The position numbers were made by a program, and so were the translations under genes. A stretch of 64,000 nt of DNA from Favolaschia claudopus (taxonomy: Eukaryota; Basidiomycota; Agaricomycetes; Agaricales; Mycenaceae), in NCBI GenBank assembly GCA_037176885.1, contig JAWWNJ010000186.1, forward strand, positions 62,001 through 126,000, read 5' to 3'. Under the pieces are notes generated by a model that was given only the letters and a program-made list of their open reading frames with translations, was not told where the DNA came from and searched no databases. This document shows, in pieces, positions 1-64,000 of this stretch (the stretch's first letter is position 1; every line of letters begins with the position of its first letter).

Positions 1-740
1 GAGTTATCAAAGGCAATTTCAAGTCTCAACACTTTTCGGGAAAAGGGGACAGACATGTTCAAACTTCATATACGGGATGTTTTGGAAGAGAGTTGCATCT
101 TGGCACGTCCCGAGTCTCACTCCGCCGCTACAACACACTGCAAGTACGAGTACCCATGTGTTTACCATCTACATCCACTCTTTCGCTCCTTTTCATTCTG
201 AACTCTGATCATACGACTTCCTCCCTAATGCCCTGGACAGTGGACTCAGACTCTCATTGACCTCATCTAATTTGACCTCAGACTTCGTATTCATGTTTAT
301 AGTTCATCACCGCTTAATTACCTACTAAAAAGTATCTACGTTAAAGTAGCACCTCAGTTTGTTTGAGTGACAATGCATTCCCTACTTTCGTAGCGGAGCA
401 CGAGTTCCTGCTAGTGTAGGGACAATATTGGGCTGAAGCATAGTCAACTAGACACCATGAATGTCTTAGACGGCCGCCGGTGGTTATTACACTATTCATG
501 TACTTAGAATATGCACGAAATTTAATGAAGTTTTCTACCTGAATTTGAGTAATCTTCGACCTACTGTAGCTGCTTGAGTCCTTAGTCAAGTTAATTGAGG
601 TAACGGGCTCGCACTCGTCCGTTTCCTTCGAGTTTGTACCCGGGGCCCGGGGGAATACCTACGTATACTGTTGCAATTCTCGGCACGTCGGCGGCGGCAA
701 TACCCGAGAGTGTCGTAGGTTGCTAACGTGCGCCATAGGG
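1..740. other. no gene recognised
   Basis: I see no convincing coding exon, RNA gene or repeat here. The short open frames lack recognisable motifs and plausible splice partners. Confidence 0.5.
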
Positions 741-840
741 GCGCGGTGGTGTAGTGGCATCCATCGTCTCCGGGGAGAGTCGTGTGAGTTTTGCTCACGA
801 CGGCGAGGGCCCTCGTTGGTTCGATTCCCTGCCCCGCACC
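741..840 (+). repeat. tRNA-like sequence (SINE head or tRNA pseudogene)
   Basis: Two RNA polymerase III internal promoter motifs are visible: box A TGGTGTAGTGG at 747-757 and a perfect box B GGTTCGATTCC at 818-828. They lie about 60 nt apart, wider than in an intronless tRNA. A short hairpin (GTGAG/CTCAC, about 784-798) lies between them. The T-stem and acceptor stem pair poorly, so I do not call a functional tRNA. A SINE head or decayed tRNA with a long variable arm fits better. No 3' tail was identified. Confidence 0.5.
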
Positions 841-1320
841 CGGGAGAAAAACACTTTAGACACTCTCGGCTTCTGCCCTCCGACTTTTCAAACTCCGTTC
901 CCTCCGCTTCGGCAAACACGTTTGATCGTGACTTCGGGTCACGGGTTCCGAGGAGTTCCGAGGAGTAGCGCACTTGCGGTTCAAGCCCCGGTCGGCCGGC
1001 GGCTGGGAAATTCAACTTTAACAGACGCGCGGCAACAGATCATCCATCACACTTTGTCTGATCAGGCGTATGCTGCCGCCTTGATCCTTTGACGCCCATC
1101 CTACGGGGATCGCAACCTCGGCAAGCACTGGCCAAAGGCCGTCGGACCGGGACTTCATGCCCGAGGCACTGGGAGTTGATTGGTTGTATAAAAAAGGGTG
1201 ACGTGGGAGGAAAGGACGGACTGGAAACGATTAATCATGTAGTCGATGTCGGCATGTCGTGTACTATAGCCGCTTGCAGCGGCTCGAGCACGTTAATTGA
1301 TCTCAACAACAACAACAACT

Positions 1321-1505
1321 CTGTCTCGGTCACCCAGACGTTCAAGAGAGCAACTGCGCGCGCTACACGCGCCTGCGGTCCGCATTTGATCCTTGCCACG
1401 CGAGATCGGGTAAATTTGATGGTGCGCAGTTGCTCTCTTGCGTCCATCATGTTTACCCGAACTCGCGTGGCGCGGATCACCGGTACGTCTGGGTTACCGA
1501 GACAG
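1321..1505. repeat. compact element with interleaved inverted repeats
   Basis: Outer arms of 21 bp (1321-1341 and 1485-1505; CTGTCTCGGT start) differ at one base. Inside lie two further inverted pairs in the order B C B' C': B is about 1343-1360 with B' about 1423-1441, and C is about 1396-1414 with C' about 1451-1470. The interleaving means the two inner stems cannot form together except as a pseudoknot. No coding capacity is apparent. It may be a small non-autonomous transposon. Confidence 0.6.
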
Positions 1506-2600
1506 CGCCATCTCGCGGTGGGCACCGCCACGAGTCTGAGTTCGACAGTGTCACTGTGTCGCAAGTGGGGGATCCCCTTGACGAAGCGGAACGACCCGAG
1601 GTCATCAAATAAAGCAAACGAAGTTGAAGTTCTCGTCCCTTAACTTTGACCGCTTCTACCACGAAGGGGTAGGACAAGTCTTCCAGCTCTCCGTACCGCT
1701 CGACTTGCGCTTCCCGACTTCAGATAAAATATTCAATGAAAATGAGGTCATACAGAATGCACCCATTTTCAGAGCGTGGGATCCCCGCACCTTACTTAAG
1801 CACGTTATGTAACGCTTATTAATCGTTCCCACGGCCAAATCCCCAGCTGCGTAAAAAAAAAAATTATCCTCTTTCCTGCCTACAGAAGGGCTGAGCTACA
1901 GACTCAGAAGACATCTCGCTGTTTCGGCTCTGAAATTTTGGTTTCCGCTTTGAAAACCACCTTCCACACTGCGCGTGGAGGATTATAAAGACACAAACTT
2001 CGGAGCGCTCTAAATTACGAGAAGAATTGCACTCAGGCCCGATGTCTTGAATGCCTCGGGCACATTCTTTCTTGGTCTTTTTCTGACGCAATTCTTATCA
2101 AAACTTTGGAATGGCGAAGATTTGAATCGAAGTTTGAGTGAGACAAATTACTCTGCTTTCTGCTTCAAAATCAAAACTGCTTGGCTGAGTCTAGTTGAAG
2201 ACATTGTGTCATGCCCTCTTGTTTTCACCCTGCGTCATATTGTCGGACCCATCCGTCGTGTCCCCGTGGCGGCTCCCCGATCGCACCGCCCGTGGCAGCG
2301 TCCCACATGCGCAGTGGACACACGAAACTGACAAGAAAAATTTTCCCACTAAAGTCATATTGTAAAGTACACCAATCGAGAGATCTCATCGAGAGCTTTC
2401 GATCCATATTTAAATCATGTAATTCTATCGAGCGGTTGGCCGGGAATTAGCCGAACAAGTTCTGTAAGTACCAAAATTTTGGCCGCCGGCGAAAGCTCAA
2501 GCTACATAAATTCTTCAAAAAATATGGAATCGACGCGGATTGACGAGGAGATTATGATTCTGAAGGAATCAAAACCAGTTATCGAGCCGTTTCGGAGAAA
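1506..2600. other. no gene recognised
   Basis: Only short open frames occur, the best being a 62-residue plus-strand frame at 1624-1812 with no motif I know. No repeat structure was seen by eye. Confidence 0.4.
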
Positions 2601-3943
2601 TTAAATGTTTCTCCCACGTCACCTGACACATGTCAGCTGCCTTCTGAGGCTCATTTCCGGTGAACTGCCGATGAAATCCCTGCTCACATATGTGGCAAAG
2701 AATCGTGGGGCACTCTCGCATACCTTCCCCCCTCCTCCCATGGCCAGCAAAGGAGGCAGACCTGCTAAAAAATCCAAAAGAAATACCTCTGGGCTTAAAA
2801 ATCAAGGTGGAAGATCTCACTCAGGCAGATCCTGCTCCTTATAGCCGTCGTAGTCCAAGTCCTTGTTCTTCAGATCCAGAGGAGCTATCAGACTATGGGG
2901 ATAAAGAAACGCTCCGTGCGTTTGAAATGAACAAATCAAATGGAGGAAAACAGCGTTTACAGAAAGACACTATAATTCCACAGTCAAATCCCTCCCCTGC
3001 ACAAAGAGGGAAGGTTCAAAAGATGACTACTAGTGATGGCCTTGCTAAAGGACTTCAATATGGTCGAGCGAGGCTTTAATGTAGCTAAGCTCCGAGCTAA
3101 ATGTTCTCCTGTGTGTGCTATTGAGAGTACAAGCTGCTTGGCACGTTTGCTTAGCCAGCAAGCTAATTTCCAAAACTAAATCTCTATTCTTGAGCAGACT
3201 ATCAAAGATGCTGGTCATGAGTGCATGTTTCTTCCCAAGTTCCATTGTGAACTGAATCCAATTGAAATGGTAAGATTTATATTTTGTTGTCGGCAAATTC
3301 CCAAGAAGACTTTTGCGGAATCCAAGGAACTTGTCACAAAATAGAGAGGTTGCGCAAAAGCCATACGAGCCATCTGGTGGCTTTTGGCGTGTGCGCAGCC
3401 GATAGCTCTAATGGCTGCTGATCTTGGGCATTCTGTTCACAGCTGCATCAGAACCATCCATGCTTATCTAGATAAAGCCCGGTGATGAACTGCGGACCTT
3501 CATGACGGGCAATAGCCAGACAGTGAGGGAGAAACCACTCAAGCAGAGAAACTGTTGTTGATGCCATAAATTAACCGTGGATTCTGGTGATTTGGGGAAG
3601 CCCATGACAGCTACTACACACTGTGCGGATATGTTGCATACAATATAGGTTTGATGCTCAAACTTCTCAGAATTAGGAGCCATATGCTGCGCACACGCCC
3701 AAAGCCATCTGGCGGCTCGTATGGTTTTTGCGCAAACAGGTTAATATCTGAATGCTTGCCCAGGCTTGCCCCGATGAAGTTATTCGGAGATTTGTCAATA
3801 GATCTTGGAGATTTATGAGTGCTTATAGAAAGGGACTAACAGATAAGGCTGCAGAGTGGGTAGTTACAAGACAAAAGCAGCACCGTTCAATTTCTGAGCG
3901 GGCGTTGGCTGATTTTGAAGCCGTACCGAGTAGACTAAGATAA
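2600..3943 (+). pseudogene. DDE transposase relic (IS630/Tc1-like endonuclease), split by a MITE
   Basis: The C-terminal half of a DDE endonuclease common in mushroom genomes is recognisable in pieces. After a charged N-terminal frame (about 2690-3060), a shifted frame reads RGFNVAKLRAKC, then ARLLSQQANF, an in-frame stop, then AGHECMFLPKFHCELNPIE. That last block is the region of the final catalytic acidic residue. The frame continues into KTFAESKELV, breaks at the 3350-3736 insertion, and resumes as CPDEVIRRFVNRSWRFMSAY to a stop at 3943. At least one frameshift and one nonsense codon make it inactive. The family assignment rests on remembered sequence patterns, with no search. Confidence 0.7.
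3350..3736. mobile_element. MITE inserted in the DDE transposase relic
   Basis: The ends are inverted repeats of about 50 bp: TTGCGCAAAAGCCATACGAG on the left and its near-complement on the right, both including the segment GCCATCTGG and a CGCACACGCC block. The interior has no coding frame. It separates two consecutive parts of the transposase relic. A clean target-site duplication is not obvious: the flanks AGAGAGGT and AACAGGTT only partly agree. Confidence 0.7.
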
Positions 3944-4004
3944 GGAGAAGTAACGTGCGACATGTGACATGTGGCTGTGCATAAAAATCCGTACGAAACG
4001 GCTG

Positions 4005-4140
4005 TAGATCAATTTTCAAAGCCAGTGTCAACACGATCAACGCAACTGTTGACATACTGTTGACCTACTGTTGACGGTAGACGAATCGATCGACATATTG
4101 ATGCCTACCGTATGTCCACAGTTAGTCAACACGATCGTCG
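4005..4140. repeat. short-word cluster built on GTTGAC / GTCAAC
   Basis: Three 11-bp tandem copies beginning CTGTTGAC lie at about 4045-4078. Inverted forms (GTCAACACGATC) occur on both sides. The full word GTCAACAGTTGAC would be a palindrome. The block directly precedes the 565-bp tandem array. No coding function is suggested. Confidence 0.55.
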
Positions 4141-4182
4141 ATCACCGATCGGCACCAAGGTGTCATCACGCCAATGCATATA

Positions 4183-6442
4183 TAGAGTATACTTAGGGTA
4201 ACCAGCCCGCTCTGGTTACCTTGCTGGTGACCCCCGCTTAGCTTAGCCGAGGTAACCACCGGAATACACGATTGTACTCTCTGGTGATCGGAGAACCGAG
4301 TCCGAGGACTCCGAGTATCCGCCAGCACACTGCCAGCACGAAGGCGGCAATTGCCGATGTGTGGGAAATTCTTGCTAGGAGAATTCTGTGCAAGCACTGT
4401 CAAATAAAGCCATGTTCTGTCTCTTGAATTCCAAATAACCATCGAGAGATGATAGACAGGAAATTGTTTTGTGTATAAAAAATTAGAATACTTAACTACC
4501 CATTTATCAAACTAATTAAATAGTTTTACAATTAAAGCCAAACAAAACTTCAGCTATCAGATTGTACAGTAACTACCAAATCTTTCAATCCTTCCGATCG
4601 TGAGCACAATCCATTCAATCGTTCGATTACTTCATCAGATTGAGGATATATTTTGCCAAAGTCACCATGATTAGTACATCTGCGGGCAAAGAGGCACGTG
4701 ACAAGTCACCATCAGTAACCTGCGGTGACCCCCACGCCGTTAGTACATAGAGTATACTTAGGGTAACCAGCCCGCTCTGGTTACCTTGCTGGTGACCCCC
4801 GCTTAGCTTAGCCGAGGTAACCACCGGAATACACGATTGTACTCTCTGGTGATCGGAGAACCGAGTCCGAGGACTCCGAGTATCCGCCAGCACACTGCCA
4901 GCACGAAGGCGGCAATTGCCGATGTGTGGGAAATTCTTGCTAGGAGAATTCTGTGCAAGCACTGTCAAATAAAGCCATGTTCTGTCTCTTGAATTCCAAA
5001 TAACCATCGAGAGATGATAGACAGGAAATTGTTTTGTGTATAAAAAATTAGAATACTTAACTACCCATTTATCAAACTAATTAAATAGTTTTACAATTAA
5101 AGCCAAACAAAACTTCAGCTATCAGATTGTACAGTAACTACCAAATCTTTCAATCCTTCCGATCGTGAGCACAATCCATTCAATCGTTCGATTACTTCAT
5201 CAGATTGAGGATATATTTTGCCAAAGTCACCATGATTAGTACATCTGCGGGCAAAGAGGCACGTGACAAGTCACCATCAGTAACCTGCGGTGACCCCCAC
5301 GCCGTTAGTACATAGAGTATACTTAGGGTAACCAGCCCGCTCTGGTTACCTTGCTGGTGACCCCCGCTTAGCTTAGCCGAGGTAACCACCGGAATACACG
5401 ATTGTACTCTCTGGTGATCGGAGAACCGAGTCCGAGGACTCCGAGTATCCGCCAGCACACTGCCAGCACGAAGGCGGCAATTGCCGATGTGTGGGAAATT
5501 CTTGCTAGGAGAATTCTGTGCAAGCACTGTCAAATAAAGCCATGTTCTGTCTCTTGAATTCCAAATAACCATCGAGAGATGATAGACAGGAAATTGTTTT
5601 GTGTATAAAAAATTAGAATACTTAACTACCCATTTATCAAACTAATTAAATAGTTTTACAATTAAAGCCAAACAAAACTTCAGCTATCAGATTGTACAGT
5701 AACTACCAAATCTTTCAATCCTTCCGATCGTGAGCACAATCCATTCAATCGTTCGATTACTTCATCAGATTGAGGATATATTTTGCCAAAGTCACCATGA
5801 TTAGTACATCTGCGGGCAAAGAGGCACGTGACAAGTCACCATCAGTAACCTGCGGTGACCCCCACGCCGTTAGTACATAGAGTATACTTAGGGTAACCAG
5901 CCCGCTCTGGTTACCTTGCTGGTGACCCCCGCTTAGCTTAGCCGAGGTAACCACCGGAATACACGATTGTACTCTCTGGTGATCGGAGAACCGAGTCCGA
6001 GGACTCCGAGTATCCGCCAGCACACTGCCAGCACGAAGGCGGCAATTGCCGATGTGTGGGAAATTCTTGCTAGGAGAATTCTGTGCAAGCACTGTCAAAT
6101 AAAGCCATGTTCTGTCTCTTGAATTCCAAATAACCATCGAGAGATGATAGACAGGAAATTGTTTTGTGTATAAAAAATTAGAATACTTAACTACCCATTT
6201 ATCAAACTAATTAAATAGTTTTACAATTAAAGCCAAACAAAACTTCAGCTATCAGATTGTACAGTAACTACCAAATCTTTCAATCCTTCCGATCGTGAGC
6301 ACAATCCATTCAATCGTTCGATTACTTCATCAGATTGAGGATATATTTTGCCAAAGTCACCATGATTAGTACATCTGCGGGCAAAGAGGCACGTGACAAG
6401 TCACCATCAGTAACCTGCGGTGACCCCCACGCCGTTAGTACA
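4183..6442. repeat. tandem array, four 565-bp units
   Basis: The landmark TAGAGTATACTTAGGG recurs at 4183, 4748, 5313 and 5878, giving an exact 565-bp period, and the array stops at about 6442. By eye the copies look identical. Each unit holds several GGTAACC/GGTGACC words, including a hairpin GGTAACCAG..CTGGTTACC, and each unit end carries AGTACATA. A 126-codon minus-strand frame is repeated in each unit but has no recognisable motif, and I treat it as chance. Perfect identity implies recent amplification or an assembly artefact. Confidence 0.9.
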
Positions 6443-6703
6443 TACGAGTCGTTTTCTTGCGTTTCTGAATGATGCCGGTGGCTGCCGAACGACTTTCCCA
6501 CGCATGTTTCACTTTTTCGACCCTCTAAAAACCAAATCTTGGCTGATTGCTTAGCTGTTGAATCAGAGGATGCCCAGAGCATACTAGAGTTGTTTTCCAC
6601 TGTTCCCAAGTCTCTCCAATCACATTGTAAAATGTAAATGAGAAAGTTTTCTGAGGGCCGGTGTTACCTGTCACCGGCATTCAAGAAGTCACCAGTTGCA
6701 CTG
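6439..6703. repeat. left arm of a 265-bp inverted repeat
   Basis: This arm matches 7872-8136 in reverse complement with no mismatch seen. The outer edge reads TACATACGAGTCG and directly abuts the tandem array. The inner edge reads CCAGTTGCACTG followed by TA, the same terminal motif found at 9311-9322. Confidence 0.9.
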
Positions 6704-6995
6704 TACGGGGTTTTCACTGGGCATGAGGCCCGGATTAAGGCGACCTCATACATACAAGAATAGTTGAGATTGGGCAAGAAACGAGCAAGAATGAGGCGAT
6801 ACAAGAACACGTGTTTTTTGTGCTTTCTTCTCATGTGATGCAACGTGGTGTCATTACATCTGCAAACTGCTGTAAATCTATGTTTTAAATGCACTGTGAA
6901 AGGTCCGAACACAGAAAACAGGGCACAGAAAAGAAAACGAGTTAAATTGATGAAAATTTCCTTTTTGGGGGTGACATCAGATTTTGCCGCCACTG

Positions 6996-7017
6996 TAAGA
7001 GTCTGGTCACGAGACTA
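6996..7017. repeat. orphan terminus of the 46-47 kb element family
   Basis: TAAGAGTCTGGTCACGAGAC followed by TA matches the right terminus of the element at 46238-47300. No matching left terminus was found nearby, so this is a solo or truncated end. Confidence 0.55.
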
Positions 7018-7384
7018 GTATTCGCCGAGGTCCTCGCGACGCCAAAAGCAATGCTCTGTCACCCCGGAATCAAGTTTCAACAACAAGATACGGACGAGAA
7101 TTGGTGTCAGCAGCGAGTGCGGTCACCGGACCCACTGTGAGAAGTATTTGTCATGAAATTCAAGATTCCTGACGTTTCGTTAGAATACACGTCATGAATT
7201 TCAAGACTGGTTTCATGATGCTCCAAAACTTCTAAAAGTTACAAGGTGTGATACCGCACTCATATTCAACTGTGGGACCACATTACAGTGTAGTAAGGCT
7301 CAATGGGGAAGGAGGGGTCGATGGTGATTATTTTTCTTTCGTCACACCCGTTGACCGCAGACTCGTCAATTAGTTCGGGACTCT

Positions 7385-7807
7385 ATGCCTCACGTTAGCA
7401 CTACCTACTGTATTAATTTGGGATGCAGAAAGACAATGAGTATTGCTCGAAGCCGGCTTTTGTGTCAATCCGTGAGAAATCAAGGAATTGGTGACTTTCT
7501 TATCGGGGATCCTGCTGCAACGGGGGAACTTTTTGCCTCAGAAGCTGGGAAGGAGAAGAAGAGGGTCGAGCGGGAGCGAAGGAAGGAGCTGCGAGCAGAG
7601 ATTGAGCAGGAGTGGGCTGAGATGAAGCACCAGCACAATGCTGCGGTCGAGAACTGGACTTCCGAGTGCTCCAAGCTGCAGGAAACTGGTTTGAGGAAGA
7701 AAGACCTGCCCCCGAAGCCGAAATTGGGCAAGAAACCGAAGCTGCCGGTCGTGGAGGATGAGGACGAGGACGAGGAGGACGAGCCAAATGAGAAAGGTGA
7801 CGTGTGA
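7385..7807 (+). CDS. transposase C-terminal tail (pogo/Tigger-like?)
   Basis: A 140-codon frame. Its second half is a charged helix (residues about 58-95) with the segment AAVENWTS, followed by KKDLPPKPKLGKKPK and an acidic run EDEDEDEEDE. Similar basic-proline then acidic tails end fungal pogo/Tigger-like DDE transposases, from memory. No catalytic D residues are present, so at best this is a 3' remnant. It lies in the 1.16-kb spacer between the two inverted 265-bp arms. The N-terminal 35 residues may be non-coding sequence read through. Confidence 0.4.
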   Translation: MPHVSTTYCINLGCRKTMSIARSRLLCQSVRNQGIGDFLIGDPAATGELFASEAGKEKKRVERERRKELRAEIEQEWAEMKHQHNAAVENWTSECSKLQETGLRKKDLPPKPKLGKKPKLPVVEDEDEDEEDEPNEKGDV

Positions 7808-7871
7808 CATGCGTTCACCAAGGAGCCGAAATTGTGACATTTGGGATCAATATTTTGTTTCGATCGTCGTA

Positions 7872-8136
7872 CAGTGCAACTGGTGACTTCTTGAATGCCG
7901 GTGACAGGTAACACCGGCCCTCAGAAAACTTTCTCATTTACATTTTACAATGTGATTGGAGAGACTTGGGAACAGTGGAAAACAACTCTAGTATGCTCTG
8001 GGCATCCTCTGATTCAACAGCTAAGCAATCAGCCAAGATTTGGTTTTTAGAGGGTCGAAAAAGTGAAACATGCGTGGGAAAGTCGTTCGGCAGCCACCGG
8101 CATCATTCAGAAACGCAAGAAAACGACTCGTATGTA
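7872..8136. repeat. right arm of the 265-bp inverted repeat
   Basis: Starts TA then CAGTGCAACTGGTGACTTC and ends CTCGTATGTA. It is the reverse complement of 6439-6703 and also forms the left end of the 7872-9322 element. Confidence 0.9.
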
Positions 8137-8569
8137 TCTATGAGTTGTCTATAAGAGTGTTTTAAGAATACCTAAGCCCTAGATATTATATTTACATCCA
8201 TTATAATGTTGTGGGGGACCCGTCGATGAGACGAGTACTTTTTCACGGCATATGCCGCCTGCCGAGGATTGAGTCCATACCGATGGTATCGCAACGGCGC
8301 GACTGGCAGATATGCCGGGCCTGGCTTTCCGGATCCGCTGTCGAAGCTTCGGCCGCTGGGGCGCAGGGCAGACCCTGAGCTTCTCAACGTCTTTGAGCTG
8401 CTGCAACGCTCGCTTGTGGCGCTCCTCCGCATACGCCTTAACGCCGTTGAAGAGAATGAGGCGGTTCGCCATTTTCGCGTCCGAGCCAGCTGTTGCGATT
8501 GCTCTCATACTTCTTCAACTTCCCACGGCAAGGAGAGGTGACGGCGAGGCTGAGACACTCGGCGGCGTG

Positions 8570-9110
8570 TCAAGGTGCATGGGCGGGTGGAGTTTGGCGG
8601 TAGGTGCAGCGGCCGTCTTGTTGACCCACAAGCTGAGGAGATTCTGTAGAAGAGATCAGTGGGGTCAAAGAATCAGCAACCGGGCCACGCACCGTGCTCT
8701 GCTTACTGCGAGCCTTCTTGGTGAGGCCGTTTGCATCGCGCCAGAGCGATGTCCGTGAGCGTCCCTTGACTGGCGGCTCTGCGGGACAAAGAATGTCCGC
8801 GTCCTCACGTCGCCGCTTGCGCGCATCGAGCTGCCACAGCACAACTTTAGATTGTGGACACCATATGCATGCGCAGAGTACACACCTGGGCGTCCGTAAG
8901 CGGCTTGCGCTTCGACCCCCCACCCACACCTTCATCTTTTTCCACCTGATCATCTCCCTCAAACTCGGTTTCAGCGCCGGTTTCATCCACGAAGTCCGGG
9001 TCCTCGGTTTGGGCACTGGCTTCAGCTGCCTTTGAGCGTGCTGTCTGGGTTGATTTCTTCGTCTGGGCCGCTCGCAGTGCACCTTTGCGTTGTTTCGTGG
9101 GGGCAGGCAT
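8570..9110 (-). pseudogene. N-terminal part of a transposase-like protein, one intron
   Basis: Exon 1 runs from ATG at 9110 to 8886 (start MPAPTKQRKG; Lys/Ala-rich, then acidic, ending KRKPLTDAQ). A 55-nt GT-AG intron (8885-8831, phase 0) leads to exon 2 (LDARKRRREDADIL) with a stop at 8570. The protein is hydrophilic and low in complexity, as are the N-termini of fungal DDE transposases, but no DNA-binding or catalytic domain can be named. It sits inside the TA-flanked element and points away from its right terminus, so it probably belongs to it. The intron supports true coding origin. Confidence 0.45.
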
Positions 9111-9322
9111 GAGAAGAGAAGAGCAAGATGACAGATCCGAAGGGAACGGGTGCAATTTCTCGGTTAGCTGGGCCCGAAAAAGTGAAACACCGTGGGAATA
9201 TTTGGTCTGAAGGCATAAATCGTTGTATTTTGAGGCGCTGAGTTCGCCGAAAATGGTCAAAAAAATCACAAATTTTTTCCCGGCCGTACCGGCCGGTGTA
9301 AGACAAGTGCCTAGTTGCACTG

Positions 9323-9892
9323 TACTACATTTCAAGTTAAAACTGGCCATAGCTTTATGGTATATCTACTTGTTGTATCTTCTAGTAGTTGCCTGAAGAA
9401 CCTTGGAATTTTTGCGATACATTTGCTGGGCAGAGATCAAAAACATCAAAGCTGATCACCATCGAGCCTTACTACACTGTACAGGATAATGCATATAATT
9501 CTCTTTCAAAAAGTGACATAAAAATCTTGAACCTGCATTCACGACGAAACATCACGAATTTCGGCCTCGAAATACCAGCAAATTTTTGTTCAAGTCCTGC
9601 GGCCGAGCTGCCGAGTCAATGACGTCACTTACAGCATTGCTCCACATCCGCAGCACACATATGCTGCGGCCGCTCACGACGCCTTTTGTCTCCCCCCACC
9701 ATGACCTCCCTCCAAGTCACCATCGTAGAGCGCCGCCGCCGTCGTCACTCTTGCCAACACACTAGAGCTTATTAGCAGCCGGTGCTTTCCAAAATATACG
9801 GTGAAAAACTAAGCGAGATCAGTGAAAAACGGAAGCTCCAAACATGCAAAACCTCGAAGACGTCATCGAGAGATGCGGTCAGGTGATTGATG
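9323..9892. other. no gene recognised
   Basis: A spacer between the TA-flanked element and the next gene's stop. The 77-codon plus-strand frame at 9389-9622 has no known motif. Confidence 0.4.
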
Positions 9893-10694
9893 TCAACTGC
9901 CAAGCTGCGTGTTTGCGCTTGGGTCCTAAAAAATGTACAGTTTGATATGAGCATGTAGTCGCGCACCTTCTTGAACTTAACAAATGCTCGAACCTTCCTC
10001 TGCACATTCACATCCGTGAGCTTTGCGTTCCGAAATTCCTTCTCCTTAGAAAGCTTCACAGCTATAGCCTTCCACGTCGCTGTTTTCTCTCCCTGAGCCG
10101 CGAGAAACGGCTCAAGATCAACAGCAGCGCTGGCAAGCTTGATAAGAGCCTTGCCCGTGCTGAAGTTGGCACGCTGCGCGCCGTTCTCGTCGACGGCATC
10201 GTCATCGTTGTCCGTCTGCGACCCCGCCTGTTCCTCCTCCATGGTTTTCTTGCTCCCAGGCGTCGTCGCCGCATGGAGCGAAGGGATCGGACCGCGGGGC
10301 AGATTGATGGCGGAGTTCGAGAGTGGTTGGATACGAGCGAGCTCGGGCTCGCGGTCGTGAATATTGGCCAGAGCGGTACTGGAGTTTTTGTAGGTCGCCT
10401 CGAAGTTGGCGTTGGCATCTCGGAACTGTTTAGGGTCCCAGTTAAAGTTGGCGAAGGGGCTGTAAGGCGGATCCTCGTCGTTTGCAAGAGTAGGAGGGGG
10501 GAATTGGACATCTCGGGGAAGGGTCTGGTCGAAATTAAACTGGGACCAGGGGACAGAAGCCGAGTTGTACTGAGAGGAAGCAGGCGGAGTCGAGTCGGCG
10601 GCATCGTAAGAGCCATAGGAGGAAAAGTCCGTCGTGCGCAAGGTATGAGCAGAGAGGTGGGTGTGAGAGTTGTTGTTATACTGGGAAGACATGG
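9893..10694 (-). CDS. uncharacterised protein with Myb/SANT-like C-terminus, one intron
   Basis: I choose the start MSSQYNNN at 10694. An ATAAAAGGGC TATA-like box lies about 50 bp upstream. The N-terminal half is Ser/Asn/Pro-rich and disordered, followed by an acidic stretch (DNDDDAVDENG). The C-terminal 65 residues (STGKALIKLASAAVDLEPFL to VRAFVKFKK) form a likely helical domain resembling a Myb/SANT-like domain of mushroom proteins, from memory. A 41-nt intron (9966-9926) after FKK joins DPSANTQLGS and a stop at 9893-9895. Reading on without splicing gives an unrelated hydrophobic tail, which favours the intron. No transposase signature is present, so it may be a host gene or a domesticated DNA-binding protein. 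Confidence 0.55.
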
Positions 10695-11051
10695 CTCGGA
10701 TTTGTTGTGTACGCTGTGAACACAACACGCACCTAGGTAGCCCTTTTATATGTCCCACCGCGTACTGTGGAGTCGCTTGCGCGATGACGCAAACCCGTTC
10801 CCCGCTCCATTGAAAGGCTGGCGATCATGACGAAGTAGGCCGCGTTCGCAAAAGGTCGAGCTTTGTAAGGGGAGAAGGGCCCAGGAGCCAAGTTGATAAC
10901 AAACCTGGGGATCAGAGATCCCCAGTGAACTACTTATATACAAGAGGTGACGTAAGATATGACATAAGTGAGCACACAGCATGATGTCTTGGAGACAGAG
11001 AACTTCTGCCCAAGTCAGAAGATGTCATAGCTGTGGAATCCCCTGACATCA
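10695..11051 (-). mobile_element. LTR-like sequence, possible promoter of the adjacent gene
   Basis: The minus strand begins TGATGTCAGGGGATT at 11051, the same start as the LTR-like sequence at 12215, and follows the KH-domain ORF as a 3' LTR should. TATA-like words occur at about 10935 (TATATAAG) and about 10745 (ATATAAAAGGGC). The exact 3' end (..CA) was not fixed. The uncharacterised gene starting at 10694 lies immediately downstream on the same strand and may be transcribed from it. Confidence 0.45.
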
Positions 11052-11111
11052 CCCCCTCTTCAAGATTCGTCGCCTCGACGAAGACCAGAGCCCAGTAGAA
11101 TGAACGATCCT

Positions 11112-11870
11112 TCAAAATCCTGGATCGCCACGGAAGAGTAGGTTGCCCTGGGAGTCAATCCGCGAATGAGACGCAGACACTGCACCGCCTCGCCGTGCCG
11201 TCTGTTGTCGACGTCCCCTTTCAGGTCGAATAGCATCAATGGCCATAGGCGAAGGAGCTACTGAACGTGGAGAGGGGGACGGGATGGCAGTGGGCATGGC
11301 CACCGAGGGGGCATAAGGAGTAGAGCTGGGGCGGGGAGTAGGAATAGGGGACGCCATTACCTGCGTAGGAATAGAGATGGCGGCAGGGTTATGGGGTAGA
11401 GAGTTAGAGGCGGGGTAGGAAGACTCCTGTGGTGCAAATCGCACCCCAGACTTCCTTGGCTGTGTAGCGGCACCTGGGTGCGGCTGAGCACTGGCCGCTG
11501 GAGGGGGTGGAACCGGAGCCGGTGGCTGAGACGGATGGACGGGGTGTGCGCGCTTCTTCAGCGGGCGAGCGCCCTCGCCAGAAGCGTTCGGCAAAACCGG
11601 CACCGGGCCAGGAGGGGGAGGGGCAGGGTCCCCGGAAAGGCGTGACGGACCTTTCTTCTTAGAGCGGATACGCTTACGCATGAAACGCTTCCCAAGCGCA
11701 ATTAGCGCTTCACCGATTTGCTGGTCGGTACCACGGATAGATACACGGCGCTCCAAGGGGGAAGCCTTATCAGTATAGGCTCGAAGTTGGGCGCCGGAGA
11801 TGTCGTGCGACTGATGAAGACCCTTACCACCACGGCCAACGATATGCCCGACGACCGAGTCAGGCACCAC
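11112..11870 (-). CDS. KH-domain ORF of a Ty3/gypsy-type element
   Basis: The frame is open upstream to about 11915, so the true start is not fixed. Residues 1-62 form a KH RNA-binding fold: VVGHIVGRGGKGL carries the GxxG loop (GRGG), followed by the sheet region RRVSIRGTDQQIG. A basic stretch (MRKRIRSKKKG) and a long Pro/Ala/Ser-rich tail follow. In basidiomycete chromoviruses a KH domain of this kind occurs in retroelement proteins, as I recall. The LTR-like TGATGTCAGG sequence begins 61 bp after the stop, consistent with a last ORF before a 3' LTR. No reverse transcriptase accompanies it, so the element is a fragment. Confidence 0.6.
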   Translation of the reverse strand: MVPDSVVGHIVGRGGKGLHQSHDISGAQLRAYTDKASPLERRVSIRGTDQQIGEALIALGKRFMRKRIRSKKKGPSRLSGDPAPPPPGPVPVLPNASGEGARPLKKRAHPVHPSQPPAPVPPPPAASAQPHPGAATQPRKSGVRFAPQESSYPASNSLPHNPAAISIPTQVMASPIPTPRPSSTPYAPSVAMPTAIPSPSPRSVAPSPMAIDAIRPERGRRQQTARRGGAVSASHSRIDSQGNLLFRGDPGF

Positions 11871-11911
11871 AAGCGTACATGTAAGGGCAACCTTTAGGAC
11901 CCGAGATGTCT

Positions 11912-12215
11912 CGAGGGTCTAGCGAGGGAGAATCCAAAGTTAATTAAGAAGCTACTAAGAATACATCACAGCGCACCTAGCGAGGGAGAATCCAAAGAGA
12001 AGAAAGGCTGAGGATTCCCACGCTAGGTGCAGTAAACATATAGTAACTAGTTCCCACAAGCTCGGAGCGATCGGCAATGATCCCGGGCCAAGTCACATGC
12101 CTTACTCCACGATGACATAGGGCTTTGGGGATTTGACAGGAAAGTGGGAAATCTGCAAGAGGCCTGCGTCATAGGTGGCTGTGTAGTGCCAAAAGGGGGA
12201 GTTCCCCTGACATCA
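11912..12215 (-). mobile_element. LTR-like segment of a gypsy element
   Basis: The minus strand starts TGATGTCAGGGGAACTCC at 12215, just after the chromodomain coding region. Its 3' half holds a 19-bp direct repeat (CTAGCGAGGGAGAATCC at 11919 and 11978 on the plus strand). An inverted pair GCACCTAGCG / CGCTAGGTGC bounds about 11975-12030. The 3' boundary next to the KH-domain ORF is unclear. Confidence 0.5.
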
Positions 12216-13960
12216 TCCCCCCCTTGGAATGCGGCGCCTCGACGCATAGATCGCACCTGAGCTGGAGTTGACGAGCGGTCACGGAAGGGAAGGGAATCGA
12301 AGGCAGCAACAGCAATGGAGCGAGGTTTGGAAGGGTATTTGCGGTAGAAAGCAGCGACAGCGTCCGGGGCAAAGACATTAGAGTGCTTCACCCATTGATC
12401 ATGGGACGGGTCATAACCCTTCCAGCGAACAAAGTACCATAGACTCCCATAGCGGATCTTGGCATCCAATATCTCCTCGACCTCCCATTGCTTGTCGCCA
12501 GGAACGTCAAGGACTGGTGGCGGCTCTTCGTGTCTAGGGCGAGTGGGGAATGGATCGGCTTCCCCAAGCTGAAGTTTCACGACGGGGAAGACAGGGTGGA
12601 GGGCAGAGTACCGGGGCGGCAGCTCCAGTTTGAAGGCACCATTACCGACGACCTTCAGAACCTTGAAGGGGCCGATACGCCGGTGGGAGAATTTCACCGA
12701 AGGGCGGGTGGTGCGGATATCTGAAGCATCAACCCACACCCGGTCAACAACCTTGATGTCTGGAGCTGGTGTCCGCCGGCGGTCATAGTACTGCTTGTAC
12801 TCTGCCTTGGCCTTGACGAGTGCCGCCTTCGCCTCGGAAACCCCTGACGCAATCCGATCGTGGAACTCGTTTACAGCCTCTAACCTAGAACGTGCAGCGT
12901 GGGGCTCAAAGCCCATCCGTGGAAGCCGACCAGTGTCCGTCATGAACGGTACCTGCTGCGTGGAGGAGTGCATGTGGTTGTTGTACGCAAACTCCGCTGC
13001 AGGCAGCAGCTCATCCCAGTCGTCCTGCTTGTAATTGGTGAAGAGCCGGACGTACTGCTCGAGTTCCTGGTTAACGCGCTCCGTTTGGCCATCGGTCTGC
13101 GGATGGTAGGCCGTAGAAGTGGCTGGGGTGACCCCAACGAGGCGCCAAAGCTCGCGCGTGAACTCTGCAATGAACTGGGTGCCACGATCCGAAATGTACT
13201 TCTCCGGCAGGCCATGGTGGCGCCAGACGTTCCGGTAGTACAGCCGAGCAGCGCCAACCGCGTCAATGGTGGTGTGACACTCCATGAAGTGCGCTCTCTT
13301 CCCAAGGGCACAGACAACGACCATGACTGCATCGTACCCATGGGCCTCCGGAAGCTCGACAATGAAGTCGACTGAGACGGTGTGCCAGCGCTCCTCGGGG
13401 ACCTCTGTGGGGTGGAGCTCACCAATCGGCAGTCTACGAAGCGCCTTGGTGCGGCAGCACAAGTCACAAGTCGCAACGTACCGGCCGACATGGCGCGACA
13501 GTTGGGGCCACCAGTAGTTCCGAGACACGAGCTCCAGAGTCTTGAAACGACCGGCATGGCCTGCAACGCGCGTGTCATGGTGTTGCTCCAGGATGCGTCG
13601 GCGGAGGTCCTTGTCTCGGGGGACGACAACCTTCCCCCGGAAGTAAAGGAGTCCACCTTCAATACGCCATTCCGAAGACCGGGCAGACCGCACACCTCGG
13701 GCCTTGAGGAGTTCCTTGGCAGTCAGGGCAATGGGCTCTTCAAGGTCGGGTTCCCCGGCAAGCGCATCACGAATGTCGCGCAAGAGGGGAGCCTCAGGGC
13801 CAGCAATAACCAGGGCTTCGGTGGCCCGAACGTGGAACAGCTCGGGTCGAAGCAGGGTAACGTCCTGGTTATCGTCCTGCACCCCATGGTCCGGTCTCCG
13901 AGAATCAAAATTCCGCGAAAGATCGGCTCGTTTGAGTTCATTAGAAACCGAATCGGTCCA
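12047..13960 (-). pseudogene. Ty3/gypsy chromovirus integrase with chromodomain, 5'-truncated
   Basis: The frame opens after a stop near 13965 and reads the end of the RNase H/tether region ([14 protein letters not shown]). Numbering from the valine (GTG) at 13882, an HHCC zinc-binding domain follows: H102, H109, C139, C142. The rve catalytic core has D172 (SVDFIVELP), D232 (SDRGTQF) and E268 (DGQTERVNQ). A GPF/Y-like module (RRIGPFKVL, about 401-409) precedes a C-terminal chromodomain (about 467-512, EVEEILDAK to [16 protein letters not shown]). The chromodomain normally guides insertion to modified histones. The last 55 residues are read from the LTR. Reverse transcriptase and protease are missing upstream, so the copy cannot move by itself, though the integrase frame is intact. 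Confidence 0.9.
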
Positions 13961-14368
13961 AATTTTTCAAGGGATGCCGATTAACTTTCAAAGACTACTT
14001 GAGCACAAGTAGGCCCACACATCTTCGCCGCAGTTGGATGAATTTGCAGTTGTGCACAAGATGTCCTCCATCCATTGCACTGAATTTTGAGGGTGCGAGG
14101 TCGTCTGAACGAGCGAATGTGATTCCATGTTGAGTATTATGCGTAGATTAGGGTAGTAGAGACAAGAGGGAGTCCATAGAGTGAGCTAGCTACAAGACGA
14201 AGCTCTGAAAATACGGAGGTACTTCCTTATTGAGCGGATATTGCCCAAACGGGAAGCCGTCATCACGGCGAACGCTCAGATCATTGATCGCTGTCGCTCC
14301 TCAGAGCGGGGGGGTAACACGTCCATGACTAGTACTTACCACCTATTGGAAAGCTTCTGAGTCGGAGT

Positions 14369-14970
14369 GGACCCGCACCGACGTTCCTGTCCAAGTAAGC
14401 CGTCCGTTGATACTCTGTTTCTGCGTCTCGCAGATGTCAGTGATTGTCTTGATGACCCTCGCGGTAAAAGGCGATTATCAGAGGCCTCCTCCAGATATCA
14501 GACTCCTAGCCCTGTACGGTTGTGCACTACCAGGTATGGGTTCTTTCATTGTATATCTTTTTTTGTATATTGACGTATCTGGCATAGAGGACGCCCACAT
14601 ATAACACCATTATCATATGCTCAAAATTCAGTATCACCAGTTGAGCGCAGCTCCTCTGTCATGTTTGTCCCTCTTTTGCCTTCCCAAATTGGGCTAACCT
14701 CCATTGCAGCTCGTTGTCTTCAAATGACTCCGACGACAATGATGATACGACACACAACCCTTCTCCGTATGTTTGAAACCCTTCATATTATTTATTTCAT
14801 AACTGTGTCACAGAATTGCAGCTACACCCCCTTTCCCTCCACTCGCCCAAGCTCAGACTGCTTCAGCCCTCCCAGTCGCCGTTTTGACAGCAAAAGTGTG
14901 CTTTGAGCGTGACGAGTCGTCGCACTTAGGCTTCCTGGTGTTGGACACAGAGTTTGCGCAGAGTCGCTAG
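14369..14970 (+). CDS. small spliced gene of unknown function
   Basis: Four to five exons join in one frame with canonical borders: exon to 14394, intron 14395-14433; exon 14434-14533; exon 14588-14662; exon 14710-14766; exon 14814-14970 ending in TAG. Three consecutive introns share phase 2 and each junction keeps the frame, which is strong internal evidence for a real gene. The product is Ser/Asp-rich (VERSSSVI, SSNDSDDNDD) with a Pro/Ala-rich stretch and a final VLTAKVCFERDE. The first exon and the start codon are uncertain, since no in-frame ATG is obvious. No known domain was recognised. Confidence 0.5.
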
Positions 14971-15060
14971 TGATTAGTTGGACCAGTCGTGGGAACAATT
15001 AGTCGGCTAACTAAGCGAGCAAATCTACCCTTCACACGTGACCGGCTGGGGGCTGAGCTA

Positions 15061-15650
15061 GGCTGCAAACAAGAACAAAGAGGTAGGCCAGATTTCCCAC
15101 GGGTTTGAGTGCAGAAAGAACCCGTTCAAACTCATTCATTCTGAGTCCAATGGGGCTGAGACTCGTTATGCATACTCGCCCGTCTAGGGCGCATCTTTTG
15201 ATACCCATTTCAAATCCTATGACCCCGAGATGATTGTGCTTGGAATTGCCTGCTTGACCAATTCATGCTGACGCTGTGTCGGATCAAGGATCCGAAGCTT
15301 CGCGAGCAGTTCTCGCTTCGGCGGTTCGATGTTAACTTAGTAATCGCTAAACTAGCCAACTGCAAGCGAGGCCCTGTTAATAACATGGATCCGCCGAGGC
15401 GAGTGGTGCTCGCGAAGCTTCGGATCCTAATGATCCGAAGTCTGGTCAGCATCAATTGGTCAAGCGTGCAATTCCAAACAATTTTCCGGCTCCTTTCGCG
15501 AGATTTAGGTATCATTGGAAGCGCTACGTCTAGGCGAGTATTCCACACAGATCTCAGCCTAATCTGAGCAGAGATGAGGCTTTGAGCGACTTTCTTTTCG
15601 CTCGAGAATCTGTCAGCCACGATGCGACCTCTTTGTCCTTGTTTGCAGCC
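15061..15650. mobile_element. 590-bp foldback MITE with TA target duplication
   Basis: Termini GGCTGCAAACAAG..ACAAAGAGGT are inverted and flanked by TA on both sides (15059-15060 and 15651-15652). Inner arms also pair: GGAATTGC..TTGACCAATT near 15240 with AATTGGTCAA..GCAATTCC near 15455, and GGATCCGAAGCTTCGCGAGC near 15290 with its complement near 15412. Most of the element could therefore fold back on itself. It has no coding capacity. TA flanks suggest mobilisation by a Tc1/mariner-type transposase. Confidence 0.85.
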
Positions 15651-15652
15651 TA

Positions 15653-16356
15653 CAGTGGCGGCGCCATCTGCAAAAAATTGATGTGACCCCAATCGACTCC
15701 ATTTGCATCAAAAGTTCCAGAAATAGGCTGTTCTATTTTTAGGGGTGGCATCAGATGGCGCCCCAACAGCCATTTTGGTAAAGATGTGATCGCACCAGCA
15801 CAGCCTCTGTGTGCTGTCATATCCTAGGCTCCTCGCCATCCTCCCCTGTTTTGTCGTTGTATCTTGCGTCGATATACTCTTGCTGGCTGCCGATCTATGT
15901 TTACTGCTTTTCTGGGTCTTTCTGCAGCTGCTTTCCTGTCAACAACTCCACCGTCATCCTCGCTGTGTCCAATTCGTCTACAAATTCATTTCACTCATTT
16001 CTATCGGTTTCCTGTCAACTCTAGCTGTCTCTGTAACGCAAACGATACTCTTGAATGCTATATACTACTTGGCTTGAATCGCAGACATGTTTTCTGGGAG
16101 GTAATCACCATAAAGTCTCTACGCAGTACTGCCGCCTCATCATCAGATATCCGCCGAGTCATGGGTCGGCCTTTCTTCCTCACCTTTGAGGTCCTTGCTT
16201 TCGCTTTTGGTGCTCTTGCTGGTGTTGTTGGCACCCTCATAGTGTCGGGATTGATGGATGAAGTTGTGTAGTTGCTACGGTGAGTCTTCTCTATGAGTTT
16301 GGTTTCGGCGCTGATATATTCCGTCTAGAACTGCTCCTGGCCACTGCGCGCGGTCA
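15653..16356. other. no clear gene; short basic minus-strand frame
   Basis: The only frame of note is minus-strand 16240-16058, with an AT-hook-like KKGRPMTRR. It lies downstream of the exonuclease gene on the same strand and could be a lost 3' exon, but I cannot connect it. The plus-strand frames here look like chance. Confidence 0.3.
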
Positions 16357-16441
16357 CTGTTGACACAGCTGAAGACGCAAATGCGCCGCATACGCGAATT
16401 CGCGTATTGTGCCGTATTTGCGACTACATTGTTGTCAACAG
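16357..16441. repeat. 85-bp palindrome
   Basis: Arms CTGTTGAC and GTCAACAG close an imperfect palindrome whose core is the perfect 16-mer TACGCGAATTCGCGTA (16391-16406), flanked by CGCAAAT/ATTTGCG. It lies 90 bp past the stop of the exonuclease gene and could be a transposon end, a terminator-like hairpin or a cruciform. Confidence 0.65.
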
Positions 16442-16530
16442 TCTCGACAGTGATTGGCAGGCTTCGGGACTGTTTTTCAAACCGCGAACAACAAATGTAA
16501 AGTATTCTATTACATACAAGTGAGTCTACA

Positions 16531-19500
16531 TTACCAGTCTGCCTGCTGACATGGTACATTAGGCCTATTTAGGTTCCTTCCCATGCAGCTTCTATCTGAG
16601 CCAGGCTTCCCACAGTCTCGGCACTTGTTGGTACAGTCTGTCCACCCCCGTTTCCCTTTGCAAGTTGGTATCCCACATTTGCGACACGTTCGAGTCTTAC
16701 GTGGTTTGGTTTCCGGTTTCGGAGGTAGGTGAGCTTTGACACGATTGCTGGCTAACTGTTGCAGTATCGATGATTGTGAAGGTTCTGCTGGCGCTGTATG
16801 CAAAGCTGATGAGCTTGAGCCTGCAGTAAACACCGTGGACGCAATCATCGATGCTGTAGCAGAACCGGATGAAACTCCAAAGTCCGACATTGGTGCTGTG
16901 ATTGAAGGATCAGGCAAAGCACTGGGCTCGTCCAAGGGAGCGCTGAGTGGATCTTCAAGTATTGGAAGCATGCCGCTAGGAGCAGTATGAAGCGCGAGTT
17001 GCGTGGCCGGGACTTTCGGCGCAGCTGAAAGTCGCTGGGGAGCCTGTAATCGGGCTCTCACTTGTGCGCGAGCCTCTGCGGTGAGGGCTAATGATTGTTT
17101 GATGTTTGTATTTGTCTTCCAATTGCCATTGAAGTATGCTTTCAGATGTTCTGCCAGCTTTACCAAGTTAGATCATTTGTTTGCGCAGGTAATGCATGAG
17201 ACCAAATCATACCTTATAGAAAATATTCTTCGTTTGGTCAGCGTGCGAGTTCCAGCGCTGAAGCAGCCTCAAGATGCCAGCTGGTGTCGAAAAACAACTC
17301 GGGTCCGCCGCAATCAAGTCTCGGAACAGCAACTTCTCTGCTATCGTCGACAGCATGAGTACCGGCTTCCGTGTGCCCTGTAACTCAGCAAGATATCCAT
17401 GCAGCTGTTTCAAGTGGAGTGATTTCTCGAATTGCGCCATGCCGGCTTCAACGCGAATTTCTTCGGGAATTGGAAGCACGCCCGCAACCTCGTTTGTCGG
17501 TTCGTAGAGGTTGCCGTTGATCCAGCCTGTCAATAGAATAGGATTGACGAGACAATCTTCGAGGGATGAAAGGAGTTCTTGTATCTCATTGGTAAGCCAG
17601 ATGCTGTAGTGACCTTTGTAGCGTTTCCCCGTTGAGTTGAATGTACCAACCTGAAGTTTCATGCGAGTTAGTTTGCAAAGGCTTGAAAGGCTGATATAAA
17701 CATACGAGGTAATTATGCCGTGCTATGAAGTCTTTCAGGCAGGCATTCGAATGGTGAACGTAGGAAGGCGAGAACGAGGGTGTGTGTGAACGCCACCTTC
17801 AGTAAAATTGGTTCCACGCCGGTTCTGATAGAGCATAAGACCCCACTTGTCATACCCCAACTCAACGTGGAGAGGGATTCCGGGCGGATCCAATAAATAT
17901 CCTTTTGCGATGAGCTCAAGGATGTTTTTAGCGACAATCCAGGCTGCGTGATTGAATAGTGGAAGCCCCGTAGTAGCATCTTTCAGCGGCCCGAAGATGC
18001 GGAATACTTCAGCGACATCACCGTGAAGCTGCTCTGGAGGAGGAATGATGCGTCTGCAGCGACGGAGAACCCACTTCGGACGCTTCCGCAACATTTCCTC
18101 CCATTTCTGAGGCGGGTCTTGGCGCTGCCCCCAAGCGATGATACGAGCCTTGTCTTCAGCGTCTGGAATGAATATCGCGTCCCGTAGAGCCCGCGCAAAT
18201 TCGATCCGGAGCCCGTGGAGAACTGAAATGTAGAACATATTGAAACGCATCTTTAAGGACCCGGCTGCGGATACAGGTGAGCCAGACGATGGCTTGTCTG
18301 GCTGCAGTGGCAAGTGTTCTTTGACCCTGCTGCTGACTCTCCGCATCAGCTTCATATGCCTCGAGCGTAGCTCGACTTTGAGGGATCACAGCACCAGTCT
18401 CTTCGCGCAGGAGAGCTCCGAATCCTGAAGGATCCAACTCAATATCAGCTTCAGGAGTTGTATCTGCGTCTACGGCGAGTGATCCTGTGATTGTCGTAAT
18501 ATTGCTTGGCTCCGCGGGTGCGGCAGTCGGGTTTGAAAGCGAGGGTGAGCGGGGAGGAGGTGCTGAAGAACTGGCTGCTGGGAGGTTTAATGCTGGGGCT
18601 AGACGGAGGTGGCTTCGAAGACAGACAGCAGTGAATGGAAGAGAACCGAATGAAGCCAAAGACTGCTTGTGTAATTTGAGGATAGCTCCTGGAACGACGA
18701 TTTCCGAAATTTGTACGACACATCGGCTTGGTGAGATATTGATGATTTCTTTTGTTTTATCGCGGCGGAACCTTCCTGTATCAAATAGACCATCCAGGCG
18801 ATTGATAGCGCCTCGGGCAATTAGACGAGTACGATCGTCGTTGAAAATCCAGACCGGTGTTCCGATCTCAACTGACTTCGGAAGGAGGGCAGGAACCGGA
18901 ATTGGAGAGAGGAGGCCATAGATGCGAGAGCATGCATAGACATCAAGAGCCGCATAGCGAACCTGCTCTGGTGACAACTCCTCATTAATACCATGCAGAG
19001 CTCAGCCGCTCAGAGACATTCTTGTTCAACCTCTTTCCGAGCGTAACGGCGCACAACTCGGCCAGCCCGACTCTAGCATCCCGTACAACGAGCCGATCCT
19101 TGGCCATTTTGGCTAGATCAACAGCGCCAACAAATGGTCGGGTTGGGTGCGTTGCCTGCTCTGTACTTCAAATCCCCTGCTACCGCGCGACCAGCCTTCA
19201 AAATCCGGGGATTCTCAAGTACCTGTGTCAAAACCGACGGAATGCGACCCGCAGCGAGCATCAGACCAAGCTACAAATTGAATGAGAATCAAAAAGAATT
19301 CCGGCATGTAAATTTCCGTACCTGTATAATGTAAATCATATTCTTATATGCAATCTGGAGGACAGCAGTCTGCCCACGACCGGTAACAAATCCACGCTGA
19401 GAAACTTCGACATTCCACTCTGCGTCGATGAATATAATGATCTTATAGCTGGTAAGGTCGTCAGGGAGATCTTGTAGAATGGCGCGCATTGCTTCATCGG

Positions 19501-19990
19501 TGTCCTTTGCGAATTTGGGAATAAATGTCGTGATATTTGACGGAATTTCAAGTGCAGGAAGGTGTGAGTACTTTTCCACTGGTTCGATACCCTCGCGCAA
19601 GGAAGGGAAACAGCGCTCCAAAAAATCCTTGTCAGCCATGTTGTCGGTATAACATATGGCGGGCTGCTCGTGGCCGTAGCGCTCGAGGGAGGCCCTCATC
19701 CATGTAAGAGCGAGTTCGAACTGGGAATGTGACTTGGTGGCAACTAAATTGCAGACTCGAATCTCGCCTTTCTCATTGATTACTGTCAGGAGAGCCACAA
19801 AGATTTGTTCGCCGTTGACCTTGGCAATATGTTTATACAGGTAATAAGGTACAGAACATCTTGTTCAAATAGAACACACATACCTTGAAACTATGGTCGA
19901 TTCCGTTGATGTACCCTGACAACATCGACATAGACTCGACACCAGTCGATATTGACAGGCACTGTAGTCAGAGCACGTCAATAACGACTG
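16531..19990 (-). pseudogene. DDE transposase fused to a 3'-5' exonuclease, 3' portion (decayed)
   Basis: Order on the minus strand: a transposase-like core (GYINGIDHSFK, a 64-nt intron at 19883-19820, then VALLTVINEKGEIRV and YTDNMADKDFLE with the TD motif); a DnaQ/WRN-type exonuclease domain with Exo I motif FIDAEWN, a 51-nt intron at 19321-19271 and Exo III motif QVRYAALDVYA; a Ser/Pro/Ala linker; a helical block (NMFYISVLHGLRIEF, PPPEQLHG); TEGGVHTHPRSRLPT; VGTFNSTGKRYKGHYSIWL; and a cysteine-rich C-terminus (CRKCGIPTCKGK, CRDCGKPG) with stop at 16531. From memory this matches a dispersed Agaricomycete family with an RNase H-fold domain plus exonuclease. About four frameshifts (near 19150, 18990, 18247, 17752) break it. 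Its 5' part lies beyond the element at 19998-25064. Confidence 0.75.
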
Positions 19991-19997
19991 GAGCTTA

Positions 19998-20160
19998 ATC
20001 ACCGGTAGCTAAGGCGGAACAGATTTTCTCCCACGCTTTTCAAAAATTTCGCTAGCGTCTTGTAAAAGTTTTTTGTATCGGAATTCTGAATAGACAGTTT
20101 TGTAGCGCAAGGAATTCTAAGACTTTGGACGTGCTCGGATTTTTTTAACTCAAAAAACTC
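19998..20160 (+). repeat. left TIR of the 5-kb element
   Basis: About 163 bp, roughly 90 percent alike to the right TIR in reverse complement by eye. The main difference is a 12-nt gap after GCTTTTCAAA. Confidence 0.85.
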
Positions 20161-20235
20161 GTCTCATAATTTGCATTTTACTTTTGCATACCAAATAGGA
20201 GACCACAAGCATTTGTCCCCGCCCCACCACTCGAC

Positions 20236-22193
20236 ATGGTATTCAAGCGTACCCGTCCCGACTCGGACTACGATGAGGACTTTGTACCACCTCCCCCGCG
20301 AAAAAAGAGGGCCCTCAGCTTGCCCCCCAGCTCTCCGCCGCCCATGATATCCTCAGATTCGGAGTCTGATACAGACTTCGAACCACCGCTTGTCAAAAAA
20401 CAGCCCATATTCACTCCCGAAGACGAAAGTACAATGGAAAATTTGGATTCTCTCCCCCGTCTACCTCCTCTCTTTCCCCTACCACTACCCATTATTGGTA
20501 GGGATGGTCAGCTATCCGAGCCTCACACCCCTCGGCGCATTCGTGCTGGATCTCTTGACCCACCCTCGTCGTCTTCGGGCAACTGTGCGGAAATTAAGTT
20601 CCAGTCAGCGGAGCCCCGACAAGCAAAAAGTTACCATGGCTTCCAAGGAATTGAAGAGGAAAGAAGCGAATCTGGCGGCCGCAAAGCAGCAAATGGCAGA
20701 TCTCGCAGCTGAGGCAGCGAGGAAGGCTGCGGCGGAGGCAGCAAAGGCAGCGGCAGCGGAGAAGTCAGCTGCTGATGCAGCAGACACCCGAAGAGCGCAG
20801 GATGTTGTCAGGCGTATCATAACGCCCGCAGCGGAAGGTGGATTCAATTTTAAAAACATGGACCACTTCTTCGATGCAATGTGGCGAAAGGGCGGAGATG
20901 GAGAAGTCTCACTTTTGCTCACCAACCACGTAAAGCGCCATGGTGTCCAGCATGCAAGGGCCATGTTTGAGCGGTCGGCGCAAGCCAAGGATAAGTATAT
21001 CTCATCAGAAATGGCGGAGATTTACGAGCGGGAGGGGCGTGCTATCCAAACATTATTAACAAGACAATCTACGACAACGGTTACGGAGCTTTTGGAAGAT
21101 TTTTCGATGGAAGAGCTCGCTGCGGAAATTCAAGAGAAGGCCCCTAACTTGTGGGCTGCTCTCAGCTGACAGACTCCCTGAAAGAAAAGGTAAAGACTTC
21201 CCATGCTCGAGCGGACCACTCACTCATGATCGCATGCAGATCGAATCCGCGCGTCGCAATAGTACCGGCCCAATTGCGGGAATGAAGGCCTCCGTCCGCC
21301 GCTGGGGTCTATTTCACGCTCAAATGGCGGGCTGTCGATTGACCATCAATGAGCATTGGGGTGCGCCGAATTCTTTGTGGTCCAGAGGACTGTGGTGGGA
21401 GCACAATAAGCTGCTGAAACGAAAGTCATTGGACGGCTTCAGGATGTATTGTGGTGCTGAGGACTTGTCAGAATGGGTGAAATCGGCAACGTATGCTGAA
21501 TTTGAGGCCGTGGCGAGGACTGTCTTCGACAAACTGTTTTCTAGTGCGGCAGTCAATGCACTTCGGGCACAGGAGAAACGCGACATCACCCTGGAAAACA
21601 CAATTCTTTTCAATCGCGACGCACTGTTTTACATTGAGTACACCCGTGCAATCAAGAAGGGTGACATTGGGCGGGTTCTTAACGTCTTGGCAATCTGGAT
21701 GGTCATGATGAGGGCGCCAAAGACCATGCCTCGTTATGCGGACGCAATATTCGAGACGCTCGTGAGAATCAAGAAATTCCCTCCAAAGCTCCGGCAAGTT
21801 GTTTTACGCTGCGACTTGACGCTAACTGACAAAAGCATCAGCGAGCTATATCTCATGAATTGGCTGGTAAATCTCACTGGCAAGCTTCTGGGTTTCAAAC
21901 CCGTCGATCTCCTCCAAGAGCACCAGAATTTCTGGGCCAAGATCATCTATAACGCTAAAGGCTCGAACAAAAGCTGGAAACCACACAAGCAGGGACCAGA
22001 AGGAGTGGGAGAGGGTGATGAAGAGGAAGAAAGCGGCGGCGAAGACGAGGAAGACATCGACGAGTATGATCCAACTGAGGAGGACTTACGAGTCGATGAT
22101 GAAGAGTTCTTGCTGGAGCCGACAGAGATCTTGGCGTCAGCGAAGGAGATGGTAGATGGAGCATTGAGCGACTCTGATGTAGAGGACGAATAA
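20236..22193 (+). pseudogene. DUF6589-like transposase, internally deleted
   Basis: The start at 20236 (MVFKRTRPDS) gives a Pro/Ser/Asp-rich N-terminus. A frame change near 20590 leads to a coiled Ala/Lys/Glu region, then DHFFDAMWRKGG, RHGVQHARA and EDFSMEELAAEIQEKAPNLW (to 21167). After a non-coding gap with a GT-AG-like stretch, a second frame (21234-22193) begins just before RRWGLFHAQMAGCR and reads NEHWGAPNS, WWEHNKLLKRK, MVMMRAPKTMPRYADA, NWLVNLTG, DLLQEHQNFW and AKGSN, with an acidic tail. These blocks match the DUF6589 family of mushroom genomes as I remember it. In that family several hundred residues separate the two halves and more lie between LLKRK and LDGFR. Both stretches seem lost here. 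Confidence 0.65.
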
Positions 22194-22199
22194 ATATCG

Positions 22200-22659
22200 T
22201 TATTGCAGAGCTAATAAGGTTTCTACAGGCGGCGGCGATGGTGCCGTTGCCGCGGACGGAAGTATATCTAAATCACAATGAATGTCAGCGGACTCGGCTA
22301 TATGCACAAATCCTGATTATACCTAACAACTCGTCATATCCCGGGAGCCTGTGTTCAGCGCTGAGTGCATATAGTTTTGAATCTAGCACTCTCTGCAGAT
22401 AGACCGCGTCCTCATACACCTGTGATCCCTCGACATTGAATTGACGGGCGTTGTCGAACATGAGATGCCAGTCCTTCTGATATTGCTTGATGCTTGTATA
22501 GTGAGTAGGTTTCTCGGACAGAGTCTTGATATTCGACATCGAAATAGGTTCTTTGATTATATCGTAGTATCCGGGCCACACCTGCTGCAATTCAGGGACA
22601 ACCTTCAAGGATACAAAAGGCTCACATTGCGGCGGGGGAGCTTGAGAAATATCTGACAT
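22200..22659 (-). CDS. bromodomain exons (end of the RecQ gene or separate small gene)
   Basis: Motifs: GYYDIIKEPISMSNIK (ZA loop), YTSIKQYQKDWHLMFDNAR (helix B) and QFNVEGSQVYEDA, which includes the acetyl-lysine-binding Asn of FN. Then QRVLDSKLYALSAEHR. The domain most resembles SNF2/RSC-type bromodomains. Splicing out 22693-22653 fuses it in frame to the helicase. Alternatively the ATG at 22659 (MSDISQAPPP) starts an independent protein. The last exon adds ATAPSPPPVETLLALQ and a stop. Confidence 0.75.
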
Positions 22660-24840
22660 CGTCGTCGAGGTTCCCTATTCTTTTTGCGCTTACGACCGGG
22701 AGCGATAGTGTCATCGGGGTACTCCAGCTCTGAAACGACTGCATCATAGCATCCCTCGAAGACGAGGAGTAGACGAGAGCGCAGCTCTTTGAATTCAGCA
22801 GCCTGGAGAGTCCTCTGAGCTTTTGCAGCTGCTTGAGCTTCACGCTCGGCAGCAGCGTGGTCCGGAAAGTCGACAAGAACTTCTTGAAGCGCCGTGACAA
22901 CTTGATTTCCATATTTCGAAGCATGAACCCAATGAGTATGTTGCCGCAGAGTATCGAGAGAGGTGAGAAGTCGTGCTCGCTTTGCCAGCACATCGAGGAT
23001 GTCGTCAGAAAGGATCGCGTTGCCGGTGAGAAAGTGTTGATCAGGAAAGGCCGCGGCAATGATCTCTTCGCGCAAGTTGTTCAACCTCTTTCTCGCCGCT
23101 TCCTCGAGCTCCGGAGAGCTCAAACCCTTCCGTTCTATCCTCAGTTTTCGCTCGCCAAGCATTGAGATTGTGGGTACTGGGAATGCCTCGGGGTTACAAT
23201 TTTCGCAGCATGGACCTGGGGGGAAAGGTAGATTCAACCGTTCTGCACAACACTGTGTCAGTATTCAATCGCGACAATCCAAATGACTTACGTTTGTTAC
23301 GATTTCCAAAATATCTGTTCCACACGCGGCGTCGGCATTCAGTTGTGGTGCTGAACTCAAGAAGATATCGCTGATCTCTTTCTTCCATCGACGACAACAC
23401 CTTTTGTTTAACTTTTGTCTTGCGGCGTTTGGCAATGACAGGCTCTTCCTCCTCGTCTGATGAATCCTGAAGTTCAAGCGCAGCCTCGCGGTCCAGCGGT
23501 TGATCAGCATTCTCGTCGTCTTCAGAAACCTCATCGTCTTTGGCAGCTGCTTCTTTTTCGGCCTTCAAGATCTCCAGTTCCGCGCAGCATCGCGTGTACA
23601 TGGCCTTTGTGATGTATAAAACAGCTTCGCCTCGCTTTGTTGGGTCCCGCACACATCGTCCAATTTTTTGAACAGTTGAAAGAAATGATCGCGGCCTCTT
23701 CCAAAGATACAGTCGCATAATGGTTCGGAAATCCATTCCCTGATTAAGTGAGTCTTCTCACTGACGGTGATGCATCGGCAACTCACAATTCCTAATGCAT
23801 CTGTAGCAGAAACACCGCGAAGAGCACCACTTTAGATCCTCTCTTGGATGCTTTGCTTTTCTTCCTCGTCAATGGTGCGATGGTAAAATTCAAATGACTT
23901 TTCTTCAAGGCAGGGCGGCCGGTTGTCTCGAAGGAAATCCTGTATTTTCTCGACCTCCTGCCTCTCATTTCCATAGAGTAGGCTCTGGGGGAAGTCCTGC
24001 GGGCCTTCCATGTCGTCCGGGAAAAGTACGACAAGATCGGCATATGAATCCGGCTCGTGCTGCATGATTCGGACAGCGAGGAAGACGTTCAACTTGTCGT
24101 TGGAGACCTCCACTCGCGCGCAATCTCCCGGCAGACTGAGATTGGCAAGAACATCTTTCACGACATGGTACGGGATCGTCGCAGATGCACCGAGGATGGG
24201 GAGTTTTGCCGGTAAGCGCGCTGCCAAGTGCACAAGTTGTCGATATTCTGGACGGAAGTCTTCGTCTCCCCATTCCAATATGCAATGGAGCTCGTCTATA
24301 AAGGGATATGATGTTCTTGGTGAATTCAATTTGATTCAACACTTTCTCATGGAACTGAGTGCTCAACACCATTTCCGGCCCAACAAGACCAACCCGATAC
24401 TTGTTTTTGCCCAATTTCTGCAAGAGGGTAACGATTAATATTACACTAATCAACAGTGCATCTATATCGTGCCTTACCGTCAACTCCTGGTCAAGATTCG
24501 GACTGTTTCCGGTGATTGCTACTGCGGGTATTCCCTTTTCATTCAATGTCTTTGCTTGCTCCTCAAGGAGCGCGACAAGGGGCCCTACAACGAGGACTAT
24601 CTTCTGGCAGTCCTTGTCGATGTTTCCCGGCCACCAGTGGTAAAAGAGAGGGTACCAGAAAGCCAGAGTTTTGCCGCCACCAGTTGGGACATCCAAGATT
24701 GTGCTAATGCCTTTGAGGATGTTCTGGCCGGCTTCCACCTGATGTGGGTAGAGTTCATCGACGCCGAATACCTCACAGAGCCTCTGGGCGGCGAGCTTGA
24801 GCTTCTCGGGGTCGGGCGATGCGACGCCAGTGAAAGGCAT
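22200..24840 (-). pseudogene. RecQ-family helicase with C-terminal bromodomain exons
   Basis: Starts MPFTGVASPD at 24840. Q-motif region YPHQVEAGQNIL; Walker A DVPTGGGKTL (K57); a 60-nt intron at 24477-24418; motif II DELHC; motif III GASAT; a 47-nt intron at 23786-23740 within the motif V region (DALGI|GMDF); motif VI QKIGRCVRD; a 49-nt intron at 23291-23243; a zinc-site remnant CCENCN; a long coiled region. A 41-nt intron at 22693-22653 joins a bromodomain exon, and a 55-nt intron (22322-22268) precedes the stop at 22200. RecQ enzymes unwind DNA 3'-5' in repair and recombination. Two lesions are visible: a one-base frameshift just before DELHC (near 24300) and an in-frame TAA at 23832-23834. 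This copy is therefore probably dead, though all introns keep their splice signals. Confidence 0.8.
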
Positions 24841-24896
24841 GCTTTACCCCTATATCACCATCATCATCATAGATTCATTCATAGCGAGCGCAATTT

Positions 24897-25064
24897 TTCG
24901 AGTTAAAAAAATCTGAGCACGTCCGAAGTCTTAGAATCTCTGGCGCTACAGAACTGTCTATTCGGAATGTCGATACAAAAAACTTTTACAAGACGCTAGC
25001 GAAATTTTGACGAAGTCTTTGAAAAGCGTGGGAGAAAATCTGTTCCGCCTTAGCTACCGGTGAT
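24897..25064 (-). repeat. right TIR of the 5-kb element
   Basis: About 168 bp, inverted relative to 19998-20160 and ending CTACCGGTGAT before the TTA duplication. Confidence 0.85.
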
Positions 25065-25890
25065 TTAGCACCAGTCCCTTCGGTGATTGATCAAACGACT
25101 GTCTTTGAGAATTTACACCGTGGACTGGTTCGAGTCTAACATCGACATAGCCTGATCAAAAGAAGGACCATGAACTTCCATAAATGAGTCGAACAAGTCG
25201 CGTAGCCACTGCGAACTTGGAACGAAGCCAGGATAGCCGCTCGACGAGGGAACCGATGACCTGACGTCCTACGGTTAACCTTATGCAGTTTCGTCTTGCT
25301 TTCTCGATCGGGATGATTACAATCCAATATTGGACTTGGAAACAACACTCTACACAATCGTTGAATGTACTGTACTTGTTCATATCTCCAACGCGGAGAA
25401 TGCACTCATGTAGGTACGCCCAGACTACTTGACCGCCCAACAGCGCACCCTTTTGCGGTCCCCACCGGATGATATTGACGGTGCTGTTTAATCATCCGCC
25501 TGACGCCCTCTTGTGCCCCTGGTCCAGATAACCGTTCGTTGACGGTGGGAAACCCTTCCGAAGATCTCCTGCATCGCTTCAAGCAAGCTATACCATGCAA
25601 AGATGGCTCAGCTTTGCTAAAGGTCATGAATCAGATCTATCGCGTTCTTCGTCGGCTCAAGTACCCCCCAATACCACGAGTGGACATTCACATATACTGG
25701 TGCAATCGACGTCCGCATGGACAGAGAGGGGAATTCCAATGCCGGTGCTGATGCATACTCTTGACCAGAATTATCAGCGGAGCGTGGGTCCTCACGTTCA
25801 GATGCTGTCTAAGGACTGCAAGCCATTTTCGGCTGACACTTACGGAGAGCTCATGCCACCCCTCGTGCACACGATCCTATCTATAATAAA
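25065..25890 (-). pseudogene. 5' portion of the split DDE-exonuclease gene
   Basis: Minus-strand frames are broken but ordered as in the family: GGQVVWAYLHECILR, MNKYSTFNDCVEC, then WLRDLFDSFMEVHGPSFDQ and AMSMLDSNQST ending at a GT-type donor near 25126. Removing the 5,067-bp element and one TTA gives an intron running from this donor to a CTACAG acceptor at about 19965. Translation then continues with CLSISTG and the 19.9-kb exon. Several frame breaks and stops upstream show decay. The true start was not found. Confidence 0.55.
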
Positions 25891-25962
25891 AGACACTACG
25901 GGACCGCAGGTCCCGTGATAGTTCACGTGAAAAAGCAGGTGACTTTTCACACGCGGTCCCCG
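25880..25962. repeat. dispersed repeat, inverted copy at 45451-45533
   Basis: Contains TATAATAAAAGACACTACGG, a palindrome ACGGGACCGCAGGTCCCGT, and TTCACGTGAAAAAGCAGGTG. The same segment occurs in the opposite orientation at 45.5 kb, again next to the CTTGAAAAGAGGG MITE family. Confidence 0.8.
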
Positions 25963-26448
25963 GCGACGCGCGCCGGCGAGTGCAGCGAGCGGCAGTGCGG
26001 CGCCGCGGGCACGGAATCCAGGGAAAAAAAAAACATGCGGGGTTTGGGGCGGAGCCCCGACAAGCTGTGCACCAGCCGTAGGGAGGGACGCGAGCGCAGC
26101 GAGCCGGCCCTGCCGAAGGCGGGGTGCTTAAGCTTGTACTTGAAAAGAGGGCCAGGCCATCAGTCGCGTGACTGTTGACAGAAAATCACGGGGTTTTGTC
26201 AACATCCTACAACACAACCGGCTGTCAGCGGCTGTCGAGATGTTGAAACTCACACGCGGTCCCCGGCGCCGCGCGCCGGCGAGTGCAGCGAGCGGCAGTG
26301 CGGCCACTGCGGCGCCGCGGGCACGGAATCCAGCAAAAAAAAACAAGTGGGGTTTGGGGCGGAGCCCCGACAAGCTGTGTACCCCCCGTAGGTAGGGACG
26401 CGAGCGCAGCGAGCCGGCCCTGCCGAAGGCGGGGTGCTTAAGCTTGTA
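25948..26448. repeat. two GC-rich direct repeats separated by a MITE half
   Basis: Units 25948-26138 and 26251-26448 share CACACGCGGTCCCCGGCG, GAGTGCAGCGAGCGGCAG, GGTTTGGGGCGGAGCCCCGA and GGTGCTTAAGCTTGTA. Between them, from 26139, lies the left half of the CTTGAAAAGAGGGCCAGG element that is complete at 45536-45705. The structure suggests nested or recombined non-autonomous elements. Confidence 0.75.
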
Positions 26449-26596
26449 ATCAAGAAAACGGGGCTCAGTGAGGGCTCTTTACTAATGGATCTTGGAAGCA
26501 AGGTTGGGAACATTGTAGCCCAGGCCAGTCTGCAGACAGGTTGCCGGAGCTGTGGCATTGAACTTAAGGCTGGTCCTGCTTGGATTGCTCAGAGTA

Positions 26597-27778
26597 CTCG
26601 GTGTCGCAAAAAGTAACCGGTAATTTGGTCATTGCTTCACGACCACGTGATATTTTCACAAGATTTTGCGACACACATGCACCCCTGGATATCCTCTATA
26701 ACATACTCTATGGCAGCGCAACTGCAGCTGCGCTGCCAGATGTGGGGCCTCAACCTGGGCCCTATTGAATTGGAAAGAGGCGATATGCTTACCAGCCAGA
26801 GGGTCAGGGAACTCATTCCTGACGCGGATGTGGTTATAATCAACAACAGAGTATTTGATCCGATCCGTGAGCTCTGTGGCAGCTGCACTGGTGAGATGCT
26901 CAATACTCGGCGTCGCAGAAAGTAACCGATAATTTGCCATTTTAGGCCGAATCGTCTCGGTCCAGACACATCGCAATGTTGTTTGGAATGCTGTGTACCC
27001 AATTACAATAGTGCTTGAGGGAATTGGACTCTTGAATCCATCGTACGAGCCGGTTCATTCTAGGAATTTACAGATTGCCTTTTTAGGACGAGAGCTCTAT
27101 GTTCCCAGTCTGTTGCCCTTTAAAAGAGTGTTTTCAGGACCGTATGTTGTTGATTCAATACCTAGCTATGCACTGAGAGAATTTGACCTTTGAAAATTAT
27201 GTGATTTAGGTAATTTCCGGGCTTTAAATTCCGTTAAGCAGATCAAGGCTAGTTTCAAAACTGACTACCACTTTTGTTACATAAAATTCATACGGAAACA
27301 GCTATAACCAGCGAATTTTGTATCTTGCCAGTGCTATAGGACGACTAAGGACTCATTCAGGGTCGCAACTTATCATTCTCTGGACTCGCCATTCACGAGG
27401 ATTGCCAACAAGACCAAATTGGGCGTAGGAACTGGGTTGATGATTATCGGACCGTTACCACGCTATCCTGATCAATCCTTTAGCTCTTCACGTCCGAATA
27501 TATCCCATCTACAAGAATCAGCCCAAAAGATGGCTCCCCTGACCAGGGGTTGTGCGCCTTTTCCAAATTCTGTGGGCTTTGTGCGACCCGGTGGCAAATT
27601 TTGATAACATCCAGTTTTTGTGTTGAATACTGAAAGCTTCAGACAAGCAAATGCTAGGACCTTTTTACATATGTTATAGAGGATATCCAGGGGTGCATGT
27701 GTGTCGCAAAATCTTGCGAAAATATCACGTGGTCGTGAAGCAATGACCAAATTACCGGTTACTTTTTGCGACACCGAG
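26597..27778. mobile_element. 1.18-kb TA-flanked DNA element without transposase
   Basis: Termini CTCGGTGTCGCAAAAAGTAA and its complement are flanked by TA (26595-26596, 27779-27780). The inverted repeats extend about 105 bp with few differences. A third, diverged terminus (CTCGGCGTCGCAGAAAGTAA) occurs internally at about 26905, so elements of the same family are nested or duplicated. Internal frames are short. The frame at 27419-27604 may be a coding relic. Confidence 0.8.
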
Positions 27779-27968
27779 TAGATCGATAGTCAATCATAGC
27801 ATCCGGCAGATGTTCTTGAATTTGAAGGAGGGTGCCTGCGTGGTATCACTGGTGCGCTTTGTGCCGTCTCGTGTCCTTGCAAAATGCGTCAGTGCCTTTT
27901 TTTTCTTCGGTCAATCCGCTGCAGGGTGATGACATATCGGCCATCCTCACTGTGAATGAATACTTGTA

Positions 27969-28423
27969 AGGTAGACGACACGCAAATACGAACAACCCTC
28001 CAAATCGGGAAGATTGGACAAGATTTTCATCAAACCGGTCTCTTTCCCAGATTTAATGAACAATTTACAAAATCGGCTCCCAACATATTGTAGAGACCCA
28101 TCCTGTATATGTTACTACCAAACCATTTTACTTCAGCTTCAGAATTGACAAAGTTATTCACCGCTGGAAGTGGCAAGTAGGAAGTGGCAAGTAGTCGTGT
28201 GAAACTTGACACATCAAGACTGATCCTGACACAAGATTTGGATATAACTTTTTCCCCTGTCCCGCAACACAGTTTGGACATGGTTCTTATCGCAATCAAG
28301 ACACTTCTGCACAAAATGTTGGGAGCCGATTTGGCATATCTGCGCAAAATGGGGGGAAAAGGACCACATCATCAGTTTATGTCCCGATTTGGAGGGTTGT
28401 TCGTATTTGCGTGTCGTCTACCT
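27969..28423. mobile_element. 455-bp foldback MITE
   Basis: Termini AGGTAGACGACACGCAAATA are inverted and flanked by TA (27967-27968, 28424-28425). Inverted similarity continues inward, for example AAAATCGGCTCCCAACAT near 28072 against its complement near 28318. There is no coding capacity. Confidence 0.85.
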
Positions 28424-28425
28424 TA

Positions 28426-29338
28426 CCCTAGCGGAAGTGTGTCGTGGGCTGCTACTCCGGGTACATACTACCTCATCAGGTTGACCGCCCCCCCTCCTAT
28501 ACAGAGTAATATATTCCCACCATTGTCATCATGCCGCACTGCTGATCTGACAGCCGGCTGCGGCAGCTTCCGAAATGCACCATTTCCTGTATGTTTGGGT
28601 GATTTTGAGTGTATCTGCGCTCAAGGCTGATATCAGCCAACCATTAGGGCTCTCTGCAGAATCTTAGACAATTTTCAAGCCATCCACACTGTTTATTTTC
28701 CGAATCAGGATACAAAGGTGGTTTGAACTCAGTATTGACACCATTGCTAAGACATTTTCACAGGCAGGAGTGCAGGTATGATTCATATTGTTTTATAACA
28801 CATAGAAGCTGCTTACTTTTGCGATCTTGGACCCGAGAGATTGAAAACGAACAATATATAGAACTACGTGCGAAAACTGCCCGAATCCGGAAGATTATCG
28901 ACGTTTCGGCAGTCCGGGGGTCTCTGGGACCAAAGGCTTATCCTCAAGAAGGTCATATACCATGTTCTAGCAGTTTCTGAGGCCCAGAAAGCTTTTGAGT
29001 ACTAAATCGTGAAAAATTCGATTAAATACACCCATGCGCATAGTTTTAGGCCGCAGGAATACCAAGCATTCCATTACAGTATGTTGGGATTGTATTACAG
29101 TACGGGGCTCGTACTTAATCATAATATTAAGCCTGATATAATAATTTACGCGCCGGCACGGTGCTCTTGAGCGCCCAAAATTGATAAGAATACTGCGCTA
29201 AAAATGCGAAGTCCGGACGGATTTAGCGGAATTCGGCCCCGGTCGCCGTGACTTATGATCCGCTCGCCTAAATTTTTACTCACTTTTGCTGTCGTCGACT
29301 CGTCGCCGCCCCGCCGCCCCACCCAGCCCTCGTCAACA
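28426..29338. other. no gene recognised
   Basis: Short frames only. The nearest gene starts at about 29339. Confidence 0.4.
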
Positions 29339-31618
29339 ATGGTTGCGGATGACTTAGGCACTTCCCTGCCATGCTTAAAAAATCTGCGCGCTCGTATTAC
29401 CGCCCTGCCCGAATCTCTACCGGTAGCGCTGCCCGATGGCCCGCTTGCCAACCTCGAGATCGACGAGGGAGAAGGTGCCAGGTACACGGCGAATCGTCAG
29501 TGGGAGCGTGCCACGTACCGCCCGAAGAGCAACAGAAGCGTATCGCTCGCGGCAAGTATGGCATGGATCTCATCTGCCCGTTTCTGGAGTTCTATGCCCA
29601 GCAAGAAGATATCAAGGGCACAGATGGAGTAGGGATGTTGACACGGAGGATCAAGAACCTTACGATTCTCGATTCGGTGTAAGTCAATTTCTGTCATCTT
29701 TCTCGCATATCTAAAGTTCCCTGACAAGACCCAGGGTACGGCCTGACGGTAGTGTCATTGCCAACGATTTCTTCGCTCCAAAAAAAGCCGCAAAGTCGAG
29801 AACCAGTTCCAAAGCTGTGGTACCAGCCAAAAGGGCGGCGGGAGGTGCGCTGTGATAAAATTTCTCACTAGAATCGTGCTAAGATGCTTCGAAACTTCAG
29901 ATTCAGATGAAGACAATCCAAATGACAAGTCGTACAGGCCGGCTCGTCATACGCCAGAGCCATCAGAGAAGTCAGAGAGTGAGCCTGAGGAAGAGGAACC
30001 ACCGGTACGTTGATTGCTCTCTTCACATATTTATACACACTGATTGCTACTCCTTGCAGTCGGATCCTAAGGGCAAGGGGAAAGAGAAGGAGTTAACTAT
30101 GGCCAAGAAAAGCACGGTATGACACTCGGGCGTTTCAATTATATGGATGCTCATGAAACCATCGACTTTGTAAAGTGGTTCACAGAAGCCACCGGCGAAA
30201 CGTCAAAAGCAAACGGTAAGTTTCAATTCTAATACATGTTTGAATATGATCATTGAGTCCGAATCCCCACTGGCCGGAGGCGGATAAAGGAGCTGACGCA
30301 GCAATTTTCGCCATTTTTGGCCATTTTGCTCTTTTGCGGCCCTTCTAGCAAGCCAACACCTGTATATTTTTGAACGATTCGAACTTGCAGTACATATTGA
30401 ATGATGAGATCTTTGCCCGTTCTTTCTTTCCGACGTACCTGGCGATTCTGAACCATCCAAAACAATTTCTAAGTAGACGAGGAACGTAGCCGCCTGGGCA
30501 TGTGTCACGCCTTCCATAAATGCAAGATCAAAGTTGTCGACTTTGCGTGTCCGGCACTGTAGAACATTGCTCTTAGGCTTACATACCAGCCGAGAGCCTT
30601 TGACGAGATCTATCGATTCCGATGGTTTTCGGAAGCATGGGAAATCATTGATCAGTTTTGTCGTGTTTGACTGTCCACAGCTGTATGATTTATGAGGGGT
30701 TCGACTGTATTGCTTTTCAATATCGGGGAATCTGAATCTGAAGTCAGATTTGTGCCAGAAATTGTGGTTCGCCGGCAATCAAATTTGTTGTACCGGCACT
30801 GTACGCAATTCTCGTGTCATTATTCTTGCCAGCTTGTTGCCAGCAAACTACGACCTCCACAATCCACATGAGCCCACTAAAGGACAAGGCTTTGAATGAA
30901 GCGCCGGTCATACATGTAAGCTCAATCGCTGGGCTTTCAGTCTTGAGAGGAGATGATGCTTTGAAAATTTGAAGTCTGGCTCTGACACAGCTGACGCCAC
31001 CCCAGAGCCGTTGCGCCGAAGCTCACGTCGAGGTCAGCTATCTATCGCTTTCCATTTCTTTCCCATAGAGTTTCTCCTCGTTTCCAGGTGTACTGGCTTC
31101 AAGCGCTCAAAGCACCGACAAAACGGACTTCCCAGGCATCATCGGGCTCACGTTTCAGGAGAAGCAGGCTTTGAGCGAAGCTGTGGAACGCTTGTATGGG
31201 AGAAAGCTTCAACAAGTCTTTGCAATGATACAGGCTGTAGGGGTCAGAATTGACATGGCACGTCATCTTTGGAACTAATACTTGACAACTGACAACGACA
31301 TTTCAGCACTCTCCAGAGATCGAACTCGAAATGGACTCGATACCGGCCAACGTTCTGATGTCGCTTTACGAACTCGTCCTGGGACCCAGATACCACCCAC
31401 CTCAGAGAAAAAACGGGCGAACCTGCGCAGGTACTGGCGGGCTGAAGCGTATGACCCTTGATGAGGATGTTGAGGCTGAGAGAATCCGCCAGCTGGAGGC
31501 GCGTTTAGCACTTTTCAACCCCAGAGTCGATGCTACTCAGAGGGAAAACTCGTCGATATCTGGTTCCGACACAGATTCAGATTCAGACTTCGATATTTTG
31601 ACGCGGCCATGTGATTGA
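29339..31618 (+). CDS. spliced gene with C-terminal NET (BET-type) domain
   Basis: Exons 29735-29844, 29901-30004, 30060-30116, 30186-30215, 30975-31032, 31088-31242 and 31307-31618 join in one frame with GT-AG borders. Exon 1 ends at 29678, but its 5' half shows an unexplained frame change near 29470, so the start (ATG 29339 or 29371) is open. The middle is acidic, basic and Pro-rich (SEKSESEPEEEEPP, KGKGKEKE). The C-terminus reads GLTFQEKQALSEAVERLYG and PEIELEMDSIPANVLMSLYE, the pattern of the NET/ET domain that recruits chromatin partners in BET proteins. An acidic segment and AERIRQLEARLALF follow, as in fungal Bdf1-like proteins. No bromodomain is found in this gene. It appears intact apart from exon 1. 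Confidence 0.75.
30203..30778 (-). other. 191-codon minus-strand frame inside a 759-bp intron
   Basis: The fifth intron of the NET gene (30216-30974) is more than ten times longer than its neighbours, suggesting an insertion. This frame lies within it. I recognise no domain, and no terminal repeats were found. It could be a transposon relic or chance. Confidence 0.25.
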
Positions 31619-32624
31619 CTCCCGGTTTCTGCACGTCCAAATTCACCTTATGATATCAGTAAGGTGCTCCCAACAACAAGGAAATATTGGCTCCATCGAA
31701 TCATAGATATGCCTATTAGCTACAGTTTGGTGGTCTTACATTTGTCAATACCGTGTTGTGGCCAGACTTATAAACATTTTGTTGACGTGATGTTTCGGCT
31801 TACATAACCAGGTGCCGGATCGGTATCTTAGTCATTCTAAGTGACGCCATGTGATACCGAGTAGGGTACATATAATAGTTTTCAAGACCTTTCTATGAAC
31901 CTTTGAAAGGGTAGGAGCAGTTTTGTAGACAAGTGAGTGCATATTGTAAGTATCTCTTTTGACCGCACTGTGCATAATTATAGAGACATAGATATAATTC
32001 AAGCTGGTAGGATTAGATATACAGTACAATACAGTAATAAACTAGGAAGCGCAACGATTAGCGTTCCACGCCGATTATTCGATGAAAAACACACCTAAGG
32101 CCCCTTACTCTATACGGCACACCACAATCAAGTGCGGCACATCAATCGAATGAAACGCGGCACCTCCGGCAACTTCCGAGCGGCGCCCTAAGTTGAAAAA
32201 AGTTCAGTGTTTGCATTGTTCTGGCCACTATAGCACATAGATATATATAATAATGCTAGAGATGTAGTACAAAGTCAAGATGATCAAGGGGTGAGCACCG
32301 GCAAAAGCCGAGACACAGCCTTGGGAGGGAGGGGGTGTCGGGACCTCTTAATTCACTTTTTGGAGAAAGTTGCAGGATGCTCTAAAAACGCTGTTTGGGA
32401 GGGTCAACAAAAAAAACCGTCGAAAATAATAATATCTTACATAATACTACGACTGTGCCGACTATTGCTGAACTGTAGAAATCGTAGCAAGAAAGACTCC
32501 GGAAGTCAGCCAAATCATTTTGTTGGGTCTTTTGACCCCAAAGTACTCCTGTATGAGGCATCTTGCGGCGAAAAAAATCACTTGAGGGTGAGAAACTGTC
32601 AGAAAATTACCGTATTAGGCAGGA
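31619..32624. other. no gene recognised
   Basis: AT-rich spacer between the NET gene and the LINE ORF1 stop. No coding frame with recognisable content. Confidence 0.4.
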
Positions 32625-34634
32625 TTACATAAGCATTACGTAGGGAGGGTGGGGTCCAGAGGGTAATGCATTCTTAAAATCTTCCACACAACGTCGGAAA
32701 ACTGACTTAAGCCCCAACGCCTGCTGTCGCCGCTGATCCTCCAAATCCTCCTCCTCCCCTTCAGTGGATGCATTGTTCACACCACCGATTTGCGCAGCAC
32801 GGTCTGGATGCATCCTGCGGTCCGGTGGGGGGTGCTGAGTGACCCCCATCTCCAGCAGCGTTCTCTGGGCAGGACCCCATTCTCCCGCTTCTCCACCCGT
32901 TGCACGTAACTTCTGTCCGCCTCGCTTCCCCTTGTCTCGCAGCGCCGCCACCACGTTCGGCGCTGGACCAGCACCACGAGGTCGTGCTGGGGGTCCGTCC
33001 CCTCCTTTCACTCTCAACCCAGCTTCTTCGTGCGTAACCCACGTCGCAGAGTCATCCGCAACCAAAAAGTACGGGTACTTAGCTTCCGGGTTGCGCTCCC
33101 ACGCATACTGGAGTTTGTCTTCAAATATTGGACATGCTCGGTCGGCGGCCCCATGTCCGTGGTAAACCCGCTTGGCGGCTTTGCAGTTGGCGCAAGCTTT
33201 TTGGTCGTCCGCCGCCGGGCATGATTCCGTCCTATGGTTAGCTCCGCAACAAGCGCACACTTCTACTGGTGACGTGCACGCTGCCGCTAGATGATTGTTT
33301 CCAATTGCCTGGCATTTGAGGCATCGTCGGGGCTCGGGTAGCAGTTTCTCACCCCGTACTTTACTGCCCTCAATCCAAGCCCCGTCTATGACTCTGTTCG
33401 CTGCTGCTGGGTCACGGAATCCACAAACCAGATGCGCGACTGGTTGACCCTTCCTCCGCCGCCCGGGCTCTTTCAGCCACCTAACTTTGACCAACGACCC
33501 GCGTGGGAGGTTGTTGTCGTCCTCGAAAACTCGAAGGACCCCTGCCGCTTCGTGGTTGAAGGAAACCGGAACATAGCGCACCAAGACATTAACCACACGT
33601 TCTTTAAACACAGACGTACCTCCCAACGCCTCAAGGAAAGAATTGATGTTGATCTTGATCCAGTTGACCGCCTCAGTGCTGTTCATGTGGAGGAGGACGG
33701 CATCACCGCGCATTTTGGACGCCCCTAGGAAGCGAGACCCTTCCGGTGGAGGGTTGGTACTATCCTGCGTCATTAGTATCATTGCTTGCTTTGCTTTCTC
33801 GACAAGTTCCTTCTCTGTCAATCCGTTCATCCATTGCTGAATGTGTGGGGCTCTTTCAATGAGGAATTGCCGCGTGCGGGCGGCTGCTCCAGCCAGCGCA
33901 GCTGCTCGCTCAGGTGGAAGATTTTGAGTCAGTGCGGCGGCGTAGGAGCGTGGGTCGGCCGTGGCTGTCGTCGTCGAGGCGGAATGCTGGGTTGACTGGG
34001 GAAGAGCGTCGACATTGCGTTGAACAATGTTCTTGAGTTCGTCTTCCAGACGGGAGGCAGTTGTTGCAATGTCGGAAGCTTGCTCGTCGACCGCTCGCGT
34101 GAGCTGCACGGCCGCCGAGCGCAAGTCCTCTGCCATGCTTCTTTGCTGCTCATATAGGTCATCATCGTGCTCGTGGGCGGTGGCTCGCACGGCGCTCAGC
34201 ACCAATTTAACGTCGTTGGATATTTCTTCGAGTACATGGTCTGTACGTTTGACATCTAGCACTATAGCTGCCGCACGCAGCGAATCCGCCGCCACCGTCG
34301 CGTTCGGTGGTAGTGAAGCCGCAATACGCAAAATAATGTTAGAGAGCGCAGAAAAGGTGGTCATACCTGCATCCTCCTCCAAAAATCCTTTGGCGATGAA
34401 GTGCTTGCGGGAGTCCCCAATGGTCCACGCCGACCAGTCGGTATCGCTGGTGCCGAGCCCGTATAATTCCATCTTCGTGAGTCCTAGCCACATTCTAGCA
34501 GCAGTGGGATCGCTTCGCATCGTTCGCGTCTGTTTTTGTGATTGGGATTGCGTTTTCGGTGGCTCTGATGTAGTTTGCCTCTGCGGTGTGCCTCTGCCGT
34601 TCGTATTGCTACTTCTACCACTTGTAGTTGACAT
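32625..34634 (-). CDS. LINE (Tad-like) ORF1 / gag with three zinc knuckles
   Basis: An intact 669-residue frame starts MSTTSGRSS at 34634. Residues about 1-230 are Ser/Thr/Gln-rich and helical. A central nucleic-acid-binding region (about 290-430, ending CGFRDPAAANRVIDGAWIEG) precedes three cysteine knuckles at about 437-501: CLKCQ..NHLAAAC, CACCGANHRTESC and CANCKAAKRVYHGHGAADRAC. A basic Pro/Gly-rich tail follows. This is the architecture of ORF1 in fungal non-LTR retrotransposons, where it coats the RNA. ORF2 (endonuclease/RT) is absent downstream, unusual because LINEs are normally truncated at the 5' end. Confidence 0.8.
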   Translation of the reverse strand: MSTTSGRSSNTNGRGTPQRQTTSEPPKTQSQSQKQTRTMRSDPTAARMWLGLTKMELYGLGTSDTDWSAWTIGDSRKHFIAKGFLEEDAGMTTFSALSNIILRIAASLPPNATVAADSLRAAAIVLDVKRTDHVLEEISNDVKLVLSAVRATAHEHDDDLYEQQRSMAEDLRSAAVQLTRAVDEQASDIATTASRLEDELKNIVQRNVDALPQSTQHSASTTTATADPRSYAAALTQNLPPERAAALAGAAARTRQFLIERAPHIQQWMNGLTEKELVEKAKQAMILMTQDSTNPPPEGSRFLGASKMRGDAVLLHMNSTEAVNWIKININSFLEALGGTSVFKERVVNVLVRYVPVSFNHEAAGVLRVFEDDNNLPRGSLVKVRWLKEPGRRRKGQPVAHLVCGFRDPAAANRVIDGAWIEGSKVRGEKLLPEPRRCLKCQAIGNNHLAAACTSPVEVCACCGANHRTESCPAADDQKACANCKAAKRVYHGHGAADRACPIFEDKLQYAWERNPEAKYPYFLVADDSATWVTHEEAGLRVKGGDGPPARPRGAGPAPNVVAALRDKGKRGGQKLRATGGEAGEWGPAQRTLLEMGVTQHPPPDRRMHPDRAAQIGGVNNASTEGEEEDLEDQRRQQALGLKSVFRRCVEDFKNALPSGPHPPYVMLM

Positions 34635-34689
34635 AATGTACGATTTGGAGTGTATAGAAAAAGCTAAGGACCACTACGTGTCCCGATGC

Positions 34690-35472
34690 CCTAGCCTCAA
34701 CGAATTTGTCGAGGCGCCGACCGGTTGCACGTGGTGGTTTGTTGCCAAGAGGAGAGTCCCATCACGTAGGCTGTCGCGCGATAAAGGTAATTTGCGTCGG
34801 ACGGCAGTGTTCCTCAACCTTGAAGGGTGCGTGCGACGAGCATGCTCTTGCGGATTTCGCGGACATTTGTAAAGTGAGGTTAAAGACCACGAAGAAACTG
34901 AAGGTATCTGGGGTAGGTTGGATGGGAAAATTGTGAAGACGGCAGAATTCGATGTACAGTTGCGGCGAATTTAAATGCATTACTATATAAGGAAATTTTC
35001 ATCATTCTGCGTCAGTTTTGCCTCTGATGCGTGAAAACAAGAGCTCAGAGTATGCATGTTAATCACAATATGCGTGGGTGATAATATGCACATTTCAAGT
35101 ACGTTGTTTACTCGAATATATGATCAGAAACAGTCCATAGAAGTTAGCTACTTTCAAAAAAAAAAAAAGTGACCCTTTCTCTTGTGATTTAAATCATCTG
35201 CAAACATCTGACACCCAGCACTCGCAATATTCGCAGCCAGTCTACCCATAACATCCATGATTCACCATCTCGAGGTCGGTTCGATAAAAATTTCCTTATA
35301 TGGTAATGCATTTAATTTCGCCGCAACTGTATGAGTTGAGAGAAGAGCCATAGGTTTGGGCGGAGGATGGATCAATGGCAGCGCCGAGAGCAACGGCACG
35401 TTTGTGCACCAATTGCTCCATGGTCCAGGCTTGTCGTTGAGGTTGCCTGGACGAAACTCGGGATTTGATCAT
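34690..35472 (-). pseudogene. DIRS-like tyrosine recombinase, N-terminal part, split by a MITE
   Basis: Starts at ATG 35472, whose ATGA overlaps the stop of the preceding RNase H frame. It reads SSRQPQRQAWTMEQLVHKRA and YGSSLNSY, is interrupted at 35331 by the 34957-35329 MITE, then resumes IEFCRLHNFPIQPTPDTFSF. These are core-binding-domain motifs of DIRS-type recombinases as I remember them. Beyond 34880 the frame shifts (RRKLPLSRDSLRD in another frame). The catalytic R-H-R-Y half is missing where the LINE ORF1 region begins. Confidence 0.7.
34957..35329. mobile_element. 373-bp MITE with TA duplication, in the recombinase gene
   Basis: Inverted ends CAGTTGCGGCGAATTTAAAT and complement, flanked by TA (34955-34956, 35330-35331). 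The inverted repeats are about 45 bp and include TATAAGGAAATTTT. Removing the element and one TA restores TCA-TAC-ATC-GAA reading across the junction, so the insertion site is exact. Confidence 0.9.
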
Positions 35473-37047
35473 AATGATGACGCCCCCAGCGGCTCACGAG
35501 GGGGTTCAAAGGTCTGAATGTTGAGGCCGGGGGCAGTCGGGACGGATAATTCAGTTTGGAAACCCGGGTTTCTGCAACTCTTGCGCGGAAATCCAGGGTG
35601 CAGACCCTTGCCAGAAACCCTTCTATTTTTGGATGTGAGCTGCCGAGGCTGCGGCCGGCGTTGGCACCAGGTTGAGCAACACCATGGACAGCTACGTGGC
35701 ACTTTGACTGGTTCTGTAACTTGTTTTCTTGTGAAATTGTGTATCAGAGTATTCAGAAGCCTTGTGGAAGGTGCGCCTTGGGCGAATCCCACAAACTGTG
35801 TCCGCTTCGGCATATGTTGGCGGATCTCACCCGTGGATCAAGCTCTGACTTTAATGCAAGTGGGCCGTAGGCGCAACTGGTCTCAGTAGGTACGGAGGAC
35901 CATTGCATACCTGTAGATTGTATTTTATGGGCTGAGAAAAACAATTAACATACTTGTTTCCAGTCGCATCAGCTCATGCCATCTGGATAAGCTGGAATAA
36001 AAACCGGCAAAAAACAACTTGCAGTGTGGACCAAGTGTGGACGGTAGCAAAAAATCAAGCATCTAGCAGGCTCAGCATAGACAAGCGAGCCATCGCCGGC
36101 TCACCCAGTTAAACGGCGGCCGCGGCCCGTTAAAAATTATGCCGATCATCAACACCGTCGTAAGAGGGTTTCCATTTTAAGTTTGTGAGGGGTTTCTGCG
36201 GAATTTCCTTATTTGGGAGGGTTTCTGTCTGCACCCCGGGTTTCCAAACTGAATTATCCAGTCGGGACCGCGTCGAGAAACCAGCTGCGGGAAATTGCAT
36301 CGGCTACTACATTGTCGTGCCCGGGGACATGTAGAACACGAAGATCGACGCGATGAGCCAGCATGTCGTCGACAGCGGTGCGCAGGAGTAGATTATACTC
36401 CGGGGTAGCGCTCAGCGAGTTGAAGATGTCGACGGTGTTTTGATTGTCCGTGAAGATTGTTACGCGCCGCTTTGGATCAGTAGGCAGAGCGGCTAAGGTG
36501 GTGCAGTACCATCTCAAGGCAGAGACGACACATAAAGCTTCGAAGAAGAATATGGTATCCTTCGGAGGCTCCAAAGGAACGGGCGCAAAGTATCCCAGCA
36601 GAAGCTCGGGAACCCAAACTCCATCCCTCCCAGAGATGCGTCACAGAACAGTGTCGCGTCAGCCTCTGTGAAAGGATCCCAGACTGACGCCTCGAACAAA
36701 AGTACACCGTCGGACTGTCTGAGGTGGTGCAGGAACCACGACAGGGCGGAATTGATTGCAGTATTGATGTAGATGAGCGCATGCCGGTTGGACTTGTCAG
36801 ACATTTTGTCGTAGACGTTCGAAAGAGCCGGTCTCAAGAGAAAAAACATGTTAAAAGACCAGTTGATCCAGCCCGTTAGCCGTTGGAACTCATGCAAAGT
36901 ACGACGTCGAGATGGGGTATCAATGAACAGCTGAACCCAGTTCTCGAGGTCGGCCTTTGAGTCAGGAGGGAGAGTAGCCGTCATCGCGTTGGGGTCTACA
37001 GTTGTGGGCACACAAAACTGACCCAGAGTGGCAACCTGGTTCTCCAC
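35469..37047 (-). pseudogene. DIRS-like reverse transcriptase C-terminus and RNase H
   Basis: From 37047: FIDTPSRRRTLHEFQRLTGW, NWSFNMFFLLRPALSNVYDK, FTEADATLFCDASLGGM. A one-base deletion near 36613 shifts to PKDTIFFFEALCVVSA, TIFTDNQNTVDIFNSLSA (RNase H Asp) and LRVLHVPGHDNVVADAISRS. A 716-bp element interrupts the end. Across it the frame continues as VPTAPGLNIQTFEPP and stops at 35469-35471, overlapping the recombinase ATG. Order RT, RNase H, tyrosine recombinase is that of DIRS-like elements, which integrate by recombination instead of a DDE integrase. The fingers/palm part of RT is missing upstream. Confidence 0.75.
35544..36259. mobile_element. 716-bp element with 9-bp target duplication (MULE-like MITE)
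   Basis: Ends GGATAATTCAGTTTGGAAAC and complement, each bordered by AGTCGGGAC (35535-35543 and 36260-36268), an exact 9-bp duplication typical of Mutator-like elements. Subterminal copies of GAAACCC and GGGTGCAGAC are frequent. No transposase. It sits between codons for VPT in the DIRS relic. A relative lies at 38917-39638. Confidence 0.85.
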
Positions 37048-37707
37048 GCAACTGCGCCGGCTTGCTCATCCCAGGCGCTCGCAGCCCACCGCTCGCTGCT
37101 ATGGAGGACCATCGCTCCACTTCTGGGATGCGCCCTCGATGCTGAACCGCCCATTTACCCCGCAGACCCATGGCACAAGGTGGTTTTCCACCGAGTGCCA
37201 ATCTTGGAGGAGGGAGGGCTTCCGCACTCTCGCGACTTTGTGCGCGAGTTGGCGAAGCGCAACCAACTTCCAGGTGCACAGTATCGAATTGGTAATGTCC
37301 GCTTCCTTCACAAGCGGGATAGCATCCCCCAGTCGGAAGTGTCTGTCCGCGTGGACTTCATCGAGGAGGAGGATGCGCGTCGCTTCTTACAGGACGGCAT
37401 CTTCCTCTATGGATCACATTGTCGGGCCACCCCGTACAAAGCTCGGGCTTCAAGCGGACGGCGCCCCCCGAGGTAATGGCTGACTGCCACTTATGCCCCA
37501 TTTTTTTCTTCACCTATGGTTCCTATGTCGAGCTATTGTTCTCACAGTCGATGGAAGCGCTCACCCACCTACTCAAAGACTATACTCTACCAACCACGGT
37601 CGAACCCTCACTAGAATTACTTTTTCACTTATTTATCGCCCTTTGGGCACCGCGTCTTAGTAGTTGGTTTACTTGTTGCGGTATAGAAATGCTGATACAA
37701 AAAAAAT
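37048..37707 (+). pseudogene. LINE copy 1: ORF1 fragment and 3' end
   Basis: The frame through 37476 contains WHKVVFHRVPILEEGG, RELAKRNQLPG, VSVRVDFIEEEDARRFLQ and GIFLYGSHCR, resembling the RRM-like part of Tad-type LINE ORF1. It is joined to a 3' tail (GCACCGCGTCTTAGTAG, GTTGCGGTATAGAAATGC) and a short A-run at about 37700. The same tail ends the next LINE copy, so both are one family. Most of ORF1 and all of ORF2 are missing between. Confidence 0.6.
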
Positions 37708-38895
37708 GACAAGTCACGTTTGCTCTTCAGAGCGGCCAAGGCGTTCAAATTAGCCGCGGAGGATCCACGGATCACTGACATCCACCTATTCGCAGACAAC
37801 ACAGCAGCAATCACGACCATATTTTCCCCCAAACCGCGCGCGGGCCAGCTTTTCGCTCACAAGTTCCACCAGCTTGCCTGCAACTTCCTCGACAGCTCCC
37901 CGACACACACAATTGAAATTGCATGGTCACCGGGCCACTGTGATATAGAAGGCAACAATCGCGCAGACTACCTCGCCAAACGCGGCACGGAAATGGCTAC
38001 CTCAGCCTACGGGACCAGGTCCCACGCTCTTCGCAGGTCCAAGGAAAAGACTATCCGCGCCTGGACCAAGGAATGGAAAGATACGCCGAAAACAGGGCGC
38101 TATGCTACCGCCAACCGCATACCCCCTTCGCTGAAGCCCACCCCCCACTTCAAAGCACTCAATCGTGAGGTGTTTGGAAGGGTGACACAGTGCAGGATTG
38201 GGCACGGATTCATAGGCGAGTACTACGAAAAGTTTGTGCCATCCGAGAGCGTTGACTGCCCGTGTGGAGAGCGACTACAGACGCGCGAGCACTTGCTCTG
38301 CGAGTGTCCTCGCTACGAGGACCAACGGGAACTGCTAAGAGAGGCCTCAAGGGACCTATCCCTGCCCGAAATACTGGGCACACGTAAGGGCATTGAAGCC
38401 CTGGCCAAATTCCTCGAAGCATCCGGAGCGTTTACAAAAACGGGTAGCCCGCGAGCAAAAGTGGAGCTCCCGTTATACGCTGACGAACCCAGCCCCCCGA
38501 TGTCGGATGACGAAGACGACGGCGGGTAGGCCCGGCGCCGCGAAGCTACCCCCGGGACTCAACAGTCCTCGACATTCACTTCCCCCTGCCAACACCCGCG
38601 CCCTTGTGGCCCGGCTCTTTTCTTTTCTCTCAATTTCTCTTCTTGTAGATAGCTTCCATCATACCCTATGCTCTATGGCCTTATGCTCTATGCATCCGCT
38701 GCCTTAATCCGCGCCCATTCACAAAGTAACCTCCCCACTCCAAAACTATTCTCTACTTACTCCGGACGATCTTCCCCAGTACATTATACAGTATTTATTG
38801 CCTCCGGGCACCGCGTCTTAGTAGATAGGTTACTTGTTGCGGTATAGAAATGCAGATCCAAAAAAAAAAAAAAAAAAAAATGACAAGTCACGTTA
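37708..38895 (+). mobile_element. LINE copy 2, 5'-truncated, with target duplication
   Basis: TGACAAGTCACGTT occurs at 37708-37721 and again at about 38881-38894 after a 20-A tail, giving a 14-bp target duplication. The insertion hit the A-tail end of LINE copy 1. The content is the RNase H and zinc-finger end of ORF2 plus a 3' UTR. Confidence 0.85.
37720..38529 (+). CDS. LINE ORF2 C-terminus: RNase H and zinc-finger
   Basis: The first codons are part of the 5'-truncated frame, so the start is not a real initiation site. Residues 20-90 are an RNase H end: IHLFADNTAAIT with Asp and AWSPGHCDIEGNNRADYLAK with the last Asp/His motif. The first RNase H Asp and Glu are lost. A helical linker precedes a zinc-like CPCGERLQTREHLLCECPRY. 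The tail is acidic. RNase H removes RNA from the hybrid during LINE reverse transcription. Frame intact to TAG at 38529, suggesting a fairly recent insertion. Confidence 0.85.
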   Translation: MLFRAAKAFKLAAEDPRITDIHLFADNTAAITTIFSPKPRAGQLFAHKFHQLACNFLDSSPTHTIEIAWSPGHCDIEGNNRADYLAKRGTEMATSAYGTRSHALRRSKEKTIRAWTKEWKDTPKTGRYATANRIPPSLKPTPHFKALNREVFGRVTQCRIGHGFIGEYYEKFVPSESVDCPCGERLQTREHLLCECPRYEDQRELLREASRDLSLPEILGTRKGIEALAKFLEASGAFTKTGSPRAKVELPLYADEPSPPMSDDEDDGG

Positions 38896-38916
38896 CGACT
38901 GATCTAGAGTTATTTG

Positions 38917-39638
38917 GGATGATTCTATTCAGAAACCCGGGGTGCAGGTAGAAACCCTCCCACATAAGGCAATTTTGCAGAAATTCCTGCACAAGCTTTG
39001 AACCGATTCTAAACGGAAACCCTTACGCCGAGTTCGATGGCATCGGCGGAGCTTCAGCCGAAGTTGCCAAATGCCTGGGTGTGTTCGTGTAGTCAGATTG
39101 AAATGAGAGACTTGGGTAGGGCACCACTTGGCGCCTTTTCTACCTGCCCATCTGTCGCAGCTGGATATATTCGACGCAAGTAGGCGTTGAGTCTTGACTT
39201 CGAGTAGCATTGTGCCGAGAACTCGGCACGAATTGATCTCCGAGCAAAACATACGGAGTTCGAGCGCTGAGGCTCATTTTGAGGCGGCTGGGGTTACCAG
39301 TACACCCAAAAGTGGTTTTTTGAGTCGAAGTGAGTACCCCAGCGGGCGCGGGCTCATTGGGGGTGCAAAACTGGCTTGGGCGGCAGACTCGGCACTGGGC
39401 GGCAAATTGATTTAGGAGAAGAGCCATGAATCCGGGATAAGTCTCCAACCTACTCACAAAGTATCTGAACACTAAAAGCAAACATTAGAGGGCCCGGACA
39501 AGTCACAACCGACTTCAACCGTGGTTGGCGGGCAGGCCGACGCACCCGGCAATATCAGGCAATCACCTTCCCACACTCTGGACCCCGGGTTTCTGCACAA
39601 AGATTGCGGAAACCAGGGTTTCTGAATAGAATTATCCG
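38917..39638. mobile_element. 722-bp relative of the MULE-like MITE
   Basis: Ends GGATGATTCTATTCAGAAAC and GGATAATTCTATTCAGAAAC (complement) match the 35544-36259 family, as do length and subterminal GAAACCC words. Flanking 9-mers (AGTTATTTG, GTTCAATGG) do not match, so the duplication is lost or an end is misplaced. Confidence 0.7.
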
Positions 39639-39858
39639 TTCAATGGTTGACTTTCCATAAGCATTAAAAAATGTTTCTGCATTATTTCGACTGTTTTCGC
39701 CACCATATCATCACAATCCCGAGACATCTGTCAAGACTCCATCGGGCTCAGATCTCACTTTGAGTATTCGGAATATTTTGGACCCTCTTATAGATTTAAA
39801 ATCTGAAGGAGGGTCTCCCCCCCCCTCTTTACATTTATCTCGCCTCGAATACTTATAC

Positions 39859-40301
39859 AGGCCGCCGGTCACTACCTATTAGGCAGGTCGGATTCGCAGC
39901 CAGATTATGGGTTGATTTACCCTATGATTTTGGGTCCATCCGGCCCTGATTTACTCTATTTCCGACTGACATCCGGCCAAAAATTCGATTTTTCGGGCAG
40001 TTTTTTTTTGTTTTTGTGGCCGTTTTTTGGTCAAAAACTCTTTCTGCTGGTGCGTCTGTGTTGCGTTGGCTTCATTTAGGCTGGAAACTCCGGCTGCGTC
40101 CTCGAAAAATCAAGTGTTCGGGCTCTCCCAAGAGGTACTGACCTCAAAAAATTCCTCGCGCTGCGCGCGATTTACTCTATTTCCGACCAGCCTCTGCTGT
40201 TTACAGGCTGATTTACTCTATTTTGCCGACCCAGGTATGCCGTTTTTGAAGCGTTGTTTTACTCTATCGCCGACCCGCATAATAGGTAGTGACCGGGGGC
40301 C
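39859..40301. mobile_element. 443-bp element with 9-bp target duplication
   Basis: Inverted ends GGCCGCCGGTCACTACCTAT and GGCCCCCGGTCACTACCTAT (complement), flanked by TACTTATAC at 39850-39858 and 40302-40310. Internally the word TTTACTCTATTTCCGAC and variants recur at least five times. No coding frame. Confidence 0.8.
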
Positions 40302-40710
40302 TACTTATACTTTTCTTTCACTTCGGCTTGACGATGCGCCGAGCGCATACGTCACGTCCTAACGATGATCACCGTGATGATGCTTGTGATGTCGCCTTCA
40401 CTGTTCTTCACACATCGATCCTCGACATTCAGCCCAAGCTCTTGCAACGTTTTGATATCTCCTCAGCACCACAACACGTTCGCGACTTGTATCTGACCCG
40501 CATCGCGACATACCAACCACCCTGCGCTCTGTCCTCGATCCGTCCCCGGGGTGAACACGAAGCCAAGCGGCGATTCGCCGGCCCTTGGCTACGTAGTTGC
40601 TGCGCTCCGACTTGCATATAAAAGTGCAATGGTGCGTCTCTCTTCCTTGTTCGAGTCTCCCTCTCGTTCACCACACTCCTTCTAGTTTTTCTTCTCGCAC
40701 TTCACTTCAA

Positions 40711-41316
40711 AATGTCTGATTCAGACTTCCCGCCATTCCCTCCCGCCCCGTTCACCCAAAACAGCACCTCCGGTACCCACGATTGCGACTCCATGGCTCC
40801 CAATAATCTTCCCTCCGGACCTGTCTCTGCGATGCAGCCGCCTCTTCATCCAGCGCCGTACCAAGACCTTTACTACAACCACAATGGTTAGACATGGGTC
40901 CGTGCTCCTGACGGGACCATGGTCAATTCTTTGTTGGTGCGTCACTCAATTCGCCTTTTCTTATTTGAATTAGCCGTCGCCCGAGATAAACCCGGCCGCT
41001 CGTAGTTCATCGGGGATGCCCAACTTCAATCAGGTATGTGTGTACACAAATTCTCCTGGCACCCAGTTGATTCCATCATCGCCAGGCTGCATTCTACAAC
41101 TTTCCTCCATCTAACTTACCTCCTTCCAACTTCGCTCCGTCCTTCGTTGACAACACTGCGGCTCATCATCCTGTCCTTCACCAAGCTGCCGACTCTTCCA
41201 ACGCCGAACCTTCCACGATCGCCAGGGGCCGGGACTTCAAGCCCGCCCTCAAGGTCGGCGGTGCTCGTCAAAAGGACAGGAAGCGCAAAAAAGCGTCAAC
41301 GTTCGGTGGACTCCGA
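40711..41316 (+). pseudogene. dispersed Agaricomycete gene, broken copy
   Basis: ATG 40711 reads MSDSDFPPFPPAPF and QDLYYNHNG to an in-frame TAG. It continues TWVRAPDGTMVNSLL, a 37-nt intron, PNFNQ, a 50-nt intron, then AAFYNFPPSNLPPSNFAPSF and KDRKRKKASTF. I recall the same block order from an uncharacterised, often multicopy mushroom family. A TATA-like TATAAAAG lies at about 40617. The nonsense codon and early end make it a likely pseudogene. Confidence 0.45.
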
Positions 41317-41970
41317 CGATGACAGCGATTGCCCCTCGTCACAGCCGCTCCGCCTCACGTCGCTGCAGCCGGTCTCGTTCTTCTCGTCATCGGCATACCC
41401 GGTCCCGTAGTCGCACGGCTGTGCGCCGTCGCAGCAGGTCTCGTTCCCGACCTTCTCGCGCACGCTCAGCGTCTCCTCCCCAGCGTCGTCTCTCCCCGGC
41501 CCGTGCCCCTCCAGCTCGTCCCCTCCCGTCCCGGGCGCCGCCCATGACCCCCTCCGCAGAAACGTTCAGCTGCAGTGCCCACTGCCCCGAGGGCAATGAG
41601 AAAGCGCTCTCTGGATGATCGCCTTACAGATGAGGGTCCGGTGAAGAAGCTGATAAACAGATTGTCGTCGCCTCGTAGTCTGGTGGAGCGTATACAGTCT
41701 CAACAACGAACATCGCAGGTGGGGGATCAGAGGGCGGCTGGGGGAGGAAAAGGGAAAGAAAGGGAAGTGGTTGGGAATCAGGTGTGAGAGGGAAAGGAAA
41801 GGGGAAGGGAACTGGGATGGAGATGGATACGGGGCAATAGGATAAGGGGACGGGGGAGGATTCGGGTTCGCCGGCTTCCACCACACATGTCCCGGCACCC
41901 TCGCGTTCATGTGGGTGCTCTGCGTCACGTCAGGCCCCTCGTTTGAGCCGCTGCCGCTGCATTAGGGACC
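41317..41970. other. low-complexity stretch before the LINE endonuclease
   Basis: The first half translates in one frame to an Arg/Ser-rich peptide. The second half is purine-rich (GGAAAGGAAAGGGG words). Neither shows a domain. It may be the LINE 5' region. Confidence 0.3.
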
Positions 41971-42770
41971 TTGTTGTAGTTTCATGGAACATGGATGGTC
42001 GGCTTCTACCCAACCTCGCTCGTCGTGATTTTTTTTCGAAAGTCGATTGAGGAGTCGGATGTGTTTTTTGTGCAGGAGACGCACTTGAGGCCAGATCAAA
42101 AGGATATGGTGCGAGGGCTTGAGGGATATGAGTGTTTTATCATGACTCGAAAGATGCCGGATGGGGAGGATACCTATGGCGGCGTTTGTGCCTTTGTGCA
42201 CAAGTCTCTGAAGGCTAAAGTTGACATGGCAAGATCCTCGCCGGATATTTTGGTGCTCAAAATTGGGGATATGCATTTCATTAATGCTTATGTTGCGGGG
42301 GAGCATTCAAGTGCTTCGCGACATTTTTGCGGATTGGCAGGCACAGCACCCATGGGATACGTTTTCTGTGCTCGTTCGAGAGATGTCAGATGCAGGACTG
42401 GCGTTTTCAGTTCATGGTGATCTGAATGGTAGATCTGGAGCACTCTGCCCTCTAGGTCTGGATCATCCTCCACGAGTGGTTGATGACATAGTGGTTAATG
42501 GCCAGGGGCGTAAGCTGGTTGATCTTTGCGAGCAGAATGGGTTGCAGTTGGTGAATGGTTGTACCTTAATCCCGGGGGTCCATCACGGCTTCACATTCTT
42601 TGGTCGGGGTGGATACTACATCCGAGATTGGGAAGTCAACAGTTGACTACGTGCTTACTTCACGAGCGGCTGCTGGACGCCTGTCCCGGATGGATATTGC
42701 CCTTCCTAGGCAGGATTGCTCCGATCATGCTGCAACTCGGTCGGTTATTTGGAGACAAAGATCACCTGAT
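41970..42770 (+). pseudogene. LINE ORF2 endonuclease (EEP/AP type) with frameshifts
   Basis: Motifs in order: SWNMDGRLLPNLARR, then FVQETHLRP with the catalytic Glu, HGDLNGRSGAL with the D-x-N pair, and CSDHAATRSVIW with the SDH motif. All catalytic residues of an endonuclease/exonuclease/phosphatase fold are present, but frames change three times: at the T8 run near 42035, near 42300 and near 42605. No reverse transcriptase follows. In LINEs this domain nicks the target DNA. Confidence 0.75.
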
Positions 42771-44329
42771 ACCACCTCTTTTGTACAAGAGATTGCACAA
42801 CACAACCTTTTTAGTGGCAACTCTAAGTTGTTATGCTTACAACTATCAGTTCTAGAGCAGATATCAGGTATAAGTCCCGGTTCAAGCTGGCCAGCCGAAT
42901 CCGCCGCTTGCGTTCCGGCCACAGACTGTCTAAGGGTCAATGATATCATCAAATACCAAAGTTTGGGTGTCCCGTGCGGACTCCAGATCTCCCAAATATC
43001 TAGATATCAAGCCCAAGTCATCGCTTATGAAGGATAAATTACCCACTGAAGTACATTCAGTGCCCGTATAACGAGCAGAGGTGTATTCCTGACGATAAGA
43101 GTGGCACGCCGCTGATGATCAATGCCGCCAAGATCAAATTCTGCCGATGTCGGACCAAAGTTAGCTTCTGCTAAGGCATAAGTTGTTTGCTACCAAGGCA
43201 AAGTCGGCGGCCAGATGTTCATCCTGAAGATGAGCCCAAGGGAAATTGTAACCTGGTCAATTTCCAGGTTGTCTCCAATTTGTATGGTGATAGACCAAAG
43301 TTGTCAACAATTTTTTGAAGTTGCCGCCAAAAATAAGTACAAGTTGTACTCCATTTCCGAGGAGATGTCGAAAATAATAAATGCATAGCATACAGACTTT
43401 CTTGCATTTTTTCGCGCCATGTACTAGGTACGACGCGGTCACGAACAAGAGTGTGTTGGATCGGCGACGTCATCACAACGCGACGTCAGCTGTGGAGCCG
43501 TTGCCCTTGTTTCGACTTCTACTCACTCACCTTCTACTCACTTCTGCCTCCTCGAATCCTGCACAAATGTCATGAGAAAACGAACCCCCGACTCCAACCT
43601 TTATCCTAAGGGGAGGGGGTGGCCGCGTGCCTTGTCGCAGGCGAGGCCGCGTTTCTTTCGGCGCAGGCGAGGCCGCGTTTCTTTCTACCTACGGCGCACG
43701 CGACCTGCATTTTTGTATACCGCTACAAGTATTACTAAGACGAGGAGGGAACGACCTGCATGCAGGTCTGTGGCTGTACTGCCGAAAAAAATTAGCAACC
43801 ATGAGTTGAACCATCTTTCGACAAAGACAAAGTCTATGGCCGGGATAATTCTCACAAACTTAAAACAGAAAACCATTTACGGCATTTCAATGGGTCGTTC
43901 AGTGTTGAGGCTTGGTTGAGGCCCCTAGCCACTTTCAATTGTCAAAAAATATGCCAGCTTGCCGGCCGATCTGTGTCTATGGAAGGTTGTCGAGATGCCG
44001 GAACGCCGCGTTTGCCGAGCTTCGGCAGAAAGTGATGGGACCGCAAACAAGGCTTTCTTTCAAGCCACAAAATGCAGCGTAGCAGTTCCAGGTGCTGAGC
44101 CCAAGTGTGCCGCTATCTCACATGTATTACAATATTACCACAGAAACTTCATCAACAGCTTGGATCAGCCCATAGATGCCGGATAATCAAATGAGCCGAA
44201 AAGTGCTGAGAATCGCGATTTGAGGCATAAAAAAAGTGCTCGAGTAAAAACTTTTGGATATACTATGTAAAGTCATGAAAATCCGATGTGTAGAGCCGTC
44301 CGCCGGATCCGGCGGATCCGCCAGTGAAC
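42771..44329. other. no gene recognised
   Basis: Short frames only. One 20-bp direct duplication (GGCGAGGCCGCGTTTCTTTC) lies at about 43642-43683. Confidence 0.4.
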
Positions 44330-44870
44330 GGCCTGCTTTCCACTTGCAAGCCATCTTCATGTCCTTCTCAAGGCTTGAACTTCCTTAACGAATTCATGTT
44401 TCGACCTTCACGTTTTGACCTTCACGACTCCTGTCGAGCCCTAGGCCTGCACTGCAAATTCCTTCACGACCCACTCCATCCTTCACGATTGCAGCCCTCG
44501 TCAACGCGTGCTCCACTCTCGTCCATGACTCGCATTCTCATCCACGGCACACACCTTCGTTCAAGTTCACGTCTCTCTCGTCCACGAGAGCGACCCTCGT
44601 TAATGGTCGTGCCCTTCGTCCACGACAACGACCTTCTCCTTAATGTCCTGTACACTCGTTCACGCGTACGGGTCCCGATCCTCTTGAATGTTCTCTGCTA
44701 TACCTTCACGAGGGCTCGAGTCCTGAACGATCAATAGCAATACCTGAACGACTCCAAGTATCCTTCACGCTGTGAGGCGTCCTTTCACGCTTGTTTCTAT
44801 CGTTCATGCCTGTCTCCAGCCGTTCTTAATTTCCTCATTGTCGACCACTCGTAGATGTCATTTACAACCG
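44330..44870. repeat. motif block: TTCACGA / TCGTCCACGA words
   Basis: Dense, irregularly spaced copies of TTCACG, CGTCCACG and CGTTCA run through about 540 bp on a pyrimidine-rich strand. The 137-codon plus frame here follows from the repeated word and low stop density and is not called as a gene. Confidence 0.6.
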
Positions 44871-44989
44871 TTTTGGTAACATTGCGCATTCAAGAGAAGA
44901 ACTTGTCTTGTGTTGCGTATATTCATTATGAAACTCCTCGTAATTGCAGACCTTCAGTCTGTTTTCACTGTGAATACATCGGGACCCGA

Positions 44990-45130
44990 TTTTCATGTAC
45001 TTAGCTAATGAATTAATTATTTCATGGAATCGGCCATGAATGCCGTCATTCATGTATCCAAGGCTAATCAGGCGCCTTTCGAGGATTTTCATGGTATGAT
45101 CTCCTGCTCGCAAAATCATGGAATCGGACA
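44990..45130. repeat. motif block: TTTTCATG / CATGAAAAT words
   Basis: At least seven TCATG or CATGA words in 140 bp, including TTCATGGAATCGGCCATGAA and GGAATCGGACATGAAAAT, related to the larger TCATGA block at 47.9-48.6 kb. Confidence 0.5.
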
Positions 45131-45450
45131 TGAAAATCAGGCGGTCGTCCAAACAACGGCGGGAGGAGGAGGAGCGAGCGACGACGACGACCACAGAGGT
45201 GATATGCTAGAGAGAAGACGGGCGGGGACCCACGACGTTTGGGCGCAACGTTTCGTCTGCAAAGACTCATCAGGTGGCAGTGTTCCCTAACGGTACGTGG
45301 TGATTGGGGAACTTCTCCATTCCGAGGGTGATGGCAAAACGGTCGAGATTCCCACGGTGGGTCATTGTTTTCCCTTCTCCAAGGGGAAATCCCTCGGCCG
45401 GTAAAACGCGTTTTCGGCACCCAGAAAAGCCTCGGAATGACCGATTTTTT

Positions 45451-45533
45451 CGGGGACCGCGTGTGAAAAGTCACCTGCTTTTTCACGTGAATTATCACGG
45501 GACCTGCGGTCCCGTAGTGTCTTTTATTATAGA
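45451..45533. repeat. inverted copy of the 25880-25962 repeat
   Basis: Carries CGGGGACCGCGTGTGAAAAG through CTTTTATTATAGA, the reverse complement of the 25.9-kb copy, and abuts the MITE at 45536. Confidence 0.8.
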
Positions 45534-45535
45534 TA

Positions 45536-45705
45536 CTTGAAAAGAGGGCCAGGCCATCAGTCGCGTGACTTTTGACAGAAAATCACGGGGTTTTGTCAAC
45601 ATCCTACAACACAACCGGCTGTCGAGATGTTGAAACTCACACGCGGTCCCCGGCGCCGCGCGCCGGTGAGAGTCACGTGACTGATGGCCTGGCCCTCTTT
45701 TCAAG
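45536..45705. mobile_element. 170-bp MITE with TA duplication
   Basis: Inverted ends CTTGAAAAGAGGGCCAGGCC, flanked by TA (45534-45535, 45706-45707). The interior matches 26139-26285. This is the complete form of the element whose left half is at 26.1 kb. Confidence 0.85.
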
Positions 45706-45709
45706 TATA

Positions 45710-46237
45710 GGACTACGAAGTTCAAGTAGTACGATGTACCCCGCTGCTTTCTTGGCCGTCCGTTTCTTCTGCTTTGGTGTGGGATCCACCTGTATCCTGG
45801 GGTACATATGTCCACTCCGCGCTCACCCGTGTCCTCAACATCTCACATTTTCTTTTTGAGGTGCATGCATCGGCCCCACTGCTCGTCATCAGCGTTCTAT
45901 GTCTCTCCGTTGGCTTGATTTCCACGGTCTGGTGGGCTGCAGTTCACCCCATCCCTGGAATGGACAGGACAGCCGCCCGCGTGAGATTCCAGCAAAAGTT
46001 AAGTCGGAAAGTGGATTCGTGCACAAGGACCCCCACGCCGTCGGGCTTCTTAGCTACGTAGCATAGCTTGTGCCATAAACCGAATCTCTCTCTGAGTCTC
46101 TCACCCCCACGCCGTGCAGATCACGTGCGCTCCCACGCCTCTGCCAGTTGTATTGCTGATCGTTTACTACTAGTAAACCGTTTAGGCTCGAAACCCGCCT
46201 GTCTATGAAGCAAGCTGTCGATAGACAGGCTGGTCTA
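45710..46237. other. no gene recognised
   Basis: Short frames only, with no splice-linked exons found. Confidence 0.4.
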
Positions 46238-47300
46238 GTCTCGTGACCAGACTCTTATGCCATCCCAAAGGGAACCCTGTCATAAGAGTCTGGAACAATC
46301 AGCGGCTGTCGAACCGTACCCTTGAGCTACTAGTGATCCGCTCAGGGCGCGGTGTGCTCGCGAAGCGTAATCCCAATGACAGAATTTTCTCTCCTTTTTC
46401 TTGGACATAACCGGTCGTTGTTTTCCCTCTGCACATCCTCAAACTGGCACCATTCGAACCGCCTTGTCAATGCGCATCTTCTGGTACTGTTTTTACTGCG
46501 AGGTTGAAAAAACTGAATGAGTTTGAGGGCATTCTGTGCTGAGACCAATGTCAGCCACTGCGGAAACATTTGTTCGTGTTTGCATGCTCTGCTTAGCCCC
46601 CAGCCAGTCACGTGAAGGGTAGAATTGCTCGCTTCGCTCGCAATCAAAATTGATCGAGTTTTCCCACAGTATGTGGACTTTACTTCCCCTCGTTTTGCTC
46701 ACTTCTTCCTTTTAATGACATAGAATTTATGCATACTAGGGCTATTCAGCTGCTCAAAGTCTATTGAGCCTTCCAAACAAATATTTTCTTTAACCAAGGT
46801 CGTAGCTGCACAATATTCAGCCTGTGCGTAATTCTGCTGACAGCACTTCCCAAAACGGTCTAACTTGTCACAAGTTCGCTGAAAGTGCGCGAAGGGCTAA
46901 GTTTCTCGACGCACAGGACCTTAAAAAAATTAGATCTACCAAAATTTCTACCTAATAGTCTGCAGAAGATTCAAGATGAGCTACTTGAGGCTCTCGACCG
47001 GTTTTGGGACGTAACAGTCATCCTTATTACGCAGTATACTCAAACCTCTTAAAGCCTGACATTCGATGCAGAAATGTGACTTGAACTGCACAGATAGACT
47101 TTAACTGCATTATAGCAGCAGACTCTGCCCAAATATTGTCAAGTTACGCTCTAGAAGCAAGCAGAATGAGAGGAGGTAAAGTCCACATACTGTGGGAAAA
47201 CTCGATCAATTTTGATAGCTCAAGGGTACGGTTCGACAGCCGCTGATTGTTCCAGACTCTTATGACAGGGTTCCCTTTGATAAGAGTCTGGTCACGAGAC
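46238..47300. mobile_element. 1.06-kb TA-flanked element with long self-folding TIRs
   Basis: Ends GTCTCGTGACCAGACTCTTA and complement, flanked by TA (46236-46237, 47301-47302). TIRs are about 95 bp. Each TIR itself contains an inverted pair (CAGACTCTTAT / ATAAGAGTCTG), so each end can form its own hairpin. A segment beginning TCAAAATTGATCGAGTTTTC next to the right TIR is repeated internally near 46648. No transposase. One end of the same family lies at 6996-7017. Confidence 0.8.
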
Positions 47301-47302
47301 TA

Positions 47303-47884
47303 AGGCTGGTCGATCGGAGTTTAAATTCTCATTACAAGCGCGGAGCTTCCAAAAAAGGCTATTTGTCAGCAACCCCTCCGCCATTAACTGTCAAAACAAA
47401 CTTGAGACCAACAAATTCAGACTCATTCCTCCTCGTCCATCTCCACAATATCCCAGTTTACGACCTGACTTCACGACCTTTCCAGGAATAACTTTCTTCT
47501 GGGTCTGTGATGTCAGGATATGAATTTGTTGGTTCGCATCATTCCGACTTCGGACATTTCTTATCCATTGATACCTATCTACATTTATGTACTTCTCGTA
47601 GTTGAGTACAGTCTACAATCTATCATTCTTACTCTTTACCCTCATCTCTGAGACTCTTGAGCCCCTCTGTGTGCTCCTGCACCTGCACTCCAGCAGCTCT
47701 TGTTCGATAGAGCTCTACTGGCTTCCAGCCACCTCGGCTTATATTCTGATATGTGAGTCTTTCCCTTGAGGTCGCAGTATGCGGGTGGTGGCCTGTCGCT
47801 ATGTTGGAGGTAATTCTTCAACGTAGTCTTCATCTTCTTCCTCCCTTCGGCGAATTTGCGGATGCCCCTCGCACTGTGCAAAGG
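47303..47884. other. no gene recognised
   Basis: No coding content or repeat seen. Confidence 0.4.
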
Positions 47885-48570
47885 AAGGGTCATGAAATTC
47901 ATGATGTTGTTGGCCATGAAAATCCCAACATTATGTCCAGGAATTCATGATGAATCGCCTGGAAATTGCTAACGCAACATCATGAATTGAAAGTATGTTT
48001 TCATGATGATTATGGGGCTCTTCATGACGTTTTTTCATGATATTTTATCAATCAGAACAAAATATCATGAAACGAGAGCGCTGCAAAGCAAATGAATAAC
48101 AACCAAACTCAGGTGACACCACCCGAATCGAACTCAAAACCGCCGTATGACGCACTACGTCAGCGTGACCTTACTATACACATAGACTAAGTGGGAATTA
48201 CAAACTATGTTATCTTGGTCAATATATGGATGTCATGCGGCACCGTCTCAAGTTGTTTATCCCCGTTAACCTCCTCATTTAGTTAACTAATTTTCAACAG
48301 TGTGCACTTGATAGAGACCAGAGACCGACTGATACCATTTATCATTGATATTAGCACACTACCCACTTAACCCTTGGTGGACTTAGCCAGAAAAAATCGC
48401 TCGGTTCTTTCATGACGAAAATTCATGATGTTTTGTCATGAATTCATACTTGCAAAAATGAGCTTTCTGAGCATCATGAAACCCCCCTTGAAATTCATGG
48501 TGTGCTTCATGACAAAACATCATGAAACCTGAAATTCATGACAGTTTGCATGAATTTCATGATGTATACT
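47885..48570. repeat. motif block: TCATGA (ATTCATGAAT) words
   Basis: By eye about 16 copies of TCATGA occur in two clusters, 47885-48075 and 48405-48565. Many sit within TTCATGA or TCATGAAATTCATGA. Chance expectation is below one. The word is palindromic. The intervening 330 bp lacks it. No coding frame. Confidence 0.8.
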
Positions 48571-49460
48571 TTGCACAGTGTCGATGTAAAATTGGAAATT
48601 ACAGGACGCCGTTTTCGAGAGTTGAGACGCAGATAGTTAGTCGGTCGATACGTGGAATCAAATGTTGTGTGGAGTTCGTTGAATCCCTTAACATAGCCTC
48701 AAAACCGCTCGGAGTCCCAGAATTTTCTGTGACGCAAGACAAGATGCATAGTATTATGGGGCTGGGCATCCGCGATTGCCGAAGTGGATTATGTGTACTT
48801 GTTTGTTCCCCGCCAAAGTCCAAAAACGGGTGGTTTTTGGATCGTTTCATCCACCTTCCCTCGGGTAAGCATTCTCTCACAAACTTTGAACAGAGATATT
48901 GTACTATACATGTACGACTACCTCTGTGTCAATTTACATAATTGTTAGATAAGTATTCGTTGCTCTGAGCACCACTTTTCACTGGCTTTTTGTTCCAGAT
49001 TTGTCGCTGTGTTCACCTGCAAAACACACAGTGTAAACAACATCAAAAAAAAAAAAAAAAAAAAACTAGCGGAGTATAGTATGGTATGTCAAGCTTGTTT
49101 CGGAAAAATTTCTAGGCAATCCGTTGACCGGATGGTGAGCAGCGCCCGAGTCGGAATCGCTATTTGGTGGGTGATTTGATGGATTTTGGGCAGTGTTTGC
49201 CACAATTTTGTGCCAAAATCCTCAATTCGATGAGAATTTAGTAGTACATAGATTAGGTTTCTTGATCCCAACGAATGATTTTTGAGTCGAGATATGATGA
49301 AAATGCCGAAGTTGCCTCTGTTTGGCAGAGGGAAACACCTGATGTCACATTGAGATTCAGGAGTTTTGACAGGAGAGGGTGCGTGGGAGGAAAGATTCAA
49401 TTACGGAGAGGCATTTCTTGCCAACTCGGGTGCCTTAACTCCATAATCACTGTGGTTGTA
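48571..49460. other. no gene recognised
   Basis: A 139-codon plus-strand frame (48522-48941) starts inside the TCATGA block and has no known motif. A 20-A run lies at about 49046. Confidence 0.35.
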
Positions 49461-49464
49461 AAAC

Positions 49465-50290
49465 CCCGTGAATTTCACTTAGCCGTTGCATGAAATTCGC
49501 GATTCAACCAATTTTCAGGTGAATTTAGATTCACGTAGTTGGAAATTCAGGTACCTGATTCACGTACTTCCTGTATGCCATGCTGAGCTACGTGAATATC
49601 ACCTTGTTATTGGGTCAATGAAAGTGCATGAATTTGGCTTGGGATACCTATATTCCAAGGACGTGAAATTCACTTGAAAATTGGTTGAATCAAGTCACTT
49701 GGAATCGTTGAAAAATTGCAATTTTAGCCAAGGTGGGACTCTCTGAAATTCACTCTCAAACTGGGTGAAATTCATGGGGTCAGAGTTGCTCCGAGCAAGG
49801 TACATGGTTCCGGTCATCAGTACTGGTTGCGCTCACCCTATACATATCAAGAAATTCAATCTATATAGTGTTCGGTAATTTGTATTGCAACTAAGTAAGG
49901 TCATATATTCTAGTAGTCAGTAGTGAACTACAGATAGTAAAGCAATGTAGTATGTTGTAGGATTCCCGTGATGTCTGGTCAAAGCAAGATTGGCCCAATT
50001 GATTTTTCACGGACTTTCAATCAAATTTTCACGTAGTTTATGAATGAATTCTCAGGTAAATGAAGGTGAAATGAACCTAGTGAAACGGGATTCCACTATA
50101 TAATTCCGTGAAATTCACTGGAGAACTACGTGAATGAACCCCATGAAACGTTCCATTCACTTGGTCCAACTAGGTGAATTGAACCCCGTGAAATTCACAA
50201 GTTCTGCGTGAAATTCATGGGCTTTTCTGGTGAGTTTCAGGCGAAGATTGGGTGAATCAACTGCGTGAAATTCATGGGGTTTGCGGGCCA
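49465..50290. repeat. motif block: GTGAAATTCAC words
   Basis: More than a dozen GTGAA/TTCAC words, with complete or near-complete GTGAAATTCAC at about 49663, 50107 and 50188. The word is near-palindromic. Spacing is irregular. The block surrounds the palindrome at 49503-49688. Confidence 0.75.
49503..49688. mobile_element. 186-bp palindromic MITE-like unit
   Basis: Ends ATTCAACCAATTTTCAGGTG and its near-complement CACTTGAAAATTGGTTGAAT are inverted over about 30 bp. A target duplication is not apparent. Confidence 0.6.
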
Positions 50291-50879
50291 CAGTGAATGT
50301 ACTACCAGTCACTATGTGGAATGGAACCGCATTCCGAGAAGTTCTATTTTTCATCTGAAATACAGTGCAGCCGATCAAATCGAGTCTGCGCGAAGAACTT
50401 TGAATAATCACCGGTCGGCGATCCGCTAGGATTTGTTGAAACTGCAGTTCAAAAGGCCTGAGCAGACAAAAGAGACTGATCTGCCATGCGCTGACTTGCC
50501 GCAAGAAGTAGGAGCCAGGAATGAGTCGTTGAAAGTTGAGCTATAGTGAATTGATGAGCCCCACATAACATTCACACCGTTCAACTTGCCCGCACCGATT
50601 CTGTCGGCCGAGCAGAAGACACAAGATCTAGAGATTGAAGAGATAAGGGAATACAGATTATAATGAGAGGATAAAGGGGGGAGGTCGGTATATCATATTG
50701 CGATGATTTGATTGCTCAATGCTGATTAATGTTCAAATTGCTTGTACTGAACAGAGTTAGCGAACTCGACGGATTGCTAAGTGCTAATGAGAGGTTCTTA
50801 ATTTAGGTGGAGGACTCCCAGTATCAGCAAACATATGTTTACTTTACTGCGTACGTTTACTTTTATCTGATTTTCTTCC

Positions 50880-51665
50880 CGTCCCTTCGCCCAGATTGCT
50901 TTATTCATTTGTAGTGTACTTCACTTCACTTGAATTACTGTGCTTTCACTTTGCTTTATTCTACTTTAATCTACTGTACTTCTCTTTTCCCGATACTTCA
51001 TTGCACTCTCACTTCCAAGTGCCACGTTACCGTACCATTCTGTTATTCCTTCGGTTCGAGCCGAACAGCGGCAGCTCACTCGATAGAGGGGCCGAATCTC
51101 GGTGGACTCGCCGGCAGACATGTGGCAGATTTTCGGAATTGATTCGCGCGCGGCAGTCGAAAGCCGACCGGCAAGTTGAAAACGGCCTTTATCAAACCTA
51201 GCTCGACGCACAGGGAAGAAGGTAGTTCGCTTTGGCGCCTCTAAAGCTTCCTTCCACCGAGCTGCCCAGATAAACACTTCTTGGCCATGGAATCGTCGGT
51301 GTGCTTACCAGAGAATCCACATATATCTGGGCTCAGGTTGAGTGGCGCCCTCCTGACGTTTATCTCCGCTCCCTTCGCTTCCCTTCATTTACTGTACTCT
51401 GAGTTTGCTTTGCTTTTTTGTGTTGTACTTTACTTTACTTTACTTCAACTGCACTGTACTTTTACTTCACCGTTACTTACTTTACTTTATCGCATTTTGC
51501 TTCAAACCCTTAGATTGAGTTCAAGGCTAAATTCTCTTCGCTATGAGCACGACTTGCCTTACTTCGTTCATGTCTACTTGCACTGTACTTGCCTCATATT
51601 GTACTTGTCCTCCATTTGTACTTTATTTGTCCCTCACCGTATACTTTCCATTGAATACCTAATTC
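50880..51665. repeat. motif block: TACTTTACTT words
   Basis: Pyrimidine-rich DNA with repeated TACTTTACTT, TTCACTT and CACTGTACTT in two stretches (50880-51060, 51380-51660). The complementary AAGTAAAGTA word recurs at 53.5, 59 and 61.7 kb. Confidence 0.6.
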
Positions 51666-53626
51666 GGATGTGACAGACAGGTCTGCGGAGAGCGTAAGAG
51701 GGCCGAATAATTTGACCAAGACAAAATTCCCTAGAAGCAGCCACAGATTTGAGTTCGATTTCGGGATATCTCTTCAGGGATACAAGCCTTTCTGTGAGAA
51801 TTTCAACTTCAACTTAAATTAAACCAATCTCAACTCTAAACCTTCTCTGATTTGACCATAGTTTACGCGGGTAGGACGCAATAAATGCTGCATACTCCAC
51901 TCGCTACCTGGTTTGTCAAAGTTTCCGTGTAATGTCCCAGCAATTTCAATTTGGAAGTAACATCGAGCCGTTGGGCATCTCGGCGAACTAAAAGTCGTCA
52001 GCCCATCGGTTCTGGTGGGATGCAGGTAAGTAACCGCCGTCTGAGGTCGGTGCTACCGTTTGATTTGAGGTCGGATATCTGGTTTTCTTGCTCGGAAAAG
52101 AATATTGATGTGCAACACGAGAATAAGCTGTACCAGCTTACATGGCCGGGTGCGAACAATGCTTCTGTTTGGCAATGAGTTCCACGAGAAAAACCTTTAC
52201 TGCTTACATCTGTGGCTCCGAGCTTCGACGAAAGGATGTAACATGGATAAAGTGAATTCGTCCGATTTGGGACGATCCCGCTGAAGCACTAGCCGGATCG
52301 ACGCAAGATATAGCAGATCGGCCGTTGCTGGAGGTTAAATATAAGTAACCGTCCAAAGACCTGCGCATAAGAATTCAAAATGCTGTATTCCCCGCGAGTA
52401 ACTGTCTAAGAGAACGAATGAGATCGAAACCCGCATGTAAAGTTAGTTGTCTTACGACAAATCCAAAGCGAAGGAGCGATGTGTTTTGTGTCTGAAGGGA
52501 CCCAAATCCCCGCCCCACGATGTATCTTCCAAGACAGCTCGGTCGTCAGAGATTCCACACTGAAATTAAGAAGACATAACTGGTCGGATGCATGCTGTGT
52601 TAGATAAATCATCCATTTGAGGTTGAGTTTAAATGAGACAAAGTCCGCAAGAAAGGTTCAGGAAGAGAATCGTACCTTCCACGCCGTACCATCGCTAATT
52701 CCCTTCATAGGACGCAAGGAAGAAGCAAACCTGGTATTTACATTGATTTCCATGCGGTGTGATCGAGTTTGCGAAGAAACTTTACCCGGGGCGACATACA
52801 AGTTCCACCTATCAGGCATCAGGAATAATGTGACGAAGACATTCGACCTAGTAGTCACGGGAGGAGGGAGGATACTTGGCCCGCTCGATACTACAGGGTG
52901 TAGTGGTATGCATTGTTGTGAGTATAATTGAGTATGGTTATTATTAGTATGAGAACCAGATTTCTGATAATGGGGGAGAGCTCTTGACGAAAACGAGCAT
53001 GCGGACCGAGAGCCTGGTGAGATCCAGATTGGGTTGAAACTTGAGATTGGGTCAAGACTCAAGATTCGGGTGAAGTACAAGGTATTTCTGGATGTTGGGG
53101 GGGGGGAATTGATTCCTCTTTGGGGAGGGAGAGAAGAAAAGTCCACTGGAGAGCCTGAAACACGATTCATATACCGCCGCACGCCGCGAGGGAACGCGAA
53201 GAAGAAAGGAGAGACGAAGAAACAGAATGGTCACGCGTGACATGTTGATCTTCAATTTCACATGGCCGCGATGCCGAAATTCCGCTCTTGACGTTTACTT
53301 ACTCCTTACTTCCGTCAACACTCTTCGTTGCTCGAATTTGGCACTGAATACCTCAATCCGGGGCCTCGGCTAATCTCTTCTGGTATACCCGACCTCGATT
53401 TCCTTTATTTCGCAGCGAAACATGGGCATTTCACGGTTATAATACGGTAAATCCGCTTGAAATACGCCCTACAAACATTCTACTTGAAGTTACTTACTGT
53501 AACTTTCATCAACTTAAAGGTACTTAACTTGGCTTAAACTGTGCTTTTACTTACCAAGTTAACATCCCCAGCCATAAGTAAAGTAAAGTTAGTTTTGGCA
53601 GGCCAAGTTAATTTTGACAAGTTACT
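51666..53626. other. no gene assigned; possible decayed exons
   Basis: Plus-strand pieces at 52021-52178 (DLRSDIWFSCSEKN, LYQLTWPGANNASVW) and 52650-52931 (GATYKFHLSGIRNNVT) look protein-like, but I cannot splice them together or name a family. The segment ends in an AAGTAAAGT-rich stretch. Confidence 0.3.
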
Positions 53627-55462
53627 TTGGTAACCGTCAATCTCGCCGCCGATGTCGACGCTCTTCGCGGTGCTCTTGCAGCGGCACAGGCGACAGCCGT
53701 GGAACAAGGCCGTGTGCTGAGTTCTTTGCAGGACGAGCTCAACAGCAAGCATCAGATTATTTTAGAGATGCAACACCACGAAGGCCAAATGGAAGCACAG
53801 TTCCTCGCCGACCAGAACAAGCTCGGTCAAATGGAAGCATTGTTTACTGCCGACCGGGAGCATCTTGATTCGATGGTAGGTCTGCTTGTGGCCTTTACTT
53901 TCACTGCAATTGACGCCACCGAAGTTCCAGCAGCAGAACGAAATAAGTTCACTGAGGCTCAAAAGCTGTTGATGCAGCGAAACGAAGACGTCGATCGGCT
54001 CCAGCGTGAATTAATCAGTATTGCACACCCCCATATCCGTCTCATCATACTCATGCTCCAAGTCGGACGAGGCCATCCAGCTTCGTGCGCACAGTCAGCT
54101 TCAGGCACTGAACACCTCTAAGAAGCAAGTTCCTCCCCGCCGGAAAACTCGTGCCAGCATGGGCGCTATCGTCAACACTGGCGCACGCACGATCGAGATT
54201 CCCCTCGATCCTATTCCAATGGCTGAAGTGCCTGAGCCCAGTACCGAGTCGACCTCGCAACCCTTGCTCAGCGCCACTCCCCGTCTGGCTGAGGTATTCG
54301 ACGGCGACATTGACAAGCTCGACAAAGTGCTGAATGACTTCGCACAACTGTGCCTTGGTCGCGACGCAGTGGTAACTGTGACGCCTAAGAAAGGGACAAC
54401 AGCGAAGAAGAAATCGGGGAGCGCAAAGAAGAAACAGGACAAGCCTTTTATGATCAATTATGTGCATGTGAGTCGTCTAGCCATATATTCATCCACTCAA
54501 GTCTCTGATCATGCTGCGCTCGCAGAGGCGCCTGCGCCACTTCACTTGTATGAAATTTGAGGTAGAAGTCGTGGGGGACTTCGAGCACCACAACCCTGCT
54601 TCGGAAGCTTCGGTGTCTGCTTGCGAAGCAGGCGAAGATCCCCCCGACGAGCTCTTTCAATGGGATTTCAGCCCAGGATACCTCCAGTGTCGTTGGAACA
54701 AGCTCATGATCAAGAAGATTGTGGACACCCTCCTGGCAGAGCATGAGGAAGAACAAGAAGATTTCATCGAAGTCGGCGCCAATCGCGTATTTATAGAGAA
54801 CGCAATGAAGGACAAGCTCGCTACTTGGCGTGGGTCATGGCACAAATTCCAGCCACGCTTCAGCTCAGCGACTCAACACGTTGAGACGTTGGCAGAGGCT
54901 CGTGCTCGCGCAGTGCAGGCGAAGGAGCAGCACCAGCTTCAAATGCGAAGCCTTGCCCTCAAGACCCGCGTAAGTCCACATTGACATTCATATGAGCGAA
55001 GACTGAATCAACAAGCAGAAACTTGAGGATCGTATCGAAACAAGTCCTCACACAATCGAGCTGAAGATATTGACGGGGACTGCGAGGGATGTCGAGACGT
55101 GGAAGCGGATGAGAGATATGGTTGGCCACCAAGAGGCGGAGATCATGATGGACGGCCAACTAGTCCGAATCTACAAAGTCAAGGTCTGCATCTGGCGTGA
55201 GCCTTCCATCGCCGACTATCTGCGCTTCGTCGATGCGCAGACCGCTCTGAACAAGAAGAACCAACCAGGCCCAAAGCCTGCCCCACGAGTCCGCAACCCT
55301 CAGCACGGTTATGGAACGGCCGCAGCCCCGCCGGGCCTTCCGCGAAACCTTTACAGCAGTACATGGCTCGATACCAAGACACCCGCCTATATCGAGACGC
55401 TGAACATCCCGAAGGAAGTGTTCGAACTCTTCGTCGCTGCGACCGACAGAATGAACCTCTAA
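53627..55462 (+). CDS. multi-exon gene of a dispersed uncharacterised Agaricomycete family
   Basis: The first exon (from about 53627) encodes a coiled coil (LQDELNSKHQIILEMQ, EDVDRLQREL). After an unresolved junction near 54010-54060, a frame with SDEAIQLRAHSQLQAL runs to 54467 (basic PKKGTTAKKKSGSAKKKQ near its end). Introns 54468-54525 and 54970-55018 have GT-AG borders and keep frame. Later exons read LQCRWNKLMIKKIVDTLL, KLATWRGSWHKFQPRF, ARDVETWKRMRDMVG, VCIWREPSIADYLRFVD, PPGLPRNLYSSTWLD and stop at 55462. The last blocks resemble a mushroom family of unknown function that I recall as dispersed and multicopy. No enzyme motif. Apart from the first junction it looks intact. Confidence 0.6.
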
Positions 55463-55769
55463 ATTTCTTATACTCAGGACTATCACACACGATACACGAA
55501 TATTATAGATAGGTTTTGTAAAAAAAAAAACTCGTAGTCTTGTAATACACGAACCCCAGGCTTCGAGTAATGTTTGAATCGCAAGTTCGAGTTATGCGCT
55601 ATTGTACTACATGAGACAAGTACGCTACTGCAACGAGAGGCATTTCCGCGAAATTCGCTATGTGTGACATGTGACATGCGTGACCATCATCTTTTCTTTC
55701 CTCATCTTTCTCATTCTCCTCAACACTCGTTCTAACCTCCACCATCGCTTCTCCCCCCTCGATGTCAAA

Positions 55770-55954
55770 CGAACGTACAGTGCGTAGCACCGCGTTCGGA
55801 AGATATCCCAGCAACGCTTCGCAGCCTACCGAGTCGACGGACGAACGTACAGTGCGTAGCACCGCGTTCGAACGATCTCGAATGAAAATCAGTGCTCCAA
55901 CTCTTTCGCAAACCCAAAATCAAGCGGAACGTACAGTGCTGAGCACCGCGTTCG
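55770..55954 (+). repeat. three spaced copies of a 29-bp hairpin word
   Basis: Copies start at 55770, 55842 and 55926. Each runs CGAACGTACAGTGC..GCACCGCGTTCG (third starts GGAACG), with CGAACG/CGTTCG and GTGC/GCAC able to pair. All three are in one open frame (55762-55959), encoding ERTVRSTAF three times (ERTVLSTAF in the third). Whether selection acts on the peptide or on the DNA hairpin is unclear. Confidence 0.75.
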
Positions 55955-56049
55955 TCTGACTCTTACGACCTCACTGCGCGCAAGTACCGCGTCTATCCAT
56001 TTCGCTGCTCACTTGACTGCACGCCCCATTCTCTCATCTCCAGCATCGT

Positions 56050-58940
56050 GTGCGCATCCTCTGGTACGATGGTCTTGCTGTCCTCTTTAACTCTTCCGAC
56101 ATTCTACTGGGTAGTCCTTGCTGTCTACAGAGCCATGGCATCCTCCCACTCCACTGGATCCCTGACGCTTCCTGTACGTATTCTAACATGATCTGCTACG
56201 ATCTTCAATCCCACTCAAACCCTAGCTCAGACAGGTCCATATTTTGACGGTTCATCAAGAACAAACTGGGTGTCTTCGGGGTACACTACGGTGACCCCAG
56301 CTTCCTACTCGACATACCTCCACCTTCGAAGGCCACCGCTCCCGACGGGTACAAATTCAATGACGGGGACTTCAGGCGGCCGCTTTGGATCGATCCTAAG
56401 TTCCCCTACCTAGTCCTTCTGCCGCGTTTCAGTCCGTTCAATGGACCACTCTTCTCCCGCCTCAATGTCAATGAGAAAACGGTCCCCATCGTCGAAGTTA
56501 CAGTACCTGGATCCAGCTTCGGACAATTCAATATTCGTTGGGGCCTTGATCAAAAGGTCGTTGACAGTTGGCTCTACTTGGAGAGTCTGCTTCGTCTGAC
56601 GCTACGAACCATGATGGACTTGTATGGCTCTCGTCCCGGTGAAGCTGTATACACCTTTCTCTCCCCCATCAGTTACTGCTACACGGAGAGGAATGCCACT
56701 TCGCATTCCAATGCAGTGAAGATCGCCCTGCGCTCGCGTGATGCGTTTCTGCCTCTTATGGCGGAAATCACGGTCATGTTCATTCTTCTCGACGCGCGAG
56801 ATACCCAGGATTGGAGGCGCCGTCTGATGAACCGCACCAAGCTTAACTGGCAATGGATCGTTGATTTGGAGCAATCTGCGGTCGGGAATATGCACATCGA
56901 TTGGCTGGGGGGCATAATGGACTTGACGCTGAGGAAAACACACATGGATCATCATCTTCCTCTGCACGCTCGCTGGCTCTTGCCTCACCTCTTGGCAGAC
57001 ACCGTGTCCCACTCTACTTCTTCTACGGCAACGACCTCCCCCTCAAGGAACCCATTCCAGACGCTCTTATCAATTTAGGTTTTGTGCCCACCCAAAATGA
57101 ACTCGATTACCTCAATGGGCTAGACGGCGAAGTGGTTTTCAGTCGATGGTCAGCCACAGGGTCAAAATGGCAAAGCCTCAGAAATGGCCTACCTCCAACG
57201 ACAACTCCCGTCCATCTGCAGGCCAAGGGGCAGCAGTCAGAGATGCCCTCTGCTTCACCCCCCAGCTTCCACGCCCTTTCCCGCCGTCGAGCGTGATAGC
57301 GGCCAGAAGCCAGGGGAGGATATACATGCTTTTGGGCTTCATAATGAAAAGCGAGCTCAGCACGAGTCGTTCGATGCGAGAAAAGCACGTCTCGCTCGAG
57401 AACAGCATGCGTCTGGAGGGTCAGCTCCGGGTAAAAAGGGGGCCCGTGTCTTCATTTGGGAGGAGGATGGAGGCTTTTTCATTCGCCGCGCCGCGCATGC
57501 AATCGCACCGATGCGGCTGACCGTTGGGACGAATTTACTCCCCGTCAGCGTCTTTACGATTCTTTTTCAAACCAGTGGGATCTTTGCACAGCGCTGGCCC
57601 CGACCGAGATAGCTGAGCCAGACAATCTCGACGATGACGACGGGGACGAGGATTATTTCTTTTTCCATCAACCACCGGCATCTACTGACGCCCTGCCCGC
57701 GCTTCCCGATGTACCTGGACGTGACATATTGGAGGCGGAAACTGGCGAGCGGGCCTACGAGGTTCTTGAGCACGCGTATGGTCTGAGTCATGAAGATCTT
57801 TGCGAAGACGCGTCCAGGCTGCCAGGGTGGAGCACACAGGATGCTCGTAGCATCATCACCTCTCGTTTTGGCTTCAATGAGCATGCGACTGCTCCTCCTT
57901 CGTCACGGAAGATGCAGGACAAGGCATGCGGATGGACTCTTGGAGACGAAACTTGGAGCGTTCCTTCCGAGTCGGGGCTTCCTGCCCTGTTCCAGCACAT
58001 TCTCGACGCGAATGATTTGAAGGCCATCCCGGGCAACCTGATGGATATAGCCTCATCCAATTCCGACTTGGAGAACGAGTGGAATATTGACATAAAGGTG
58101 CTAAGACTATCTGATCGCGTTCTTTTTGAGCTTTTCCCTCACGGTTCTCATTCGTCGAGTCCGTCAATTCTGCTGGAAAGCGCAGCCGCTGTTCTTCAAG
58201 TGCTCAGGTCGGGTTGGGGCAACAATTCGATGTTGTGACCATCATACGCAACCTCGTGAATCTGGGTGTTGCCTTCTTTCCTGGTTGGCCAAGACCGCTT
58301 GATTATACGCCGCTCCCGCCTCCTATCCAACCTACCTGGGTCGTCGTCACGTCGGCTATACTCCAACTCTCGTTGACTTCGGAGTATACGTCGAGCGCCG
58401 CAATTCATTCCTTCGCTCACCGCGTGGTCGTGTGGCTTTATTCTATGGGGGATTGTTGGCAGACTTGCGCGCTTGGTTTTGACAGATTTCGAAGATCTAG
58501 CTTGCTATGACCCCTATGAAGATGTTCTCAAATCTGGTGTACGTGTGGAGGAAACTCGGGACGAGGAAACGGTTTTGTGGCATGAAACACTGACAGAGAC
58601 GAAGTCGGTATCGTTTGCGGGGTGTATGCTGTTGAAACCGGTATGTTCTGAGTTCTCACATCGAAGTAAGCTCTTAATTCTCTGTAGGTCAAAAAAGCAC
58701 TGCAACAGAAGGCGGCCAAACAGCTGAAGTATATATCGTGGTGGCCAACACCAACCGCCTTCTGGTCTTCTTCAACACTGGGTGGTGGAAATCTATTGCG
58801 AGAGATGGTTCGTGAAAAGACTCAGGGAGATGGAGAGGATGTCTGTCAAGCTATTCACATATGCAGAGTGGAAAAACAAAATCAGATTCAATACACTATC
58901 CCCGCAAGGTCGGAACGAAGAACGAGTGTTACTTGCTTGA
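56050..58940 (+). pseudogene. large dispersed Agaricomycete ORF family, frames broken
   Basis: Coding-like from about 56270: PLWIDPKFPYLVLLPRFSPF, then NAVKIALRSRDAFLPLMAEI, WIVDLEQSAVG, LNGLDGEVVFSRWSA, ARKARLAREQHASGGSAPGKKGARVF split by a frame change after KKGARVFIWEE, TPRQRLYDSFSNQWDLCTAL, then FELFPHGSHSS. Later frames read LVNLGVAFFPGWPRP, YISWWPTPTAFWSSS and ERWFVKRLREMERM, ending TYAEWKNKIRFNTLSPQG at the TGA 58938-58940. The order matches a large mushroom family of unknown function that I remember as highly multicopy. All three plus frames are used without clear introns in between, so at least four frameshifts are likely. Confidence 0.6.
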
Positions 58941-58949
58941 ATGGCGCGT

Positions 58950-59475
58950 TTACTTGCTTACTTGGCTGTAATTGATGCCATCTGATGGGAAAAGTAACTT
59001 TTGCCGGGTGCTTGGGCGGCAAGTAAAGCAAAGTACAAGTAAAGTAGGGCAAAGTAAGGTAAATATACTGCTCTACCTTTCACTTTAAGCGCCCCCAGCT
59101 ACTTCTCAACTGCAAACAGTGCTTCAAATGGTTGCACATCAGTGCATGAGCCTTGAGGAATACTTGGCATGCTTTGATGCTCCCAGTAACGGTCACTGAA
59201 GATTCCGGAACAATAAGAGACTATTAGGCTACTTAGCATCACTTCATAGCGAATTATGTGTGAGAAGTTACAGTTACTTGCATTTACTTGCGTACTTGGC
59301 GGTAATTGATGCCATCTGATGGCAAAAGTAACTTTGGCTGATGTACTTGGGCGGGTAAGTAAAGTAAAAGTAAAAGTAATCTGAAGTAAAGTAGCACAAG
59401 TTAAGGCTACTGTGCGCTAATCTGTCACATTAAAGTACTATTTAACTGTAAGAAGCACTTCAAACGGTTGCGGCG
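58950..59475. repeat. two direct repeats rich in AAGTAAAGTA
   Basis: TACTTGGCNGTAATTGATG-type segments followed by CCATCTGATGG and AAAAGTAACTTT occur near 58960 and again near 59290. Both are followed by GTAAAGTA words and a CTTCAAANGGTTGC segment (59125, 59460). The unit is about 330 bp. Confidence 0.7.
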
Positions 59476-59849
59476 GTCAAGGTTGAAGATTTCCGAATTA
59501 AGTAATTGACTGGTTGAACCAGTATGAGTTCAGTTCGACACAAAAGGCAATGAAACAGATTGCGTTTGAGAGGTCGATTCTCCAGAAGTTCGAGCCCACT
59601 GGGATCAATTCTCTAGAGAGCTCTCCAGAGAATTGATAGAGAAATGATGGACCCATCATATTCTCCAGAGGACGGACCACATCCGAATTGGGTACAGTAT
59701 GTCGGCAGCGTTGGGCTTGTTGGTGCATCTGTGTGCAGAATAAAAAAAATTCATTATAGTCAACTGGAATTTGGTGAGAGCCCAAACTTTGTCTTTCAAG
59801 TTGCATGGAGGGTTACCCTCGTCCAAAGCTTGTGTCGGAAAAATCCAAT

Positions 59850-61050
59850 TTACCTTATAAGGTGCTGACCGGACCTGACAGGCTGACAAGGCCTGATCAG
59901 CCTACCGGGCAAGGCTTATCAGGTCGTGTCAGGCAGTATAATTCCGGCCACATGACATGTAGAAAATCAATGTTATTATACCTCAAGCTTGTCGACGCGA
60001 AGAAACATATCAGCATCAAAGCCTCTCCTGGGTCGTCCTCATGCTAGAGTCAGCAAGCGCTAGTCTTATGTTTACCGCGGCCCTCTGACCGTGATAGAAT
60101 CTTATTATGTAATCTCACATAAGCAGACTTCACGGCGCGTATATCTTGCGCTACAGACGTGTTATTCATTTGGCTTCTTGGAAAAGGGTGAACCAAATAC
60201 TACAAACTATCATCCTAGGTACTTGGAACTGCGGGAAACCTCTCAGATTAATCGTACCGGTACCGTCGGTTGAACGGTGACTTTCGGCCGAAAGCCTTCG
60301 GATTTTCAAAAAAGATTTGTGCCTTTGCAAATATTGCCACAAAAAATTGTTGAGGTATGGGAGAGCCATGTGGCATCATGGCATGCTATATGACCGTACT
60401 TGCATAGTAGAATGAGCAAAATCGAGGAAGCAGTAGAAATCAGGGTTCGGCGGTTTCCGGCTTATATAAGATTACATAATAACATTCTGACGCGATCCGA
60501 GGGGCGCGGTAACTAACAGACTCTATATAGCGAGGCACGAGCTGGAAAATATAGAGCGTCTGTCTTCGAGAGACTAGCAAGCGCATCTTCACATAAATGC
60601 TGCACATCCTCACATACTCCGCACCATAAACTTGTGTAAGTACTCGGAATAGTCCAGTTAACATCCTCGCACAACCGGCCAAATTGTTAGAATAAATGTC
60701 ATAAACAGGGCTTGTCAGGTATTATCAGGCCTTATCAGAAGAAAGTGGCTATATATTGAGCAAGATGTCCCACAATCCAAATCTTCAATGCTCTAGTGGT
60801 TAACGTTATGAATTCGCTGACGCTGTCTGCGCTAAGGTCACTCGTTCGATTCCGGTGCGGCCCGTCCTCGAAAACGCAAGGACGGCGCCGTCCGGGGTGG
60901 GCAATGGTGTTTTGGTTTTTGGTGGTACCGGCCTGATAAGGTATTATCAGGGGATAAGGTGCGTCAGCCTGATCAGGGCCAATAGCTAATTTCTGGACCT
61001 TATCAGCCCGCCGTCGACCTGATGACCTGATTCAGCCTTATCAGGTCTGA
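59850..61050. repeat. motif block: CCTTATCAGG / CCTGATAAGG words
   Basis: Clusters at 59865-59940, 60705-60740 and 60930-61050 contain repeated CTTATCAGG, CCTGATCAG, CCTGATAAGG and TGTCAGG. The word is recognisable in both orientations. Confidence 0.7.
60781..60930 (+). repeat. tRNA-derived SINE-like element
   Basis: Box A-like TGCTCTAGTGG at 60789-60799 and box B-like CGTTCGATTCC at 60843-60853, 44 nt apart, the spacing of a tRNA gene with a modest variable arm. A GC-rich body (GTCCTCGAAAACGCAAGGAC hairpin) follows, then a T/G-rich tail (GTTTTGGTTTTTGG). It lies in the TTATCAGG motif block. Confidence 0.55.
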
Positions 61051-61689
61051 TTTGTACTGGTAATTCAAATTGGATTTTTCCGACATGCTTACACAGTTTT
61101 TTTTGGCTGAATCGCATGGTTTCACCAGTCAAGTTAAAGTCCTTGCCGCTCCTTGCCGCATATGGTGTACGGCATTGTCGGCAGCACCGTCAACCAGATC
61201 AACAATCAAAATTCGTGTTGAGGTCGGATTCTTCAAATCTTAACCGTTTTTCTTCCGCTTTTTTTTCAAGTCAATCAAAAAAGGGCTGCTCAAGCTTTGA
61301 ACCCCCTCCCCCAAACGACGACTCTCTAGGGTTACTCATGAAAAGGCCTTGATTTAACGGCAAGCTGTCATCCGTCAAAAACAGCCGACACATCAATTTC
61401 TCTCAAACCGGCCGTAGCCGGCGCTATCATTTTCTCTAGAGATTCTCTGGAGGACTCTCTGGAGAACTGATCCCAACGGACTGTTAGCTCTCCGATTCTC
61501 AGCTCCGATCTCCCGCATTAAGTCAAATACTCATTGCCAAGGGTATAGGATAGAGATAAATGCCGTAAGTAGTATTAGCCATAAAGAGTAAGCACAAAGG
61601 CGTGAAGACGCGTTATATTCATCAATAGGACTTACTACTACCTTATAAGTGACCTATAAGTCTTTTTATGCCTTCATATTATAAGCCTA

Positions 61690-61925
61690 GAAGTACAAGT
61701 AAGTTGAAGTAACTTTTGCCAAGCGTGGGAAAAGTACATCAAAGTAAAGTAAAGTAACGCAACGTACGCCCAGCCAAAATAACCGGCCATCAAAGTACAA
61801 GTAAGCACCTCAAGTTACTTTTTGCGGTCTCGGCCCGACAGCCGCATAGGGCCGATAACAGCCCGACAGCGCCCGATCAGGTCGCTATCGGCAACCATCG
61901 GGTAACGATAGGGTACTGTCAGGTT
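61690..61925. repeat. AAGTAAAGTA words followed by CCCGACAG / CGATAGGG words
   Basis: 61690-61825 repeats AAGTA, AAAGTA and AAGTAACTTTTGCC as at 59 kb. 61830-61922 repeats GCCCGACAGC, GCCGATAAC and CGATAGGGTACTGTC. Confidence 0.55.
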
Positions 61926-62199
61926 CCCCCACTACGAAGCAGCTTACAAGAGCTTGTAATCATAATGCATACATGGCCTCCAGCGTTGAGAACCCGTAAA
62001 AACATATCCCCATCTACGGCGTCTACGAGATAATGGAAGCGGTTACGCGAGTTTGGTCCTTCACACTGTGAAGAATCGATCACAGCGAATTTCAGGGTGC
62101 CACATAGCGAATTTCGGGTTTCACGTACAATGAGGCGTGAAATAAGTTGTTTCACACCCGACCTAGTGAAAGGAGACTTTCACTCAAATTTCCAGCGAA

Positions 62200-63190
62200 A
62201 TATTTTGAGCACTAGATTAATACAAGACTACTTTTACAATCATCCAATGCATCCCCCACGGAATTTCAACCAAGGAAAACTTTGCAGCGATGTCTGGCCG
62301 TACTAAACATGCCCATCGCTTCCCGCTATGATCGGGAACACGCCCCGCAAGACAGTCAATCGAGCTGACTTCAATTACCTCAGTCGGCGGCCCCAAATCC
62401 GCTGAGCGGCCGTTGAAGTACACGGTTCCGGCAGGATTTTTCGAGACGAGTTTAACTTGAGCAACGGCAGCGAGAAGAAGAGTCGACGGGGACGCTGTGT
62501 CGTCGTCGCCGTCGCGGCGGGAGGGGAAGTCGGGTGAAGGGAAAGCGCAACAAACTTTCGCACCTGCCCGAAAAAGGTTTGTTGCTCGAGGAAGGTTGGC
62601 AAAATGCTGGTTTTTGTCGACTTGTAGATGGTACTATCCAACATGTTCAACGCAAACAACCGCAAGAGATTACACAAATTCATACCTTGACAAATGTAGC
62701 GTCGCGTATGGCATCGGGAGATGTGTGATAAGAAGAAACAAGATCCCGCGCGTGAACGAGGTCGCCGGCGTTGAGCTACTTAAATTTACCCCATACCTCG
62801 AACTCCTGGGGGAATAGTCTGAGAGCATCTTGACGCCGTATGTTGTAATTTGTGGCCAGAAAATTGGCTATTTTGGTCCGCAGCGCGTTATCTAGCGCGG
62901 TGAGACGTTTCGGATAGACCATCCGGAGGTCAGGATCTGTTGTTGAATTTTGAGTAAGTTTGAATGTAGTGAGGACAGAGAACTCACAATCCGGGAATGC
63001 TGTTCCCGTCTCTTCGCAGCCCTTCCAGCGCTGAGGTCAAGCTCTTTGGTCAGTTTGTACAAGAGTTTAATTTGAGACAATTGGGTGATATCGCGGAGGG
63101 CGGTGAGCCATGCTAGCAAATGGTGCTTCTCCCGCCATCCCTCGCCCTGAACGTATGTCTGACTTGACAATTGGAGGGCTGCGACGCCGA
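62200..63190 (-). pseudogene. uncharacterised Agaricomycete family, partial or decayed copy
   Basis: Minus-strand order: HHLLAWLTALRDITQLSQIK, LLYKLTKELDLSAGRAAKRR, an intron at about 62986-62937, DLRMVYPKRLTALDNALRTK, LRLFPQEFEVWGKF, GDLVHARDLVSSY, RDATFVK, an intron near 62690-62645, LPTFLEQQTFFGQV, LLLAAVAQVKLV, then EVSSIDCLAGRVPD and KRWACLVRP. The block order matches a mushroom family of unknown function as I recall it. Joins at the first intron and near 62510 need a one-base adjustment, so either splice sites are misread or the copy is frameshifted. No catalytic motif. Confidence 0.5.
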
Positions 63191-63195
63191 CTCGG

Positions 63196-63873
63196 ATGAC
63201 GGCTCGTCCGCGGATCGGAAGTGGAATGACCTTCGGGTGTGTCGCTGTCTTGTCTTCTACGTATTCAATATCTCACAGTAAGCAGAGACAGGTCCGCCGC
63301 TTCATGGATGCAGGCTTTTGCAACTCGACAAAAACTGGAAAGGCCAAGACTCTCGACAATTGCTCAAGATTTACGACGCGGTATGTTATGTCTTCATTTC
63401 ATTTGTTGATGGTTCATTGTGTTATAGATAGAAGATGTCTTTCCCCCCTCTCAAGCGCTGCACCAATCATTGGGCAGCTGAATTTCTCGTTCACGACTCC
63501 TTCAGCGCGCAGAAGACTACGAGAGCTGTAAGGAGAAAGAGGGTACGTATCGTTTCCGCACGCGGCGGAACAGGCGAGAGCGGGCCTCCTCGGACGATGA
63601 CGACGACTCCGGCAGTCAAGCAGCCGCGGCCCACTCGCACGTGAGTTGAGTTTCTCTTGACGCATTTGACGCATTCTAAATTGAACCCTTGCAGCACCAT
63701 CCACCTCACCCTTCGCCAGAGCCATCAGGGTCTGGTTCTGGTTCCCCTCAACAAACGAAGAAGGTGAGCTACATTTACCTTGTGCATTGCCTATCGCTGT
63801 ACTGACTTGATGTGGTACAGGTCACGTCAATGGACCGTCTTCCCTCGCTTACTCCAGCACCCGAATCTGAATA
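63196..63873 (+). CDS. small spliced gene, acidic/Ser/His-rich C-terminus
   Basis: The final exons are clear. A frame reading SCKEKEGTYRFRTRR and ERASSDDDDDSGSQAAAHSH ends at a GTGAGT donor (63641). A 54-nt intron leads to HHPPHPSPEPSGSGSGSPQQ, a 57-nt intron (GTGAGC..TACAG) leads to VTSMDRLPSLTPAPESE and a stop at about 63871. Upstream exons from about 63290 are ambiguous in frame (candidate introns 63380-63426 and 63441-63508). No domain recognised. It lies head to head with the minus-strand gene ending at 62200. Confidence 0.45.
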
Positions 63874-64000
63874 ATAAGTCGAATGTGTAGCACCTTGTGT
63901 AGTACTTCCCCTCAATTTTGATATGAAATTCACTTGAAATTGGTGTGAAACTGGAATATAATAGTGCGAGCTTCAACGTTATATTCCGTGAGACTAACAA
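63874..64000. other. window end, GTGAAATTCAC-like words again
   Basis: TATGAAATTCACTTGAAATTGGTG recalls the 49.5-50.3 kb motif block; the copy may continue beyond the window. Confidence 0.4.

Follow-up and report, generated by a model that had tools for sequence, protein, structure and literature searches.

The Academ and AcademH DNA transposons, reportedly described by Kojima in 2020 (Mob DNA 11:15) according to papers that cite that work, are the described elements closest to the locus analyzed here. PIF/Harbinger elements carry two genes between terminal inverted repeats (TIRs) and duplicate a 3-bp TWA target, and the telomere-linked RecQ helicases (TLH, Y′) form a further group that is not known to be bounded by TIRs and target duplications. 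A RecQ helicase has been in print for Academ transposons since 2013 (PMC3627910). The available portions of other papers give 9- or 10-bp target duplications for AcademH and suggest that in the Academ lineages duplication length is connected with whether a helicase or a nuclease serves as the accessory enzyme (PMC10045372), and they place AcademH at low copy number in Basidiomycota, Ascomycota and Mucoromycota (PMC10799480). KolobokH, as described in excerpts, is a fungi-only DNA transposon with a DDE transposase and a RecQ helicase, and in Kolobok-1_CCri the RecQ gene lies on the complementary strand (PMC9587614). Multicopy families of subtelomeric RecQ helicases are likewise known from fungi (PMC4522978, in part).

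The window, that is, the entire 64,000-bp stretch under analysis, corresponds to positions 62001–126000 of contig C186 in a 264.6-Mb, 460-contig assembly of Favolaschia claudopus, a mushroom of the family Mycenaceae. It contains a TIR-bounded element of 5,208 bp (19931–25138), which begins with TAGACTCGA at 19931, ends with TCGAGTCTA at 25138, and has termini that read 5′-TA…TA-3′. The insertion is bracketed by a 9-bp target duplication, ACATCGACA, identical at 19922–19930 and 25139–25147. The left TIR (19931–20157, forward strand) consists of an outer 67 bp followed by the ATCACCGG core, and the right TIR (24894–25138) lies on the reverse strand; 19986–20051 matches 25011–25076 at 94% and 20043–20157 matches 24894–25008 at 91%, and both pairs also align with gaps. 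A first-pass annotation of this DNA had proposed 165-bp TIRs starting at the ATCACCGG motif and flanked by TTA target duplications. The inverted repeats are indeed present, but they extend beyond the proposed ends, which lie 67 and 74 bp inside the true ones.

Comparison with other copies bears this out. The 165-bp core repeat has 40 matching places in the genome (scored out of 69 candidates), and the 200 bp to the left of the proposed edge gave 25 matches, three full and 22 partial. The partial matches are confined to the innermost 55–75 bp and stop no more than 4 bases from that edge; 17 of them adjoin a TIR core that had been found separately, and the remaining five (two on C250, one on C50, two on C20) are absent from the TIR-core lists. 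Since the 67 bp outside the proposed edge recur at many loci, mostly beside a TIR core, the edge is internal. The idea that the element spans 5,067 bp, duplicates a 3-bp TTA and is PIF/Harbinger-like or of a new class draws on the TTA found on both sides of the core in the window, L009 and L012–L015 (its complement in L010), and the edge trinucleotides do agree in the window-like copies and L012–L015; but they are unequal in four MITE copies (GGA/TAA in L023, L025 and L026, TGA/TAA in L027). The 9-bp duplications at the outer ends, together with an exact empty site (see below), refute that model and rule out TTA as the target duplication, and we give it practically no credence.

Twelve complete copies were read, of which eight are independent after removal of those that share flanks with the window (L009 and L010) or with L013 (L014 and L015). 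A perfect 9-bp duplication is present in seven of these eight, and L012 agrees at 8 of 9 positions; 56 mismatched flank pairs, used as a control, yielded no perfect 9-bp duplication and at best 6 of 9.

These features narrow the choice among known groups. PIF/Harbinger shares the two-gene TIR layout, but the element lacks a 3-bp TWA duplication and its transposase belongs to DUF6589; this group is ruled out, as the supposed TTA duplication is internal. Kolobok elements resemble it in uniting a DDE transposase and a RecQ helicase, with RecQ on the opposite strand here too, but the available text on them describes a 4-bp TTAA duplication and 5′-RR…YY-3′ termini (PMC9587614), whereas here the duplication is 9 bp without TTAA and the ends are TAGACTCGA…TCGAGTCTA; Kolobok and KolobokH are therefore rejected. 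Helitrons, described in part as having neither TIRs nor target duplications (PMC4522978), are ruled out by the long TIRs and 9-bp duplications. The 9-bp duplication agrees with the 9–10 bp given for AcademH (PMC10045372), and a RecQ helicase is common to this element and Academ (PMC3627910), as far as the accessible parts of these papers describe them.

Both genes assigned to the interior by the first-pass annotation were recovered, and they are convergent, DUF6589 on the forward and RecQ on the reverse strand; their stops had been put 6 bp apart, but without splicing the two frames run to 22193 and 22285, a separation of 91 bp. The DUF6589 gene (PF20231, E = 1e-57, 196 bits against a Pfam cut-off of 27) is a remnant at 20236–22193, with 20236, the first ATG of the N-terminal reading frame, as its putative start. 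By tblastn it aligns to residues 77–322 (20411–21163), 618–879 (21237–21980) and 1005–1038 (22071–22166) of the DUF6589 protein P0001. Residues 323–617 and 880–1004 are absent, as they are from C250 and C123, so the window copy has lost D445 and D609 and kept E859, the three candidate catalytic residues of P0001. The helicase gene (22285–24840, reverse strand) matches Pfam DEAD (E = 2.8e-12) and ends in a bromodomain (PF00439, E = 1.8e-13), the exon of which, at 22285–22659 on the same strand, is also backed by matches within the same genome. This gene is split by introns; tblastn of the RecQ protein P0121 spans residues 1–771 and switches frame between 160 and 162, directly ahead of DEAH (163–166). 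The window copy is a relic in which neither gene is intact.

Three near-identical copies (the window, L009 and L010) sit 9–82 kb from a contig end. Their left flanks are 99.3–99.9% identical over 2,000 bp, L009 matches the right flank of the window or L010 at 99.6% over 694 bp, a longer window–L010 stretch agrees at 92%, and all three have the same target duplication. These common flanks and duplication indicate a single insertion that was afterwards copied by segmental duplication, and they rule out three independent insertions. A search of the same genome with the 200-bp left flank showed no empty site for this insertion; bases 1–133 of the flank, bar at most 8 beside the repeat, match in the three copies alone. 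Such near-identical copies with common flanks close to contig ends would suit a RecQ gene of the TLH/Y′ type, spread by subtelomeric recombination and not by transposition, and the fungal subtelomeric RecQ families mentioned above offer a precedent. The TLH/Y′ genes are similar in being multicopy fungal RecQ-type helicases, but here TIRs and duplications bound the element. That explanation is refuted for the C25 relative described next, which lies far from a contig end with its own 9-bp duplication and exact empty site, and for the three window-type copies it could account for the later duplication only; we consider it very improbable.

The related unit on contig C25 (C25:1695357–1701845; 6,489 bp) has TAGACTCGA ends and sits some 0.4 Mb away from the closer end of that 2,110,570-bp contig. 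Its TIRs are about 270 bp long with 74% identity, its target duplication, GTAGCTATC, is a perfect 9 bp, and its interior holds a RecQ-bromodomain gene and a DUF6589 gene in convergent orientation; Pfam and PDB matches support the C25 RecQ model as a helicase. When the C25 flanks are joined, all 400 bases match C112:266167–266570 at 98% with a single GTAGCTATC, which is an exact empty site, and 385 bases match C66 at 89%. The joined flanks of two MITEs match only diverged, related sites across the junction, for L023 at 77% over nearly 400 bp (87% over bases 124–399) and for L026 at 91% over bases 1–261. A copy on C111, 92% identical to that on C25 and of the same family, lacks the terminal bases on its right-hand side, and no TCGAGTCTA right end was found in the DNA examined around the C128 relative (L011 plus L037). 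Because the C25 unit encloses both genes and its exact empty site is present on C112, DUF6589 and RecQ-bromodomain move as one unit. The central proposal of the first-pass annotation, that the two genes form one TIR transposon, is upheld by this unit, its 9-bp duplication and empty site, and the recurrence of the pair (below).

Many mushroom genomes contain DUF6589 proteins, a family carried so far without an assigned function. For DUF6589 proteins of two lineages, the predicted structures are similar to DDE transposases, Hermes and the P element, and these models have the RNase H-like catalytic fold expected of DDE/D transposons. The PF20231 scores of P0001 and P0306 are 382 and 448 bits (cut-off 27). 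With Foldseek alone, neither model had a match at E ≤ 0.001, and when the transposase was compared with solved structures by sequence profile, the one hit was an unrelated flagellar protein (E = 0.37). The TIRs, target duplication and clean empty site are those of a DDE/D cut-and-paste element, and, taken with the predicted DDE fold and the fixed 9-bp length, they support cut-and-paste transposition by DUF6589. Judged from predicted folds in two lineages and mobility evidence in one, then, DUF6589 is a transposase, a link that was not met in the papers searched; if so, its genes should be masked or re-annotated.

The element is thus probably a RecQ-bearing, AcademH-like cut-and-paste transposon, of which the window holds a decayed, non-autonomous copy. 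It is best read as a new AcademH-like family, with presumptive Academ membership, and not as the new class of helicase-bearing transposon first suggested, given that, in the portions available, RecQ is already described for Academ (PMC3627910) and KolobokH (PMC9587614) and a 9-bp duplication fits AcademH (PMC10045372). If DUF6589 were not Academ, these elements would form a superfamily of their own, with a RecQ gene gained independently, as in KolobokH. Kolobok provides the precedent (PMC9587614, in part), none of the papers searched mentions DUF6589, and the accessible text on helicase-bearing Academ yields no sequence for comparison: no Academ protein to set beside DUF6589 appears in the parts available of PMC8290104, PMC12210899, PMC10294476 and PMC9143410, and no Academ content was found in those of PMC12730594 and PMC9674265. 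The 9-bp duplication and the RecQ gene, both of which fit the Academ/AcademH descriptions, speak against a separate superfamily, and we regard it as unlikely.

Under the preferred AcademH-like reading, a full-length DUF6589 protein encoded by relatives, with its DDE-like predicted fold, would bind the long TIRs, whose outer ends read TAGACTCGA, cut the element out and reinsert it at target breaks staggered by 9 bp, which would produce the 9-bp duplications. The convergently transcribed RecQ helicase would travel along and most likely aid the processing or repair of excision or integration intermediates; it may open the ends or resolve repair intermediates after excision, and its C-terminal bromodomain may tether it to acetylated chromatin or histones. 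These roles of helicase and bromodomain in transposition are putative. A bolder version, in which the RecQ-bromodomain protein is a chromatin-reading helicase that guides or aids transposition at acetylated chromatin and the widespread DUF6589 is a DDE family whose name among transposons has never been tied to its Pfam entry, is advanced only tentatively, as we lean against it. The RecQ–transposase pairing as such is not new, since RecQ is already in print for Academ and KolobokH. What is possibly new is the bromodomain fusion and the identity of DUF6589; the literature searches turned up no bromodomain on a transposon-borne RecQ, the one paper retrieved for that combination in agarics being about a Morchella genome, and the available Academ text does not mention such a domain. 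The empty site and the recurring RecQ-bromodomain partner make the role of such a helicase testable, be it in setting duplication length, in repair after excision or in chromatin targeting.

Most members of the family, among the end-pairs sampled, are gene-less MITE derivatives. A genome-wide search found the end motif TAGACTCGAN{1,3}CCAGTC 195 times and its reversed control not once, and among 100 listed places 62 make 31 facing pairs and 38 are unpaired. Thirteen facing pairs span less than 200 bp, 12 span 601–624 bp, five span 1.2–2.4 kb and one spans 6,489 bp, so that 25 of the 31 (78–624 bp) are too short for either gene. TIR-bounded copies without the helicase had been named beforehand as evidence against the helicase-bearing element; they literally exist (25 of 31), yet they are also without the transposase, as expected of the MITEs of a cut-and-paste transposon.

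Elsewhere in the genome, the matches listed speak against the pairing as a general rule. At least 102 DUF6589 places are present (102 scored among 601 candidates, the window's own and C250 not included), and by listed coordinates six of the 102 have a RecQ or bromodomain relative within 8 kb: both at C111, C25, C280 and C123, a bromodomain at C29 and a helicase at C19. The other 96 have no such partner among the matches listed. DUF6589 and a bromodomain are also present at C128. The eight top-scoring DUF6589 loci have no such RecQ by tblastn and no such ends in the surrounding DNA examined, and TAGACTCGA lies upstream of RecQ at five of seven diverged loci (L049–L053, not L054 or L055).

That MITEs and other DUF6589 lineages occur without the helicase would fit a passenger, a RecQ-bromodomain gene captured from the host that plays no part in transposition. 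On the other side, the window copy keeps an almost full-length RecQ reading next to a transposase with large losses, and Mycena, Gymnopus, Plicaturopsis (order Amylocorticiales) and Schizophyllum have the pair as well; a mere passenger therefore seems improbable to us. Among the best 120 of 473 matches to a protein of another DUF6589 lineage, every organism named was a fungus, and the other proteins carried no name. Across other fungi, the 88 RecQ relatives compared (rows P0121–P0208 of 120 listed, with 32 ordinary, distant or low-coverage helicases left out) include 39 that share a contig with a member of a list of 120 DUF6589 proteins, species plus equal contig size serving as a proxy for contig identity. 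Among the matches listed, the same-contig pairs fall under 21 species labels, and they compare with 4.7 expected over all contig sizes; on contigs below 500 kb, 20 of 58 are paired against 0.38 expected if 100-Mb genomes are assumed. A bromodomain is annotated in 48 of the 88 RecQ relatives.

At least 117 matches to DUF6589 occur in the F. claudopus assembly, with 102 places scored among 601 candidates, and among the matches listed the RecQ helicase with a C-terminal bromodomain is absent near most of these 102 places. It is likely that further transposon families with DUF6589 exist besides the RecQ-bromodomain one. The smallest facing end-pairs, in which two element termini point at each other, are found at at least 13 places in the same genome and are 78–128 bp long (for example, C12:1611902–1611988 and C23:1236107–1236186), with a content of approximately the two termini alone.

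Four copies (L019, L020, L021, and L024) have the identical 15-bp left flank atatgtgtgactgcc, which suggests that they are segmental copies or reflect insertion in another repeat. The right flanks of the window element and its two near-identical copies (L009 and L010) begin to diverge past about 694 bp, and they do so through copy-number changes of units of about 200–270 bp. The C128 relative (L011, C128:507174–508179) contains two bromodomain matches, and since their starts are separated by 625 bp, an internal duplication is suggested.

To the left of the window element, and outside its 9-bp duplication, are minus-strand reading frames (17735–19798) with a tentative likeness in their letters to a WRN-type 3′-5′ exonuclease gene; they have no Pfam matches above the cut-off. 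The minus strand at 12047–13882 encodes the integrase segment of a Ty3/gypsy-like polyprotein with a chromodomain; there, rve falls under the cut-off and Integrase_H2C2 and Chromo exceed it.
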